IMG/VR virus record: IMGVR_UViG_3300046751_000253
Location: 1-54,779 of that record
Source: a virus
DNA length: 54,779 nt
Direction: 5' to 3' (one strand)
In this document: piece after piece, positions 1 to 54,779 of the stretch
Layout of the letters: every line of letters starts with the position of its first letter
Position numbering within the stretch: the stretch's first letter is position 1
The notes under the pieces: generated by a model
What the model was told of the DNA's origin: nothing
What the model saw: only the letters and a program-made list of their open reading frames with translations
The model's database searches: none
Made by a program: the position numbers and the translations under genes

Positions 1-27
1 AACTGGATAATATCTAATGAATACAAC
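1..27. repeat. Terminal direct repeat, copy 1
   Basis: These 27 bases are identical to the last 27 bases of the window (54753-54779). A 27-base repeat is much shorter than the direct terminal repeats of T7-like phages, so it most likely marks closure of a circular or circularly permuted molecule in assembly rather than true physical ends. It makes the first and last intergenic stretches one continuous control region. Confidence 0.9.
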
Positions 28-133
28 CTATTGGTGTAAAGACATGGGGAGGGGGGTGTGGTATTTATGTCACACTATACACACTAACTGCCTAATAATT
101 GTGCAGAATCTTAGCAAATCTGGGAAAAACTAG

Positions 134-151
134 TGTGACATTTTTGCAACA
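134..151 (+). repeat. 18-bp direct repeat, copy 1
   Basis: The sequence TGTGACATTTTTGCAACA occurs here and exactly again at 536-553, about 400 bp apart. It has imperfect dyad character (GTGACA against TGCAAC). It is a candidate binding site for a regulator of the late operon. Confidence 0.7.
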
Positions 152-349
152 CTACTTATGGTTGTGCAATCTATGGTAGAAAAAGGATGTTATGCCTATT
201 TTTTGTGCAATCCTAGCAAGTATACATAGAACCCCCACACAAAAAACTGTCTTACTATTATATATATAATATACCCCTAACATAAATTTTCAAAAAACAA
301 AGGGTATTTCATAGGTAGGGCTGGGGGCTAATTAGTATATATAAAATAT

Positions 350-378
350 TTGACAAAAGAAGTATTATAATATATAAT
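350..378 (+). promoter_or_regulatory. Consensus sigma70-type promoter for the late operon
   Basis: TTGACA at 350-355 and TATAAT at 373-378 are separated by exactly 17 bp, a perfect match to the bacterial housekeeping promoter consensus. It points rightward to the first late gene at 572, giving a leader of roughly 190 nt that contains a hairpin and a direct repeat. No phage RNA polymerase was recognised in the genome, which fits transcription by the host enzyme. Confidence 0.7.
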
Positions 379-446
379 ATAGTAGAATTAGATTACAGTT
401 ATAATTATATATGAGTAATATTGGTAGGTGTGTCGGGTGTCTTCTG

Positions 447-464
447 GGGGTATATATTTACCCC
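447..464. other. Hairpin in late leader
   Basis: GGGGTA (447-452) and TACCCC (459-464) form a perfect 6-bp stem with a 6-nt loop. It lies downstream of the consensus promoter, so it would be in the leader RNA. There is no T-run after it, so it does not look like a simple terminator. It shares a 12-mer with the hairpin at 54313-54350. Confidence 0.55.
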
Positions 465-535
465 GGTGGGTCTAAATAGAAAATAACATATCTTTACAGA
501 TTTCGCAATAGGGCTAATTTATTTTTTTATATGAC

Positions 536-553
536 TGTGACATTTTTGCAACA
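536..553 (+). repeat. 18-bp direct repeat, copy 2
   Basis: Exact second copy of TGTGACATTTTTGCAACA (first at 134-151). It ends about 18 bp before the ATG of the first late gene and borders its Shine-Dalgarno GGAAGGA. A protein bound here, or its RNA equivalent, could affect initiation of the first gene. Confidence 0.7.
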
Positions 554-571
554 GTTTGGAAGGAAATTAAA

Positions 572-784
572 ATGTTTAAAGCAATGATAATTGCATGTGT
601 ACTAAATAGTCCAGATGCTTGTATGCAGATATCTGATACCTATGGGCCATATAGCTCTCAGGGTAGATGTTTTACAAGACTAGAAGAAATGGAATATAAC
701 TTAGTAAAACTATGGAATGAACATAATATGAAGTTAGAGTTTAAACAGTCAAGTTGTATAGCAGTAGAAGGAGAGTCTACTTAA
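572..784 (+). CDS. Small Cys-containing hypothetical protein, first late gene
   Basis: A 70-residue protein of unknown function. The first 12 residues are hydrophobic (MFKAMIIACVL) and are followed by further cysteines, including an S-C-I near the end. Small proteins with this pattern, a short hydrophobic start then a YGPY-like turn and spaced cysteines, are frequent in marine phages, but I know no assigned role. It has a strong Shine-Dalgarno (GGAAGGA). Its stop overlaps the TerL start as TAATG, which implies translational coupling with terminase. The 72-residue protein at 13860 has a loosely similar layout. Confidence 0.7.
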   Translation: MFKAMIIACVLNSPDACMQISDTYGPYSSQGRCFTRLEEMEYNLVKLWNEHNMKLEFKQSSCIAVEGEST

Positions 785-2343
785 TGCTAGACGAAGTAGA
801 AGGTAAGACACCAGAAGAAATAAATAATATTTCCTTGTCTCTTGATTTAAGAGAGAAGCTGACGCATTATGCAAACATGAAGGCAAAGGATGACTTCCTT
901 ACCTTTGTAAAGATATTTGCACCTACAATTGTCTCTGACTTTAAGATGGGTAGGCATATTGAACTACTATGTGAAAAGCTACAGGGTGTTATAGATGGTA
1001 GTACAAAAAGACTTATGATATTTCTACCCCCTCGTTCTTCTAAGTCTGTGGTGGCAAGTAAGCTGTTTCCTGCATGGTACATTGGTAACTTTGGTCACCA
1101 TGAGATTATGTCTGTCTCCCACAGTGACCAGCTTGCAAGTGACTTTGGTAGAACTGTACGAGACATTGTAAATACGGACAGGTTTCAAAAGATATTCCGT
1201 GGTATATCTCTAAGAAGTGATGTGAAGGCAGCAGGTAAGTGGAAGACAAATAAAAACGGTTCTTACTATGCAGCAGGTGTAAGAAGTCAGGTTGCAGGTC
1301 GGGGTGCTCACGTAGCCTTGCTCGATGACGTGATGTCAGAAGAAGACAGTTTTAGTGAAGCAGGTAGACGTTATATCAAGGAGTGGTATCCTGCAGGTCT
1401 ACGTACTCGTATTATGCCTAATGGTGCAATCATTATTATTAATACAAGATATCACTATGACGATTTGTGTGGTTGGCTTTTGAAGCAAGAGCAAAACGCA
1501 GAAGAAACGCCAAACCCTTGGGAAGTAATTAGTATACCTGCATGGCTGAATAAAGACGCAGCAGAGCTTCTTGGTCTACCAGAAGGTACGTCTTACTTTC
1601 CTGAGTGGAAGCCAGATGAATTGTTAAAGATTGACGAAATGGAAATAAGAAGTTCCAATGGTAGTAGATATTGGAACTCTTTGTATATGCAAGACCCCTC
1701 ACCTGATGACGGTGGTATTATTAAAAAGAAATGGTTAAAGTGGTGGGAATATGACGAACCACCACCATGTGACTTTATAATACAGACATATGATACAGCT
1801 TTTAGTACTGCAAGAACTGCTGACTATAGTGTAATACAAACATGGGGGATATTTAACTCCTTTGAAGAAGATGAGTATGGTACAGAACAAATAACTTCTA
1901 ATCTAATACTATTAGGTAATATAAGAGGTAGATTTGAATACCCAGAACTAAGACGTAAAGCACAAGAATTATTTGCAGAGTTTAGACCAGATGTATGTAT
2001 AATAGAAAAGAAAGCTTCTGGTCAATCTCTTATCCAAGACATGAGAAGAGCAGGACTACCTGTATTGGACTATTTACCTGACCGTGATAAGGTAGCTCGT
2101 GTCTTTGCAGCAACTGCTCTAATGGAAGCAGGACGTGTGTGGTTACCAGAAGGAAGAACATGGGCAGATGATTTGTTTGCAGAATGTATGTCTTTCCCTA
2201 ATGGAGCACATGATGACCAAGTAGACTGTCTAACAATGGCAGTTCATTACATGAGAGACAGTTGGAACTTGATACACCCAGAAGACCCTGATTGGGAAGA
2301 TGGTCCAAGAACAAAAAGAAGGGTTGCATATTGGAGAACATAA
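784..2343 (+). CDS. terL: Terminase large subunit
   Basis: ATPase-nuclease motor that packages DNA into the prohead through the portal. The start at 784 is chosen because ATG overlaps the previous stop (TAATG) and AAGGAG lies just upstream; the protein is 519 residues. Residues 82-88 (PPRSSKS) are a deviant Walker A and 177-182 (VALLDD) are Walker B with a catalytic acidic pair. The C-terminal half carries RNase H-like nuclease acidic positions in YDTAFS (around 340), VCIIEK (around 420) and AHDDQVD (around 485). The length is normal for the family. It heads the late operon right after the control region. Its partner TerS is unusually far away, at 36176-35664 on the other strand. Confidence 0.95.
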   Translation: MLDEVEGKTPEEINNISLSLDLREKLTHYANMKAKDDFLTFVKIFAPTIVSDFKMGRHIELLCEKLQGVIDGSTKRLMIFLPPRSSKSVVASKLFPAWYIGNFGHHEIMSVSHSDQLASDFGRTVRDIVNTDRFQKIFRGISLRSDVKAAGKWKTNKNGSYYAAGVRSQVAGRGAHVALLDDVMSEEDSFSEAGRRYIKEWYPAGLRTRIMPNGAIIIINTRYHYDDLCGWLLKQEQNAEETPNPWEVISIPAWLNKDAAELLGLPEGTSYFPEWKPDELLKIDEMEIRSSNGSRYWNSLYMQDPSPDDGGIIKKKWLKWWEYDEPPPCDFIIQTYDTAFSTARTADYSVIQTWGIFNSFEEDEYGTEQITSNLILLGNIRGRFEYPELRRKAQELFAEFRPDVCIIEKKASGQSLIQDMRRAGLPVLDYLPDRDKVARVFAATALMEAGRVWLPEGRTWADDLFAECMSFPNGAHDDQVDCLTMAVHYMRDSWNLIHPEDPDWEDGPRTKRRVAYWRT

Positions 2344-2387
2344 GTATATAATAACAATTAACTGGAGCTAACTAAGAAGGAAAGATA

Positions 2388-4892
2388 ATGGCTATAGAAA
2401 AAAATCCAAATGACCCTATTTCTAAAGAAAATGTTATTCAACTAAATATAGAAAATCAAGAAGAATTAGACTTTCCGGGTGTAAACTTTGAAGTAGACCC
2501 TGAAACAGGAGACTTAGAAGTAGAATTTGAAACTGAGTTTGATTTGACCGATGTAGATAACATTGTAGAATTTAATATTGAAGACGAATTTTATACTAAC
2601 CTTGCAGAGCAAATCGAAGAAGACGAGCTTATTCGCATTGGTGAAGAAGTATACGAAAAATACGAAGCAGACAAAGAGTCACGGGCAGAATGGGAATCCA
2701 TGTTTGAACGAGGCTTTGACCTGCTTGGTTTGAAACTGGAAGAAACTACAGAACCTTTTGAAGGTGCGGCAACTGCTGTCCACCCACTACTCATTGAGTC
2801 TGCAGTTAAATTCCAGAGCCGTGCATCCCAAGAACTATTTCCTTCCAGTGGCCCAGTTAAAGCTCAGGTTCTTGGTGATGCTACGGTTGAAAAACAACGT
2901 CAAGCAAACCGTGTTCAGAACTTTATGAACTATCAGCTAACTGATATGATGCCTGAATACTTTGACGAGTTTGAACGTATGTTGTTCCATTTACCACTTA
3001 TTGGTAGCTCATTCAAAAAGATTTATTATGATGGTTCAGTAGAACGCCCTGTCAGTGAGTTTGTACCTATTGACCAGTTCTATGTGTCTTACTATGCAAC
3101 AGACCTAAGACGGGCAGACAGATATACTCATGTATTATATCGTAGCCCTCGTGAGATTGCCAATGCAATGTACTCAGGCATGTATGCAGAAATGGACTTA
3201 CCAGATGCATATATTCCACAGCAGTCAGAACTTACACAAAAGATGGACACAGTACTTGGCTTGTCTCCTTCTTCTGATACAGATATGCAGTATGTTCTTC
3301 TTGAACAGCATTGTTATCTTGATATTGAAGGACATGGTTATGAGTGTCCTTATATTGTAACCATTGAAGAGTCAACACGTAAAGTATTGTCTATACGTAG
3401 AAACTGGAATGAAGACGATAAGAACAAAGAAAAGAAAATGTTCTTTACACATTATCGTTTTGTTCCGGGATTTGGTTTCTATGGTCTAGGACTTATTCAC
3501 TTCCTTGGTAACCTTACAATGTCTGCCACTGCAGCTATGCGTAATCTTATTGATGCAGGACAGTTTGCTAACTTGCCCGGTGGCTTCAAAGCAAAAGGTG
3601 TACGTATTGTAGGTGACAATGACCCAATTGCTCCGGGTGAATTTAAAGAAGTAGAAGCAACAGGTATGGACTTAACACGTTCTATTGTACCTTTGCCTTA
3701 CAAAGAACCGTCAGGCACATTATTCCAGATGCTTCAGTTTGTCGCAGGAGCAGGTCAAAAGTTTGCAGACACTACAGAACAAGTTATTACAGAAGGTTCT
3801 AACTATGGTCCTGTAGGCACAACTATGGCCTTACTTGAAGCATCAAGTAAATTCTTTAGTGCAATCCATAAACGACTTCACAAATCACAACGTGACGAGT
3901 TTAAAATTCTTGCACGTATTAACTATGAAAGCTTACCACCAAAATATCCTTATGACGTACCCGGTGTAAGTGAGGAAATATTTAAGCGTGACTTTGATGG
4001 TCGTGTGGATGTCTTGCCTGTCTCTGACCCTAACATTCCTTCTTCGGCACACAGGCTGATGATGGCACAGATGGTTATGCAGCAAGCACAGCAATCTCCT
4101 CCCGGAATGTTTAACATGGAAGAACTTAACCGTACTTTACTTAATGCGGCAAACATTCCTAACTTGGATAAGATACTTCCAGAAAAACCACAGGCACAGG
4201 CACTTGACCCTGTAACAGATATTGAAGCAGCAACTAAAGGTCTGCCAATTAAAGCCTTTGCAGGTCAGAACCATGATGCACATATTCAGATTAAGAGTAT
4301 GTTCCTACAAGACCCTGCTAATGGTGCAAATCCAATTATGCAACGTGTAGCACCTATCTTACAAGCTAACATACAAGAACATGTAGTTATGAAGTATGAA
4401 GAGCAAGTAAATGGTCTGACACGTCAAATGATGGCAGAAGCTCCAGCAGGTGACCCTAATGCTCAGAACCCTCAAGTAATTGAGCAGGTAATGATGGCGG
4501 CTGCACAGCAGGTAACACAAGCAAACATGGCTGCTGCACAGAAAGGTCCATCACCTGAACAGGCAATGGTTCAGATGGAAGCACAACGTCTTCAGATTGA
4601 ACAGGAAAAGGTACAGGCACAGCTTGCTAAAGAAGCAACTGAGGGTGCTCTAAAGAACCGTGACCTTGACTTGAAAGAACAGAAGCTGGCACTTGATGCA
4701 TATAAGATTGGTGCAGAAGGTACACTAAAAGCAGACGAAAAAGAAAAAGACAGAAATGCCAAGGCAGCAATTAAGGCAGTAGAACTTCTTGCAGACATGG
4801 TTAAGCATGAAGATAATCTTGAAAGCTCAGAAGCTGCAAAAGCAATTGATGTCATTAGTAAAATGATTTCAGATACAAAGGGAGCTAAGTAA
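2388..4892 (+). CDS. Portal protein (P22/podovirus-like)
   Basis: Twelve-fold ring at the capsid vertex through which DNA is packaged and ejected. The 834-residue protein has an acidic N-terminus, then a conserved portal core (for example PFEGAATAVHP around 125 and GFGFYGLGLIH around 365). A long Gln/Ala/Glu/Lys-rich helical C-terminus (about 690-790) resembles the helical barrel extension of P22-type portals. It is longer than T7 (536) or P22 (725) portals. It follows TerL by 44 bp with SD AAGGAAAG and overlaps the next gene as TAATG. The fold class is confident from sequence pattern and position; the barrel is inferred. Confidence 0.9.
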   Translation: MAIEKNPNDPISKENVIQLNIENQEELDFPGVNFEVDPETGDLEVEFETEFDLTDVDNIVEFNIEDEFYTNLAEQIEEDELIRIGEEVYEKYEADKESRAEWESMFERGFDLLGLKLEETTEPFEGAATAVHPLLIESAVKFQSRASQELFPSSGPVKAQVLGDATVEKQRQANRVQNFMNYQLTDMMPEYFDEFERMLFHLPLIGSSFKKIYYDGSVERPVSEFVPIDQFYVSYYATDLRRADRYTHVLYRSPREIANAMYSGMYAEMDLPDAYIPQQSELTQKMDTVLGLSPSSDTDMQYVLLEQHCYLDIEGHGYECPYIVTIEESTRKVLSIRRNWNEDDKNKEKKMFFTHYRFVPGFGFYGLGLIHFLGNLTMSATAAMRNLIDAGQFANLPGGFKAKGVRIVGDNDPIAPGEFKEVEATGMDLTRSIVPLPYKEPSGTLFQMLQFVAGAGQKFADTTEQVITEGSNYGPVGTTMALLEASSKFFSAIHKRLHKSQRDEFKILARINYESLPPKYPYDVPGVSEEIFKRDFDGRVDVLPVSDPNIPSSAHRLMMAQMVMQQAQQSPPGMFNMEELNRTLLNAANIPNLDKILPEKPQAQALDPVTDIEAATKGLPIKAFAGQNHDAHIQIKSMFLQDPANGANPIMQRVAPILQANIQEHVVMKYEEQVNGLTRQMMAEAPAGDPNAQNPQVIEQVMMAAAQQVTQANMAAAQKGPSPEQAMVQMEAQRLQIEQEKVQAQLAKEATEGALKNRDLDLKEQKLALDAYKIGAEGTLKADEKEKDRNAKAAIKAVELLADMVKHEDNLESSEAAKAIDVISKMISDTKGAK

Positions 4893-5848
4893 TGTCAGGG
4901 TTAGCAGGAGTTGCCAAAACATTATTAAAAGAATTTGTAACACCAGTTAAAACTGTAGGTAGAAAAGGAGCAAAAACTTTTGTTCCTGAAGACAAGCCTA
5001 TTATGAGGATGGAAGAAAGTGTGGAAGAAACTCTTTCTCCTCGAATAAAACGTGCTATGGATACAGAAAAGTTTCCTGAAGCTGCCTCTATTATGCCAGC
5101 ACCCGGTAGATTTTTTGACCCAGCAAAGCGTGATTATAAAGAAGGCATGGCAAAAGGTTTAGAAAAAGCAGGTATTGAACTTGATTTAGATTTTGGTAAT
5201 TACATTATGATGGGTAAAGGTAAACCTACTGATGTATCAAATGAAACTTTTGAAAATCTTTTTATTAGTCCTCGTACTTCATTTAAAAAAAGTAGTGAAA
5301 GATTGCCTAGTACTCCAACACAAAATAAAACTATAGCTAGAGCTAATACACTTTCTGAAAATTTAACTATTGAAGATATGTTAAAAAATTATAAACAAAA
5401 TACTGGTTCTACAGGAAAAGAAATAAATACTAATCTTTTACAGCCGGGAAGATTTAAAGTTATAGTAAATAACGAAGAAAGATTATTAGACCATCCTATT
5501 GTTGCAGTACAGCCTAAAAGTGGTAAACATTACTATACACTAGATACGCAATTTGTTGGTCCTGTCAATATGAAAAAAATGACAACAAAAGTAAACAGAA
5601 CATTAAAGTCTGGTGAAATTAAAGAAGAAGTACCTCAACCTAATTTACGTCCTGCAACTGTAGGAGATATTAGACTAGGTAATAAAGTAGGAGAAATTAA
5701 AGTAGGAAGTAAGATGCATCCTTTATACGACTATATTGAAGTAGATGCTATACCTTCTTTTTCTAAAGGAATAGGACAAATAGAAAAGTTTAAGTCGGGT
5801 GGTAGAGTAGAACGTAATCCCTATAACTACGAACCAAAGGCTATTTAA
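4892..5848 (+). CDS. Hypothetical protein with C-terminal KSGG motif
   Basis: A 318-residue protein that I do not recognise. It is Lys- and Gly-rich, with no clear membrane segment or catalytic motif. The C-terminus (KSGGRVERNPYNYEP) belongs to a Lys-x-Gly-Gly tail pattern seen in several virion-region proteins of this genome (10758, 11858, 15175, 34252). Its start overlaps the portal stop and its stop overlaps the next start (TAATG in both cases). A minor head protein is possible from its position between portal and GroES. Confidence 0.75.
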   Translation: MSGLAGVAKTLLKEFVTPVKTVGRKGAKTFVPEDKPIMRMEESVEETLSPRIKRAMDTEKFPEAASIMPAPGRFFDPAKRDYKEGMAKGLEKAGIELDLDFGNYIMMGKGKPTDVSNETFENLFISPRTSFKKSSERLPSTPTQNKTIARANTLSENLTIEDMLKNYKQNTGSTGKEINTNLLQPGRFKVIVNNEERLLDHPIVAVQPKSGKHYYTLDTQFVGPVNMKKMTTKVNRTLKSGEIKEEVPQPNLRPATVGDIRLGNKVGEIKVGSKMHPLYDYIEVDAIPSFSKGIGQIEKFKSGGRVERNPYNYEPKAI

Positions 5849-6042
5849 TGCTTATAGAAGAAATAGATAAAGTATTACATAAAGAAATTGAATTAATAAA
5901 AAATTCGCTTGCATCTGGCGCAGCTTCAGACTATCATACATATATGAACTCTGTAGGTCGCATTTCAGGTTTGGAATGGGCAAGAGCAGAAGTTAAAAAT
6001 ATAGTTAACAAAGTAATGTATGAAGACGATGGAGATGATTAA
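5848..6042 (+). CDS. Small hypothetical protein
   Basis: A 64-residue, mostly helical protein of unknown function with an acidic tail (YEDDGDD). It is translationally coupled to the previous gene (TAATG) and ends 2 nt before the GroES-like gene. Its position in the head-morphogenesis block suggests an assembly or chaperone-accessory role, but nothing in the sequence proves it. Confidence 0.7.
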   Translation: MLIEEIDKVLHKEIELIKNSLASGAASDYHTYMNSVGRISGLEWARAEVKNIVNKVMYEDDGDD

Positions 6043-6044
6043 TT

Positions 6045-6461
6045 ATGCAAGCAGTTGCTATGGAAAAAACAATTCTTAACGATGCGTGGAATACAAATGA
6101 AGAAGTTCCAGACCCAGACGTACTTCCAGTAATTCCGGGTTACCACTTACTAATTCGTCCTGTTTCTGTAAAGCAGGAAACTAAAGGTGGTATTATTCTT
6201 CCAGATTCTACTAGAGATGATATTGCATATCTTACAACTGTAGGTAAAGTACTTGCAGTAGGTAAGGATGCATATAAAGATAATGATAGGTATCCTAATG
6301 GTCCTTGGTGTAAAGAAGGTGATTATGTCTGTTATGGTAAACATTCAGGTCAAAAGTTTTTCTACAAGGGTGTAAGGCTTATTCTTTTATTAGATGACCA
6401 GATATCAATGATAGTGGATGACCCAAAAGAATTAGACCCTACTTATAATTTATCTAATTAA
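6045..6461 (+). CDS. GroES-like co-chaperonin (Cpn10)
   Basis: Predicted lid of the host GroEL chamber, comparable in role to T4 gp31, which replaces GroES for folding the T4 capsid protein. Of 138 residues, about 30-130 match the Cpn10 fold: PGYHLLIRPV, then a mobile-loop region with KGGIILPD (about 46-53), then TVGKVLAVG, a GDYVCYGKHSG strand turn and a final strand pair. The first 25 residues are an acidic extension absent from bacterial GroES. An internal ATG at 6060 is an alternative start. The location between portal and scaffold/capsid genes supports a job in capsid protein folding. Confidence 0.88.
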   Translation: MQAVAMEKTILNDAWNTNEEVPDPDVLPVIPGYHLLIRPVSVKQETKGGIILPDSTRDDIAYLTTVGKVLAVGKDAYKDNDRYPNGPWCKEGDYVCYGKHSGQKFFYKGVRLILLLDDQISMIVDDPKELDPTYNLSN

Positions 6462-6560
6462 TTTAATACATAGGTATTGTATAACTTTATTACTTGTTGT
6501 AATATAGTATCAAATGCGTAACTCGTCACAGTGTCGCAACTGACGTAAAAGGAGAAATAT
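6462..6560. other. Intergenic leader before scaffold gene
   Basis: About 100 bp without a gene. It contains a short inverted repeat (CGTCA ... TGACG, roughly 6516-6545) and AAAGGAG just ahead of the scaffold ATG. A weak promoter-like pair cannot be excluded. The gap is unusual in an operon where most genes overlap, and it may allow separate expression of the abundant scaffold and capsid proteins. Confidence 0.4.
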
Positions 6561-7559
6561 ATGTCTGAAGAATGGACAACGGTAAACACTTCCAATGCCG
6601 AGAATGAGGAAGAGAAAGTTGAGTTTGAAATTGAGAGTGAACTATCCGAAGGTACTTCCGAAGAGGAAGCCGTACAAACGAAGCAACAGCAAAATGCAAA
6701 CGCAGTCAATACTGGGGAATATGCTGAACAACAAAGCACTAGCTCAGAGGGTAAATCAGATGTATCTGAAGAGCCTCAATCAGGAGCACAAAAACGGATA
6801 AGACAATTAGTTCGTCAAAAGAAAGAACGTGAAGAACAAATTGAAACTCTGATGACTCGCCAACTAGAGTTAGAGGAAAGATTAAAAGCTCAACAGCAAG
6901 AGATTAAAACTTCACTACAGAAGAACTTTGAATCTGCTGAAGCACAGATTAATAGTCGTATTGAACTAGCTGAAGATGCTTATAAACAAGCTCTTGAGTC
7001 AGGTGATACAGATAGAATTGTAGCTGCACAAAAGAACTTGAATAAAGCTCAAGGTGATGCAACAACTCTTAATGTTACACGTAATCAATATAGACCACAG
7101 ATTGAAGAACAAGAAGAAGTTCGTCAGCCACAAAGACAACCAGCACAACAATCAGCAGAGTATGATAGGTTGGCAGTTGAGTGGGCAGGACGTAACCCTT
7201 GGTTTGGTCAAGACAATGTAATGACAACATTAGCTCTTGAGATTGACCAAGAATTAAAATCAGAAGGTTACGATTCTAATGACGAAGACTTCTATAAAGA
7301 GATTGACACTCGCCTTCGCAGCAAATATCCGCAGCGTTTTGGTGGAGAGGTTCAAGAGCAACGTGAGCAGGAAACGTCAACTCCTGCCCAAGTGGTCGGT
7401 GGAGCATCACGCACTTCATCAGCCTCGTCAGGTAAGAAGGTACGTCTAACAAAAGAAGATGTACGTCTTGCAGAAAAGTGGGGTATACCCTTGGAACAGT
7501 ATGCAGCCGAGAAGCTAAAAGTAGATACAGCAGACGGTGAATATACTTCAGTTTACTAA
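6561..7559 (+). CDS. Capsid scaffolding protein
   Basis: Internal scaffold that guides capsid shell assembly and is then removed. The 332-residue protein is highly charged. It has an acidic, disordered N-terminal 80 residues, then a long coiled-coil-forming stretch (about 85-200; REEQIETLMTRQLELEERL and similar). A C-terminal basic/hydrophobic tail (KKVRLTKEDVRLAEKWG) could contact the capsid protein. Position just upstream of the capsid genes and composition are typical of podoviral scaffolds. No protease motif is seen. It has SD AAAGGAG. Confidence 0.8.
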   Translation: MSEEWTTVNTSNAENEEEKVEFEIESELSEGTSEEEAVQTKQQQNANAVNTGEYAEQQSTSSEGKSDVSEEPQSGAQKRIRQLVRQKKEREEQIETLMTRQLELEERLKAQQQEIKTSLQKNFESAEAQINSRIELAEDAYKQALESGDTDRIVAAQKNLNKAQGDATTLNVTRNQYRPQIEEQEEVRQPQRQPAQQSAEYDRLAVEWAGRNPWFGQDNVMTTLALEIDQELKSEGYDSNDEDFYKEIDTRLRSKYPQRFGGEVQEQREQETSTPAQVVGGASRTSSASSGKKVRLTKEDVRLAEKWGIPLEQYAAEKLKVDTADGEYTSVY

Positions 7560-7578
7560 CAGCGTGGAGGAAAACTAA

Positions 7579-8073
7579 ATGGCACGTAACACAAATACAC
7601 AACGTAATGTTGAGACTCGTGAACTCAATACAAGGGAACAAGACATGGAATACCGTGAGCCTAGCTTATTGGAAATTCCTGACTCAGTATCTGAACGGTT
7701 TTTAAATCAAGGCCTTACACTTCGTTGGATACGAGTAACAACCCGAAACCAAGAAGACTACAAAAACGTAGGCAAAAAGTTTCAAGAGGGTTGGCAGTTT
7801 GTAACTGTAGATGAAGTTCCTGAGTTACAACATAATTCCTTCGTAAGGGATGAAGGGCGATACAAGGGTGCAGTCTGTCGTGGAGACTTAGCATTGGCAA
7901 AAATGCCAATTCAGAAAGCACAAAATCGTCAGGCATATTTTGAGAATCAAAGCCGTGAGATGGTTGATGCAGTTAATCAACAGCTTATGGGGCAGAGTGA
8001 CACAAGAATGCCAATTAGAAATAGTAGTAAAACAAATGTTACTAGAGGACGTACACCTAACTTTCAAGATTAG
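7579..8073 (+). CDS. Hypothetical head-region protein
   Basis: A 164-residue protein, unrecognised. It is rich in Arg, Asn and Gln, with a disordered N-terminus and a conserved-looking core (GLTLRWIRV, then EGWQFVTVDEVPEL around 75-90 and CRGDLALAKMP around 110). This core resembles small proteins encoded between scaffold and capsid in other marine podoviruses. A role as a minor capsid or scaffold partner is inferred from position only. It has SD GGAGG 8 nt before ATG. Confidence 0.65.
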   Translation: MARNTNTQRNVETRELNTREQDMEYREPSLLEIPDSVSERFLNQGLTLRWIRVTTRNQEDYKNVGKKFQEGWQFVTVDEVPELQHNSFVRDEGRYKGAVCRGDLALAKMPIQKAQNRQAYFENQSREMVDAVNQQLMGQSDTRMPIRNSSKTNVTRGRTPNFQD

Positions 8074-8116
8074 GTATAAAGAATTTAGTAGTGCTTTTTA
8101 AAAAGGGAGACTAAAA

Positions 8117-8728
8117 ATGACTTCAACATTAGCGTTGTCTGGCTTCCGTCCTTCCCGCAAACGTGGCAACAACCCAAACAATCAGGGTCAGAATGAATAC
8201 CCTATTGCTTCAGGTTATGCCGCTAACATTTTTACAGGCGATTTGGTCCGTATTAATGCAGGAAACTTGGAAGTCATCACCACTGTAACTGAGGTAGCTC
8301 AAGGCGTTTTCATGGGCTGTCGTTACGTTGCAGATGGCGAACAAAAATTTAGCAAGTACTGGCCTTCAGGTACATCAGCCACAGATGCATATGCATTGGT
8401 AGCTGACGATGCCCGTACAGTATTTGAGGTACAAGCAGATGCTTCTGTAACCGCAGGTGACCTGTACGGTGCTCAGAACTTTGCTGTAACACTTGGTACT
8501 GGTTCTACCTTTACAGGTATGTCTGGTCACGGCATTGCAGGTGCAACTCGTACCTCAACAATTGCAATGGCTCGTGCTCTTGACCCTGTAGATGAACCGG
8601 GTAACGATGTTGCAAATGCTGCAGAAAATGCATATCTAAAATTGAATGTGCGTTTGGTTCAGCATACTGACAACTTCCACGATGCAATCGTAACTGCGCC
8701 TACTTCTGGTGCAGACCCAGCATTCTAG
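8117..8728 (+). CDS. Putative capsid decoration/structural protein
   Basis: A 203-residue, beta-rich protein low in charged residues, with many Ala, Thr, Gly and Val. A central repeat-like beta pattern (FTGDLVRINAGNLEVIT, then VADGEQKFSKYWP) suggests a beta-barrel or beta-tulip fold. It precedes the major capsid gene by 17 bp with its own SD (AAAGGGAGA), the usual place for an outer decoration protein. Its start region uses few rare codons, consistent with high expression. The function is inferred. Confidence 0.65.
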   Translation: MTSTLALSGFRPSRKRGNNPNNQGQNEYPIASGYAANIFTGDLVRINAGNLEVITTVTEVAQGVFMGCRYVADGEQKFSKYWPSGTSATDAYALVADDARTVFEVQADASVTAGDLYGAQNFAVTLGTGSTFTGMSGHGIAGATRTSTIAMARALDPVDEPGNDVANAAENAYLKLNVRLVQHTDNFHDAIVTAPTSGADPAF

Positions 8729-8745
8729 ATTAGGGAGAATTTAAA

Positions 8746-9684
8746 ATGGCGATAAATAGAGCAAGTATCTCTAAAGAACTTCTCCCCGGCCTAAACGCAG
8801 TGTTTGGAATGGAATATGGGGAAGTTGCAGACGAACATGCACCGTTGTTTGAGACAGAGAACTCAGACCGTGCATTTGAAGAAGAAGTGCTTTTCACAGG
8901 CTTCGGTACTGCACCTACTAAAGGTGAAGGTGCTGCTGTTGCTTATGACGATGCACAAGAAAGCTACACAGCACGTTACACCCACGAAACTGTTGCATTG
9001 GCATTTGCCGTAACAGAAGAAGCAATGGAAGATAATCTTTATGATACCTTCGCAAAGCTTCGTGCTCGTGGCTTGGCTCGTGCAATGGCTAATACAAAGC
9101 AGGTTAAAGCTGCTGATGTATTTAACAATGGTTTCAGCACATCATATGTGGGTGGCGATGGACAGCCTATGTTCTCAGCTTCACACCCAACTATGTCAGC
9201 AGGTAACCAATCAAATACATTTGGTGCAACTGACCTGTCAGAAGCTGCTCTTGAGTCTGGCCTTATCCAGATTTCAAAAGCAAAAGATGACCGTGGTATT
9301 CTGATTGGTTTGCAAGCTAAGTCTTTGCATGTACCTTCAGACTTGGCGTTTACTGCTGACCAGATTCTGAACAGCACAATGTCAACAACCATTGGTGTTA
9401 ACCCAACAACTGCAGCTAACGGTGCAACAAATGTTAATGACATTAACTCAATCCGTAATCAAGGTTTGATTCCGGGTGGTTTCTTTGTCAACAGACGTTT
9501 CACAGATACAGATGCTTGGTTCATTAAGACAGATTGTCCTAATGGTACAAAGATGTTTGTACGTGCTCCACTGCAGACAAAAATGGAACCCGATTTTGAT
9601 ACAGGTAACCTTCGCTTTAAAGCTCGTGAGCGTTATAGCTTTGGCTGGTCAGATTGGCGTGGCTTCTACGGTTCTTCAGGCTAG
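8746..9684 (+). CDS. Major capsid protein (HK97-like/Mu head-protein type)
   Basis: Shell-forming protein of 312 residues. Features fitting HK97-fold capsid proteins, especially the Mu-type major head family, are an N-terminal arm, an E-loop-like acidic stretch (about 40-65), a long helix KLRARGLARAMANTKQVKAADVFN (about 104-127), and the spine/A-domain segment GLQAKSLHVPSDL (around 185). The C-terminus has RFKARERYSFGWSDWRGFYGS. It has strong codon bias, follows the scaffold and decoration genes, and is followed directly by a terminator, as expected for the most abundant virion protein. The preceding SD is AGGGAGA. Confidence 0.9.
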   Translation: MAINRASISKELLPGLNAVFGMEYGEVADEHAPLFETENSDRAFEEEVLFTGFGTAPTKGEGAAVAYDDAQESYTARYTHETVALAFAVTEEAMEDNLYDTFAKLRARGLARAMANTKQVKAADVFNNGFSTSYVGGDGQPMFSASHPTMSAGNQSNTFGATDLSEAALESGLIQISKAKDDRGILIGLQAKSLHVPSDLAFTADQILNSTMSTTIGVNPTTAANGATNVNDINSIRNQGLIPGGFFVNRRFTDTDAWFIKTDCPNGTKMFVRAPLQTKMEPDFDTGNLRFKARERYSFGWSDWRGFYGSSG

Positions 9685-9714
9685 TACTGAAAAACTAAAA
9701 AAGTTAAAAAAGAG

Positions 9715-9744
9715 AAGAGGGGTATTTCATATCCCTCTTTTTTT
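9715..9744 (+). terminator. Rho-independent terminator after major capsid gene
   Basis: AAGAGGG (9715-9721) pairs with CCCTCTT (9733-9739) around an 11-nt loop and is followed by a run of seven T. It lies 31 bp after the capsid stop. It is likely a partial terminator that makes capsid messages more abundant than downstream tail messages. Confidence 0.8.
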
Positions 9745-9747
9745 GTG

Positions 9748-9753
9748 TATAAT
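9748..9753 (+). promoter_or_regulatory. Possible -10 element after the capsid terminator
   Basis: A TATAAT hexamer follows the terminator and precedes the next gene by about 50 bp. The best upstream match to a -35 box is poor (TTCATA with 16-bp spacing). It could restart transcription of the tail genes, but the support is weak. Confidence 0.3.
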
Positions 9754-9803
9754 ATATAGAATAGAATAACAACTAACTAATTAACAATAATCGGAGAAAT
9801 TCT

Positions 9804-10109
9804 ATGGCTTCAAATATACGTAACGCTTTTGTTACAGGCTCTGGCGCATTGCTAGATTCATTAACCAGTACAACTGTTGCAGATACACGAATCAAAGGTG
9901 TTACCTTTTCTGGTATTGGTACGTTTGTAATTACTGGTTCTCAAACAGATGAGTATGGAAACTTAAAGGGAAACAATATTAAATTTGTGGGTACTTCTGT
10001 AGTAGACGCAAGTGATATTATGATTCCTGACTTTGGTGTTAAAATGTATGGACCAGTAAAAGTTTCTGCGCCTACATCAGCAGCAACAGTAGCAGTTTAC
10101 TATGGCTAA
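9804..10109 (+). CDS. Small structural hypothetical protein
   Basis: A 101-residue, beta-rich, Thr/Val/Gly-rich protein. It has SD CGGAGAA and ends with VAVYYG, overlapping the start of the adaptor gene by 8 nt. Low charge and beta composition suggest a virion protein. I do not recognise the family. Confidence 0.65.
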   Translation: MASNIRNAFVTGSGALLDSLTSTTVADTRIKGVTFSGIGTFVITGSQTDEYGNLKGNNIKFVGTSVVDASDIMIPDFGVKMYGPVKVSAPTSAATVAVYYG

Positions 10110-10758
10110 TTATTCTTACCTTGTAGACGATATTACTCAAGCTGCAGAGAATGATGGAACAGAGTTTGCTAACTATATTCCTAAAATGATTAATCGTGCA
10201 GAAGAGAGACTAACTCGTGACCTTGATGATTACGGGCTGGTGTCTTATACTTCTGTTGCAATTCCTGCAGGTGCTAATCAAGTTACCCTACCTTCTGGTA
10301 CACGTATACTAAAAAACTTTAACATTACTGCAAACTCAACACGAATTAATTTGTTGCCTAGAACCGATGAATACATAAAAGATTATTGGCCTGTTGCAGC
10401 AAGCACAGGTACTCCTCAGTATTATGCTCGTAGAAACAACACAACGGTACTCATTGCACCTACTCCTGTTTCTACCTTTGATGGAGAGATAGTACATATA
10501 TCAAGGCCAACTACTTTAGCAGCAGCTTCACCAAACAATTACTTTTCAGATTTTTGTTATGACGCATTATTTAATGCAAGTATGGTAGAGGCAATGGTAT
10601 TTCAAAAAGATTATAATGCAGTAAATCTATTTGAACAGAGATATATGCAAGCAGTAGCAACATTGCAAAACCAAGCACGTAGAACAAGACGGGATGATAT
10701 GCAAGCTCCTGCAAGTAGAGCAGGTGCAGACAACCCAGTTATAGCAGGGAGTAACTAA
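10102..10758 (+). CDS. Head-tail adaptor-like protein 1
   Basis: A 218-residue protein likely to sit under the portal as a connector or adaptor. The N-terminus is helical with a PKMINRAEERLTRDL segment (about 27-41), typical of phage adaptor proteins. It is followed by beta strands (VTLPSGTRILKNF) and a C-terminal helix with QARRTRRDD. A second, similarly built protein is encoded at 15578 (both share an N-terminal helix pair, a mid GT(P/T)QY(Y/A)xRxxN-like segment and a long C-terminal helix). It overlaps the preceding gene by 8 nt and the next by TAATG. The assignment rests on pattern and position. Confidence 0.7.
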   Translation: MANYSYLVDDITQAAENDGTEFANYIPKMINRAEERLTRDLDDYGLVSYTSVAIPAGANQVTLPSGTRILKNFNITANSTRINLLPRTDEYIKDYWPVAASTGTPQYYARRNNTTVLIAPTPVSTFDGEIVHISRPTTLAAASPNNYFSDFCYDALFNASMVEAMVFQKDYNAVNLFEQRYMQAVATLQNQARRTRRDDMQAPASRAGADNPVIAGSN

Positions 10759-11858
10759 TGATTAGTAAAGCACTAAAAACAGCAGCAAAGGCACTAACCA
10801 AGAAAAAGGGTAGACCTAAAGTTGACAAGCGAAAAACAAAAGGTAAACGTAAAGCACAATCTGCTGCACGTCAAAAAACATTTCAAGCAAAGCAAACAGA
10901 GGCTGCAGAGAAGGCAGGAACATCGAAAGCTGCTCTCTCGCAGGAACGAGCTATTGAACGTAAATCACAAACTATCCGTAATCAAGATATAGCTGGTACT
11001 ACTAAAACTAATGCTATTAAAATTCTACAGGAAAGCAAAGGCAAACTTACTGCTGCAGAAGCAATTAAAAAGGCAGAGTCTTTAGGTAAAACTAAAATGC
11101 AAAAAGTTATGTCTATGGTTAGGAAAGATACTGCTAGGCAGAAAAGAAAAGGACTTCTTTCAGGTTTGTCTGAAGCTCAAATGAAAGAACGTAGAAATCT
11201 TATTTCTCAAAAGCTAAAAGAAATGAAAACACAAGGCCAAGCTAAAAAAGTAATTGCCGGAAGAACACTTTCTCTTACTCCTGAAGGTGAAAAAATTCTT
11301 AAACAAAAAGGCGGTATTGATAAAATTATTGCTGAGTCTGGACCTACTGGTACTAAGAAAAATAAATACTTGTATGAAGGTGCAAATGAAACTTTACCTG
11401 CAAAAGGTGGTGGCATAGATACCAAAGGTAAGACAGGTAAAGAAGCTAGCGAAATGAAACGTAAAGCTTATCAGTCTATGTCTAAAGGTGAGAAGTTAGA
11501 ATTTATTCGTAAGCAGTTTGCACGAGGTTATACTAATAAACAGCTTGAAGACATTATGTATAAGCCTAAAACTGCAAGTCAAAAGAAAGCCAAAGCAAGT
11601 ATTATTCAACGAATGAAGACTGCTAAAAACCAAGGCTATCCTTTTAAGACACAAAGAGAAAAAGGATTTGATAAAAAATCTTTTGATGACATTATGAAAA
11701 GTTTTGGTACTGGTAAAAGTACAGCAGGTATTGTAGCTAATACTCCTGTAGGTAGAAAAGCAGGAGGTACAGTAGGTACAAAGAAATCAAAAACAAGTCC
11801 TCGTGGTTGCGGTAAAGCATTGCGTGGTTATGGTAAAGCAATGAAAGGAAAAATGTAA
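10758..11858 (+). CDS. Lys-rich hypothetical protein with C-terminal AGGTVG/RGCG motif
   Basis: A 366-residue, strongly basic protein (very Lys-rich throughout). No enzyme motif was recognised. Predicted helices run through most of its length. The C-terminus holds KAGGTVG followed by RGCGKALRGYGKAMKGK, a Gly/Arg/Lys tail often seen on small marine phage proteins. This is the first of six neighbouring basic proteins (to 15575). Binding to packaged DNA is an inference from charge and gene position. The start overlaps the adaptor stop (TAATG). Confidence 0.7.
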   Translation: MISKALKTAAKALTKKKGRPKVDKRKTKGKRKAQSAARQKTFQAKQTEAAEKAGTSKAALSQERAIERKSQTIRNQDIAGTTKTNAIKILQESKGKLTAAEAIKKAESLGKTKMQKVMSMVRKDTARQKRKGLLSGLSEAQMKERRNLISQKLKEMKTQGQAKKVIAGRTLSLTPEGEKILKQKGGIDKIIAESGPTGTKKNKYLYEGANETLPAKGGGIDTKGKTGKEASEMKRKAYQSMSKGEKLEFIRKQFARGYTNKQLEDIMYKPKTASQKKAKASIIQRMKTAKNQGYPFKTQREKGFDKKSFDDIMKSFGTGKSTAGIVANTPVGRKAGGTVGTKKSKTSPRGCGKALRGYGKAMKGKM

Positions 11859-13108
11859 TGGCTATTCCATTAATTCTAGCATTAGGTGGTACTGTAGTAC
11901 GAGCAGTTGCTCCACGAGTAATACAACAACTAATGCGTCAAGGAGCAAAACGAGCTACCACACAGCAAATTAAAAAGGCAGGTGGTGAAAAGGGTATGTC
12001 TACTATTACTTCGGTAAAGCAAGCAAAGAACTTAAAACCTACTCGTCCAAGTTTAAAGCCTTCAACTAAAGTTGTAAAACCTAAATCAGGTATAACTTCT
12101 CAACAAAGAAGTGCATTATCCGATATGGGTGGACAAACTGTTAAGCTATCTAAGCCTACAGGCGGTGCAGGTAGAGCTAACTTAAAACCTAAAGCTCCTT
12201 CAATGAAGCCTACAACACCTTCAATGAAACCTAAGAGTCCTTCTATGAAGCCTCAACGTCCTTCATTAAAACCTAAACCTAAAGTTGTAAAACCTAGAGT
12301 ATCCGCACCGAAAGCTCCACCTTCACGTCCTTCAGTTCCATCAGGTGGTTCTCGTTTTACAGGATTTCCTCGTAGACCTACACCACCTAAAGCTCCACCT
12401 TCACGTCCTATTTCAAGGACACAACGTGCAGCAAATGTAGGTAAAGCTGCAGTAGCTTCAGGAGTAGCTGCATCAATGATACCTAATAAAAAAGAAGGAC
12501 CTAAAACATCTAAAGCAGCAATACCCACACCTAAACCACGTCCTAAAACTAAAGAGGGTGGTCCGGGTCGTAAGTTCGCTAAACCTTCTGAGGGTAAAGA
12601 CCCACGGGGTAATCAGATTAAAGCTACTCCGGGTAAAATGATTATGCCTAAGAAGTTTGACGGTGGTTACAACTCAAAGACACAAAAGCTTGTTAACATT
12701 ACTGTTGATGGTAAAAAAGCTACCTATGAAATTCCAAAGGGTATGACAACTAAACAAGCTAAAAGTCTTTTAACTAGTACTGCTAAAAAGAAAGCAGGTG
12801 GTACACCGGGCAAGTATAAAATGAAACCAGCACCTATGCCTAAAATACCACCACGTAAAAAGAAACCGGGTTTTAAAGCGAAACCAGCACCTATGCCTAA
12901 AATACCACCACGTAATCCTGAATTTAAAGGTAAGCCAGCAATTAAAAAAACGCCTACAAAATTAAAAGGATTTTCTAAACTACCAGAAAAGGTACAAAAG
13001 AAAATAAGTCCTAAACTTGCTGCTAAATACGAAACAGGTGGTTCAATTAAGTCTGGGGTTGCACGTCAAGTAAAAGGTTTTGGAGCAGCACGAAGACCTA
13101 AAAAATAA
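11858..13108 (+). CDS. Lys/Pro-rich repeat protein with N-terminal hydrophobic segment
   Basis: A 416-residue basic protein. Residues 1-20 are hydrophobic (MAIPLILALGGTVVRAV). Then come tandem Lys-Pro repeats of the type MKPxxPS (about 100-140), a second Ala/Pro-rich block, and two near-identical copies of KPAPMPKIPPR (about 325-355) encoded by almost exact DNA repeats near 12825 and 12883. The C-terminus carries ETGGSIKSG and a basic tail. It is largely disordered in character, and DNA contact or a stretched structural role is possible. The function is unknown. Confidence 0.7.
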   Translation: MAIPLILALGGTVVRAVAPRVIQQLMRQGAKRATTQQIKKAGGEKGMSTITSVKQAKNLKPTRPSLKPSTKVVKPKSGITSQQRSALSDMGGQTVKLSKPTGGAGRANLKPKAPSMKPTTPSMKPKSPSMKPQRPSLKPKPKVVKPRVSAPKAPPSRPSVPSGGSRFTGFPRRPTPPKAPPSRPISRTQRAANVGKAAVASGVAASMIPNKKEGPKTSKAAIPTPKPRPKTKEGGPGRKFAKPSEGKDPRGNQIKATPGKMIMPKKFDGGYNSKTQKLVNITVDGKKATYEIPKGMTTKQAKSLLTSTAKKKAGGTPGKYKMKPAPMPKIPPRKKKPGFKAKPAPMPKIPPRNPEFKGKPAIKKTPTKLKGFSKLPEKVQKKISPKLAAKYETGGSIKSGVARQVKGFGAARRPKK

Positions 13109-13124
13109 AGAGAAGGGCAGGTAA

Positions 13125-13439
13125 ATGAAAAAACCTACTAAGTCTCGTAATCCTGTAGCTAAGTCTTTAGCTAATAGATTATATCAACCTAAAGTAGTAA
13201 AACCTAAAAAAGGTAAAGGCTCTTACACCCGTAAAGGTGTGAGGGCTTTAGCCTCTGGTGGTAAGCCCAAATCTACAGTAAACAAAGCAGGTAATTATAC
13301 TAAACCTACTATGCGTAAAAAATTATTTGAACGTATTAAGGCAGGAAGTAGGGGTGGTGCTTCAGGTCAATGGAGTGCTCGTAAAGCTCAGATGCTAGCC
13401 CAAGCTTATAAAAAAGCAGGTGGTGGTTATAAAGACTAA
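13125..13439 (+). CDS. Small basic conserved phage protein
   Basis: A 104-residue, Lys/Gly-rich protein. The C-terminal half (NKAGNYTKPTMRKKLF, then GQWSARKAQMLAQAYKKAGGGYKD) is a pattern I know from many marine and cyanophage genomes as an uncharacterised conserved protein. It is basic enough to bind DNA, though no fold is assigned. It has SD AGAAGGG. Its stop overlaps the next ATG (TAATG). Confidence 0.75.
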   Translation: MKKPTKSRNPVAKSLANRLYQPKVVKPKKGKGSYTRKGVRALASGGKPKSTVNKAGNYTKPTMRKKLFERIKAGSRGGASGQWSARKAQMLAQAYKKAGGGYKD

Positions 13440-13867
13440 TGCCAGCTAAGTTAAGTGAAAATACTGAACTACAAATGCCGTTGAGGAATATTATCTCAAT
13501 GGTTATTGCTACATCTGTAGCTACGTGGGCATATTTTGGTTTAACTGAAAAAATTACTTCACTACAAACAAACGTAACTATGATGCAAGCAGACTTAGAA
13601 CAAAATACTGACTTTCGTATTAAGTGGCCTCGTGGTGAGATGGGTAGTTTACCAGCAGATAATGAACAGTTTATGTTGATTGAACATATAGCTAGTGAGT
13701 TAGAAAAGTTAGCAACAGAAATAGAAGAAGGTAGAGCACCTTACGACCAACAACAAAAATTAACATTAGAGTTTTATGAAAAGCGGATAGCAAGTCTTGA
13801 AGAGCAAATTGAAAAATTAAAAGATGCTCAAATGGAAATGACATATAGGAATATATTAAATGATTGA
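13439..13867 (+). CDS. Membrane-anchored coiled-coil protein
   Basis: A 142-residue protein with one predicted membrane segment (about 18-36, IISMVIATSVATWAYFGL). A conserved-looking IKWPRGEMGSLPAD loop (about 61-74) follows, then a coiled-coil C-terminus (about 85-140, rich in Glu/Lys/Leu). It could be a spanin-like or virion membrane-contact protein; there is no lipobox and no second spanin gene next to it. It is coupled to both neighbours by short overlaps. Confidence 0.65.
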   Translation: MPAKLSENTELQMPLRNIISMVIATSVATWAYFGLTEKITSLQTNVTMMQADLEQNTDFRIKWPRGEMGSLPADNEQFMLIEHIASELEKLATEIEEGRAPYDQQQKLTLEFYEKRIASLEEQIEKLKDAQMEMTYRNILND

Positions 13868-14078
13868 AACAATAATGGTGTTGCTTTTATATGTCTCAGG
13901 AGATATAATAGAATATAAAGGTTATGATAATATTTCTGACTGTCTATCTACTAAACGTGAGATAGAAAGAAATGTAGGTGAGCATTTAAAAAGTGCAAGA
14001 TATGCTTGTGAAATGCGTAAGGTAGAACTAGATAAAAACTCTGAAGGTAAATATTTTGTTGTGAATATTGTGGAGTAA
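13860..14078 (+). CDS. Small hypothetical protein with hydrophobic N-terminus
   Basis: A 72-residue protein. Residues 4-13 are hydrophobic, followed by two cysteines (ISDC, YACE) and a charged helix. The layout recalls the 70-residue protein at 572. It could be exported or membrane-attached. The start overlaps the upstream gene by 8 nt. The function is unknown. Confidence 0.6.
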   Translation: MIETIMVLLLYVSGDIIEYKGYDNISDCLSTKREIERNVGEHLKSARYACEMRKVELDKNSEGKYFVVNIVE

Positions 14079-14081
14079 AAA

Positions 14082-14519
14082 ATGTTAGCAGAAATAGCCG
14101 CAGCCAATGCCGCATTTGCAGTAATTAAAACGGCTATTAGTAATGGACGTGAGATTGCAGATGTAGCAGGAAAAGTAGGTGAGTATGTTAATGCAACAGA
14201 AAGCTTACGAAGAAAAGCAGACAAAAAGAAAAGACGTACAGGCTCTGCAGATTTAGAAGAGTTTATGCATCTTGAAAAACTAAAACAACAGGAAGAAGAA
14301 TTAAAACAATTAATGATATATACTGGTAGACCGGGGCTATGGCATGATTGGATTAGATTTCAAGCACAAGCAAGAAAGCAACGGATGCTAGAGGCAGCAG
14401 CAAGAAAAAAACAAATTAAACAATTAATAGAAACTTTAACTATTAGTAGTATTTTAATTGTAGGGTTCTTTGGATTAGCATTAATTGTTTGGTGGGCTTT
14501 TTATCTAAAGTCATTGTAA
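14082..14519 (+). CDS. Helical protein with C-terminal membrane anchor
   Basis: A 145-residue protein with an Ala-rich N-terminal helix, a basic charged middle (RRKADKKKRR) and a TGRPGLWHDW segment (about 82-91). A single C-terminal membrane segment follows (about 120-142, ISSILIVGFFGLALIVWWAFYL). Such tail-anchored proteins occur near the connector genes of other marine podoviruses. An ejection or membrane-penetration role is possible but unproved. Confidence 0.65.
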   Translation: MLAEIAAANAAFAVIKTAISNGREIADVAGKVGEYVNATESLRRKADKKKRRTGSADLEEFMHLEKLKQQEEELKQLMIYTGRPGLWHDWIRFQAQARKQRMLEAAARKKQIKQLIETLTISSILIVGFFGLALIVWWAFYLKSL

Positions 14520-14552
14520 ATATAAACATTTAGTGATATAATAGGAACTATC

Positions 14553-14813
14553 ATGGCATTAAAGAAATCACAAAGGAGCTTAAAGGCTTGGACAAAACAA
14601 AAGTGGAGAACCAAGAGTGGTAAGCCCTCTACACAAGGTTCAAAGGCTACGGGTGAACGCTATCTCCCAGCAAAGGCAATTAAAGCGTTATCCCCAAAAG
14701 AATATGCTAAGACTACGGCAGCTAAAAGAAAAGGAACAGCAAAGGGAAAGCAGTTCGTTAAGCAACCTAAGACTGTCGCAAAGAAAGTCAAACGGTATAG
14801 GAAGGTAAAGTAA
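14553..14813 (+). CDS. DUF5872-like Lys-rich protein
   Basis: An 86-residue, very basic protein. SLKAWTKQKWRTKSGKPS, then ATGERYLPAKAIKALSP and KGKQFVKQPK match my memory of the DUF5872 family, widespread in marine phages and some large DNA viruses and without a known function. It is likely to bind nucleic acid by charge alone. It overlaps the next gene (TAATG). The TATAAT at 14537 is too close to the ATG to be a convincing promoter. Confidence 0.7.
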   Translation: MALKKSQRSLKAWTKQKWRTKSGKPSTQGSKATGERYLPAKAIKALSPKEYAKTTAAKRKGTAKGKQFVKQPKTVAKKVKRYRKVK

Positions 14814-15175
14814 TGGCTACTAAAAGTAAATATCCCGGAGTAAAAAGATTACCATCAGGAAGGATTGAATATCGTGGTACAACATTTGCAGGATTTAATA
14901 AACCTCGTAAATCAACTCGTCCAGAAAAGAAAGGGATGGTTCTTGCAAAAGAGGGAGATACAGTTAGAGTTATTCACTTTGGACAAAAAGGATATGGTCA
15001 TAACTATTCTGATACGGCACGTAAGTCTTTTAAGTCTAGGCATGGTAAGAATATTAAAAAGGGTAAACTATCTGCTGCTTACTGGGCTGATAAAGTTTTG
15101 TGGGCTGGTAAGAGTGGGAGCAAGAAAAGCCCACCAAAAACTCAGAAGCATAAGAAACTAGGAAGGAAATCATAA
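14813..15175 (+). CDS. Small basic conserved phage protein (SRHGKNIKKGKLSAAYWADK type)
   Basis: A 120-residue protein in two parts. The N-terminus (YPGVKRLPSGRIEYRGTTFAGFNKP) looks beta-rich. The central and C-terminal part has KSFKSRHGKNIKKGK, then AAYWADKVLW and a Lys-rich tail. This second motif occurs widely in phage and plastid-virus-like small proteins of unknown function. It is coupled to neighbours on both sides by TAATG. Confidence 0.7.
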   Translation: MATKSKYPGVKRLPSGRIEYRGTTFAGFNKPRKSTRPEKKGMVLAKEGDTVRVIHFGQKGYGHNYSDTARKSFKSRHGKNIKKGKLSAAYWADKVLWAGKSGSKKSPPKTQKHKKLGRKS

Positions 15176-15483
15176 TGGCTACTAAGTATGATAAAATGAC
15201 AACTGCACAGTTAAAATCTATTTTAAAAAAGAATGGTATTAATTTTCCAACTAAAGGAATAGATAAAGATACATTAGCTGATGCAGTACATCAGTTTGAT
15301 ACTTCTGGTATGGTAAAAAAATTAGCAGGTGGTTCAGTAGGTAGAGCAAACTATATGGATAAGAAAAAGCCAAAAGAAAAGCCTATGTATGACCCACGTA
15401 AGACTACAGTAAAACCTAAGAAAAAAACTGTTAAGAAAAAAGCTGGTGGTTCAATTGGATGCTCTCATAACAGGCTTTATTAA
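15175..15483 (+). CDS. Basic protein with N-terminal SAP-like helix and two AGGSxG motifs
   Basis: A 102-residue protein. The N-terminus (MTTAQLKSILKKNGINF ... DKDTLADAVHQF) has the spacing of a SAP-like helix-extended-loop-helix DNA-binding motif. The rest is Lys-rich with LAGGSVG (about 53) and KAGGSIG near the end, finishing HNRLY. The protein at 34252 ends with the same KAGGTVG and HNRLY pattern. DNA binding is a reasonable inference, and the shared tail is unexplained. Confidence 0.65.
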   Translation: MATKYDKMTTAQLKSILKKNGINFPTKGIDKDTLADAVHQFDTSGMVKKLAGGSVGRANYMDKKKPKEKPMYDPRKTTVKPKKKTVKKKAGGSIGCSHNRLY

Positions 15484-15575
15484 TGGCTATAAATCGTTCA
15501 TCCGTTGGGCAACAAATAACCAAACCCGGAAAGAAAAAAAGAAAATCAAAGCCCGTAAAAAGAAAGGGTAAATAA
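15483..15575 (+). CDS. 30-residue Lys-rich peptide
   Basis: ATG at 15483 overlaps the previous stop (TAATG), and the peptide ends 2 nt before the next gene. It begins MAINRSSVGQQITKPG and the rest is almost only Lys, Arg, Ser and Pro. Tight packing between two real genes and composition like its neighbours support translation. It may act as a DNA-neutralising peptide; this is inferred. Confidence 0.6.
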   Translation: MAINRSSVGQQITKPGKKKRKSKPVKRKGK

Positions 15576-15577
15576 GT

Positions 15578-16249
15578 ATGGCTACTTCAGGTACATATAA
15601 CTTCAATATGGATATAGACGAAGTTATCCAAGAAGCAACAGAAATGATAGGTGGTGAGCAGACACTAGGACATGAACCTAAGTCTGCCCGTAGGTCTATT
15701 AATCTATTGCTACAAGATTGGCAAAACCGTGGTGTAATGCTATGGACTGCTAATACTTCTGCAGTTACACTTACAACTAGTGTTACTACTTTTACTTTGT
15801 CTTCTGCAACTATTGATGTGCTTGAAGCTGTACATAATCGTGACGATAGAGACATTCAACTTGAACGTATCTCTATGCAGGAATATCTTAAAATCCCTAA
15901 CAAAAGCCAGACAGGACGTACTACTCAGTATGCAGTGAGACATGAACGTGGTAATCCTGTTGTGCATCTTTGGCCTATTCCAGAAAACTCTACTGACCAA
16001 GTTAAACTAGAACTAGTATCTTACATGGAAGATGTAAATAAATCTGCAATCCAAAATGCAGATATTTCTCGTAGGTTCTTACCTTGTCTAACTGCAGGAT
16101 TAGCTTACTATATGTCTATGAAACGTCCTAATGTAGAAGCAGGACGTATTACTATGATTAAACAAGAATATGAAGAAAGACTACAACGTGCTATGGACGA
16201 AGATAGAGAACGAGTTAGTATTTTCTTAAAGCCAAGAGTTATGGTATAA
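15578..16249 (+). CDS. Head-tail adaptor-like protein 2 (P22 gp4-like)
   Basis: A 223-residue protein expected to extend the portal channel, as P22 gp4 does. It has N-terminal helices (DIDEVIQEATEMIGGEQ; RRSINLLLQDWQNRG, about 41-55), a beta domain (AVTLTTSVTTFTLSS), and the segment NPVVHLWPIPEN (about 129-140) which is typical of gp4-like tail accessory factors. A long C-terminal helix of Arg/Glu (YEERLQRAMDEDRERVS) follows. The gp10-like protein at 23797 would be its partner in the neck. It ends TAATG with the next gene. Confidence 0.8.
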   Translation: MATSGTYNFNMDIDEVIQEATEMIGGEQTLGHEPKSARRSINLLLQDWQNRGVMLWTANTSAVTLTTSVTTFTLSSATIDVLEAVHNRDDRDIQLERISMQEYLKIPNKSQTGRTTQYAVRHERGNPVVHLWPIPENSTDQVKLELVSYMEDVNKSAIQNADISRRFLPCLTAGLAYYMSMKRPNVEAGRITMIKQEYEERLQRAMDEDRERVSIFLKPRVMV

Positions 16250-16533
16250 TGTCTACAGCAGGAAGAAAAAATGTACTTGCAATCTGCGATACTTGTGGAT
16301 TTAGGTATAAACTAAATCAACTAAAAAAGAATAGCATGGGCATGATGCAGTGTCCTACAGATTATGATGGTTCTTATGATTTAAAAAGCCATCCTCAGAA
16401 TAAATCTCCTAGAATTGAGGAAAGACATTTTATTCGTGATGCAAGACCTGAAGGCGATGGTGGTATAAATTTACAATGGCATCAAGCCACTACACAATGG
16501 AACAATAACTTAAAGTATTGGAATTTGATATAA
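16249..16533 (+). CDS. Small protein with zinc-ribbon-like start
   Basis: A 94-residue protein. CDTCGFRY at about 11-18 and a later Cys-Pro (MQCPTDYDGSYD, about 36-47) resemble half of a zinc ribbon, but the fourth ligand is not evident. The rest is polar with many His, Arg and Trp. Similar small proteins are encoded between the gp4-like adaptor and the tail fibre in other marine podoviruses. It may be a tail-hub or assembly factor. The next start overlaps its stop (TAATG). Confidence 0.65.
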   Translation: MSTAGRKNVLAICDTCGFRYKLNQLKKNSMGMMQCPTDYDGSYDLKSHPQNKSPRIEERHFIRDARPEGDGGINLQWHQATTQWNNNLKYWNLI

Positions 16534-18476
16534 TGAGTTTAACAGGAAAACAAATAGCAAATTCATATCTTGATTTGCTTCAAATGAATAACAATAATGC
16601 AGGTGTTCCAGCAGGTACACCTATTACTGTACGTGATGGTAATGGTAATGCTACACCTTTACAGCTTTCTCAAGGCACTGTTAATATTAATGGTAACTTT
16701 CAATATAATGGTATATCTCTTACTACTAATGTTTCTGGTCTTAATGCAGCAGCTACAGGTTCTTCTCTTGTAACTGGTATTGTTGCAGAAGACGGTAGTA
16801 CAAAATTTGGTAGAACTCTTACTGCTTCTACAGGTGTAACAATTACAAATGCAGACGGTACTGCAGGTAATCCTACATTTGCAATTGAAAATACTTCTGT
16901 ATCTGCAGGTTCATATGGTCCTATGAATACCATTACTGTAGACGCACAAGGTCGTATTACAGATGTAAGTGCAACAACAACTATTTCTGCTAATGCTTTT
17001 ATTGGCGGTACTCTTTCTGGTTCTTCTCTTTATGTAGAAAATAATGTATCTGTTTCAGGTACAATGGAAATCGCAGGTAATACTAATATTTCTGGTACAG
17101 TTTCTATTGCAGGAAGTACATCTATAGGTGGTAATTTACAAGTAGGTGGTAATTTTGGTGTATCTGGTTCAACAAGTATTTCAGGTAAACTTACAGTAGA
17201 AAACATTGTAACAAGTGTTGTTAGTGCCACATTCTTATATGGAGATGGTTCTAATATTACTGGTCTTGCAGGTGCAGGTACAATGACTGCACTAAATACT
17301 GGAACAGGTATACACTTAACAGAAAACGGTGTAACAACTACTGGTATTACAGGTTCAGGTACAGTTGCTCTTAATACTAATCAAACATTTGGCACAGTAA
17401 GTGCAACATCTTTTGTAATTGGTGGAGACAATGTTGCAATGTCTGCAACTGTTGCAAGTCTTTCTGCAACTATGGCAACCAGCATTGACAACTCAAACAC
17501 TCTTATTGCTGCAGTGTCTGCTTTAACATCTGTTAATGCTGCTGCAGTTACAAGTATAAACTCAGTTGTAGGTACATTATCTGCAACGATGGCTACTTCA
17601 ATTGATAATTCTAATACTAATATTGCTGCTGTAAGTGCTCTTACTTCTGTCAATGCCGCAGCTATTACTTCTATTAATACAATTGTAGGTTCAGGTGACT
17701 TTGCTACTTCAGCAACTGTAGCTGCTCTATCAGCAACTATGGCTACTTCTATTAATAATAGTAATACTAATATTACTACTAATGCTAATGCTATTACTTC
17801 TATAAATACAGTTGTAGGAAATAATACAACAAATATTGCTGCAGTTAGTGTTTTAACATCTGTTAATTCTGCAGCGATTACTTCTGTTAATTCTGTAGTT
17901 GGTACTAATACAAATGCAATAACATCTATTAATACTGTTGTAACAAATCTTTCTGCAACAATGGCAACTAGTATTTCTAATCAAGCAACTAATATTACTG
18001 CCTTATCTGCAACAATGGCAACAAGTATAAATAATACAAATACTAACTTGACAGCAGTGTCTGCATATGCTACAAGTATTACACAGGCTTTATCTGCAAC
18101 GATGGCAACTAGTATTAGTAATCATTTACCATTGGCAGGTGGAACTTTAACAGGTGGTATTATTGCTTCTACACATACCGTATCTGCCAATGCAACAACT
18201 ACTCCTGACTTTGGTACATATACTAATTTTGTCTGGACGTTAGATGGTAATTTGACATTGGGTAATGCAACAACAGAAGCAGGTGGTATGGGTGGTACAT
18301 TTGTATTTATACAAGACAGTACAGGTAGTAGAACATTGTCAGTAGGTAGTGAATATAAAACAGTAGGTGGAAGTATTACACTTTCAACAGCAGCCAACTC
18401 AGTAGATGTTGTACCTTACTTTGTACAAGTAACAGGTACGGTTCTTCTTGGCGCACCTTCTCTAGCCTTATCTTAA
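16533..18476 (+). CDS. Repeat-rich tail fibre/tail needle-like protein
   Basis: A 647-residue protein. The start at 16533 is chosen for its TAATG overlap. The N-terminus (LTGKQIANSYLDLLQM) looks like a virion-attachment segment. Residues 60-300 are beta-rich Thr/Ser/Gly repeats. Residues 300-530 hold six copies of LSATMATSI separated by N/T-rich linkers and repeated AITSIN units, a pattern expected to form a trimeric coiled coil or beta-helix shaft. The final 100 residues form a distinct beta domain. It is almost free of Lys/Arg. A fibre shaft role is confident; receptor contact is inferred. Confidence 0.8.
   Translation: MSLTGKQIANSYLDLLQMNNNNAGVPAGTPITVRDGNGNATPLQLSQGTVNINGNFQYNGISLTTNVSGLNAAATGSSLVTGIVAEDGSTKFGRTLTASTGVTITNADGTAGNPTFAIENTSVSAGSYGPMNTITVDAQGRITDVSATTTISANAFIGGTLSGSSLYVENNVSVSGTMEIAGNTNISGTVSIAGSTSIGGNLQVGGNFGVSGSTSISGKLTVENIVTSVVSATFLYGDGSNITGLAGAGTMTALNTGTGIHLTENGVTTTGITGSGTVALNTNQTFGTVSATSFVIGGDNVAMSATVASLSATMATSIDNSNTLIAAVSALTSVNAAAVTSINSVVGTLSATMATSIDNSNTNIAAVSALTSVNAAAITSINTIVGSGDFATSATVAALSATMATSINNSNTNITTNANAITSINTVVGNNTTNIAAVSVLTSVNSAAITSVNSVVGTNTNAITSINTVVTNLSATMATSISNQATNITALSATMATSINNTNTNLTAVSAYATSITQALSATMATSISNHLPLAGGTLTGGIIASTHTVSANATTTPDFGTYTNFVWTLDGNLTLGNATTEAGGMGGTFVFIQDSTGSRTLSVGSEYKTVGGSITLSTAANSVDVVPYFVQVTGTVLLGAPSLALS
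17455..18120 (+). repeat. Tandem degenerate repeats inside tail fibre gene
   Basis: Six repeats encoding LSATMATSI with intervening SALTSVNAA/AITSIN units are spread over this stretch. DNA copies such as TCTGCAACTATGGCAAC vary at third positions, so the protein rather than the DNA repeat is conserved. Repeat number could vary between relatives and change fibre length. Confidence 0.75.
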
Positions 18477-18494
18477 TTATCGGAGTTATATAGT

Positions 18495-21400
18495 ATGTCT
18501 TTAGTAAATAGTCCTTTTTTTCTAGCAAGTACAGGTGCAGCCGAAACTGCAGGTTCATCCCTGCGCTTTGAAAATGGTGACAATGCCTACTTAAACTGGA
18601 CACCATCCACAAATGGCTCTAGCTTGACGCAAACCCTTTCTTTTTGGATGAAAAGAACCACTGAGGGAAACTATATATTTAGAGCCAGTGAATTTTATTT
18701 GTATCTTGCTGGCGATAATCTTAATTATTACGATTGGCGGCAAGGTGCAAACGGCCTTATTTTAAAAACTAACGCAGTATATCGTGATGTTTCAGCTTGG
18801 ATGCACGTTGTGCTTACTCAAGACCGTGGCAACGCAACAGCTTCTGACAGAATAAAGCTGTATGTAAACGGGGAGCAAGTTACATCTTTTTCAACTGCTA
18901 CTTACCCCAATCAGAACGAAGGCTCTTATTTTAATAATTCTGGAAACATACATTATATGGGTGGTACTTCTGGTAACTTCTTTGATGGCTACTTAGCCAA
19001 CGTAGCTTTCATAGACGGGCAAGCCTTAGACCCTACCAGCTTTGGCGAATATGACGGCACACTGTGGAAGCCTAAGTCTGACACGGATATACAGGCACTG
19101 ACATTCGGCACAAACGGGTTCTATCTACCGTTCAAACAGACCACTGAGGCCGAAGGGTTTTCGACAGTGACCTATACTGGCAATGGCGGCACACAGTCCA
19201 TCGAGGGCGTGGGCTTCGAGCCAGATTTTGTGTGGTACAAATCAAGGTCGATATCCGCTTCAAACCATGTGGTTTTTGACTCTATAAGAGGGGCGACTAA
19301 TTATTTAATACCGAATAGCACTGGCGTAGAAGCGACAGCAACAAATGCGTTAACTTCTTTTGATAGCGGTGGTTTTAGCGTTGGAAATGAGGTAGGCACA
19401 AACAATGCTGGTAGCACTTATGTAGCATGGTGCTGGGATGCTGGCACTGGTTCTGCTGTCAGCAATACTGATGGCAGTATTACTAGCACGGTCAAGGCGA
19501 ATACAACAAACGGGTTTAGCATAGTAAGCTGGACAGATAATGCAAACACATCTTCAACAGTGGGTCATGGGCTAAACTCAACCCCAGAGCTAATAATAAC
19601 CAAAAATAGAGATGGTGCTTTCAACTGGTTTACTTGGACTACTGTTATAGACGGTTCTTACGATTATTTAAATTTAAATCTTACAAGTAGTAAAACTGAT
19701 GATTCCACCAGAGCGTTACCTACATCTAGTGTGTTCACTAATGTAGGCTCTACCTCTGGCAACAAACAAATAGCCTACTGTTTCCACTCAGTCTCAGGCT
19801 ACTCTGACATCGGGTCTTATACTGGCACAGGTGCGTCTGGTAATGCTGTGACAACTGGTTTTGAGCCAGCCTTTGTTATGATTAAGCGTACTGATGACAC
19901 AAGCAACTGGCAAATATTTGACAACACTAGAAGCTCAAATGGAAACGAAGCGTTATTTCCAAATTTATCCAATGCCGCTTCAAGTGGCTGGAATCCTGAT
20001 TACTTTAAGTTTACTAGCACTGGTTTTGAAGTAGGTAGTGGAGGTGCTCAAACAAACGCCTCTGGCGGCACATATATCTATATGGCGTTTAAAGACACAA
20101 GGGATGCCACCTTCTTTGGTGATACCTCTGGCAACGGCAACAACTGGACACCTAACGCCCTGAACAATACTGATGTCGTGCTAGATGCCCCTGTGACTGG
20201 CGGTAACTTTGCTACGTTAAATGCTTTAACTTACTCTGGTGTTTCTGCGCTTACATTGTCTGAGGGTAATCTTAAGGCTAGAGAGGCTACTGGTAGTACT
20301 TCATGGAAATCTCTCTGGTCAACCTTTGCCGCCCCCACTTCTGGCAAATGGTATGCAGAATTTTATTTAACTTATACAGGCACAACAAGCTTTACTAATC
20401 AGGCTTTTGTAGGACTACACGATGGCCTTGCCGCAACAACTTATATTGGACAAAGCTCTGGAAGCTATGGATATATTTCTTCTGGCGGCACATATAATAA
20501 CGCCACGCACACAACGTCTTATGGTGCAAGTTACACTAATGGAGATATTATCGGTCTTGCTTGGGATGCAGACAATGGTGACCTTACTTTTTATAAAAAT
20601 GGTGTTTCACAAGGGATTGCTTATTCTAGTGTAAGTACAGAAAACAAATTCTTTGGTATTTCTGCTTTTTGGGTTTATCCTGATGGTATTACATACTTGC
20701 ATTGTAACTTCGGTCAGGACAGTTCCTTTGCTGGCAACGAGACACCGCAGGGCAACACAGATGACAACGGGCAGGGTGACTTCTACTATGCGCCACCTTC
20801 GGGCTACCTTGCGTTGACAACCAGCAATCTGTCTACGCCTGACATTACTGCGCCAGATGAGTACTTTAATACTGTTCTGTGGACTGGCGATGGTTCGGCA
20901 CAAAGCATCACAGGTGTTGGGTTTCAACCAGATTTTATTTGGACAAAATCACGGAGTATCGGATACAGTCATTTGCTTTACGATGCAGTAAGAGGTGCTA
21001 CCAGTGGCTCAACTGACACTGCAATGTCCTCTGACACAACAGCTGCCGAAAACACTTATGGTATTTTGTATAGTAATTTAGCTTCTTTTGACAGTGATGG
21101 ATTTACAACTGGACTATCTACATCAACAGATGTTTTTAATAGTTCAGGACTTACACAAGTAAGTTGGAACTGGCTGGCTGATACAGCATTTAGTAATTCT
21201 GCTGGAACAAATGGCGCAGACTTAGCGTCCACAGGCCGTGTAAATCAAGACGCAGGGTTTTCTATAGTTAGTTTTGACTTAGAAGCAACTGGCAGTAAAA
21301 AAGTATTACATGGTTTGTCATCTACGCCAGAAATGATAATTGTAAAAAGTAGAGATGCCGCCACTTTTTGGGTTGTATATACTGAACCTACGGGAAATAC

Positions 21401-21896
21401 AACGTATCTTGCCTTAAATGACGATGCTGGCGCAACAACAAACTCTACGACTTGGGATAATACATCTCCAACCTCTTCTGTTTTTACTTTGGGTTCTGGG
21501 TTTACCACTACTAACTATGGTACAAGACAAATAGCCTACTGTTTCCATTCGGTTGAAGGCTACAGCAAAATAGGCTCATACACAGGCAATGGCTCGTCAG
21601 ACGGTCCGTTTGTACACTGTGGGTTCAGGCCGTCATGGATTATGGCGAAGCGAACAGATGACGCATATAGCTGGTATGTCTGGGACAACAAACGAGATGG
21701 TTATAATGTTGACAATGGTTCGTTGTCCCCAGATTTATCCAGCGCAGAGTTCGATGGTCAAACTTATGATTTTATAGATTTATTATCAAATGGATTTAAG
21801 ATGCGTGACACATATGCTGGGCGAAACGCATCAGGCGGAAGCTACATATTCCTCGCATTTGCCGAAGCCCCATTTAAATCAGCCAATGCAAGATAA
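18495..21896 (+). CDS. Large LamG/SPRY receptor-binding tail fibre
   Basis: A 1133-residue putative adhesin. Domain order: a short N-terminal anchor (VNSPFFLASTGA); a concanavalin A/LamG-like domain (about 25-200; TQTLSFWMKR, then IKLYVNGEQVTSF); a block with GFEPDFVWYKSRS (about 240) and GFEPAFVMIKRTD (about 455); a SPRY-like domain (about 570-740; GLAWDADNGDLTFYKNG); and a second copy of the block with GFQPDFIWTKSRS (about 810) and GFRPSWIMAKRTD (about 1045). It ends in FAEAPFKSANAR, a usual ending of such fibres. Base composition is clearly richer in GC than the flanking genes from about 18540 on, a sign of module exchange. It has SD CGGAG. Confidence 0.85.
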   Translation: MSLVNSPFFLASTGAAETAGSSLRFENGDNAYLNWTPSTNGSSLTQTLSFWMKRTTEGNYIFRASEFYLYLAGDNLNYYDWRQGANGLILKTNAVYRDVSAWMHVVLTQDRGNATASDRIKLYVNGEQVTSFSTATYPNQNEGSYFNNSGNIHYMGGTSGNFFDGYLANVAFIDGQALDPTSFGEYDGTLWKPKSDTDIQALTFGTNGFYLPFKQTTEAEGFSTVTYTGNGGTQSIEGVGFEPDFVWYKSRSISASNHVVFDSIRGATNYLIPNSTGVEATATNALTSFDSGGFSVGNEVGTNNAGSTYVAWCWDAGTGSAVSNTDGSITSTVKANTTNGFSIVSWTDNANTSSTVGHGLNSTPELIITKNRDGAFNWFTWTTVIDGSYDYLNLNLTSSKTDDSTRALPTSSVFTNVGSTSGNKQIAYCFHSVSGYSDIGSYTGTGASGNAVTTGFEPAFVMIKRTDDTSNWQIFDNTRSSNGNEALFPNLSNAASSGWNPDYFKFTSTGFEVGSGGAQTNASGGTYIYMAFKDTRDATFFGDTSGNGNNWTPNALNNTDVVLDAPVTGGNFATLNALTYSGVSALTLSEGNLKAREATGSTSWKSLWSTFAAPTSGKWYAEFYLTYTGTTSFTNQAFVGLHDGLAATTYIGQSSGSYGYISSGGTYNNATHTTSYGASYTNGDIIGLAWDADNGDLTFYKNGVSQGIAYSSVSTENKFFGISAFWVYPDGITYLHCNFGQDSSFAGNETPQGNTDDNGQGDFYYAPPSGYLALTTSNLSTPDITAPDEYFNTVLWTGDGSAQSITGVGFQPDFIWTKSRSIGYSHLLYDAVRGATSGSTDTAMSSDTTAAENTYGILYSNLASFDSDGFTTGLSTSTDVFNSSGLTQVSWNWLADTAFSNSAGTNGADLASTGRVNQDAGFSIVSFDLEATGSKKVLHGLSSTPEMIIVKSRDAATFWVVYTEPTGNTTYLALNDDAGATTNSTTWDNTSPTSSVFTLGSGFTTTNYGTRQIAYCFHSVEGYSKIGSYTGNGSSDGPFVHCGFRPSWIMAKRTDDAYSWYVWDNKRDGYNVDNGSLSPDLSSAEFDGQTYDFIDLLSNGFKMRDTYAGRNASGGSYIFLAFAEAPFKSANAR

Positions 21897-21912
21897 TAGG
21901 AGATAATATAAC

Positions 21913-22461
21913 ATGGCATGGAAGTACGGACATAAAACTATTAAACTTGGTAGAGCATGGGTTGATAATAATGGTATTCAACATCCTGCTAACTGGGGTA
22001 TTTGGTCAGATGAAGAAAAAGTATCTAAAGGATTAGTATGGGAAGCAGACCCAGCACCTTACGATAATAGGTTTTGGTGGGACGCTAACACCGCCAAGAA
22101 CATCAACGATGTGAACGAAGTGGACAGCGATGGCAATGCTATCCTAGACGCAGACGGCAATCAGCTAGTAACGCTGGGGCTGAAAAGCCAGTGGAAGAAC
22201 ATCACAAAGAAACGTGCTGGCAACCTACTAGCCCCGACAGATTGGCACGTTGTAAAGGCGGCAGAGGTTTCTGGCTACACTGTGCCAGCAGACATTACAA
22301 CGTATCGTGCGGCTGTGCGTACTGCATCCAACACCATTGAAGCAGCAATAGACGGTGCGGCTGACCATACAGCTTTCCTAGCCCTGCATGATGCACCAGT
22401 GGATGCTGATGGCAATGTGACTGGTAATTCACCTATCAACGACTGGCCTGAAGAGATATAA
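21913..22461 (+). CDS. Putative tail fibre assembly chaperone, composite composition
   Basis: A 182-residue protein right behind the large fibre gene, the standard place for a fibre chaperone. The C-terminal part (TDWHVVKAAEVSGYTVPADITTYRAAVRTAS) resembles the conserved tail of phage tail-assembly chaperones, and it ends PINDWPEE. The first 55 codons are AT-rich like the genome backbone, and from about 22080 codons become GC-rich. The gene therefore looks like a recombinant with a kept N-terminus and an exchanged C-terminus. Two DGNxxxDADGN segments (about 75-90 and 168-174) recall Ca-binding loops. Confidence 0.7.
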   Translation: MAWKYGHKTIKLGRAWVDNNGIQHPANWGIWSDEEKVSKGLVWEADPAPYDNRFWWDANTAKNINDVNEVDSDGNAILDADGNQLVTLGLKSQWKNITKKRAGNLLAPTDWHVVKAAEVSGYTVPADITTYRAAVRTASNTIEAAIDGAADHTAFLALHDAPVDADGNVTGNSPINDWPEEI

Positions 22462-22462
22462 A

Positions 22463-22687
22463 ATGGAAATGGCAAACCTTATAGATATTCTTTTAGGCAT
22501 TATTGTTGCAGGTGGTGCATGGTGGGCTAATAATATTTCAACAGAAACTAAAAGATTAGAAATATTACTAAACAGAACAAGAGAAGACTATGCAACTCGT
22601 AATGAATTAAAAGACGATATGGACAGGGTTATGGAAGCCTTACATAGAGTAGAGGATAAGTTAGACAAAATCTTGTCTAATAGGTAA
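22463..22687 (+). CDS. Small membrane/coiled-coil protein
   Basis: A 74-residue protein with one N-terminal hydrophobic segment (about 5-22, LIDILLGIIVAGGAWW), then a charged helix ending VMEALHRVEDKLDKILSN that should form a coiled coil. It is like XhlA-type or antiholin-like small membrane proteins. Codon use returns to the AT-rich backbone here. It follows the previous stop by 1 nt. The role is unknown. Confidence 0.65.
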   Translation: MEMANLIDILLGIIVAGGAWWANNISTETKRLEILLNRTREDYATRNELKDDMDRVMEALHRVEDKLDKILSNR

Positions 22688-22731
22688 TTTTATTATATAA
22701 TTAACATAATATAAATTTATAAGGAAATAAG

Positions 22732-23793
22732 ATGGCATCTTCATATACCAGTAGAATACGTTTAGAAAAACAAGCAGACGGTGAAAACCCTAACTCTTGG
22801 GGTGATATCCTCAATCAAAATGTTATTGACTTGCTGGACGATGCCATTGGTGCATATACCACTATTGGTACAGCAGGTGTTCAGCTTGTTAATGACAATC
22901 CTCTTACAACAAATAATGGTAATGCAGATGAAGCTCGTTCTGCAGTATTGGAACTTCAAGGATATGTTGTTAGTGCTTCTGCTGCAAACATTGTTATTCC
23001 TGCTCAGTCTAAATTTTATATTATTCAAAATGAAGTAGTTAATTCTTCTGCAACTGGTACACTACGTATTATTAACTCAGGAGCAACTGCCACAGGATTT
23101 ACTGTACCTACTTCAATATCAGGTACATCTACTTTTGTTATTATGTCTGATGGTGTTAATGTACGTGGTCTTGATGCAAAGGGTTTAGGTTTTGGAGATT
23201 CAGTAAATAGAGATGTACTTACAAGTATAGGTGAAATACAAACAACTACTGTTGACCCTATTACTTCTGTAACTGCAACAGGTAACTTAACCTTTATTGC
23301 AAATACAACTACAGTTGAACCTAAGTTAATGGCTTTGTCTACTACTGATATTCGTTATGTCAATACAAGTATTGGTTATGCAAATACTATTGGTTCAGAC
23401 AACGAATTTAATAGTCAGATTAAAGTAAGTGCAGGTTATGCTTTTTCACCTCTTGTAACTATTGCAGTGTCTGACACAAGTATCTTTGCAGTAGACATGC
23501 AAGCAGGTAATAACTTTGTATTTCAAATGAGTGATGATAGTACATTAAGACAACCTGACAATATTAATGTAGGACAACAAGGTATTATATATGTAATACA
23601 AGATGTATCTGCTGGTAGCAAAACACTTTCATTTGCTAACGATTTTAAATTTAATAATGGTACAGTTCCTACAATAACAACATCTATTAGTGCAGTAGAC
23701 TTGCTTGCTTACTCAGTACGTAGTGTAGAAGTATCTGCAAGCGTAACAACTGCATTTATTGACATGGTAGCAATTCAAGACATGAAAAGGTAA
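22732..23793 (+). CDS. Beta-rich tail/virion structural protein
   Basis: A 353-residue, Thr/Ser/Val-rich protein. RLEKQADGENPNSWGDILNQNVID (about 9-32) is a segment known at the N-terminus of many marine phage tail fibres and virion proteins. The rest is predicted beta strands with an IVIPAQSKFYIIQNE segment and C-terminal LAYSVRSVEVS. It has SD AAGGAAA. It is likely a second fibre or a baseplate-type tail protein, next to the gp10-like gene. Confidence 0.7.
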   Translation: MASSYTSRIRLEKQADGENPNSWGDILNQNVIDLLDDAIGAYTTIGTAGVQLVNDNPLTTNNGNADEARSAVLELQGYVVSASAANIVIPAQSKFYIIQNEVVNSSATGTLRIINSGATATGFTVPTSISGTSTFVIMSDGVNVRGLDAKGLGFGDSVNRDVLTSIGEIQTTTVDPITSVTATGNLTFIANTTTVEPKLMALSTTDIRYVNTSIGYANTIGSDNEFNSQIKVSAGYAFSPLVTIAVSDTSIFAVDMQAGNNFVFQMSDDSTLRQPDNINVGQQGIIYVIQDVSAGSKTLSFANDFKFNNGTVPTITTSISAVDLLAYSVRSVEVSASVTTAFIDMVAIQDMKR

Positions 23794-23796
23794 GGT

Positions 23797-25632
23797 ATGG
23801 CTTCTACAGCAGGAAGACTTACTACTCTTGATTTTATTCCCGGTTTCCATAGAGAATCTACCCAATACTCTGAAAAAGGTAAATGGTTTGATGGAAACAG
23901 AGTACGTTTTAGAGAAGGTAAGCCAGAAAATTTAAGAGGTTACACTAAAGCAATATCAGATAATTATACTGGTATTGCTCGTGATTTGCTTACATGGTCA
24001 GATAATGACACTAAAAAACTCATGTCCTTTGGTACAGAGAAGTTTCTTTATGCTGTACAATCCTCAGAAATTTTTGATGTAACTCCATTTGTCTCTGCCA
24101 TATCTTTGACAAGTGTAATGAGTACACAAATAAACTCACCCCTTGTAAGTATTAGTATTACTAATCATGGTGTGTCTGTTAATGACAGAATATTTATTAC
24201 CTCTGCAACTTCTATTGGTAATAGTGGTATTATTCTTGATGGTGAGTATTCTGTAGTTGCAGTCGCAGGACTTAATAGTTTTACTATTTCTGCAACAACT
24301 TCTGCAGCAGCTACTTACTCAGACGGTGGCACTGCAGACTTAGAGTTTATTCTTAATGTAGAAGGTACTGTTCCTGTACAGGGAACTGGTTATGGAGCAG
24401 GAGTATATAATGCTGGTGTATCTACCACAGGGGCTAGAGCTTGGAATAGACCTGCTGCTGCAGGTGCTATTACTTTCCTTAATTCTCAGTGGACTTTAGA
24501 TAACTGGGGTGAAGACTTAGTAGCCTGTCGTAGAGGCGGTAGAATTTATCACCTTGATGTAGATGCATCTGTAACACCAGAACGTGCAGTAGTTGTCTCT
24601 GCTTCTCCGTCTGTAAATAATTATATTAAAGTATCTCCTAACGATAGACATCTTATTTCTTTTGGTTGTAATGAGTTTGGTACTGGTGAGTATAATCCAA
24701 TGCTTGTACGTTGGTCAGACCAAGAAAACTATAACAACTGGACACCTTCTATTTCTAGTACTTCTGGTGAAGTTGTACTTACAGGTGGTACAAAAATTAT
24801 GGGAACTGTTCGTTCTCGTAATGGTATTCATATTTGGACAGACAATGCAATGTTTGTTCAATCCTTTGCAGGTCCACCTTTTATCTTTAACTTCCAGAAT
24901 GTAGGTACAAACTGTGGATTAATAGGTCCTCATGCAGCAGTAGATGTAGATGGTATTTCTTATTGGATGGGTGACAATAACTTCTATGCTTTTGATGGTA
25001 GAGTAAGAGAACTAGAATGTACTGTTCGTAGATATCTTTTTGACAGTTTTAATATGACTAATAAAGATAAGGTATATGCAGGTATTAATTCTGAGTTTAG
25101 AGAAATTATTTGGTTGTATCCTTCTGCTAATTCTTCAGAACCAGATTCATATGTAATATATAATATATCAGAAAATACTTGGGTATTTGGTTCGTCTTTC
25201 TACAGTACCTTTGCTGACCGTAGTGTTTTTACTAATACAATTGCAACTGGTAAAGTATCTGCAACTGCAGATAACTATGTATGGAATAATGAACCTGCTG
25301 ATGTCTATACAGGAGATGGTAAAATACTTCCTTCTTATCTTGAATCTGCATCTTTTGATATTGAAGATGGAGACAAGATATTGTTTGTAGATAGAATTAT
25401 ACCTGATTATACATTTACTAATAATAGTAACTTACAGTTTTCTATAAACTTCCAAGAATATCCTAATGGTAATATTACTACTAAAGGACCTTTTACAATT
25501 AATGGTAGTACAAATAAAATTGATTTACGGGGTAGAGGAAGACAAGCAGAAATTATTGTGTCTGCTAGCTCAGATGGTTCTTGGCGTTGGGGTAAGGTTC
25601 GTGCAAACATACAAGTAGATGGTGAACGGTAA
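23797..25632 (+). CDS. P22 gp10-like packaged-DNA stabilisation/tail hub protein
   Basis: A 611-residue protein expected to form the tail tube below the gp4-like adaptor and hold packaged DNA. Family signs are an N-terminal ...KGKWFDGNRVRFREGKPENLRGY (about 27-50), a central RWSDQENYNNWTP (about 305-317), then GTVRSRNGIHIWTDNAMFV and GPHAAVDVDGISYWMGDNNFYAFDG. The beta-propeller-like repeats (YWMGDNNF, IWLYPS) fit this family. The length is somewhat above P22 gp10 (472). It overlaps the next gene as TAATG. Confidence 0.85.
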   Translation: MASTAGRLTTLDFIPGFHRESTQYSEKGKWFDGNRVRFREGKPENLRGYTKAISDNYTGIARDLLTWSDNDTKKLMSFGTEKFLYAVQSSEIFDVTPFVSAISLTSVMSTQINSPLVSISITNHGVSVNDRIFITSATSIGNSGIILDGEYSVVAVAGLNSFTISATTSAAATYSDGGTADLEFILNVEGTVPVQGTGYGAGVYNAGVSTTGARAWNRPAAAGAITFLNSQWTLDNWGEDLVACRRGGRIYHLDVDASVTPERAVVVSASPSVNNYIKVSPNDRHLISFGCNEFGTGEYNPMLVRWSDQENYNNWTPSISSTSGEVVLTGGTKIMGTVRSRNGIHIWTDNAMFVQSFAGPPFIFNFQNVGTNCGLIGPHAAVDVDGISYWMGDNNFYAFDGRVRELECTVRRYLFDSFNMTNKDKVYAGINSEFREIIWLYPSANSSEPDSYVIYNISENTWVFGSSFYSTFADRSVFTNTIATGKVSATADNYVWNNEPADVYTGDGKILPSYLESASFDIEDGDKILFVDRIIPDYTFTNNSNLQFSINFQEYPNGNITTKGPFTINGSTNKIDLRGRGRQAEIIVSASSDGSWRWGKVRANIQVDGER

Positions 25633-25904
25633 TGCCTAATTATCCAAAGCTACCTAACTATTCTATGGCAAGAACTATGGACGCTACAGAAGTATATACA
25701 GAGTTACAAAGATTTACAGATACATTAACTTTTGAACTTGATGTTAGAGATGAAGAAATAAATAGCAGACCTTCGACTAGAGTATACAGTGTAGTAACTG
25801 TTACCGAAATTGGTAGACCTTCTCCGGGTGATATAGCTTTTTCATTAGGCGAAGAAAAGTTTAAAGGATATGTAAGCAGCACAGGATGGGTAGATTTAAA
25901 CTAA
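25632..25904 (+). CDS. Small hypothetical tail-region protein
   Basis: A 90-residue protein. A helical N-terminus (ATEVYTELQRFTDTLTFELDVRDEE) precedes a short beta region with GRPSPGDIAFSLGEEKFKGYVSSTGW. Such small proteins commonly follow gp10-like genes and may be a plug or fibre attachment. It is coupled by TAATG at both ends. Confidence 0.7.
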   Translation: MPNYPKLPNYSMARTMDATEVYTELQRFTDTLTFELDVRDEEINSRPSTRVYSVVTVTEIGRPSPGDIAFSLGEEKFKGYVSSTGWVDLN

Positions 25905-26119
25905 TGAATAAGCAAGAATATTTTAATTTAATTAATAATAGTACTTATATTAGTAATGTTAATAGTGGAACTACTGTAACAACTGACTATTTTGGTACAA
26001 AAACTGTACAGGGTATGGCATATAACCTCGGTTCGTTGTATAATAAAAGCAGTAATTTACAAGCAGACATGACAAAAGCACAGTCAAACTATATGACACC
26101 AAATAAGGTAAATACATAA
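25904..26119 (+). CDS. Small Asn/Thr-rich hypothetical protein
   Basis: A 71-residue protein starting MNKQEYFNLI. The start is set at 25904 because the ATG overlaps the previous stop (TAATG); an upstream in-frame ATG at 25886 lies inside the preceding gene and is less likely. It is rich in Asn, Thr and Ser, with no recognisable motif. It ends TAATG with the next gene. Confidence 0.65.
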   Translation: MNKQEYFNLINNSTYISNVNSGTTVTTDYFGTKTVQGMAYNLGSLYNKSSNLQADMTKAQSNYMTPNKVNT

Positions 26120-26853
26120 TGGCATATTTTACAAACAAACAAGCACCCCAAAGTGGTATAGCAAACTTGCTTGCCATGAAAGGTCGTATGGGTGATACAG
26201 AATTAGTGCATATGTCTAAGCCAGAAATTAATATGCTACGTTCAATGGGTAAACTTACATCTAATCCTATGACAGGATTACCAGAAGCTTTTAATTTAGA
26301 AGAAGCAATGAGTGGTTTGGCAGGGCTTATGAACCAAGATTTGTCTGGTAAAGAGGCAATGCAGGAATTAATGAACTTTGGACGTAATAAAATATCCGAA
26401 TTTAACGAACCACCGATTCCTGAGCCTGTAATGCCAGTACAGCCACAAGTACCTATGCAAGGTATGATTCCTAATCAGCCTATAGAGATGCCTACTCAGC
26501 AGCCTTTAAACGAAGGAAATTTTCAGCAACCTAGTGGAATTGCAGCACTTGCAGGGGGTAAACGTCCATTTGAAGGAATGATAGATATAAAACGTGGTGG
26601 TGGCTCTATGGACGGCATGTCTGATGACATTTTGTTTAAGGTTAAGGGTGACCCAGTTATTGATAAAGCACTTCTTAGTAGAGATGAATATGTAATACCT
26701 GCCGATGTGGTATCTAATCTTGGTAATGGTTCATCTGATGCAGGTGCAGAAAAGCTAGATAAATTTTTAGGTGATGTTCGTGAAGAGTCAACAGGAACAC
26801 GCAAACAAATAAAAGAAATTGACGGAGACAAAATATTGAGGGAGTTAGCCTAA
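26119..26853 (+). CDS. Virion-associated hypothetical protein with conserved YVIPADVV segment
   Basis: A 244-residue protein. It has an N-terminal helical part (ELVHMSKPEINMLRSMG), then a Pro/Gln/Met-rich linker (about 95-140). A C-terminal conserved block follows with DDILFKVKGDPVIDKALLSRDEYVIPADVVSNLGNGSSDAGA, written here only as positions about 174-215. This block is common in proteins encoded just before the ejection proteins of marine podoviruses. A minor virion or ejection role is inferred. Confidence 0.7.
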   Translation: MAYFTNKQAPQSGIANLLAMKGRMGDTELVHMSKPEINMLRSMGKLTSNPMTGLPEAFNLEEAMSGLAGLMNQDLSGKEAMQELMNFGRNKISEFNEPPIPEPVMPVQPQVPMQGMIPNQPIEMPTQQPLNEGNFQQPSGIAALAGGKRPFEGMIDIKRGGGSMDGMSDDILFKVKGDPVIDKALLSRDEYVIPADVVSNLGNGSSDAGAEKLDKFLGDVREESTGTRKQIKEIDGDKILRELA

Positions 26854-28502
26854 TGGCACAAATGTATACACCACCTACAGATTATAAATCTGGACTAGAA
26901 GAAGTACTATCCGAAGCAGGTAAAATTTACCAGCAGCAGAAGGCTGCAGGATATCAAACTTATCAAGGTCCACAGATTGCAGGGTTTGCACCTGAAGAAC
27001 AAGCAGCTATGCGTGGCATTGCAGGTCTTGTAGGTACAGGACAACAATACTTTAATCCTGCTACTGCTTTACAGATGGGTGCGGCACGTCAGTTTACTCC
27101 TACTGAAGCTGCTACTTATATGTCTCCTTATCAGCAAGCCGTAGTAGATGTAGAAAAACGTGAGGCTTCTCGTTACTTTCCACAACAAATGCAACAGATT
27201 GGTGCTCAAGCTGCAGGTGCAGGTGGTTATGGTGGTTCACGCCAAGCAATCCTTGAAGCTGAGACACTCCGTAATCAAGCACAAATGTTAGGTGATATAC
27301 AAACTCGTGGTTCACAACGTGCATTTGAAGATGCACAAAAAGCTTTTGAGCAGCAGTTAGGTCGTGAACGTGGAACTGCTAGTGCTCTTATGCAGCTAGG
27401 TCAGACAGTACCTCAACAAAGAATGACAGAGCTTACTGCTCTTGCAGGTGTAGGTGAAGCACAACGTGGTATGACACAAGCAGGACTTGACCTTGCTAAA
27501 CAACAATATGAAAGACAGCTTAACTTCCCATATGAAGCTCTTGGTCAATATCAGTCCACACTTTATCAGATGCCTCTTCAAGGTTTTCAAAGATATCAGC
27601 CAGTGGCTAAACCTTCTTCTTCACAAAACCTTGCAGGTATTCTTGGCGCAGTAGGTAAAATTGGTAGTGGTTTTAATTTATTTAAAGAAGGTGGTCATGT
27701 AGCTTTCCGTTCTCAGGGTGGTCTATCAGGTATGGTAAACAAACTTGCAGCAGGTTCAACTGTAGGTTCTGATATGGAAGAAGAAACAACAAAAACAACT
27801 CCTAGTGCCAGAACTGCTCTATATGAAACTTTAATGGGTATGCAAACTGGATTGTCTGATTACCAAAAACAATTACAAAAAGCTGCAGAAGAACAACAAA
27901 GAACTGCAGAAGAAAAGAAAGCAAGATTAGAAGAACAAGCAGGTCCTGCAGAATTTATCTCAGACCTACTATTAGGTTATGCTTCTGCAGACCCTGAAGC
28001 AGGTTTAGGCGGTCAAGTAGCACAAGCAGCTATGTATGCAGATGCACAAAGACAAGCTATTGAAGACGAAATAAATAAAATTGGAGAAGACTTAGCTGCA
28101 GGTAGATTAAGTCAAACAGAAGCTGCTTTAAAAGTACAACAACTTCAAGCATCAACTCTTGGTGATATTATTGAAGCAACAGAGGAAGACAAGTTTGAAT
28201 TAGATGCTACAACATATAATGCTTTAGCACGTCAGTCTGCAGCACGAGCAGGTGTAACTTGGAATGAACAAACTCAATCTTATGAAGGCAGTGCTAAACA
28301 AGCAGAAGAAGCTGCACAGCTTTTAGAAGACGCACTAGGTTCTTTTAAAACAGGTGGCTTTGAAGGTGCTCAAAGAACAATTACAGTTGGACCTAAAGTT
28401 TCTAGTTTAGGTGGTAACGGTGATGGTTCATCTGAAAGCACTGATGTAACAGATACTGAAACAGGTAAAAAAGCTGACGAGTTAATTCAAGGATTAAAAT
28501 AA
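26853..28502 (+). CDS. Internal virion/ejection protein, smaller
   Basis: A 549-residue, helix-rich protein. The conserved N-terminal half contains FAPEEQAAMRGIAGLVG, YMSPYQQAVVDVEKREA (about 89-105) and a Gly-rich AGAGGYGGSRQAI (about 119-131), with many Gln. This is a pattern of internal proteins in marine podoviruses. A central LFKEGGHVAFRSQGGLSGM has the Gly-Gly motif seen elsewhere. The C-terminal 200 residues are long Ala/Glu/Gln helices. It is likely ejected with DNA or forms an inner core, based on family memory and order. Confidence 0.75.
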   Translation: MAQMYTPPTDYKSGLEEVLSEAGKIYQQQKAAGYQTYQGPQIAGFAPEEQAAMRGIAGLVGTGQQYFNPATALQMGAARQFTPTEAATYMSPYQQAVVDVEKREASRYFPQQMQQIGAQAAGAGGYGGSRQAILEAETLRNQAQMLGDIQTRGSQRAFEDAQKAFEQQLGRERGTASALMQLGQTVPQQRMTELTALAGVGEAQRGMTQAGLDLAKQQYERQLNFPYEALGQYQSTLYQMPLQGFQRYQPVAKPSSSQNLAGILGAVGKIGSGFNLFKEGGHVAFRSQGGLSGMVNKLAAGSTVGSDMEEETTKTTPSARTALYETLMGMQTGLSDYQKQLQKAAEEQQRTAEEKKARLEEQAGPAEFISDLLLGYASADPEAGLGGQVAQAAMYADAQRQAIEDEINKIGEDLAAGRLSQTEAALKVQQLQASTLGDIIEATEEDKFELDATTYNALARQSAARAGVTWNEQTQSYEGSAKQAEEAAQLLEDALGSFKTGGFEGAQRTITVGPKVSSLGGNGDGSSESTDVTDTETGKKADELIQGLK

Positions 28503-28505
28503 TAA

Positions 28506-31500
28506 ATGGCTATTGCTCCTAATACACAAGAGTTTTTTAATTTAAAACAAAGTGTAGAATCAGAAATAAATGCTGGTAATATTACAACCAAAAAGCAATT
28601 AAAAGAGCTTTTGGAAGCACAGGATATTGACTTCAATCAATTTATGTCTGTAGATAAAGAGTATGAACGTAGAAAAAAAGCAGGTACTCTTACAGAAGAT
28701 ACTACCTTTGACCTTGGTAAAATTGTAGGTTCTGCAGTAGGCAAAGCAGCAGAAGATGTAGGTCAAGTAGGTGGTGATGTAATAGAATTTGTTGGTGGTA
28801 AGGAAACAAGAAAAACTGTAGAAGGAGCTTTCCAAGATGCAGCAAACTTTCTTGATGAAAACCTACCTACAGAAATAACCTATGCGGCTAAAGAAACCTT
28901 TGACCCTCGTGTAAATATAGGGGAAGACATAGCTGCTGAGTTAGGTTCTTATGCTGTTCCTGCTGCTGGTCTAACAAAGGCTACAAAGTTTATTAAACCT
29001 AAAACAAGAGCAGGTAGATTAGCAAAGGGTACAGGAATAGGTATTGGTGCAGATGTATTGTCTCGTGGAGAAGACGAAACATTTGTTACAGAGTTTGCTG
29101 CCCTTGTTCCAGAAAGCGAAGAAGTTTTACAGCAACTAGCTATTGACCCTGATGATGGTGTAGCAGAACGTAGACTAAAACAGATTGTAGACTCTGCAAT
29201 TGCAGGTGGTGTTATTGCAATACCTGCTGCTGTGGCTTTTAAGTTATTAAAGGGTGGTGGTAGAAAGCTATTAGGTAAATTTAATTCTGTTCGTAATGAA
29301 GGTATTACTACTCCTATTACTCCTTCACCTACAGCCACCGCAACACGAGCTACAGTAGAAGAAACAACTCCGGGTACTTTTAGGCAACGTGGTCAAATAG
29401 GCCAAGCAATAGCAAAGATTAATACTAAACTAGGTAGAGCATTAACTTCTACTGCAGGTTTGCCACAACCCTTGTTTGAAGCCTTTATTAGAAAAAATCA
29501 GTTTGTTCAAGCTTCGTCTGCTCTTATACAAAAAGAAGCAAGAGCACTAGAAAAAGTATTAAAAAATTCTGATGTTGACAAGCAGCTTGTTAATCGTCTT
29601 CTTACAGGAGAAACATTATCTGCTCAAGAGATGGCTCAGATACCAGAAGAAATTGTTAATCAAGTAATGCGTATGCGTACAAAAATTGATAATAATTCAA
29701 GAAGAATTTTAGATGCTTTAAATTTACCTGATGATAATAAACTTCGTGCAGTTATAGACCCTGATACAGGTGGTGCATATCTTACTAGAACATTTGAATT
29801 TTCTACAAATCCTAAATGGTCTAAAGACATAGCTAAAGCAATTAAGAATAAATTATCTGACACACCACATAATGCTGATGTATTGTCTGCTGTACGTAAT
29901 GCACAAACACATTTAGCAAGAAATAATCCTGAGTTGTCTCCTGAACAAATCAATGGATTGATTATGGATTTGGTAGACAGAGGTAAAAAAGACACATCTT
30001 TTAATGTATTGTCTGAGTTAATTTCTAATGGTACTGGTGGACCTTCAGCTAAAATCCTTCGTGGTAGAAAAGAACTTGATAAGCCTATACTAGAATTACT
30101 AGGTGAAGTTAAAGACCCTGTAAGAAACTTTACAGAAACTATGACAAACCAAAATAAGCTAATTGCAAAAGCCAACTATATTCAAGATATTAAGAAGTTT
30201 GCTGAACAGAATGTAGGCAGAGATGTAAGAATAAAAGGATTGCTTCCTTTCTTACCAGAAGAAACTACAACATTTTTACGTAAAGCAGAAGTAACTCCTT
30301 CAGGTTTGGACGTAAGAGAGTCTTTGGAATCTCTTGCACAAAAAGAATTAGGTGCTTTTGGTGCAGGTGGTGAAGCTATCGGACTAAATAAGTTTGTTAC
30401 AACAAAAGAATTTAGTGATATGCTTAATAAAGGTATTGATACTTTTGGTGTAGACAATCCTGTAGGTAAGGGCTGGTTAAATATATTTGCTAAACCTGCT
30501 GCTGTAGGTCAGGCAATGGAAACAGTATTTGACCATACTGCACATCTAGTTAATACATATGGTATGGTTCAGCAGCTAGGAATGAATGGTGTATTATATC
30601 GTCCTAAAGTAGTTAAAGAAGCTGTTAAGTCTGCTAAAGCTATGTATGAAAAAGCTGCAAAGGGAGATGAAGAAACTCTTAAATTTTTACAAGCACTAAA
30701 AAACAGAGGTATTATTGACTCTAGTGTAGTTGCAGAAAACATTAAAAAGAATATTGATAGATTTGGTGAAGGTGCAGAAGGTGTAGAGGGTGCAATAACC
30801 AAAGCTATTAAAGCTCCCTTTAGAGGTATGTCTGCAGTATATGGTGGTGTAGATGACTTTGGTAAGATTATTGCTTTCCAAGCAGAATACAATGCATACA
30901 AAAAAGCATTACCGAATCTACCAGATGAAGAAATATTTAATCTAGCAACTGAAACAGTTCGTAATACTATGCCTTCTTATACTACGGCTGCTCCTGCAGT
31001 TCGTGCATTGGCTCGTTTACCCTTTGGTACATATGCAACATTCCCTGCAGAAATGGTACGTACAACTAAGAATATTCTTATGCAGGGAGCAAAAGATATT
31101 GCAGAAGGTAAAAGAACAAATAACCCTGAGTTAATAAAGATTGGTATGCGTAGACTTGCAGGTATAGGTGCAACCACTGCAGGTATTGAGTATGCAATTA
31201 GAAATAATAATAATCAAATGGGTATCTCTGATAATGATATACGTGCAGTTAATTTAACTGTACCTGATTATCAGAGAAATACAGAAAAAGTATTTACTCA
31301 ACCTTTTTATAAAGACCCTGTTACAGGTGAGATTATGACAAGGTTTATTGATTCAGGTACACTTGATTCAATGCAGTATATTAAAGGACCAACTCGTGCA
31401 GTTATTGCTCGTGTACTAGCAGGAGAAGACATTACACAAAGAGAATTAGATGATGCTTTGCCTGATGCAATAGCTGAATTGTATTCACCTTTTGTCTCTG

Positions 31501-32264
31501 AAAAGTTTTTAACAGAAGCAGTTATTAATGCTTATCGTGGAGTAGACGAAGAAGGTAATGAACTTAGTCCAGAAGAAAGAGTAAAAGGTCTTCTAGCCGT
31601 AGGTGTTCCGGGAAGTATTAAGGCAGGTCAAAAATATCTTAATGCAGAACAGTCAGAAGCATTACGTGGTGAAGGGCGTGGACAAACTGCCGCAGGATTT
31701 CCTATGCGTAAAGAAGATGCAGCAACTTTCTTTGCAACAGGCATAAGAAATAATACCATGAACTTAGATAAATCTGTTAGTTATAGTTTGTATCAAGACT
31801 CCCAAGAAATAAATAATGCCTCTAAAGAATTTAATAAATATTTAAAAACTGTTGCAGATAAACAGCTTACACAACAAGATGTTAATGATATACTTGAAAA
31901 GTATGTAGAAACACAGTTGAAAAAGAAAGAAGCAATGGCTCGTATGTCCGACAAAGTTAATGTTTTTAGAAATGTAGAGTTTTATGAAAAGGGAAAAGAT
32001 GGTAAAATATATAAATCAAAGTATGGAATTGATAATATAGTTAAAGCTTCTACAGGCAAGGGTAAATATAAAATTAATCCTAATTTAATTTATGGTCTAG
32101 TAGAAGGTTCAGAAGGTCAAGGTGTTTTTATTCCTGACAGTATTAACTCAGGACAGATTAAAAATATGTTAGTAGAAAGAAAGTTTCCACCAGCTTTAAT
32201 TAAAGGACTAAAACAATTGGAAGCTGGTTTGACAGGTCAGCCCCTAAGAAAGGTAGCAGAGTAA
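28506..32264 (+). CDS. Large internal virion/ejection protein
   Basis: A 1252-residue, mostly helical protein, the largest in the genome. It has an N-terminal coiled region and a Gly/Ala-rich, weakly hydrophobic stretch (about 135-250) with AIAGGVIAIPAAVAFKLL that could insert in membranes. A long helical body follows, including a segment with RALARLPFGTYATFPAEMVRTT (about 840-860). No transglycosylase catalytic motif was recognised. It corresponds in position and size to T7 gp16-like or other podoviral ejection proteins that form the trans-envelope channel. The function is inferred. Confidence 0.75.
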   Translation: MAIAPNTQEFFNLKQSVESEINAGNITTKKQLKELLEAQDIDFNQFMSVDKEYERRKKAGTLTEDTTFDLGKIVGSAVGKAAEDVGQVGGDVIEFVGGKETRKTVEGAFQDAANFLDENLPTEITYAAKETFDPRVNIGEDIAAELGSYAVPAAGLTKATKFIKPKTRAGRLAKGTGIGIGADVLSRGEDETFVTEFAALVPESEEVLQQLAIDPDDGVAERRLKQIVDSAIAGGVIAIPAAVAFKLLKGGGRKLLGKFNSVRNEGITTPITPSPTATATRATVEETTPGTFRQRGQIGQAIAKINTKLGRALTSTAGLPQPLFEAFIRKNQFVQASSALIQKEARALEKVLKNSDVDKQLVNRLLTGETLSAQEMAQIPEEIVNQVMRMRTKIDNNSRRILDALNLPDDNKLRAVIDPDTGGAYLTRTFEFSTNPKWSKDIAKAIKNKLSDTPHNADVLSAVRNAQTHLARNNPELSPEQINGLIMDLVDRGKKDTSFNVLSELISNGTGGPSAKILRGRKELDKPILELLGEVKDPVRNFTETMTNQNKLIAKANYIQDIKKFAEQNVGRDVRIKGLLPFLPEETTTFLRKAEVTPSGLDVRESLESLAQKELGAFGAGGEAIGLNKFVTTKEFSDMLNKGIDTFGVDNPVGKGWLNIFAKPAAVGQAMETVFDHTAHLVNTYGMVQQLGMNGVLYRPKVVKEAVKSAKAMYEKAAKGDEETLKFLQALKNRGIIDSSVVAENIKKNIDRFGEGAEGVEGAITKAIKAPFRGMSAVYGGVDDFGKIIAFQAEYNAYKKALPNLPDEEIFNLATETVRNTMPSYTTAAPAVRALARLPFGTYATFPAEMVRTTKNILMQGAKDIAEGKRTNNPELIKIGMRRLAGIGATTAGIEYAIRNNNNQMGISDNDIRAVNLTVPDYQRNTEKVFTQPFYKDPVTGEIMTRFIDSGTLDSMQYIKGPTRAVIARVLAGEDITQRELDDALPDAIAELYSPFVSEKFLTEAVINAYRGVDEEGNELSPEERVKGLLAVGVPGSIKAGQKYLNAEQSEALRGEGRGQTAAGFPMRKEDAATFFATGIRNNTMNLDKSVSYSLYQDSQEINNASKEFNKYLKTVADKQLTQQDVNDILEKYVETQLKKKEAMARMSDKVNVFRNVEFYEKGKDGKIYKSKYGIDNIVKASTGKGKYKINPNLIYGLVEGSEGQGVFIPDSINSGQIKNMLVERKFPPALIKGLKQLEAGLTGQPLRKVAE

Positions 32265-33508
32265 TGGCAAAGAAAAAGAAGACAAGTACTAAAGGTTTAG
32301 CAGGTATACCAGTATACGGTTCTAATGCTAAGACAGGTAAAGATATTCGTCTAAACAAAAAAGTTAAACCTAAGAAACTAAAAGGTGGTTATAACTATCT
32401 TGGTGAAGTAGAAACAGTTACTGTACCTAAACAGTGGTTGTCTTCTCCTGACCATGTAGTTGCAGAACTTGCTTACATTACTCCTGCTGAACAGAAAATA
32501 CTTATTGATGCTAACCTTTATGGTTCTCTTGATGGTAAACCTAATCGTGCTCCGGGTGGATTAATGTCTCTACAAGGTGACTTTGGTGGTGGAGATACAT
32601 ATGGTGGCGGTGGTAGTGAAGGTGAATCAGAAGGTAAAGAAGCTGCCGATTCTGCTTCTTCTGATTCTGGTGGCTCTTCTGACAGTGGTGGTGACGATGA
32701 CGGTGGAGCATATGACGATGACGATGTAGCTGCAGAACTAGGAGAAATGTTTGGAGATACTCAAGCCCAATCAAGATATCAGAGTTCAAGAAGTTTTGCA
32801 AGAGATACAGGTAGACCTGACCGTGTAAGTTTTGGTGGGTATGACCCAAGCAGTTATGACGAAGAACAGACTTCTGCTATTACCATTGCAGACTATGACC
32901 CTGAAACAGGAACAGGTGGAGACTTTTTGTCTGAGCAAGGAAGAAAAGATTTAGATGTCCTTGCAGAAAAAGCTTCTGCTTATTTTAATAGTCCTTTAAC
33001 AAAAGGTGTTCAAACTTTAGAAAAATTTAGTCCTTTAGCTAATCTAATAAATAAAATTCAAGGAACACCAAGTCTTACAAGGACTAAAGCAGGACTTGCT
33101 GCAGGTAGAATTGGTGATATGCAAATGGGTGTGCAACGAGGTGGTGTAGTAAAGTATGATAGTAAAGGTAATGTTTCTCATGTAGAAATGCCTGATGGTA
33201 GTAAAGTAGGAGAAAGAACAAGTAGCTCTAGTGATAAAGATGATTTTGTAGATTTAGGGGGCGGTAGTGGTGGTGGTACTACACCAGTTTCTGTAACACC
33301 TGCAATCACACCTAATGCTTATTATCAAAAGGGTATAGGTACACAGACTATTGATTTATCTGACCCTGTACAACGCAGGTTATTTATACAAAATCTTGTT
33401 GGGGGAACACCTAGTCCAATAGGTGGTTTTTATAATCCATTTAATGCTACCTATACTACTCAAGATGGTAAGGTAAGTGGTTTAGATATATTTAAAAGAA
33501 AAAAATAA
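32264..33508 (+). CDS. Gly/Ser/Asp-rich virion-region protein
   Basis: A 414-residue protein. The basic N-terminal third includes TVPKQWLSSPDHVVAELAYIT (about 50-70). An acidic low-complexity block of Gly, Ser and Asp (about 108-165) follows, then a mixed C-terminus with a GGTPSPIGGFYNPF ending. The repetitive acidic block could bind cations or be a flexible spacer. No family was recognised. It is coupled to the ejection protein by TAATG. Confidence 0.65.
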   Translation: MAKKKKTSTKGLAGIPVYGSNAKTGKDIRLNKKVKPKKLKGGYNYLGEVETVTVPKQWLSSPDHVVAELAYITPAEQKILIDANLYGSLDGKPNRAPGGLMSLQGDFGGGDTYGGGGSEGESEGKEAADSASSDSGGSSDSGGDDDGGAYDDDDVAAELGEMFGDTQAQSRYQSSRSFARDTGRPDRVSFGGYDPSSYDEEQTSAITIADYDPETGTGGDFLSEQGRKDLDVLAEKASAYFNSPLTKGVQTLEKFSPLANLINKIQGTPSLTRTKAGLAAGRIGDMQMGVQRGGVVKYDSKGNVSHVEMPDGSKVGERTSSSSDKDDFVDLGGGSGGGTTPVSVTPAITPNAYYQKGIGTQTIDLSDPVQRRLFIQNLVGGTPSPIGGFYNPFNATYTTQDGKVSGLDIFKRKK

Positions 33509-33512
33509 ATAT

Positions 33513-33770
33513 ATGAAAAATGAAGAAAAACAAAGAACACTTGATAAAATGGTGAATTTAGTGGAGAATGAAACATTAATAACAGACAAGAAGACTTACC
33601 AAAAGAACAGGCGGTACATGGCTTGGTCTGCTCTTGCAATGATGCTTGTAGCAACGATAGCTGTACTTGTAAGCCCGGACAGGTTTGCAAGTGCCGAAGC
33701 CATACTAATGATGATGTATGGAAGCCTGTCAGCACTGGTCGCATCTTATTTTGGGTTTAGTAAAAAATGA
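33513..33770 (+). CDS. Putative class II-like holin
   Basis: An 85-residue protein with a charged N-terminus and two predicted membrane segments (about 33-53, SALAMMLVATIAVLVSP; about 62-81, AILMMMYGSLSALVASYFGF), ending in KK. It overlaps the lysozyme start by 4 nt (ATGA), the classic holin-endolysin arrangement. It would permeabilise the inner membrane to release the lysozyme. A second holin-like gene lies at 35349. There is no strong SD. Confidence 0.75.
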   Translation: MKNEEKQRTLDKMVNLVENETLITDKKTYQKNRRYMAWSALAMMLVATIAVLVSPDRFASAEAILMMMYGSLSALVASYFGFSKK

Positions 33771-34252
33771 AATATAATACTTCAAACTTTTTAGATAAAC
33801 TTATAGAACACGAAGGTATGGTTCTTACTGTCTACAAAGATACCCTTGGTATAGACACAATAGGTATTGGTCGTAATTTAAAAGACCGTGGTATTAGTAA
33901 AGAAGAACTTAACTACATGGACTACCCTAGTATAGAAGCTGTCTACCAGCACGGTCTTACAGAAGCAGATGCTAGGTATCTTGCAATGAATGATATTAAG
34001 ATAGTTGAGAATGAGTTATGTGCAGTACATAAGTGTGTAGAAGACCTTGATGGTGTTAGGCAATTAATACTTATGGACATGGCGTTTAACATGGGTGTTC
34101 CAAGGCTATGTAAGTTTAAGAAAATGTGGAATGCAATACATGAGAAGAAGTTTGAAGCTGCAAGTCTTGAGATGATGGATTCAAAATGGGCAAGGCAGGT
34201 AGGACAAAGAGCTAAGAAATTAAGTGAAGCTATGAAGCTGGGAGAATTTTAA
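33767..34252 (+). CDS. T4-type lysozyme (endolysin, GH24)
   Basis: A 161-residue muramidase that cuts peptidoglycan. The catalytic triad of T4 lysozyme (E11, D20, T26) is matched by E16, D25 and T31 in the block EHEGMVL, YKDTLG, DTIGIG. Later GVRQLILMDMAFNMG (about 94-108) matches the helix region of the family. The size is close to T4 lysozyme (164). There is no signal peptide, so it depends on a holin. It overlaps the holin (ATGA) and the next gene (TAATG). Confidence 0.92.
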   Translation: MKYNTSNFLDKLIEHEGMVLTVYKDTLGIDTIGIGRNLKDRGISKEELNYMDYPSIEAVYQHGLTEADARYLAMNDIKIVENELCAVHKCVEDLDGVRQLILMDMAFNMGVPRLCKFKKMWNAIHEKKFEAASLEMMDSKWARQVGQRAKKLSEAMKLGEF

Positions 34253-34566
34253 TGTCATTAATAGAAATGGAAACTAATACACAACAACTTAATAGGTTGT
34301 TAAAAGCATTAGGCATGGAAGCAAAGCCTGTAAAGAAAGCTCCATCTGGAAAAGTAATTGATACTAATCCTATTAAAGATAGAGCATATAAAGTATCTAA
34401 GGGTAATGCTAAACCTAAGAAGGTTACTAAACCTAAAACTAAACCTAAGAAACAGAAACCTTCAAAGTCTACATCTACTTTGTTTGGTATTAGTTTTAAT
34501 AAAGCAGGTGGTACAGTAGGTAGTAAGAAAAATAAAAAACAATCTGGACATAATAGGTTATACTAA
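34252..34566 (+). CDS. Lys-rich small protein with KAGGTVG/HNRLY end
   Basis: A 104-residue basic protein with a short N-terminal helix (LNRLLKALGMEAKPVKKAP), then a Lys/Pro/Thr-rich middle and the ending KAGGTVG ... SGHNRLY. The same ending is on the protein at 15175-15483, and related Gly-Gly motifs lie at 10758, 11858 and 4892. Codon use is like the backbone. The function is unknown; DNA binding or a shared sorting/cleavage tag is possible. Confidence 0.65.
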   Translation: MSLIEMETNTQQLNRLLKALGMEAKPVKKAPSGKVIDTNPIKDRAYKVSKGNAKPKKVTKPKTKPKKQKPSKSTSTLFGISFNKAGGTVGSKKNKKQSGHNRLY

Positions 34567-35312
34567 TGGGTACTCCAAGTTCAATGACACGTACAGGCAA
34601 ACATGAGCCTTGGGAACTTCAGGTTTCTAGGGGTCAGATTGCTTTTCATAAACGTCTATTAAAGTTTGGCTACAATGCTTTAATTAATGATACAGAAGAA
34701 ACCATATGGGAAGGTGGTGGTATTTATTCTTATCCTTCTTCTGCTTTAGCTATGACCGTCACAAGTGCCTCTGGTGCTACAGATAATGGTGTTAAAATTA
34801 CTATACAGGGTTTGGATGCTGATTATAATGAACAAAGTGTTGAGGTAACTCTTGCTGGTTCTGGTACAGCAACTACAACGGAAACATTTATTCGTGTCTT
34901 TCGTGCCTTTGTGTCAGGCTCAACTGCTCCTGTAGGTGCTATAACAATTGCTAATGGTGGAACAACCTATGCTTATATTAATGGAGACAATCAAACACTG
35001 ATGGCTTTATGGACAGTTCCTGCTGGATATACGGCTTACTTAGTTCAAACAGATGTAACAGTAATGACTGAAGCTAATAATAAGTTTGGTAAAGTAAGAG
35101 TTATTACAAGAGAACCCGGTGGAGTATTCAGAACACAGGATAATTTTTCAGCTAATAATATAGATATTGTTCGTTCCTATGCTTATCCACTACCTATTCC
35201 AGAAAAAACAGATATAGAGTTTCGTGGTATTGCAAGTAGCTCAAACGCATTATTACAAGTATCTGCTACCTTTGAAATTATTTATATTGAAAACGAAATA
35301 CCACCTAATTAA
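34566..35312 (+). CDS. Beta-rich structural protein
   Basis: A 248-residue protein. MTRTGKHEPWELQVSRGQI opens a conserved-looking N-terminus. The rest is alternating beta strands (ALAMTVTSASGA; QSVEVTLAGSGT; AYLVQTDVTVMTEANNKFGKVRV), ending FEIIYIENEIP. I know similar proteins near the lysis genes of marine podoviruses, without proven function; head decoration or a fibre is likely. It is coupled by TAATG to the gene before. Confidence 0.7.
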   Translation: MGTPSSMTRTGKHEPWELQVSRGQIAFHKRLLKFGYNALINDTEETIWEGGGIYSYPSSALAMTVTSASGATDNGVKITIQGLDADYNEQSVEVTLAGSGTATTTETFIRVFRAFVSGSTAPVGAITIANGGTTYAYINGDNQTLMALWTVPAGYTAYLVQTDVTVMTEANNKFGKVRVITREPGGVFRTQDNFSANNIDIVRSYAYPLPIPEKTDIEFRGIASSSNALLQVSATFEIIYIENEIPPN

Positions 35313-35348
35313 TGTTAGGTAAAGTTTTAGAAATAGCAGGAGATAACT

Positions 35349-35732
35349 ATGTTAAACCTTCTCGTTGGCCCGATTGCAGAATTAGCAGGTACTTGGCTAA
35401 AAGGTTCAGTAGAAAAGACAAAAGCAAATGCGGAAGCAAAGGTAGCTAAAGCAAAAGCCGAAGCTACAATCATGGAAAAGAAAGCCACTGGAGAAATTGA
35501 TTGGGATTTGGAAATGGCAAAAGGAAGTCAATCGTCTTGGAAGGACGAATGGCTTACCATACTATTTTCAATCCCATTGATTTTAGCTTTTATTCCGGGG
35601 ATGGAAGAAGTAGTAGCTAATGGATTTGCACAGCTAGAAGCAATGCCTGAATGGTATCAGTACTCACTTGGCATCATTGTCGCTGCTAGCTTCGGTGTCC
35701 GTAGTGCTACTAAGTTCTTCGGTAAGAAGTAG
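35349..35732 (+). CDS. 3TM-type holin-like protein
   Basis: A 127-residue protein. An Ala/Lys/Glu-rich helix (about 20-55) is followed by SSWKDEWLT (about 58-66), characteristic of the holin family first described in gene-transfer agents. Two hydrophobic segments then follow (about 66-83; 103-122), with the N-terminal hydrophobic stretch possibly acting as a third. It has SD AGGAG. The last 69 bp overlap the 3' end of the oppositely oriented TerS gene. It could be an antiholin or a second holin to the one at 33513. Confidence 0.75.
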   Translation: MLNLLVGPIAELAGTWLKGSVEKTKANAEAKVAKAKAEATIMEKKATGEIDWDLEMAKGSQSSWKDEWLTILFSIPLILAFIPGMEEVVANGFAQLEAMPEWYQYSLGIIVAASFGVRSATKFFGKK

Positions 35733-36176
35733 GTCTTCTTCGTCTTGCTCTTCTTCCTCATTGAACTCATCTGGAAATGCTTCTGCAAAAAGAAGAAAGC
35801 ACTGGTCAAACCCTAGAGCTTGAAGTATACCTTTGATGTCTTCCTCTAGGCTTTCAGTTGTCTGTTCTTCTACGTCTGCATTATTACCCCGTACACGAGA
35901 CAACAACTCCAAAGCTTTTAAAGCTGTTGTACCATGTCCTTCGTTTCGTGCTACTTCATATTGCTTCTCAATCTCATTGATAACATCTACGTTAGTTACC
36001 ATTTCATTGGTAAGTTCTTTTAACCTTTCTTGGATACGTTCTTCTTGTAGAAGTCTATGCCCTTGGTTATACGCAGATGCCTGACTATATCCTGCAGCCT
36101 TTGCCGCCTTTGTAGCATTTCGACTGAGGACATAGTTCTGGCAAAACTGTTCTTGCTTTTCATTAAGCTGCGACAT
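35664..36176 (-). CDS. terS: Terminase small subunit
   Basis: A 170-residue DNA-recognition subunit of the packaging motor. The N-terminus is the typical small-terminase helix-turn-helix: LNEKQEQFCQNYVLSRNATKAA and AAGYSQASAYNQGHRLLQ fall at about 4-44. A helical oligomerisation region follows (about 50-115), then a strongly acidic tail. It is last in a minus-strand operon behind two sugar-modification genes (14-nt overlap), and far from TerL, which lies across the control region. Its 3' end overlaps the holin gene by 69 bp on the other strand. Confidence 0.88.
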   Translation of the reverse strand: MSQLNEKQEQFCQNYVLSRNATKAAKAAGYSQASAYNQGHRLLQEERIQERLKELTNEMVTNVDVINEIEKQYEVARNEGHGTTALKALELLSRVRGNNADVEEQTTESLEEDIKGILQALGFDQCFLLFAEAFPDEFNEEEEQDEEDLLLTEELSSTTDTEASSDNDAK

Positions 36177-38460
36177 TTAGTAACTCTGAGTAATGTTTCT
36201 CTTGGCCTCTCTTGGAAGCCTTCCAAACTTCTGAACAAAGTGTATTATCACCGTGGAAAAGCACACCCATATCAATCTCCATCTGGTCAAATAGTTTTTC
36301 ACAATCCTGTGCCATAGCAAGTAGCTCACCAGTAGTCCAGAAGTGCTTATCATTTAACTCTACCTTCATATACTTTGGTTTGTTCTGCTCTGTATCTGTG
36401 GTTTCTTTCTTCATTTCCTCTGTAACTTCTGGAATAGAACAATCAAAACCAAACAACTCAAAGTTTCGGAAGCCAAGTGTATGACCTATTGCAAGTGTTC
36501 TCATGGCTGCACAAGTACCACCTGTAATAAGAGTAGAGCCTTCGTCAATACCTGTTTCTTTGTCTACTACAATCTTATCCTTTACTTCCATATCACGAAG
36601 AGCATCTGAATAAGCTTGCCATCCTTTTACATTAGCTTTCTTTTTAAGAAGATGCTTAGTAACAGAAGGGTCAGTCATAGAAGCAACAAGGAAAATAGTT
36701 TCATTGTCTATCTTCTTAAACAAGTCCTTACGTTTTACTCCATGTGTACTGATACCATCAATAGGTCTAGGGTCAAGTATCACACAAGCAAATGGTTGAA
36801 TACCATTCTCAATCAAACGTGGATAACTATGCTTAACACAGAATACTTTATTGTTAGTGGCAGCTATACGTTCTTTTAACTTATCAAAATCAATCTCACC
36901 ACCAGAGACAATGATTGCAGTTTCGTCATTAACTTTACTTGTCTTAATCCAATCAAAGTCTTTGATTAACTTTCTATTCTCTTTTACATTGTCAATAATT
37001 TCTTGTTTAGGTCGTGAGTCTTTTGGTGTAACCACAATAGGTACACGAGTTAGTTCGTCAGGTAGTTTAGGTAATCCTTTTTTGTTGGCTACAAAACAAA
37101 GATGTGTAATGCCACCACCAAGAACACCGTCAGAGCTAGGCAATACCACTTTTCCATAAGCTTCTATTTCTCCCATTAGTTTGTTTACACCAAGATGTTC
37201 CTCTTTAGGAAGATTGCCCTGATTGTCCTTAGAGAAGTAGTCATCAAATACAACAACAGGAACATATGGTTTAATGTTTTCCCAATCTGCTTTTACTGTT
37301 TCATAAGAATGTCCACCATCAATATATGCAAAGTCTGCTTTCTTTACCATATCACAAGCAGGTACAGTTTCTTTACTGTCACCCTTATATAATTCAAAAG
37401 TAAACTTCTTATCAGTACGAGACATACGATAAGAGAAATCATCTAGTCTTTTATGAACAGCCTCAAGCATGTTATGTGCCTTACTATTCATTTCATATTC
37501 ATCAGATTCTTCTGTTGCTTCTTCAAACAAATCAAAGCCAATATAATGTACATTGTCTGTATGTTCAAAAGCAGCCAGAGCCATTTCAATTGCACGTCCA
37601 CCATTCCATGTACCTGTTTCCACAATGGTACTTGGCTTATAGAAACGTACCATATCGGCAAGTTGCTTGTACCGTTTAGGTCCTCTTACATCAGGAGCAA
37701 CTTCTGTAGTGCTAAGTTTCTTTTTTAGGTTACCTTTGAAATGGTCAAAGTATTCTGACAAAGGTGACTGAGCAAATGCTGCTAGTCCTTTGGCGTGTTC
37801 AGATAAGTTTTTAGTGACCATTCCGTGTGCTTTGTAGATGTTGAGGAGTCGTTCAAATATGAACCCGTCATGCCACTCTCTATATGCAATGGTTTCTCCA
37901 ATAGTGTAAGCCCCCCTAAAATCAGCAATGATACTGCAAGTATTATGAGAAGATAGGTTAAACCCAATAAAGCTTGTTTCACTATAGTCTGCATCCTTTC
38001 TGCCAAGATGTACTAAGTCTGCTTTGTCTGGCAACCACTTAGGAAATTGTTTTACATCTAGTCTTTTTGTTGTGACGGTATCTGCATCTAACCAAATCAT
38101 CCAGTTACTTTCGTCATGCTCTTCCTGTTCCATCATTTCAAATGCAAGGTCGGACAAAGCATACACTTTATGACACCACTTTATTGCGTCAAGCCGCCAG
38201 TTATATGGTTGTGTTCCACCATGTGTACCGTCATATGTCTTCATACGTTCACGGTACTGCGTCATTTCTGTTATGTCGTTAAGATTGCGGTAATGAATAT
38301 TATCAGCCATAGGGGCATCAACATCTTCAATGTTGAAGTCATGGTAGTAGGCATATAACTGAAAGTGTTTTGGATTCCACTTTTCAGTAACACTTTCCAA
38401 CATTTTCTTGGCATATTCATGGTATCCACTTTCACTAAATGAGGTTACAAATGTATACAT
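36163..38460 (-). CDS. Glycosyltransferase-methyltransferase-DUF115 fusion
   Basis: A 765-residue, probably three-domain enzyme. Residues 1-245: GT-A-like transferase with WLDADTV (D125-x-D127) as the metal/nucleotide-sugar site. Residues 262-445: class I SAM methyltransferase of the cephalosporin hydroxylase/MT24 type, with motif I VETGTWNGG (280-288) and FAYIDGGHSYE, then VVVFDDYF. Residues about 500-720: DUF115/MptE-like domain (ETAIIVSGGEIDFDKL, FCVKHSYPRLIENGI, CVILDPRP) also found in motility accessory factors linked to flagellin glycosylation. Together they suggest addition and modification of a sugar on a phage or host surface, or on DNA. It is the second gene after a consensus promoter and overlaps terS. 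Confidence 0.8.
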   Translation of the reverse strand: MYTFVTSFSESGYHEYAKKMLESVTEKWNPKHFQLYAYYHDFNIEDVDAPMADNIHYRNLNDITEMTQYRERMKTYDGTHGGTQPYNWRLDAIKWCHKVYALSDLAFEMMEQEEHDESNWMIWLDADTVTTKRLDVKQFPKWLPDKADLVHLGRKDADYSETSFIGFNLSSHNTCSIIADFRGAYTIGETIAYREWHDGFIFERLLNIYKAHGMVTKNLSEHAKGLAAFAQSPLSEYFDHFKGNLKKKLSTTEVAPDVRGPKRYKQLADMVRFYKPSTIVETGTWNGGRAIEMALAAFEHTDNVHYIGFDLFEEATEESDEYEMNSKAHNMLEAVHKRLDDFSYRMSRTDKKFTFELYKGDSKETVPACDMVKKADFAYIDGGHSYETVKADWENIKPYVPVVVFDDYFSKDNQGNLPKEEHLGVNKLMGEIEAYGKVVLPSSDGVLGGGITHLCFVANKKGLPKLPDELTRVPIVVTPKDSRPKQEIIDNVKENRKLIKDFDWIKTSKVNDETAIIVSGGEIDFDKLKERIAATNNKVFCVKHSYPRLIENGIQPFACVILDPRPIDGISTHGVKRKDLFKKIDNETIFLVASMTDPSVTKHLLKKKANVKGWQAYSDALRDMEVKDKIVVDKETGIDEGSTLITGGTCAAMRTLAIGHTLGFRNFELFGFDCSIPEVTEEMKKETTDTEQNKPKYMKVELNDKHFWTTGELLAMAQDCEKLFDQMEIDMGVLFHGDNTLCSEVWKASKRGQEKHYSELLNVAA

Positions 38461-39236
38461 TAAATTACTTCTCCTACAAGTTTATCCATAAACACTTTGC
38501 TTTTAAATGCTTGCCATTCACCAGCATATTCAGTGTCTGATTTACGTTTACCTTCCCAATCTTCAAACCAAGGACCACCTGTAGTAAAGTGTACATTCTT
38601 TGGTAAGACATTCTCTGGTGACCATCCATCTAACCAGTTCCATTCAGGTTCAATAGAGCCAATCTCATTATCAGACAGCCATGAGAACCCATGCAACCAG
38701 CTTCCAGACTTTGTATTTACATCGTCTACAGTTAGGTTTAGATTAGAAGGATGTGAACAATTCCAAAGGACAAAGCTTGACCAGTTTTTACGGTTATAGT
38801 TTTGTTGTACTTGACCATCCATTTTCAAACCTTCATTGGGTCTGTAATTATGTTTTACTACTTGAACAGCAAACTCTTCACGATTACCATATGTAGTAAA
38901 TAGTTCTTCAATATCCCAACGTACAAACATATCTGCATCCATAAATAGAGCCAGACCATCATACTGGTTTAGAGCAGGAACTAGGAAACGTGTGAAGGTA
39001 AAGTCAGAACTAAAAGGTCTGCCATCAAACTCGTCTATCCTAGTAACAGACTCAGCATTACTATCAAACCGAATAGTACGCCTATACAAACCTGCTCTAC
39101 GAAGGGCTGGTTGTACGAGAGGTATGATATCGTATTTTGTATTGTATCTTTGAATTGATTTACGTAATACTTCATAAGCCTCATGCTCCCTTGCATCATA
39201 TCCTACATAAATTACTGGTCTTTTTTCTACAAACAT
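38460..39236 (-). CDS. GT-A family glycosyltransferase
   Basis: A 258-residue putative sugar transferase. It has N-terminal VIYVGYDAREHEAYEVL (about 8-24) and LFMDADMF (D100-x-D102), the DxD nucleotide-sugar/metal motif. HFTTGGPWFEDWEG near residue 215 fits the acceptor-side C-terminus of GT8-like proteins. It is first in the operon with the three-domain fusion, whose ATG overlaps its stop. The pair likely acts in one pathway. The substrate is unknown. Confidence 0.82.
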   Translation of the reverse strand: MFVEKRPVIYVGYDAREHEAYEVLRKSIQRYNTKYDIIPLVQPALRRAGLYRRTIRFDSNAESVTRIDEFDGRPFSSDFTFTRFLVPALNQYDGLALFMDADMFVRWDIEELFTTYGNREEFAVQVVKHNYRPNEGLKMDGQVQQNYNRKNWSSFVLWNCSHPSNLNLTVDDVNTKSGSWLHGFSWLSDNEIGSIEPEWNWLDGWSPENVLPKNVHFTTGGPWFEDWEGKRKSDTEYAGEWQAFKSKVFMDKLVGEVI

Positions 39237-39265
39237 ATTAGTCCTTTCACTTTTAACTATCTATA

Positions 39266-39294
39266 ATTATACTTTAACAATTTATAGTTGTCAA
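39266..39294 (-). promoter_or_regulatory. Consensus sigma70-type promoter for the glycosyltransferase-terS operon
   Basis: On the minus strand TTGACA (39294-39289), a 17-bp spacer and TATAAT (39271-39266) match the consensus perfectly. It lies about 30 bp before the start of the gene ending at 38460. The -35 box overlaps the stop codon of the small gene 39291-39410. Confidence 0.7.
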
Positions 39295-39410
39295 TCTTTT
39301 TTTCTAAACCTATGTCTAAAGAATACTATTATGTTAATAGTAGTGTTTATACTAATTGCCATGAGCAACCACCACTGCCACCAGTTAGGCCAATCTAAAC
39401 CATCAATCAT
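39291..39410 (-). CDS. Small Trp-rich membrane peptide
   Basis: A 39-residue peptide. It has a short N-terminus with five Trp (DWPNWWQWW), one hydrophobic segment (about 15-31, LLMAISINTTINIIVFF) and a basic end (RHRFRKK), so N-out/C-in is expected. Its ATG overlaps the end of the upstream gene by 8 nt, a junction type used throughout this genome, which supports it as a real gene. The role could be lysis timing or membrane targeting; this is inference. Confidence 0.6.
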   Translation of the reverse strand: MIDGLDWPNWWQWWLLMAISINTTINIIVFFRHRFRKKD

Positions 39411-39555
39411 TATCTTTCTTCTCGTTGTCTTCTATGTAGTTTTTTAGAGCCGTTAAAAGGCCTAGCTCTATTAGCTTTGCACTTTCTTCAATATCCATAA
39501 TCACCTGTATAGTGGCAGAGCCATCTCCATTTTCCTCGTAGTGTGTTACTTCCAT
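39403..39555 (-). CDS. Small acidic hypothetical protein
   Basis: A 50-residue protein (MEVTHYEENGDGSATIQVIM...) with a strong SD (AAGGAGA) 7 nt upstream. It is acidic, with a two-strand then helix pattern (IEESAKLIELGLLTALKNYI). Its stop is overlapped by the start of the membrane peptide at 39410. The function is unknown. Confidence 0.65.
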   Translation of the reverse strand: MEVTHYEENGDGSATIQVIMDIEESAKLIELGLLTALKNYIEDNEKKDND

Positions 39556-39761
39556 CTACTTCTCCTTATAATGTGTTGGCAGTCTCACATCCATTCTCTT
39601 AGCTTTCCCGGCCTATCCCTACCACTGGTGCTGCGGCACTTATAAGTGGCCTCTCGATTTAAAGGGTCTACAGAAAGTACCAACATCTTTGTAGCATTAA
39701 TACTACTTTAGTGTTACTTATGCCTTGTTTATAAGACTTATTAATACTATAGTATTAACAT
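39556..39761. other. Noncoding stretch with palindromes
   Basis: About 200 bp without a gene. It is locally richer in GC (39590-39680) than the neighbourhood. It has a palindromic core CACTTATAAGTG (around 39638) and an 18-bp perfect palindrome TTAATACTATAGTATTAA at 39741-39758. It separates the RNR-linked membrane gene from the next small gene. No tRNA fold, promoter or terminator T-run could be defended. A structured leader or regulatory RNA is possible. Confidence 0.45.
39741..39758. repeat. 18-bp perfect palindrome
   Basis: TTAATACTATAGTATTAA is its own reverse complement. The 10-mer ATTAATACTA also occurs near 39697 and 49593. It fits an operator for a dimeric regulator, but no phage regulator gene is evident. 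Confidence 0.5.
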
Positions 39762-39923
39762 TTACCACCAACCCATCTTCTGCGTATTATGCATAATGAT
39801 GGCTAGGCAAGCAAGGACATGAAGGATAACCCAAGCAGTTCGCAGTATCGCTACCTTGTTTGCTTTGTCATCGTCATCATATGCCTTGCTGCCCATTGCT
39901 TTGCACCAGTATTCCCAAATCAT
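39762..39923 (-). CDS. Small membrane protein coupled to RNR
   Basis: A 53-residue protein, start MIWEYWCKAMG. The start at 39923 is chosen because its ATG overlaps the RNR stop (ATGA). An acidic middle (YDDDDKAN) precedes one membrane segment (about 30-46, AWVILHVLACLAIIMH) and a GWW end. The function is unknown. Coupling to RNR suggests equal expression, not necessarily equal function. Confidence 0.65.
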   Translation of the reverse strand: MIWEYWCKAMGSKAYDDDDKANKVAILRTAWVILHVLACLAIIMHNTQKMGWW

Positions 39924-41881
39924 GCTGCTGTCAAGTCCACTACTTCGCAGACACCTGCGGTACAAGCTAATTCACGTCCACCTGATGTTGTATCTTCCTT
40001 CTCAAAGTCTGAGAGTAAAGACCAGTCAATCTTAGCTGGCATACCTTCCATTGCCTTATCATATTCTTCACTAGTAATATCCTGATAAGGTGCTTGCTGA
40101 TATGTATGCTCACTAAAAGGTAGGAAGCTGATACCTGACACATCGTCAAAGTTATCATATACCCATGAGCCAACCTCTAGCCACTCATGTTCTTTCACAG
40201 AGATAGTTACAGAAGGTTTGTGTTCACACCAATGCTTCTGATAGAGTAGCCACAACTCAAGCTGCTCAATAGCTGACATCTCAGTACGTGTTACTGCTCC
40301 TGTAGGTGACCTCATTGGGAAGCTGAAGACTGTTGTGCTGTCTGGCTTACCTACATCAGGCTCATTAGGAATACCCTGTGCAATCATAAACTGCGTGATA
40401 GGGTCTTTGTTATCACCACGAACAGTACGAATATAGTAAGGATTATGTCTAGCATGAATACCAGATGCACTATCTACTAGCTGAGATACTGTACCAGAAG
40501 GCTTTACACAAGTAATAGCTGCGGCTTGTGGTATACCTAGAGACTTAGACATCTGTTCGTTTGTCTCAATGGCTGTGTCCTTCAAAGAAGTAAGTATATT
40601 TTTGATGTTCATACCATGCATAGCACTCTTACCTGACATCAACTGGTTATCCATAATGCCTGTAAGAGATACACCAAGTAGACGTTCTTCTTCTGTGTTG
40701 TCCTTCCAGATTTTACGAATGTATTTAAAGTCTGTAAGTGTAGCTTGGAATGTACCAAGAATAGTAGCTAGACGTACCTTGTTTTCCAATGTCTCTATGT
40801 TATCTGTAGAACGTACAACTACCTCTGATAGATTACAAAACTGGTAAGGACGTAAGATAATTTCTGAACAAGGGTTACAACCAAACTGATGGTCAGGGTC
40901 ACGTCTGCCGTTGCTTGCTGCTTGTCTCTTAGCAGATTCACGATTGAAGATACCACGTTCACCTGAATGTGATTCGTATAGAGACAACCACTCACGCATG
41001 AATGTACCCATCTGAGGCTTCTCTTTGTAAGCAACAGAGTTATTAGCTAGAGCACGTTGTCCTTCACGCTTGATGTTCTTGTCTGGCTCATCCCACCATT
41101 CACCTGTCTTTGCATGACGCATCTGGTCATCGTTAAGATTTGACAAGCTGATAAGAGCAGAACGTCTTACGCCACCTACAACTACAACCTCACCAATCTT
41201 ACACATCAAATCGTGACACTCAATAGGGTAAAGCCTACGCCCTGCTGCACCCTTGAACTTATCAATGCAGAAGTTAAATAGGTCAATCAGAGGGGCAGGA
41301 CCTGATGCACGTCCACCAAAAGTCTTTAGCCTTGCTCCTGCAGGACGTACTTCTGATACATCCCACTTTGGAATCTGACCTGCATATAGCATGGCAATCA
41401 GTTCACGTAATGACTTAGCCCATCCGGGGCGGCTGTCACCTACCTTGATTACTGTATCTGTTTCATGGAATGTTTCATTTACAATAGGTAGCTTGTCAAT
41501 GTTGTTGCGTTCTACTGAGAAGCCTACACCTGTACCACACATTAGGATGTACATACATTCGTCAAAGGCACGAGGGCTATCAACAGGAATGTAGGAACAG
41601 TTATAACCACCTACATGGCAACGGTCTAATGCAGGACCAGAAGTCATCAGTGCTCTCATAGAGGGCATGATTTGCTGTGTAAGTACAGCTTCTTCTAGCT
41701 CTTTACGTAGTCCATCTTTTAGATTGTAATTATGTTTCTTGCTTAGATGGTCAGACATATAATCAAAATATCTGCTGACTGTTTCAGGCCATGTCTCACG
41801 TCTATCTTCGTCTTCCTTCCAACGTGCATAACGTGACAAGGCAATAAAATTCTGGTAATCTGTTGGTAAAAAATTGTTCAT
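39920..41881 (-). CDS. nrdJ: Adenosylcobalamin-dependent (class II, monomeric) ribonucleotide reductase
   Basis: A 653-residue enzyme that reduces ribonucleoside triphosphates to deoxy forms for phage DNA. The active-site block FGCNPCSEI gives N336, C338 (thiyl radical) and E340. The redox pair is C95 (YNCSY) and C349 (FCN), with 11-residue spacing from C338 as in the Lactobacillus monomeric enzyme. VKPSGTVSQLVDSASGIHARH (about 465-485) is the class II C-terminal substrate loop, and the tail has CTAGVC, the CxxxxC shuttle. It needs host B12 and no second subunit. It has its own promoter at 41917-41945. Confidence 0.93.
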   Translation of the reverse strand: MNNFLPTDYQNFIALSRYARWKEDEDRRETWPETVSRYFDYMSDHLSKKHNYNLKDGLRKELEEAVLTQQIMPSMRALMTSGPALDRCHVGGYNCSYIPVDSPRAFDECMYILMCGTGVGFSVERNNIDKLPIVNETFHETDTVIKVGDSRPGWAKSLRELIAMLYAGQIPKWDVSEVRPAGARLKTFGGRASGPAPLIDLFNFCIDKFKGAAGRRLYPIECHDLMCKIGEVVVVGGVRRSALISLSNLNDDQMRHAKTGEWWDEPDKNIKREGQRALANNSVAYKEKPQMGTFMREWLSLYESHSGERGIFNRESAKRQAASNGRRDPDHQFGCNPCSEIILRPYQFCNLSEVVVRSTDNIETLENKVRLATILGTFQATLTDFKYIRKIWKDNTEEERLLGVSLTGIMDNQLMSGKSAMHGMNIKNILTSLKDTAIETNEQMSKSLGIPQAAAITCVKPSGTVSQLVDSASGIHARHNPYYIRTVRGDNKDPITQFMIAQGIPNEPDVGKPDSTTVFSFPMRSPTGAVTRTEMSAIEQLELWLLYQKHWCEHKPSVTISVKEHEWLEVGSWVYDNFDDVSGISFLPFSEHTYQQAPYQDITSEEYDKAMEGMPAKIDWSLLSDFEKEDTTSGGRELACTAGVCEVVDLTAA

Positions 41882-41916
41882 TGATATCCCTTTCTTGAAC
41901 AGAGTTTGAACTTAGA

Positions 41917-41945
41917 ATTGTATCATAAATAGAAGACTATTACAA
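41917..41945 (-). promoter_or_regulatory. Probable sigma70-type promoter for nrdJ
   Basis: On the minus strand TTGTAA (41945-41940), 17 bp, TACAAT (41922-41917). That is 4/6 and 5/6 matches with ideal spacing. It lies 36 bp before the nrdJ ATG in the only gap of this block. Confidence 0.5.
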
Positions 41946-41947
41946 TA

Positions 41948-42280
41948 CTATTCATGTCCTAAAACTGCATTAATTCTTTTTCTAACATACTCAACCTCAC
42001 CTGACTTGAGTACTTTAAACGCAAACTCTCTCATGTACACAGGATTAACTCCTGCATAATCACAAACAGAATGAAAGTCTTCAGCAGTCACCCCGACTGA
42101 TGCAAAGAACCAAGCTATTGCTCTTTCTCTTTCGATAATAGAGTTAGTAGGCTCACCATCATATCGGGGCTTTGTTGCATCAAGAAGAGCTTGAAGAAGA
42201 ACAGTAAGGAACAATGTCCTTTCTGATGTTCTTAGCTCTACCTGTTCATCCTCTGCTAGTATTATGTCTTTTATTTGCAT
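41948..42280 (-). CDS. Hypothetical protein upstream of RNR
   Basis: A 110-residue, mainly helical protein (ERAIAWFFASVGVTAEDFHSVCDYAGVNP around 50-80). Small proteins with a similar ...IAWF...DF..VC..A...P pattern occur in DNA-metabolism blocks of marine phages. The start overlaps the endonuclease gene end by 35 nt. The function is unknown. Confidence 0.7.
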   Translation of the reverse strand: MQIKDIILAEDEQVELRTSERTLFLTVLLQALLDATKPRYDGEPTNSIIERERAIAWFFASVGVTAEDFHSVCDYAGVNPVYMREFAFKVLKSGEVEYVRKRINAVLGHE

Positions 42281-42677
42281 TTTCTCTTAGCCATGCTTTT
42301 GGTATCCCTTCTCCACCCTTGCAGTAAAGAAAGCCATGCTTGTCACACCAATCTCCATAGGTCATCTTACCACCTTTGTATAACTTCCTGTTAAAGTTAT
42401 CAAAGACAAATCGAATATCATATTCAGGATGCTGGTCACGAATAAACAAATGTTTCTTCCTGTCTTCCAACATAAACCTGCCCTTGACTTCTAGTATGAT
42501 GCCGTTAGGAAGAATAAAATCAGGTATGTATTTCTTATCTTCTTGCCATAAATAGGGTATGTTAAATGTTTCATATTCAAACTCAATCTTATTTTTATTT
42601 AAGAAACAAGCACAATTAAATTCTGAATTAGAACGGTAGTTGTGCTCGTTCTTATCTCTGGTTTTTTTCTTAGCCAT
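42246..42677 (-). CDS. T7-type endonuclease I (Holliday junction resolvase)
   Basis: A 143-residue structure-selective nuclease that resolves branched DNA before packaging. It aligns by eye to T7 gp3 over most of its length: E19, D53, E63 and K65 match the catalytic E20, D55, E65 and K67. The blocks PDFILPNG, EVKGRF, DRKKHLFIRDQHPE and LYKGGKMTYGDWC match conserved T7 segments. The size is close to T7 (149). The N-terminus is basic. It lies next to the PD-(D/E)XK exonuclease gene with an 8-nt overlap. Confidence 0.93.
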   Translation of the reverse strand: MAKKKTRDKNEHNYRSNSEFNCACFLNKNKIEFEYETFNIPYLWQEDKKYIPDFILPNGIILEVKGRFMLEDRKKHLFIRDQHPEYDIRFVFDNFNRKLYKGGKMTYGDWCDKHGFLYCKGGEGIPKAWLRENANKRHNTSRG

Positions 42678-43530
42678 TAGTCACCTCTTGTACGTCAGGT
42701 AATTTAGCTACCTGAGTAAGATATCTAATACCATTAGAATACTTAAACTTTCTTAGGCCTTGTCCACCGTTGGCATCTTTCCAACAGTCATCTTTGTAAG
42801 GACAATAGACGCAACCAATGGCAAGCTTACGATTACCAGACTTACCATCTTCCTCATCTGGATAACATCTGTCAGGTGGTAAGTCAGAAGACAAGAATGT
42901 TTTTACCTTACCAATTCTTTGCTTTGCATTAATCATGTGGATAGGTTCTATCTTCATTAGAGCCATCTCACTGGATGATTTATCAATAGCAAAGAAGGCT
43001 GCTTCTTGGTCATTACCTGCCTCTGCATAGCCTGACAACTGAGCAATGTAACCAAAGGGGTCATCACTATGTAGTGTACCTTCTTTGAACTTCTTGAAGG
43101 CATAAGAAGAAGCAGTCTTAATATCTACAAGAGTACCATCAATGCGGCAGTCCTTGTGTCCTTTAACACCTTCTACTTCTACTTCCTTCTGCTGCTCTGT
43201 TACCTTGTGTCCAGATACTTCTGTAAGTAAAATCAACACAGCCTCAAGGATGTCTCCCATAATAAACTTCATTTTAGTTTGACCGTTAATCGGTTCTGGC
43301 TCTGCTGTACTTTTTAAATCATACCAAAGCTGTCTGTCTGGCTTACCTATTTGAGACATACGTAAAGTAGTTTGCTTACTACGTTTACCTTCTCCAAGCT
43401 GACGTGTAAGTGCTCTGGCAATTTCAGTAGAACAAGTATGAATAGCATCTCTGTTCTGCACAGATGAAGTATTAATACCTTCTTCTAATGTCTTGTATAT
43501 ATCTTCTATTAGAGTATCTATACTTTTCAT
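42670..43530 (-). CDS. PD-(D/E)XK exonuclease (Cas4/AddB-like)
   Basis: A 286-residue nuclease likely used in DNA recombination and host DNA breakdown. The catalytic core has GHKDCRIDGTLVDIKTA (about 125-141), the D-x(n)-D/E-x-K signature, after an N-terminal RMSQIGKPDRQLWYDL segment. The C-terminus has a CVYCPYKDDCW cluster (about 245-255) like the Fe-S site of Cas4-type enzymes. The fourth cysteine usually found before R in the N-terminal segment is a Pro here, though CYPDEED at about 225 could supply one. The next gene starts within its stop (8-nt overlap). Confidence 0.85.
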   Translation of the reverse strand: MKSIDTLIEDIYKTLEEGINTSSVQNRDAIHTCSTEIARALTRQLGEGKRSKQTTLRMSQIGKPDRQLWYDLKSTAEPEPINGQTKMKFIMGDILEAVLILLTEVSGHKVTEQQKEVEVEGVKGHKDCRIDGTLVDIKTASSYAFKKFKEGTLHSDDPFGYIAQLSGYAEAGNDQEAAFFAIDKSSSEMALMKIEPIHMINAKQRIGKVKTFLSSDLPPDRCYPDEEDGKSGNRKLAIGCVYCPYKDDCWKDANGGQGLRKFKYSNGIRYLTQVAKLPDVQEVTNG

Positions 43531-43742
43531 TCTGTTTCCTTTTCTAAGTATCTATTTAGATACCATACTGCTTTAGCTAAGTCTTGGTCTTTACCTTTGT
43601 ATTGTTCTCGCCAAGTATATTTTATTACATTACCTTTGCAGTATCCTCTAAACTCTTCTGGTGTTAGGGCAGATTCAATTGCTTGAATACATTCTACCTC
43701 ACCCGTCTGATAGTGTGGTGGTTTATTTACATAGTCAGTCAT
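43527..43742 (-). CDS. DUF3310 protein
   Basis: A 71-residue protein of a family common in phage nucleotide-metabolism blocks. PPHYQTG, then ECIQAIESALTPEEFRGYCKGNVIKYTWRE and KDQDLAKAVWYLNRYL (cited by position, about 8-66) match the family. It is sometimes annotated as a nucleotide-kinase-like protein; the activity is not shown by the sequence. ATGA overlap with the exonuclease start. Confidence 0.85.
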   Translation of the reverse strand: MTDYVNKPPHYQTGEVECIQAIESALTPEEFRGYCKGNVIKYTWREQYKGKDQDLAKAVWYLNRYLEKETE

Positions 43743-43929
43743 CTAGTAAATCCTCAAACTCTTTGTGGAAAGTAACATCTTCTATATATGTATATCCCAT
43801 TGCACGTAGGAAATCTAATACAATATCTGACATATCATTTAGGTCAGTTGCATAGCCTTCTACTGTGGTTTTATTTCCAAAGTCTAAGTACTCAGCAGAC
43901 ATTGTAACCTTATACTCTTTGTCTAACAT
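43735..43929 (-). CDS. Small acidic hypothetical protein
   Basis: A 64-residue protein with two beta strands (YKVTMSAEYLDF, TTVEGYATDL), then a helix and an acidic end (DLLDD). It has SD AAGGAG. Its 3' end overlaps the DUF3310 start by 8 nt. The function is unknown. Confidence 0.65.
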   Translation of the reverse strand: MLDKEYKVTMSAEYLDFGNKTTVEGYATDLNDMSDIVLDFLRAMGYTYIEDVTFHKEFEDLLDD

Positions 43930-43948
43930 ATTAACTCCTTAATAAATG

Positions 43949-43965
43949 GCGTACCCACCCTACGC
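43949..43965 (-). other. Short hairpin between SSB and next gene
   Basis: GCGTA and TACGC flank a 7-nt loop (CCCACCC on the plus strand), with further partial pairing on both sides. There is no T-run. It may affect stability or processing of the message downstream of ssb. Confidence 0.4.
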
Positions 43966-44022
43966 TAGCCATCTCACTACCATATTACAATATGTGTAGC
44001 ACCCTTGTTGATGTTATGCTAT

Positions 44023-44493
44023 TTAGCTACCTGTGTTGCCAAAGGGGATATCGTCTTCAAAGTCATCCACAGTGCTATGACCGTCAGGCACAACATCAAA
44101 GTCCTCAGAGTCACCATAAGGAATCAGATTAACTACCTGAACCTTTTGAAGCTCTGCTCCAACACCACTCTTACCTGCGTACTCCCACTCATAAGTCTTG
44201 AGAAGTACATTGACATCTGAACCATTACCCACAAGAGTATTGCCCATGTCGTTCTTGTTAGCATCAACAAGAGAAGGTGCTTGGTTCTGGCTACCATCTT
44301 TACGGTTTACTTTACGTTTGATGGTTACAAAGTCTCCACGTTCATCACCTTTGTTCTTGATGTTCATGCCTAGCTTCTTAGCTTTCTCAAGTTCTGCACC
44401 CTCTAACGCCAAGTCAATAGACCATACTGGTTCAAAGGTTGTGTTAGGTGTTGCAATAGTTGCCCAATGGGACTTTCCTGATAGTACTGGCAT
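44023..44493 (-). CDS. Single-stranded DNA-binding protein (T7 gp2.5-like)
   Basis: A 156-residue protein that coats ssDNA in replication and recombination. It has an OB-fold-like order: an N-terminal strand with KSHWATIATPNTTFEPVWSIDLAL (about 7-30), KGDERGDFVTIKRKV (about 48-62), and DVNVLLKTYEWE. A long acidic tail ends DDFEDDIPFG, the kind of tail (DDIPF) by which SSBs contact polymerase and other partners. It lies next to the DNA polymerase gene and has its own strong promoter and possible operator. Confidence 0.85.
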   Translation of the reverse strand: MPVLSGKSHWATIATPNTTFEPVWSIDLALEGAELEKAKKLGMNIKNKGDERGDFVTIKRKVNRKDGSQNQAPSLVDANKNDMGNTLVGNGSDVNVLLKTYEWEYAGKSGVGAELQKVQVVNLIPYGDSEDFDVVPDGHSTVDDFEDDIPFGNTGS

Positions 44494-44548
44494 AATATTT
44501 ATCTCCTATTTAAGTTACTGTGTGGTCTTAGCCACTTCTGATTTTGAA

Positions 44549-44577
44549 AGTATATAACATACAAAATAGTATGTCAA
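44549..44577 (-). promoter_or_regulatory. Near-consensus promoter for ssb and the middle genes
   Basis: On the minus strand TTGACA (44577-44572), 17 bp, TATACT (44554-44549). It lies about 55 bp before the ssb start, in a gap between ssb and DNA polymerase. It can drive ssb, the exonuclease, endonuclease and neighbouring genes independently of the early operon. Confidence 0.7.
44557..44574 (-). promoter_or_regulatory. Putative operator inside the ssb promoter
   Basis: ACATAC and GTATGT form a perfect inverted repeat with a 6-bp centre (AAAATA), lying almost entirely in the spacer between the -35 and -10 boxes. A repressor bound here would block transcription. No phage repressor is recognised. 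Confidence 0.5.
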
Positions 44578-44583
44578 CACCTA

Positions 44584-46233
44584 TTAATGAGTTTCTGCCC
44601 AATTGTTTCCAATTTTAAACTCACTGTCCAGAGGACAATTAACAGACAGTGTTTCTTGCACCTGCTTCATTGCCTTCTGTGTGAGTTCACCAAATCGTTC
44701 CGCTTGGTCTGCACGAATCTCAAACTGATACTCGTCATGGATAGACGCAACAAGATTGTAATCATAATCCCGTTGCGCCATTAAAGTTATTTGCCGCAAC
44801 CATTCTTTACAAATGATAGCACCTGCACCCTGTAGTAAAAGGTTCATGGCTGCATGTTGCTGACGTACCTTGAGAAGTCTTCCATCAAGACCACGAATAT
44901 GTCCTGTAGTTGCTGCTCTGTCCACCTTATCACGCAAGGTTTTTAAAGCTGGCATATTGGACATAAACTTTTTCATAATGATTTGTCCTTCTTTAGCACC
45001 ACCACCAACAATACTACCAATCTTAGCTGGACCTGCACCATAGATTAGAGCATAGATAAATGTCTTTGCTGCATCTCTGGTAGGAAGTCCTGCGGCTTTC
45101 TGATTTGCAGTGTGGATGTCACCACCCACTACCTCATCAGTAAATCTCTTGTCACCCATATAGTGTGCCAAGCATCTAAGTTCAAGTGAACTTGCATCAC
45201 AACCCAACAGCTTGTACTTATCGCTGCTCGTTTTCCAAACTTGTCTGCACTCCTTGCCGTAGGGAGAGTAAACGGCAGGTACTTGTGCCATGTTCGGGGA
45301 GTTATGTGCCATGCGTCCACTGATGGCTTTCAAGGTAATAACTCTACCATGAACCTTACCATCGTCTTCCACAACGTCAAGCCAAGACTTAACCTGTGAA
45401 ACTCTTTTCTGAAGTAATAGATATTGTAATATCTTTTTTACTTCTGGAATATCTACACCACTAAGAGAGCCTTCGTCCACCACTGGCTGACCAGTAGGCG
45501 TGAAAGTCTTAGGCTTCCATCCCTTTTCTTGTAGCCTCTTAGCAATCTGCTGTCTTGATGCAGGATTGAATACTTCTACCTTATCCTTTAATCGGTTTCC
45601 TGTCTTCTCTGAGTACCTTTCTGTTACGATAGGTGGGAATATAGCTTGCATCTCCTGCTCTATCTCTGTAGCCTCTTCTGAGAGCCTTGCAACAAGACAT
45701 GAAGCTTCTGGGATGTTAAGACTAAATCCATTCTCTTCTTGCTTGTCTACTATTGCTCGCACCTCATGCTCAAGCTGAATAGATTTTCCTGAATATTTTT
45801 TCATGTGAGGAAGTAGATGTTCATATAGTTTTACTGTAACTACTACGTCCTGCTTACAATACTTCAACATCTCTTGTGTGAATACAGAGAAGTCATTAAA
45901 CTCAATCTTAGGATAGCCAAGTCTTTGACCCCATGCTTCAAGTGAATGACCACCATCAAGAGATGGGTCAAAAAGCTGAGACATAATCAATGTGTCTCTT
46001 ACTTTCTTCAAAGGTATCTTACTGCCTGTCAAACGATTTACAACAGGCGCATCAAAAGACACACCGTTATGCATGACAAAGACATCAACACTCTCTGACC
46101 ATGCAGGGAAGTCCTTGATGGACTCCCCATACCATGTGTCCACTGCGCCTGTATCTAAGTCCTGTGCCACAATGCAATGCACTACAGTTGCATTGAGGTC
46201 ATCTGTCTCGATATCAAGCACTACTCTTTTCAT
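44584..46233 (-). CDS. DNA polymerase, family A
   Basis: A 549-residue replicative polymerase with proofreading. Exonuclease domain: VVLDIETDD with D7 and E9, HNGVSFDAPVV (motif II) and YCKQDVVVT (motif III, about 115-125). Polymerase domain: motif A LGCDASSLELR (about 343-353), motif B RDAAKTFIYALIYGAG (about 385-400), motif C ASIHDEYQFEI (about 500-510). It is similar in layout to T7 gp5 but shorter (704 there), with no clear thioredoxin-binding insertion. It overlaps the upstream nuclease gene by ATGA. Confidence 0.95.
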   Translation of the reverse strand: MKRVVLDIETDDLNATVVHCIVAQDLDTGAVDTWYGESIKDFPAWSESVDVFVMHNGVSFDAPVVNRLTGSKIPLKKVRDTLIMSQLFDPSLDGGHSLEAWGQRLGYPKIEFNDFSVFTQEMLKYCKQDVVVTVKLYEHLLPHMKKYSGKSIQLEHEVRAIVDKQEENGFSLNIPEASCLVARLSEEATEIEQEMQAIFPPIVTERYSEKTGNRLKDKVEVFNPASRQQIAKRLQEKGWKPKTFTPTGQPVVDEGSLSGVDIPEVKKILQYLLLQKRVSQVKSWLDVVEDDGKVHGRVITLKAISGRMAHNSPNMAQVPAVYSPYGKECRQVWKTSSDKYKLLGCDASSLELRCLAHYMGDKRFTDEVVGGDIHTANQKAAGLPTRDAAKTFIYALIYGAGPAKIGSIVGGGAKEGQIIMKKFMSNMPALKTLRDKVDRAATTGHIRGLDGRLLKVRQQHAAMNLLLQGAGAIICKEWLRQITLMAQRDYDYNLVASIHDEYQFEIRADQAERFGELTQKAMKQVQETLSVNCPLDSEFKIGNNWAETH

Positions 46234-46700
46234 AGTTCTACTAGCTCCGCTTTCTGATAGGGTATGTGGAAAAAGCTTTCACCTTTTACACGATAACTAA
46301 ATAACTTCTTTACTTCTGATTCGGCAACTACAAAGTCTTTGATTCGCCATGCTGCCTTGCAATCATTACGAATGACATAGAAGTTAAAGAAATGATTGTC
46401 TGCTCCTAACTCTGCCATCCTATTGATAAGCTTATGTTTTCGGTAAGGTATCCTGATTTCTTTCCATGTATCAGGCCAATCACCTTTCCATTGGTTCTTC
46501 ATCTCTGCCTCTGAGAAGTACGTATTATCTCCTTTTTTACTCTTGATGTCAAACGAAAAGTTCTCCTGACTATCAAGTATTTCATGCCCATTACTTTGTA
46601 AGTAATTCATAATGGCTTCTCTAGCCTTGGCATCATTCTCTTCATAACTCTGGCGGCTAAACCGCCTGTTATATGCGCCATCAATCTTTGCTACCTTCAT
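46230..46700 (-). CDS. Small putative PD-(D/E)XK nuclease
   Basis: A 156-residue protein between DNA polymerase and primase-helicase. D51 (in FSFDIKSK) and E66-x-K68 (in SEAEMK) have the spacing of a PD-(D/E)XK active site. There is a helical N-terminus and a W-rich middle (NQWKGDWPDTW). I do not recognise a named family. It could cleave flaps or host DNA. ATGA overlaps occur at both ends, so it is made together with the replisome. Confidence 0.7.
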   Translation of the reverse strand: MKVAKIDGAYNRRFSRQSYEENDAKAREAIMNYLQSNGHEILDSQENFSFDIKSKKGDNTYFSEAEMKNQWKGDWPDTWKEIRIPYRKHKLINRMAELGADNHFFNFYVIRNDCKAAWRIKDFVVAESEVKKLFSYRVKGESFFHIPYQKAELVEL

Positions 46701-48355
46701 AGAAAATCTCCTATATCATCTGCGTTAGAGTCTGCCTCAAATGGGTTCTCAATCTCTGACATCCTGCCAGTGTCCTTGTCATACAGAAGGTAGGTGGCTA
46801 CACCTGTCTCACCTGCATAACGGTTCTTCAATACCCTGACTGCCGTAGTGTTGGCTTGTGTTGGGTCTTGTGCTTGCTGGTCACGTTCCAATGCAATCAC
46901 TGCATCACTAATCTGTGCAATAGAATGTGAACCACGAAGCATAGATAGAGATATCTCCTTGCCCTGCTCCTGACCCTTATCACCTGTTGCTCTGCGTAAG
47001 TGAGATACAAGAAGCATTGCACATCTGGTTTCTTCTACCAGTGAACGAAGCTTGGTCATAAGCTGGTCAATGTTTCTGCGTTCATCTTCACCTTCCAAGC
47101 CTGACACAAGGATGGATAGGTGGTCAATGATAATAAACTTACAGTCCAGAGCCTTGACCATGTAACGTACACGACTGAGTATTTCGTCTGTAGTGATAGA
47201 ACCAAAGTGGTCAAAGGCATAGAACCTACGAGTACCAATGGTCTTACGTTCCAATTCTTTTAGCTGTTCAAGGCTGTACTTTTCTCGTACCTCTTTGATA
47301 TAGATACGGTCACTTGCCTCAACAGACATCAGATGAAAGGCAGTCTGCTTGATGTTTTCTTCCAGAGAGAAGACACCCACATTATGTTCTGTGTTCATAA
47401 GTAGGTGATGCATCAACTCACGCATCATGCTGGACTTCCCTGCGCCTGTACCTGCAGTAACTGTCACCAGTTCGCCTGTACGAATACCAAACAGCTTCTC
47501 ATTCAGACCCTGATAAGGATAGAGACAAGTCTCCACATCCTCTTCTTGATAGAGCCTTTCAGATATGTCTGCAAGGTTATGGATGCCAGCAGGTGTGTAT
47601 TGTTTTGCATCCCACCATGCACGAGTAAACTCTTCTCTCTTATTTAGTTTGAGATACTCGTTAGCATCCTTGTACTGTAAGTCCATGATTTTACAGCGAT
47701 TTGGCTCAAACAACTGAGCTACCTTTCCTGCTGCAAGCTTACCCTGCTCGTCATTATCAAAGCAAAGTACAATGGTTTCAAACTGATTGAGATAATCATA
47801 ACTGCCTTTGATATCTTTCAAGGCAGACTGAGCACCATTCTTGATGGACACAACAGGCCACTTAGAACCCATCAACTCATAGGCAGACATGGCATCAAGC
47901 TCACCTTCACAGACGGTAATAAACTTACCCTTCTGACCAAACTTGTTCTGACCAAACAGCTTTGCCTTTGGTAGCTGACCTTCTGATATGAAGCCCTTGT
48001 TTTGTACCTGACGTACCTTGTTGGCTACGTGAGCACCCGATTCGTCATAGTATGGATAGATATGTTTTACAATCTGGTCACCGGAAGAGACAGTCTTTAC
48101 GCCAAAGAATTGACAAGTCTGTTGACTAATCTTTCTGTCTGCAAGTCCTGTTACCTGACCGTCTGTGAATTGATTGTGATATACACCTTGTATAGGTGCT
48201 GGCTTTGTGTACTGCATATCTTCTGTATCCCCTTTCGTATATGCTGTGCATGAGAAACAATAGGTGTGTCCATCTGAGTAAGAAATGTTTGCGTCTGACG
48301 AGCCGCAAGCTTCGCAACTTCCTCTGGAAACTTCTTTTGAATCTGTGTGTTCCAT
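46697..48355 (-). CDS. Primase-helicase (T7 gp4-like)
   Basis: A 552-residue replisome enzyme. The N-terminal zinc ribbon has C14, C17, C33 and C36. A TOPRIM-like primase part follows (about 150-230; TVCEGELDAMSAYELM and LCFDNDEQGKLAA). The DnaB-type helicase domain has Walker A TAGTGAGKSS (about 300-309), Walker B KFIIIDHLSIL (about 408-418), and LLVSHLRRATGDKGQ as helicase loop motifs. The length is near T7 gp4A (566). The C-terminus is acidic, as in T7 gp4, where it contacts polymerase. Confidence 0.95.
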   Translation of the reverse strand: MEHTDSKEVSRGSCEACGSSDANISYSDGHTYCFSCTAYTKGDTEDMQYTKPAPIQGVYHNQFTDGQVTGLADRKISQQTCQFFGVKTVSSGDQIVKHIYPYYDESGAHVANKVRQVQNKGFISEGQLPKAKLFGQNKFGQKGKFITVCEGELDAMSAYELMGSKWPVVSIKNGAQSALKDIKGSYDYLNQFETIVLCFDNDEQGKLAAGKVAQLFEPNRCKIMDLQYKDANEYLKLNKREEFTRAWWDAKQYTPAGIHNLADISERLYQEEDVETCLYPYQGLNEKLFGIRTGELVTVTAGTGAGKSSMMRELMHHLLMNTEHNVGVFSLEENIKQTAFHLMSVEASDRIYIKEVREKYSLEQLKELERKTIGTRRFYAFDHFGSITTDEILSRVRYMVKALDCKFIIIDHLSILVSGLEGEDERRNIDQLMTKLRSLVEETRCAMLLVSHLRRATGDKGQEQGKEISLSMLRGSHSIAQISDAVIALERDQQAQDPTQANTTAVRVLKNRYAGETGVATYLLYDKDTGRMSEIENPFEADSNADDIGDFL

Positions 48356-48367
48356 CTCTTCTCCTGT

Positions 48368-48562
48368 TTAATTTCTGGTGAAGTATACTGTATCTAATCT
48401 GCCATTGTCAAGCACATGCAGCAAACGATTTGTTCGTTTTGTTGTATACCCCATTGCTTTACACAAGGTTTCTCTGTTTATCAACCAATCTTCTAACTCG
48501 TTGTAAGGTATTGTAGTTACTACCTTATCATCGAACCCCGTTGTAATATAGACATCAATCAT
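48368..48562 (-). CDS. Small hypothetical protein
   Basis: A 64-residue protein. VYITTGFDDKVVTTIPYNELEDWL suggests two strands and a helix, then MGYTTKRTNRLLHVLDNGRLDTVYF. The function is unknown. It lies 12 bp upstream of the primase-helicase. Confidence 0.65.
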   Translation of the reverse strand: MIDVYITTGFDDKVVTTIPYNELEDWLINRETLCKAMGYTTKRTNRLLHVLDNGRLDTVYFTRN

Positions 48563-48564
48563 AA

Positions 48565-48846
48565 TTAATGTCCTCTCATATTAAACTGAAACTGGAACGT
48601 ATCAAAGGCATCGGAAAGTTCCTGTAACTCATAAGCAGTCACCATCTTAATGCCACCCATGTCAGGATAAAGAGCAGTATCTAACACTGTGTCCAAAGTC
48701 TTGTGCAATTCTCGCAAAGATTCTTTTTGTTCAGGCTGTAATCCATCTACAGAATCTGACCTCTTTATCTTTTCTTCTTCACTTTTATCATTCCAATACT
48801 GGATGCGTTCTTCTTGTGTCATATCTTCAAAAGATTTTTCTGTCAT
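48565..48846 (-). CDS. Small acidic hypothetical protein
   Basis: A 93-residue, charged, helical protein (SFEDMTQEERIQYWNDKSEEEKI) with a C-terminal TAYELQELSDAFDTFQFQ helix. ATGA overlap with the MazG stop suggests coupled translation. The function is unknown. Confidence 0.65.
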   Translation of the reverse strand: MTEKSFEDMTQEERIQYWNDKSEEEKIKRSDSVDGLQPEQKESLRELHKTLDTVLDTALYPDMGGIKMVTAYELQELSDAFDTFQFQFNMRGH

Positions 48847-49178
48847 CTGTTATCTCCTTCTCCACCTAGTTTACCACGTACTGCCCTGTCTGCAAGCTTG
48901 TGTAGATTTGCCTTTGCAATATGTTCAAGAGACACACCACATGCATCTGCCATTGCTGCAATGTACCACAAGACATCACCAAGTTCGTCTGCAATGTCCA
49001 GCAGTTTTTCTTCTAACTCTTCTGGTGTTGCACCATCACGAATTAGTTTCTTTGCTTTGTTAGCTACCTCGCCAGCTTCACCAGCCAGACCAAGAGCAGG
49101 ATAAGAATACTTAGCACTCTCTGGAAAGATTGCAGTCTTCATTGCTAATTCTTGATATTCATTCAGAGTTATTGTCAT
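48843..49178 (-). CDS. mazG: MazG-like nucleotide pyrophosphohydrolase
   Basis: A 111-residue enzyme predicted to hydrolyse nucleotide triphosphates (or signalling nucleotides) to monophosphates. The metal-binding motif is present: GLAGEAGEVANKAKK (about 30-44) with paired Glu, then IADELGDVLWYIA (about 62-74) with E-x-x-D. A short all-alpha single domain is the usual phage form. It is commonly linked to degraded host DNA recycling or to lowering of host alarm nucleotides; the substrate here is unknown. Confidence 0.9.
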   Translation of the reverse strand: MTITLNEYQELAMKTAIFPESAKYSYPALGLAGEAGEVANKAKKLIRDGATPEELEEKLLDIADELGDVLWYIAAMADACGVSLEHIAKANLHKLADRAVRGKLGGEGDNR

Positions 49179-49371
49179 TGTAATTAATTCCTTTCGCCCA
49201 ACGGTTACACCAATCTCTTGCTAATTCTAAACCAAATTCATTCAGTGGAAAAAAAGTTCTGTGTTTTATCTCTCCACCTTCTGCCAAGAGAACCTCATAG
49301 CTCTCTTCAAACTCGTAGATGGTGGCTTCCTTTCCATTCTCACCTACTATGTCCTCTACCAAGTTAGTCAT
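49159..49371 (-). CDS. Small hypothetical protein
   Basis: A 70-residue protein starting MTNLVEDIVG. The start at 49371 gives the 8-nt overlap with the gene upstream that is typical here; a longer in-frame start at 49392 is possible. It has a beta-rich core (EATIYEFEESYEVLLAEGGEI), then GLELARDWCNRWA. The function is unknown. The end overlaps MazG by 20 nt. Confidence 0.65.
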   Translation of the reverse strand: MTNLVEDIVGENGKEATIYEFEESYEVLLAEGGEIKHRTFFPLNEFGLELARDWCNRWAKGINYNDNNSE

Positions 49372-49549
49372 CGCCAAACTCCTCATAGGCAAGGCTCATA
49401 GCAAAGTCTTCTGATTCGGCAATCATTTCTTCTGCCTCTTCTTTAGCAAGCTTCTTTGCTTCTTTGTTCTCGTAGCCCTCATCTAAATATTGGTGGTATA
49501 ATTCTCTAAACAATTTCTTTCTGTCTTTATTCCAAAGATTGTCACTCAT
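49364..49549 (-). CDS. Small acidic helical protein
   Basis: A 61-residue, Glu/Lys-rich protein with long helices (YHQYLDEGYENKEAKKLAKEEAEEM). It has a strong SD (AAGGAG) 10 nt upstream, just after the micro-peptide cluster. The function is unknown. Confidence 0.65.
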   Translation of the reverse strand: MSDNLWNKDRKKLFRELYHQYLDEGYENKEAKKLAKEEAEEMIAESEDFAMSLAYEEFGDD

Positions 49550-49566
49550 AACTATTACTCCTTTTC

Positions 49567-49629
49567 TTAGTGACTAAGTATTACTAGTATTAATACTACT
49601 ACTTCTATAGCTATTATAGTTTCTAACAT
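49567..49629 (-). CDS. 20-residue hydrophobic peptide (micro-peptide 3)
   Basis: MLETIIAIEVVVLILVILSH, only a short hydrophobic helix. The start lies 1 nt after the stop of the previous peptide, with GAGGA 5-9 nt upstream. The stop is followed by the SD of the next gene. Real translation is likely from spacing alone. Confidence 0.5.
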   Translation of the reverse strand: MLETIIAIEVVVLILVILSH

Positions 49630-49630
49630 T

Positions 49631-49723
49631 CTAATCCTCTGTTAGTAATAATAAGATTAAAATTATTATACATCCTAAGATATAAGATATCAATAGGAAT
49701 AAGGTGAAAAGTTCTGTTGCCAT
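49631..49723 (-). CDS. 30-residue membrane peptide (micro-peptide 2)
   Basis: The peptide MATELFTLFLLISYILGC runs on into a hydrophobic stretch and ends LLLTED. It is almost wholly a membrane helix with acidic ends. It starts 2 nt after the previous stop. It could modulate a host membrane protein. The function is inferred. Confidence 0.55.
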   Translation of the reverse strand: MATELFTLFLLISYILGCIIILILLLLTED

Positions 49724-49725
49724 AG

Positions 49726-49809
49726 TTAATCTTCATCCCCATGTAGCATAAATTTTATAACACACATAAATGTTACTATGTATATTAGTAGCTCTATGTT
49801 TATAGTCAT
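49726..49809 (-). CDS. 27-residue membrane peptide (micro-peptide 1)
   Basis: The peptide MTINIELLIYIVTFMCVIK then FMLHGDED has a single hydrophobic helix with an acidic C-terminus. Its ATG overlaps the stop of the 49806 gene as ATGA, so it is coupled. It is the first of three consecutive tiny hydrophobic genes. Confidence 0.55.
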   Translation of the reverse strand: MTINIELLIYIVTFMCVIKFMLHGDED

Positions 49810-50003
49810 TGACACCAGAACCCAGACTTGTATAGCTTCTGTTCAAATCTTTGACCTACATCTCTCACCGCTTCGGCAATGTATTCAAAGCCATCTTCCT
49901 CTAGCTTGTTTACTAGCTCCCAATGGTGGGCAACAATGGTAGACAAATCTGATGCGGATACCATTACATTTCTTGGTTCATACTGTGGCTTTTTGTTAGA
50001 CAT
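49806..50003 (-). CDS. Small hypothetical protein
   Basis: A 65-residue helical protein. NVMVSASDLSTIVAHHWELVNKLEEDGFEYIAEAVRD (cited by position, about 13-49) is an Ala/Glu/Leu helix pair, and it ends SGFWCQ. The ATG lies in an 8-nt overlap with the upstream gene. The function is unknown. Confidence 0.65.
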   Translation of the reverse strand: MSNKKPQYEPRNVMVSASDLSTIVAHHWELVNKLEEDGFEYIAEAVRDVGQRFEQKLYKSGFWCQ

Positions 50004-50172
50004 ATTTAATCTCCTTAACTTCGTCTATCATTTTCATTACACTTTCTACATGGACAGCATCATAATCTTCTTCCTGTACCATGTCAATAGCTTCATCTGC
50101 ATCTTCTGCTTCTATGATGTAGATGTGCTCCACTACCTCATGGGCAATGATTTCATATTTTTTCTTTTCCAT
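49996..50172 (-). CDS. Small acidic DpnD/PcfM-like protein
   Basis: A 58-residue protein. YEIIAHEVVEHIYIIEAEDADEAIDMV is a strand-strand-helix pattern known from the DpnD/PcfM-like family of small phage and plasmid proteins, whose function is unknown. The 58-residue protein at 50450 has the same pattern (YKVIATEYIFKDALIEADSEEEA). It overlaps the next gene by 8 nt. Confidence 0.65.
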   Translation of the reverse strand: MEKKKYEIIAHEVVEHIYIIEAEDADEAIDMVQEEDYDAVHVESVMKMIDEVKEIKYV

Positions 50173-50457
50173 TTAGCTTTCCATTCTTTCTACCCATTCA
50201 GGGTCTGCTTGGATTAGTTGTGGATTTAATTCTAGTATTTCATTTGCATACACATCACCTCTTTCCCATGAGCCATAGGTCATAGGTGATTTGACTGCAC
50301 AGAACCATCTGCCATAGGGCTTCTTCTTCTCTGCTTCCCTGCCCTGCCATGCCTTCAATACTTTCCATTCAAAGTACATACCATTGCTAGGATTTTCTAC
50401 ACGATAGGTTGCGTAGGGCTTCTCAATGTCTCTTGTCTTTGCAAATTTATTAGGCAT
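50173..50457 (-). CDS. Conserved phage early protein
   Basis: A 94-residue protein. The segments MYFEWKVLKAWQ, then PYGRWFCAVKSPMTYGSWERGDVY (about 55-80) are a pattern I recall from many marine phages as an uncharacterised early protein. The start is set at the second ATG of the repeated junction (ATGAAGATG), which has a good distance from GAGGAG. A TTG or first ATG would add 2-5 residues. Confidence 0.7.
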   Translation of the reverse strand: MPNKFAKTRDIEKPYATYRVENPSNGMYFEWKVLKAWQGREAEKKKPYGRWFCAVKSPMTYGSWERGDVYANEILELNPQLIQADPEWVERMES

Positions 50458-50626
50458 CTTCATTCTCCTCAAATGTCATATCTTCATGTATTTCCCAATC
50501 ACCACCGACTGTTATCCAATCCACACCATCTTCTTCGGCTTTGGCGATTGCTTCTTCTTCACTATCTGCTTCAATAAGAGCATCCTTAAATATGTATTCT
50601 GTTGCTATTACTTTGTACTTAGGCAT
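50450..50626 (-). CDS. Small acidic DpnD/PcfM-like protein
   Basis: A 58-residue protein, start MPKYKVIATEYIF. A strand-strand-helix fold is likely, with a motif pattern like that of the 49996 gene. It ends FEENEDA, the C-terminus that also encodes the SD and start of the next gene. The start at the second ATG of the junction is preferred over the first (50632). The function is unknown. Confidence 0.7.
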   Translation of the reverse strand: MPKYKVIATEYIFKDALIEADSEEEAIAKAEEDGVDWITVGGDWEIHEDMTFEENEDA

Positions 50627-50813
50627 CTTCATTCTCCTCTAAGTCATCTACGTCAAGACCATCAGCCATGTATGAATAGTCAATGTTTGGTGCATGGAAT
50701 ACAGCAATCTCACCTTGTTCATTAAGTACATGGTTGCCATTTTCATCAACCACATAAAAGGTCATATCCCACACACCTATGCTGTATGATTTGTTTGGGT
50801 CAAACTTAGTCAT
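50619..50813 (-). CDS. Small early protein, junction-linked
   Basis: A 64-residue protein, start MTKFDPNKSYSIGVWDMTFYVVDENGNHV. It is beta-rich (YSIGVWDMTFYVVDE) with an acidic end DLEENEDA. It carries the repeated junction at its 3' end. The function is unknown. Confidence 0.65.
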   Translation of the reverse strand: MTKFDPNKSYSIGVWDMTFYVVDENGNHVLNEQGEIAVFHAPNIDYSYMADGLDVDDLEENEDA

Positions 50814-50982
50814 CTTCATTCTCCTTCATCTCCTGAATATCCGTGGATAAACTATCTCTTATCTGTGAGTCATACTGACTTGCTATGTTAAGTAGCTTTC
50901 CTACGTAGTGAACAATGTCCTCATGTGTCCACCCCTTCATGTCTCTTTCTACAAGAGCTACTAATTCATCTTTATCAAACAT
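50806..50982 (-). CDS. Small early protein, junction-linked
   Basis: A 58-residue protein, start MFDKDELVALVERDMKGW. Charged helices (HEDIVHYVGKLLNIA) and an acidic end MKENEDD encode a one-base variant of the junction. The function is unknown. Confidence 0.65.
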   Translation of the reverse strand: MFDKDELVALVERDMKGWTHEDIVHYVGKLLNIASQYDSQIRDSLSTDIQEMKENEDD

Positions 50983-51244
50983 CTTCATTCTCCTCTGTCA
51001 ATGTCCAGCTATAGTCGCAGTTAGTCTGCCAGTTATCATTAATCCAATCACACTCATAGACTGTGCATACAAAATTACCTGTATCTTCATCTACCCATGC
51101 GTTTAAGTCAAACATTCTGTCACCTATCTGAACGCCAAACCAATCTTCGTCACAACAATCTGCCATAGCATCAAATACTACTGTGTCATAGTAGGCAGTC
51201 AAATATCCTCTTTCATATCCTGTTAAGGCTAGTCTTTTAGTCAT
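50975..51244 (-). CDS. Cys-containing small early protein, junction-linked
   Basis: An 89-residue protein. YLTAYYDTVVFDAMADCCDEDWFGVQIGDRMF then CTVYECDWIND hold six cysteines overall, three in close pairs; metal binding is possible. It ends LTEENEDV with the repeated junction. It overlaps the previous gene by 8 nt (ATGACTAA). Confidence 0.65.
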   Translation of the reverse strand: MTKRLALTGYERGYLTAYYDTVVFDAMADCCDEDWFGVQIGDRMFDLNAWVDEDTGNFVCTVYECDWINDNWQTNCDYSWTLTEENEDV

Positions 51245-51497
51245 TCTTATATCTCCATTTTACCTCTATGCCATGTTCTTCTGGCTTGGCTCTTGTGTTA
51301 GACATAAAATCCATACCATCATTGTAATAGGTCAGGATGTCTTCCACTTCAATACCTTCCTTGATATCTAGGAATAGTACCTTTATCATATTGAATAACT
51401 CTTGGAAAGTATATTTCTCCCCAAGTATTCCATTATGCGGAAAGCAGGAATAGTTCCAGCCGTTTATCTCATTGGTTCTTATCTTTGGAAGTTCCAT
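51237..51497 (-). CDS. Small early protein
   Basis: An 86-residue protein, start MELPKIRTNEINGWNYSCF. The start at 51497 is chosen since it lies 1 nt behind the upstream stop; an in-frame start at 51518 would overlap that gene. It has a GEKYTFQELFNMIKVLFLDI helix and C-terminal EHGIEVKWRYK strands. The function is unknown. Confidence 0.65.
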   Translation of the reverse strand: MELPKIRTNEINGWNYSCFPHNGILGEKYTFQELFNMIKVLFLDIKEGIEVEDILTYYNDGMDFMSNTRAKPEEHGIEVKWRYKND

Positions 51498-51498
51498 T

Positions 51499-51672
51499 TT
51501 ATTCTGCCCTTTCTTCAAACAAATCCTGTACTAAATTTTCTAGCATGGGTATCAGATTTTCATAAGCTACCTTATCAAAGTACATCAACTTACAAGCCAG
51601 TTCGTCTACAGACATATCATATACATCTTCCATGATACCTTCTTTTATAATGTCATTTTCGTGATTGCTCAT
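51499..51672 (-). CDS. Small acidic helical protein
   Basis: A 57-residue protein, start MSNHENDIIKEG, set by ATGA overlap with the gene before; an in-frame start at 51687 is less likely. It has a YDMSVDELACKLMYFDKVAYENLI helix pair and an acidic end. The function is unknown. Confidence 0.65.
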   Translation of the reverse strand: MSNHENDIIKEGIMEDVYDMSVDELACKLMYFDKVAYENLIPMLENLVQDLFEERAE

Positions 51673-51953
51673 TTCAACAAATCCCATTCCCCATAGTAAA
51701 TGTCTTTCATGTCTTCCTCATAATCAGACTGAGCAGGGTTTGTGCCATGCTCCTCAAAGTGTAACAAGACATCTGCCAAGTCTTTTGCATTTAGATATCC
51801 ATCTGGTGCATCAGCCAAGGGGCTAAGACTTGCAGCCTCTACCTGTCCTGAGTTTACATTCCCCATGATACCATAGCCACCACCCTTTGCCTGTACGATA
51901 GACAATAGCTGACCTTTGCTGTTACGAATAATAATCTGGCTTGTCTTAGACAT
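51669..51953 (-). CDS. Small early protein with Gly-rich beta core
   Basis: A 94-residue protein. SQIIIRNSKGQLLSIVQAKGGGYGIMG (about 5-31) suggests a beta meander, then KDLADVLLHFEEHG and an acidic segment. The 8-nt overlap with the upstream gene (ATGTCTAA) sets the start. The function is unknown. Confidence 0.65.
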   Translation of the reverse strand: MSKTSQIIIRNSKGQLLSIVQAKGGGYGIMGNVNSGQVEAASLSPLADAPDGYLNAKDLADVLLHFEEHGTNPAQSDYEEDMKDIYYGEWDLLK

Positions 51954-52203
51954 TTGCTTCTTCCTTTTCTAGCTCTTCAATTTCTCTATCTATTTCTTCA
52001 ACTCTATAGATATAATTACTAAATAGTTCGTCATTAGCTACATATAGCATAGTACTAAAATCGCTGTCAGCCTCACTATCTGATAGATAATGTTTGTTCA
52101 GATGTTTTTCCAATTCTTCCATGCCATCTATCAAACCATTTAGGTAAGTTTGTTTCTGTCTTAACTTTAATATTTTAAGTGTTGTGCTCATGTCATAGCT
52201 CAT
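51946..52203 (-). CDS. Small helical hypothetical protein
   Basis: An 85-residue protein, start MSYDMSTTLKILKLRQKQTYL, set by ATGA overlap with the upstream gene. It has two long charged helices (NGLIDGMEELEKHLNKHY; YRVEEIDREIEELEKEE), so coiled-coil dimerisation is likely. The function is unknown. Confidence 0.65.
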   Translation of the reverse strand: MSYDMSTTLKILKLRQKQTYLNGLIDGMEELEKHLNKHYLSDSEADSDFSTMLYVANDELFSNYIYRVEEIDREIEELEKEEANV

Positions 52204-52346
52204 TCGTCCATTCCCCAATCTTGTGGCTTGTCAATTACTGCTAGTAGTTCACCATCCTGTGTTGAGACATGATAGACATGCTCCCCATCTACAGTATAGT
52301 TTGATAGTTCAAATGTCAAATCTTCATACTTGTTTTCTTCTTCCAT
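52200..52346 (-). CDS. 48-residue acidic protein
   Basis: This protein runs from MEEENKYEDLTFELSN to a C-terminal KPQDWGMDE. Its sequence is beta-rich in the middle (HVYHVSTQDGELLAVID). TAATG and ATGA overlaps on both sides support translation. The function is unknown. Confidence 0.65.
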   Translation of the reverse strand: MEEENKYEDLTFELSNYTVDGEHVYHVSTQDGELLAVIDKPQDWGMDE

Positions 52347-52522
52347 TATACTTTTACCTTCCCTTCTTCATCTATAAGTATTGATTGAACATTCACCTGA
52401 TGTCCACCCTCTCTTATTTCTTTTGCCATGTCATGTGCTGAAGCAAGGCTATGGGTAGCACGAAAACACTCCCAGTTATCGTTGTTTATATGCTTCATAT
52501 TTACCAAGAATAATTCGTTCAT
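52346..52522 (-). CDS. Small basic/acidic hypothetical protein
   Basis: A 58-residue protein, MNELFLVNMKHINNDNWECF at the start. The pattern of strand-turn-helix (HSLASAHDMAKEIREGGHQVNV) then strand suggests a compact alpha/beta fold. It is coupled to both neighbours. The function is unknown. Confidence 0.6.
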   Translation of the reverse strand: MNELFLVNMKHINNDNWECFRATHSLASAHDMAKEIREGGHQVNVQSILIDEEGKVKV

Positions 52523-52746
52523 TCGTCCATACCTTCCAATGCCAATGATATTGCTCTTTTGTTAAACACTCCCCCATCAGGCGTTTTCTTTCCTTCCCAT
52601 CCTTCTGACAGGATACGAATGGCAGTCTTCATGCCATGCTTTTGCACCATGTCATAGGACAAACTGTAAAGGTCATAGTCATTATTAATCCACAAGCTTA
52701 CATTCCAGCTATTCCAGCTTGGATATCCCTCATATTCTCTAGCCAT
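52519..52746 (-). CDS. Conserved small phage protein (YxxWNxWNVxLWINND type)
   Basis: A 75-residue protein. EGYPSWNSWNVSLWINND (about 6-23), then LYSLSYDMVQKHGMKTA, is a pattern seen in many phage early regions of unknown function, perhaps DUF7249-like. The aromatic-rich N-terminus suggests a binding surface. ATGA overlap with the following gene. Confidence 0.7.
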   Translation of the reverse strand: MAREYEGYPSWNSWNVSLWINNDYDLYSLSYDMVQKHGMKTAIRILSEGWEGKKTPDGGVFNKRAISLALEGMDE

Positions 52747-52922
52747 TATTCCATCTCACTTTCTAACCAATCTGCCACCTCAAAACTATCTGGCTTATCC
52801 CAGAAATCGGTGTCTATAAATTTACCATTTACCTTTGCTACTAGGCTGTGCTCATCGCCATATTTCCCATGTTCATAAAAGGCTACGCCACCTACTGAAA
52901 ATAAATATGTATGATTAGACAT
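52746..52922 (-). CDS. Small hypothetical protein
   Basis: A 58-residue protein starting MSNHTYLFSVGGVAFYEH. It is beta-rich with Gly-Gly and an acidic C-terminal helix (PDSFEVADWLESEME). It has SD GGAG (reverse of CTCC at 52931) and overlaps the next gene (TAATG). The function is unknown. Confidence 0.65.
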   Translation of the reverse strand: MSNHTYLFSVGGVAFYEHGKYGDEHSLVAKVNGKFIDTDFWDKPDSFEVADWLESEME

Positions 52923-52943
52923 TTGAAATTCTCCTAAGGGTTA

Positions 52944-52973
52944 AAGATGGGTGCAGTCTATCACACCCATCTT
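52944..52973 (-). other. 10-bp perfect hairpin in early operon
   Basis: AAGATGGGTG and CACCCATCTT are exact complements around a 10-nt loop, between two early genes. There is no T-run on either strand, so it could be an RNase processing or attenuation site rather than a terminator. The SD of the 52922 gene lies just beyond. Confidence 0.6.
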
Positions 52974-52984
52974 AGATTTACAAT

Positions 52985-53188
52985 TTACTTTTTTAGTGAG
53001 ACAAACTGCCCATTGTAAGGGCTACGTCCTACCACAATATAGCCCTTGTTATTATGGAACGTGCCATTCTTTTTATGGCGGTTTTTCTTGTCCATTCTGC
53101 GTACCTGTACGTCTGTCACCGATACGTTTGCAAAGATGCTGATGTTGTCCTGTGTATCAACTGCCACAATTTTAGTATCTACCTGCAT
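52985..53188 (-). CDS. Small beta-rich hypothetical protein
   Basis: A 67-residue protein. The segments KIVAVDTQDNISIFANVSVTDVQVRR then KNGTFHNNKGYIVVGRSPYNGQFVSLKK are strands with basic turns. An OB-fold-like or Tudor-like small domain is possible. SD AGGAGAAATA lies upstream. The function is unknown. Confidence 0.6.
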   Translation of the reverse strand: MQVDTKIVAVDTQDNISIFANVSVTDVQVRRMDKKNRHKKNGTFHNNKGYIVVGRSPYNGQFVSLKK

Positions 53189-53199
53189 GATTATTTCTC

Positions 53200-53322
53200 C
53201 TATGAATTTGCAGTTAGTGTTGTCCAGACTAGCTTTTGTTTTTGCTTAGCCTGTCTTCTACGTTCCACCTTATGGTTTTTGGAACGATAAATCTTTTTGA
53301 ATTTGATTTTTCCATTAGACAT
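53200..53322 (-). CDS. 40-residue very basic peptide
   Basis: MSNGKIKFKKIYRSKNHKVE, then RRRQAKQKQKLVW. It has about 16 Lys/Arg residues and is likely nucleic acid-binding. The ATG lies in an 8-nt overlap (ATGTCTAA) with the upstream gene. The function is unknown. Confidence 0.6.
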   Translation of the reverse strand: MSNGKIKFKKIYRSKNHKVERRRQAKQKQKLVWTTLTANS

Positions 53323-53569
53323 AGTGTTTAGCCTTTCCTACCAATGCACCATGATAGAAGCCCGTCAGGAAGGCGAACATTTCCTGTCCATCCCATTCAT
53401 CTGTCACTGGTCTTTCCCCTACTTTGAGACAGTATAGCCAATCCTCAAACATAGGTTCTGCGTCTGTAACTTCCAGATAAAAATCTGTATTAAATTTTTC
53501 GTTAATCTCTTTTAGCTTTTCAGTTAAGAGATAGCCTGTAGGTGTTTCTAAGTTTCTTGATTGCATCAT
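53315..53569 (-). CDS. Small acidic alpha/beta protein
   Basis: An 84-residue protein. The start at 53569 (MMQSRNLETP) is preferred because GGAGAA lies at the right distance; in-frame ATG at 53599 lies within the gene before. It has strands and helices (DFYLEVTDAEPMFEDWLYCLKVGERP) and a C-terminal aromatic helix. The function is unknown. Confidence 0.65.
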   Translation of the reverse strand: MMQSRNLETPTGYLLTEKLKEINEKFNTDFYLEVTDAEPMFEDWLYCLKVGERPVTDEWDGQEMFAFLTGFYHGALVGKAKHYV

Positions 53570-53577
53570 TAATTCTC

Positions 53578-54180
53578 CTATGCTTTGATGCCTAGCCATT
53601 CACAGTGAAGCTTCGATACCGCTTCGCCTGTACCATACAATTCTGGGAATTTTTCAGTGCCTATCAATTCGCACCAGCTATCCCATAGATATTCGCATCC
53701 ACCTTGTTGATTGCAAGCTTGGATATATAACTCAGCCTTCATTCGTCTAAGCTTATCGCTTGCAGTCTTTCCGAATTTGAAAGTTTTTGCATCTAATCCA
53801 AATCTTTGCAGATTGTGGGTATCCATGCATCCTACTTCACCGATGCATAATTGCATGATAAACCCAGCCTTTGCTAGCCCTATTCCATCCATTCGGGATA
53901 ATTCAACAAGACAATCAACAAGCTTTACCTTGCCCAGTTTGGTATCTTTCAAGATACGATATATCTGTTTTTTGTTTTGCTGGACATAATCCCATGTCTT
54001 TTCTTTCATTCCCCAGCAATAAGGGGAAGCTTTGCCCTTGTCTAGGATATCTCGATATTCGTCAAATACCCTAGGGGTTTGAGTTTGTATTGTTGCAGAT
54101 ACCAACAAACAAACCTTTGCGGTATTGTCTACTGAACGCAAAGCCCATTTTGAGATTTTGGTTTGGTGTTTTTTGAACAT
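53578..54180 (-). CDS. HhH-GPD-like DNA glycosylase/nuclease-fold protein
   Basis: A 200-residue protein, second in the early operon. LSRMDGIGLAKAGFIMQL (about 93-110) looks like a helix-hairpin-helix (G-x-G with a following K/A) and is followed by CMDTHNLQRFG (about 118-128). That resembles the VDTHVxR segment with the catalytic Asp of endonuclease III family glycosylases. The Lys of the glycosylase/lyase pocket is displaced by one residue. The C-terminal region has two cysteines but no Fe-S cluster spacing. It could be an active or inactive base-excision fold protein acting on phage or host DNA. Confidence 0.6.
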   Translation of the reverse strand: MFKKHQTKISKWALRSVDNTAKVCLLVSATIQTQTPRVFDEYRDILDKGKASPYCWGMKEKTWDYVQQNKKQIYRILKDTKLGKVKLVDCLVELSRMDGIGLAKAGFIMQLCIGEVGCMDTHNLQRFGLDAKTFKFGKTASDKLRRMKAELYIQACNQQGGCEYLWDSWCELIGTEKFPELYGTGEAVSKLHCEWLGIKA

Positions 54181-54350
54181 GGTTTTTAGTCCCTTTCTGG
54201 ACAGGTTTTTAGATTGATAGGTAGTTTGATATCATACCTAGGATAACATGGCAAGCCCTATTTTCGTTTTAATAACGGCTTACTTGCCAGCAAGCTTTTT
54301 AGGCGTTTATAAGTATAATATAATATACCCCTAAAGGGGTATATATTATA
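54181..54350. other. Noncoding leader with hairpins
   Basis: No gene. An inverted repeat GGCAAG ... CTTGCC (54250-54255 and 54283-54288) with a long loop lies in front of the HhH-like gene. The first duplicated AT-rich hairpin (54313-54350) lies at the end. A promoter for the second early gene could be here, but no good hexamer pair was found. Confidence 0.45.
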
Positions 54351-54360
54351 CTAATATTCT
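54303..54360. repeat. Duplicated hairpin unit, copy 1
   Basis: GCGTTTATAAGTATA, then an AT-rich inverted repeat centred on CCCC-TAAA-GGGG (54328-54339), then ATACTAATATTC. The unit has the same flanks as 54541-54596, with a different loop core. The right flank covers the stop of the first early gene. It could be a terminator/processing site for leftward messages. Confidence 0.7.
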
Positions 54361-54497
54361 TGAGCATTTTGTCTCTGGATATTCCAATTTTCCAGAGCTT
54401 GTTCCAGCTCATAATCCGATAAATTTTGTTCAGCGTTTTGTTCACGCTGGTTTGTGTTATCGGATAATTCAAAAACTCTTTTTTGGTTTTGCGTCAT
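54351..54497 (-). CDS. Gln/Asn-rich small early protein, first leftward gene
   Basis: A 48-residue protein, MTQNQKRVFELSDNTNQ onward, with a C-terminal NWNIQRQNAQEY. It is helical, with about 16 Gln/Asn. It has SD GAGGT 7 nt upstream. It is bracketed by two copies of a hairpin unit. A shorter sequence at 54581-54646 resembles its C-terminus. The function is unknown. Confidence 0.65.
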   Translation of the reverse strand: MTQNQKRVFELSDNTNQREQNAEQNLSDYELEQALENWNIQRQNAQEY

Positions 54498-54540
54498 GAT
54501 TTGTACCTCATGGCTGGTGGTTGGTTGATGGTCGATTTGA

Positions 54541-54596
54541 GGCGTTATAAGTATATAATACCTTTTACTTCGTAAAAGGTTTATATACTAATATTC
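54541..54596. repeat. Duplicated hairpin unit, copy 2
   Basis: GGCGTTATAAGTATA, then ACCTTTTAC (54560-54568), TTC loop, GTAAAAGGT (54572-54580), then ATACTAATATTC. The arms extend into TATATAA/TTATATA with one mismatch. It is like copy 1 in flanks and position. Confidence 0.75.
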
Positions 54597-54646
54597 CAGC
54601 GATTTTGGGTGGTTTGTTCTGGGTTTGTTCTGGATGAAAAATTCAT
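54581..54646 (-). pseudogene. Possible truncated copy of the first early gene (21 residues)
   Basis: A 21-codon reading frame (MNFSSRTNPEQTTQNRWNISI) whose end resembles the first early gene (TNQ-EQ ... NWNIQ). DNA at its 3' end has GAATATTAGTATA in common with that gene. It could be a decayed duplicate together with its hairpin. A working leader peptide is the alternative. Confidence 0.35.
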
Positions 54647-54689
54647 CTTTGTGCTGGGTTTGTTCTCATCAAAGTTCCTGTTTTGTTCT
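54613..54689. repeat. Four TTTGTTCT direct repeats
   Basis: TTTGTTCT occurs at 54613-54620, 54624-54631, 54659-54666 and 54682-54689 (AGAACAAA on the minus strand), with GGG before the first three. The related TTTTGTTC also occurs twice in the first early gene (54427, 54441). Iterons of an origin or binding sites of a regulator are possible. Confidence 0.6.
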
Positions 54690-54752
54690 CACCATCTTTG
54701 CGTGTAATGATGATATAAAAGACAAGGGGAAATTGTAATATAATTATAATAA

Positions 54753-54779
54753 AACTGGATAATATCTAATGAATACAAC
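54753..54779. repeat. Terminal direct repeat, copy 2
   Basis: The last 27 bases repeat the first 27 exactly. See copy 1 at 1-27. Confidence 0.9.

Follow-up and report, generated by a model that had tools for sequence, protein, structure and literature searches.

The window analysed here is the whole 54,779-base record of a marine virus of bacteria. Because its first and last 27 bases (positions 1-27 and 54753-54779) are identical, the assembly is probably circular, with a true genome of ~54,752 bp, and the noncoding stretch at the right end therefore runs on into bases 1-571. Structural genes are read rightward; from the right end, genes for replication (primase/helicase, DNA polymerase) are read leftward. 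Two hairpins, A and B, lie at the beginning of this leftward early unit, just upstream of its first genes. In minus-strand order, the region contains GAACN7GAAC repeats, hairpin A, ORF X, hairpin B, promoter block P2 and a gene for a 200-aa protein, and the features are the following.

54616-54688, minus strand: GAACN7GAAC direct repeats, two exact and one with one mismatch, upstream of hairpin A
54581-54646, minus strand: 21-codon frame reading MNFSSRTNPEQTTQNRWNISI and then a stop, probably not a gene
54541-54597, minus strand: hairpin A, the first unit of the early leader, from folding and a covariance model
54351-54497, minus strand: ORF X, 48 aa (MTQNQKRVFELSDNTNQ...QEY and a stop), between hairpins A and B
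54303-54360, minus strand: hairpin B, which adjoins the 200-aa early gene in relatives
54219-54288, minus strand: promoter block P2, putatively of sigma-70 type (-35 TTGCCA, 17-nt spacer, -10 TATCAA)
53578-54180, minus strand: 200-aa early gene, the first well-conserved early gene, downstream of hairpin B

ORF X has no Pfam or PHROG match; its start region is common to a 60-aa ORF of the relatives L002, L006 and L007, and the rest differs. The product of the 200-aa gene, which serves below as the marker protein, likewise has no Pfam or PHROG name.

In hairpin A, ATATTAG leads into the lower stem GTATATAA; the 3' arm has a 1-nt bulge (A), the upper stem is ACCTTTTAC with a GAA loop, and CTTATAACGCC follows. 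In hairpin B, ATATTAG leads into the lower stem GTATAATATA; the 3' arm has a 3-nt bulge (UAU), the core stem is a short CCCC, and CTTATAAACGCC follows. An earlier, sequence-only reading had noticed two copies with shared flanks at 54303-54360 and 54541-54596, and we find the same: the flanks, GCGTT(T)ATAAGTATA on the left and TATACTAATATTC on the right, are unique to the two hairpins, neither full flank being matched a third time in the 54.8 kb even when one mismatch is allowed. Both hairpins also fold better than shuffled sequences on the minus strand, with energies of -19.3 and -18.7 kcal/mol and z = -3.4 and -5.2; 2 of 200 and 0 of 200 shuffles, respectively, fold as well. They fold on both strands. 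A covariance model scores hairpin A at 60.2 bits (E 1.7e-10) and hairpin B at 64.7 bits (E 1.5e-11), and its scan of the window returns these two units plus weaker opposite-strand readings of the same palindromes, with no further significant site. Because the lower stems and bulges differ in length (10 bp and 3 nt in hairpin B, 8 bp and 1 nt in hairpin A), the two cores cannot be aligned position by position, so that only relatives can test the claim of a changed core with retained pairing. Hairpin A is in addition flanked by a direct-repeat-like pair, CCCAAAATCG / CTCAAATCG (CCCCAAATCG in relatives), at ~54529-54541 and ~54600-54612, which is possibly an old target-site duplication, or chance.

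A search of viral contigs with the 200-aa protein gave 9 close and 6 more distant relatives, and 80 were obtained with a profile search. In every close relative with upstream sequence, a type A unit comes first and a type B unit adjoins the 200-aa gene. L006 carries a unit identical to hairpin A, and L004 and L005 have one extra type A unit each, the number of units thus varying from 2 to 3. We take the pair to be old, because both types occur in all close relatives with sequence there. Three contigs at 44-45% protein identity (L145, L151 and L155) have units with the stem GTAACTCTA/TAGAGTTAC and the ends TTA(C/T)G...CTTATAA, and more contigs with such units were found by pattern. Several early genes of these contigs have such a unit shortly before a purine-rich stretch and the start codon; in the group formed by L145, L151, L155 and L265-L272, a purine-rich stretch resembling a ribosome-binding site and an ATG usually follow within ~25 nt. 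Every unit collected, wherever the downstream sequence was checked, points the same way as the next early gene and precedes its start codon. Altogether 21 distinct units were gathered, and the two phage groups they come from share only ~45% identity in their marker proteins. On the early-gene strand the general unit reads ATATTA(C)G, lower stem, 1-3 nt bulge on the 3' arm, upper stem, short loop and CTTATAA; all units end in TTATAA on the 3' side, and at the 5' end they have ATATTA or NNATTA/GTTA.

Among relatives the stem letters change in pairs (GTATA/TATAC, GAATA/TATTC, GATAAA/TTTATC, GTAAAA/TTTTAC). In an alignment of 17 units, 97.9% of the pair cells are paired, compared to 77.0% after shuffling, and pairing falls to 19-56% when the partners are slid by 1-3 columns. 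The covariation score is 0.488, compared to 0.127 for shuffled alignments. Both sides changed in 34 cells where 11.3 are expected, and in 6 of the 11 pairs tested, although such counts are not independent, because the units are related to one another. Best folds of the 21 distinct units contain 362 pairs, all Watson-Crick and none G-U; the paired-base count is optimistic because folds were chosen by maximising pairing, whereas the method did not impose the lack of G-U, since it permitted such pairs at half the Watson-Crick weight. Almost all stem changes are flips from A-T to T-A. Extra bases, placed at the junction of lower and upper stem, are on the 3' arm in 19 of the 21 units, on the 5' arm in one and symmetric in one; L005A2 has one T.C mismatch in the lower stem, and L267c a T.T mismatch. 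Conserved pairing with a changing core, as the sequence-only reading had supposed, is thus strongly borne out among the relatives, while the A and B cores themselves are not alignable and cannot show it. The doubly changed pairs and the retention of the bulge on one arm likewise argue for the suggested selection on structure.

Strong model matches lie on the strand of the downstream gene wherever this is readable, and the opposite-strand readings score far lower. Across the whole records of the relatives, the model returned the units, their opposite-strand shadows and otherwise weak matches only. No Rfam family matches the units at its curated threshold, the sub-threshold matches being those of chance. 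The model found no unit in the cultured phages HTVC115P, HTVC023P, ParKuw1 and T7, and one match at chance level in CRP-9; among cultured phages the leader has no near or distant DNA relatives. In the bacterial genomes searched, a Paraglaciecola metagenome bin holds one weak relative of the marker gene. A scan of viral contigs for AATATTAG..CTTATAACG gave at least 119 stretches, mostly chance, and among the matches listed a real hairpin occurs in close relatives only. A looser scan for flanks plus stem was nearly as productive on reversed sequence (283 against 217), so only covariance-model matches and hand-checked units were used. Model matches in L163 and L164 (E 0.034) read as coding sequence and were dropped. 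Similar-looking hairpins in L143 and in L202, L207 and L209, which the model misses or detects weakly, were left out of the counts. L143 has three of them (3434-3910) in a single early leader; they are 16-bp hairpins of A+T only and nearly identical, with a compensated change setting the first apart from the second and third. They are perhaps a divergent member of the same element class.

Promoter block P2, whose inverted repeat GGCAAG..CTTGCC (54250-54288, minus strand) overlaps the putative -35 element, follows hairpin B in the window and precedes it in L003, both elements being conserved in opposite order; among relatives P2 stands on either side of hairpin B or is absent. The ends of this repeat are GACAAG/CTTGTC in L003 and CCGACAA/TTGTCGG in L143, changes that are also paired. 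Compared with L002, the window is homologous along the leader as far as the start of ORF X, then over a 62-bp island that includes hairpin B (96.8% identity) and then in the 200-aa gene; the DNA between these blocks is unrelated. Because the hairpin B island lies between unrelated flanks and the order is swapped in L003, we place the hairpins at joints where genes and promoter blocks were exchanged, that is, at module boundaries. The moving unit, by the same comparisons, is read as the hairpin, or the hairpin with a promoter block, and not as a copy of a gene. The sequence-only reading had instead proposed duplication of a gene-plus-hairpin unit followed by decay of one gene, the 21-codon frame being the remnant with an end like that of ORF X. 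This is not supported: the frame uses the GAATATTAG flank in a different reading frame from the QRQNAQEY end of ORF X, it has no homology to ORF X (the best shared word is 8 nt), it overlaps the GAAC repeats, and it is absent from L003, L005 and L007, while both hairpin types are present in every close relative with sequence there.

The GAACN7GAAC boxes are in tandem with a period of ~11 bp and are also found in the leaders of L002, L003 and L007, as well as upstream of the marker gene in the more distant L140-L143, L148-L150, L153 and L154. GAACN7GAAC is the LexA operator in alphaproteobacteria. Because the boxes match this operator, the early promoter may be under the control of the host SOS repressor, and the match hints at an alphaproteobacterial host. 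A second motif, TGTGACA-N4-TGCAACA, has two exact copies in the divergent intergenic region (134-151 and 536-553) and a weaker one at 57-74; with up to two mismatches it has 4 matches in the window, compared to 0.86 expected by chance. It is likely the operator of some regulator, and similar sites are seen in the leaders of relatives.

By analogy with the R sites of T7, we tentatively propose that the hairpins are RNase III-type processing sites that punctuate the early operon, a reading that we hold to be the likeliest, though plausible rather than established. At each unit, the predicted leftward early transcript would fold into an imperfect helix of ~20-24 bp, a length that includes 15-19 pairs of the stem, four of the flanks and one conserved U.U mismatch. 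The asymmetric bulge, small and on the 3' arm, lies ~13-15 nt from the base, and host RNase III would cut there or close by, either once or with a preference for the 3' arm. Such a cut would place the ribosome-binding site of the next gene near a fresh 5' end, with a presumed effect on its expression, and the upstream RNA would keep a folded structure at its 3' end, as with T7 R sites. An element of this kind could function anywhere between genes, its shape mattering and not its sequence, and would as a consequence tolerate and mark module boundaries around which genes and promoter blocks are exchanged. No RNase III gene was found in the phage. Retention of structure with changed letters, the 3' bulge, the early-gene position and the co-orientation count in favour of processing.

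Like the units, the T7 sites R0.3, R0.5, R1, R1.1 and R1.3 are imperfect hairpins that lie between early genes and precede ribosome-binding sites. When folded, R0.3 and R0.5 have the topology of the units: above a lower stem come extra nucleotides of the 3' arm, then an upper stem and a small loop. The units are irregular hairpins of about two turns, counting stem and flank pairs and with the 3' bulge in 19 of 21, and lie between early genes on the predicted transcribed strand. Recognition of structure rather than sequence, a property of the T7 sites, is proposed for the units by analogy. Covariance model R1 finds nothing in T7, and there is no detectable sequence kinship. The T7 sites differ in having G-U at 14 of 79 pairs, a typical but not a defining feature, whereas the units have none and carry conserved flanks, and their cleavage is a prediction. 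An alphaproteobacterial RNase III does cut R1.1, which is 60 nt long, has an asymmetric internal loop and gives a 13-nt fragment on primary cleavage (PMC6121014). The enzyme of S. meliloti favours duplexes that are longer, and its cuts in R1.1 fall at atypical sites (PMC6121014); given this behaviour, recognition by the host enzyme is not guaranteed. The strongest objection to RNase III processing is the lack of G-U pairs, since a constraint acting on RNA only is expected to let some through. The sequence conservation of the flanks ATATTA...CTTATAA, which RNase III does not require, also counts against it, as does the presence of two units only in the window and not one per early gene.

The attC sites of integrons have variable stems, conserved ends and an extrahelical base on one arm, and lie between co-oriented small genes. 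All of these traits recur in the units, which could, though we consider it unlikely, act as DNA: as single-stranded or cruciform hairpins at the joints of gene cassettes, in which the extrahelical base sets the strand for a recombinase or nickase, or as small mobile palindromes. An absence of G-U is natural for a DNA hairpin, and the island of hairpin B between non-homologous flanks, its opposite order with P2 in L003, the variable number of units and the direct-repeat-like CCCAAAATCG / CCCCAAATCG around hairpin A fit as well. Against this, the units are co-oriented with the next gene and found at corresponding places, few per genome and none elsewhere, and the conserved T.T would be a damaged pair in DNA, whereas RNA tolerates it as U.U. 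The phage has no Y1 transposase and no tyrosine integrase, the integrase search being positive in all 14 control genomes, and the outer boxes of the units lack the attC core: the attC end boxes RYYYAAC / GTTRRRY were not found, with GTTRRRY not in the right place. It is decidedly improbable that the units are joints of an integron-like exchange, in which a recombinase of the host or of a co-infecting element would act on the single-stranded hairpins and swap early genes and promoter blocks.

The units might also bind a phage or host protein as RNA and thereby control translation of the next gene like an operator, with flanks and bulge as contacts. The conserved base sequence, the fixed height of the bulge and the nearby ribosome-binding sites agree with this, but loop and upper stem are variable, hairpin B in the window lies ~120 nt from the start codon, too far for direct occlusion, and no candidate regulator was found; we regard such a role as quite unlikely. 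The units do resemble the extended start-associated sequences (ESAS) of cluster K mycobacteriophages, which are inverted repeats, imperfect and variable in their spacer, of unknown function and with a proposed link to translation initiation (PMC3203893). Both lie just upstream of particular gene starts, mostly in one orientation, but ESAS have a conserved 17-bp sequence beside a 13-bp SAS linked to translation initiation (PMC3203893). In the units, the stem letters vary, and SAS GGGATAGGAGCCC is absent from the leaders read.

That the units are intrinsic terminators or attenuators of early transcripts seems very improbable. A pattern scan flags hairpin B as terminator-like (tail TATATTATAC), and its GC core is followed by an AU-rich arm, but no U-run follows the helix, neither hairpin A nor the L145-type units resemble a terminator, the tails outside hairpin B being TTATAAC or TTATAATAAGG, and the units lie directly upstream of ribosome-binding sites of co-directional genes. 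The promoter early stem-loops (PeSL) of T4-type phages are described as stem-loops with early promoters at the boundaries of shuffled modules (PMC4503421, citing Arbiol et al. 2010 and Comeau et al. 2014). The units share this location, as the hairpin B island and the swapped order indicate. PeSL, as summarised there, are composites of promoter and terminator in a fixed cassette, whereas here promoter block and hairpin are separate, P2 changes sides or is absent, and there is no clear terminator. On these accounts PeSL and ESAS are the closest described element types, and the units fit the definition of neither; novelty is limited, because both show that stem-loops near early promoters or start codons recur in phages. 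Very little likelihood attaches, finally, to functionless AT-rich palindromes kept perfect by template switching during replication, with compensatory changes arising without selection: the A-T to T-A flips and the lack of G-U intermediates fit, but the process would erase the bulge, retained on the same arm in nearly all units; the flanks are conserved between groups whose proteins have diverged widely, and position and orientation are kept as well.

In the units, the early regions of uncultured aquatic phages have a structured element that Rfam lacks and that can be searched for with a covariance model. Punctuation of mRNA in these phages was not described in the literature searched, and similar strategies are known from T7. 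If the units are RNase III sites, they predict exact mRNA ends that can be checked in metatranscriptomes; if they are DNA joints, they would explain the shuffling of early-gene cassettes. Either model has to account for one concrete observation, the complete absence of G-U pairs.
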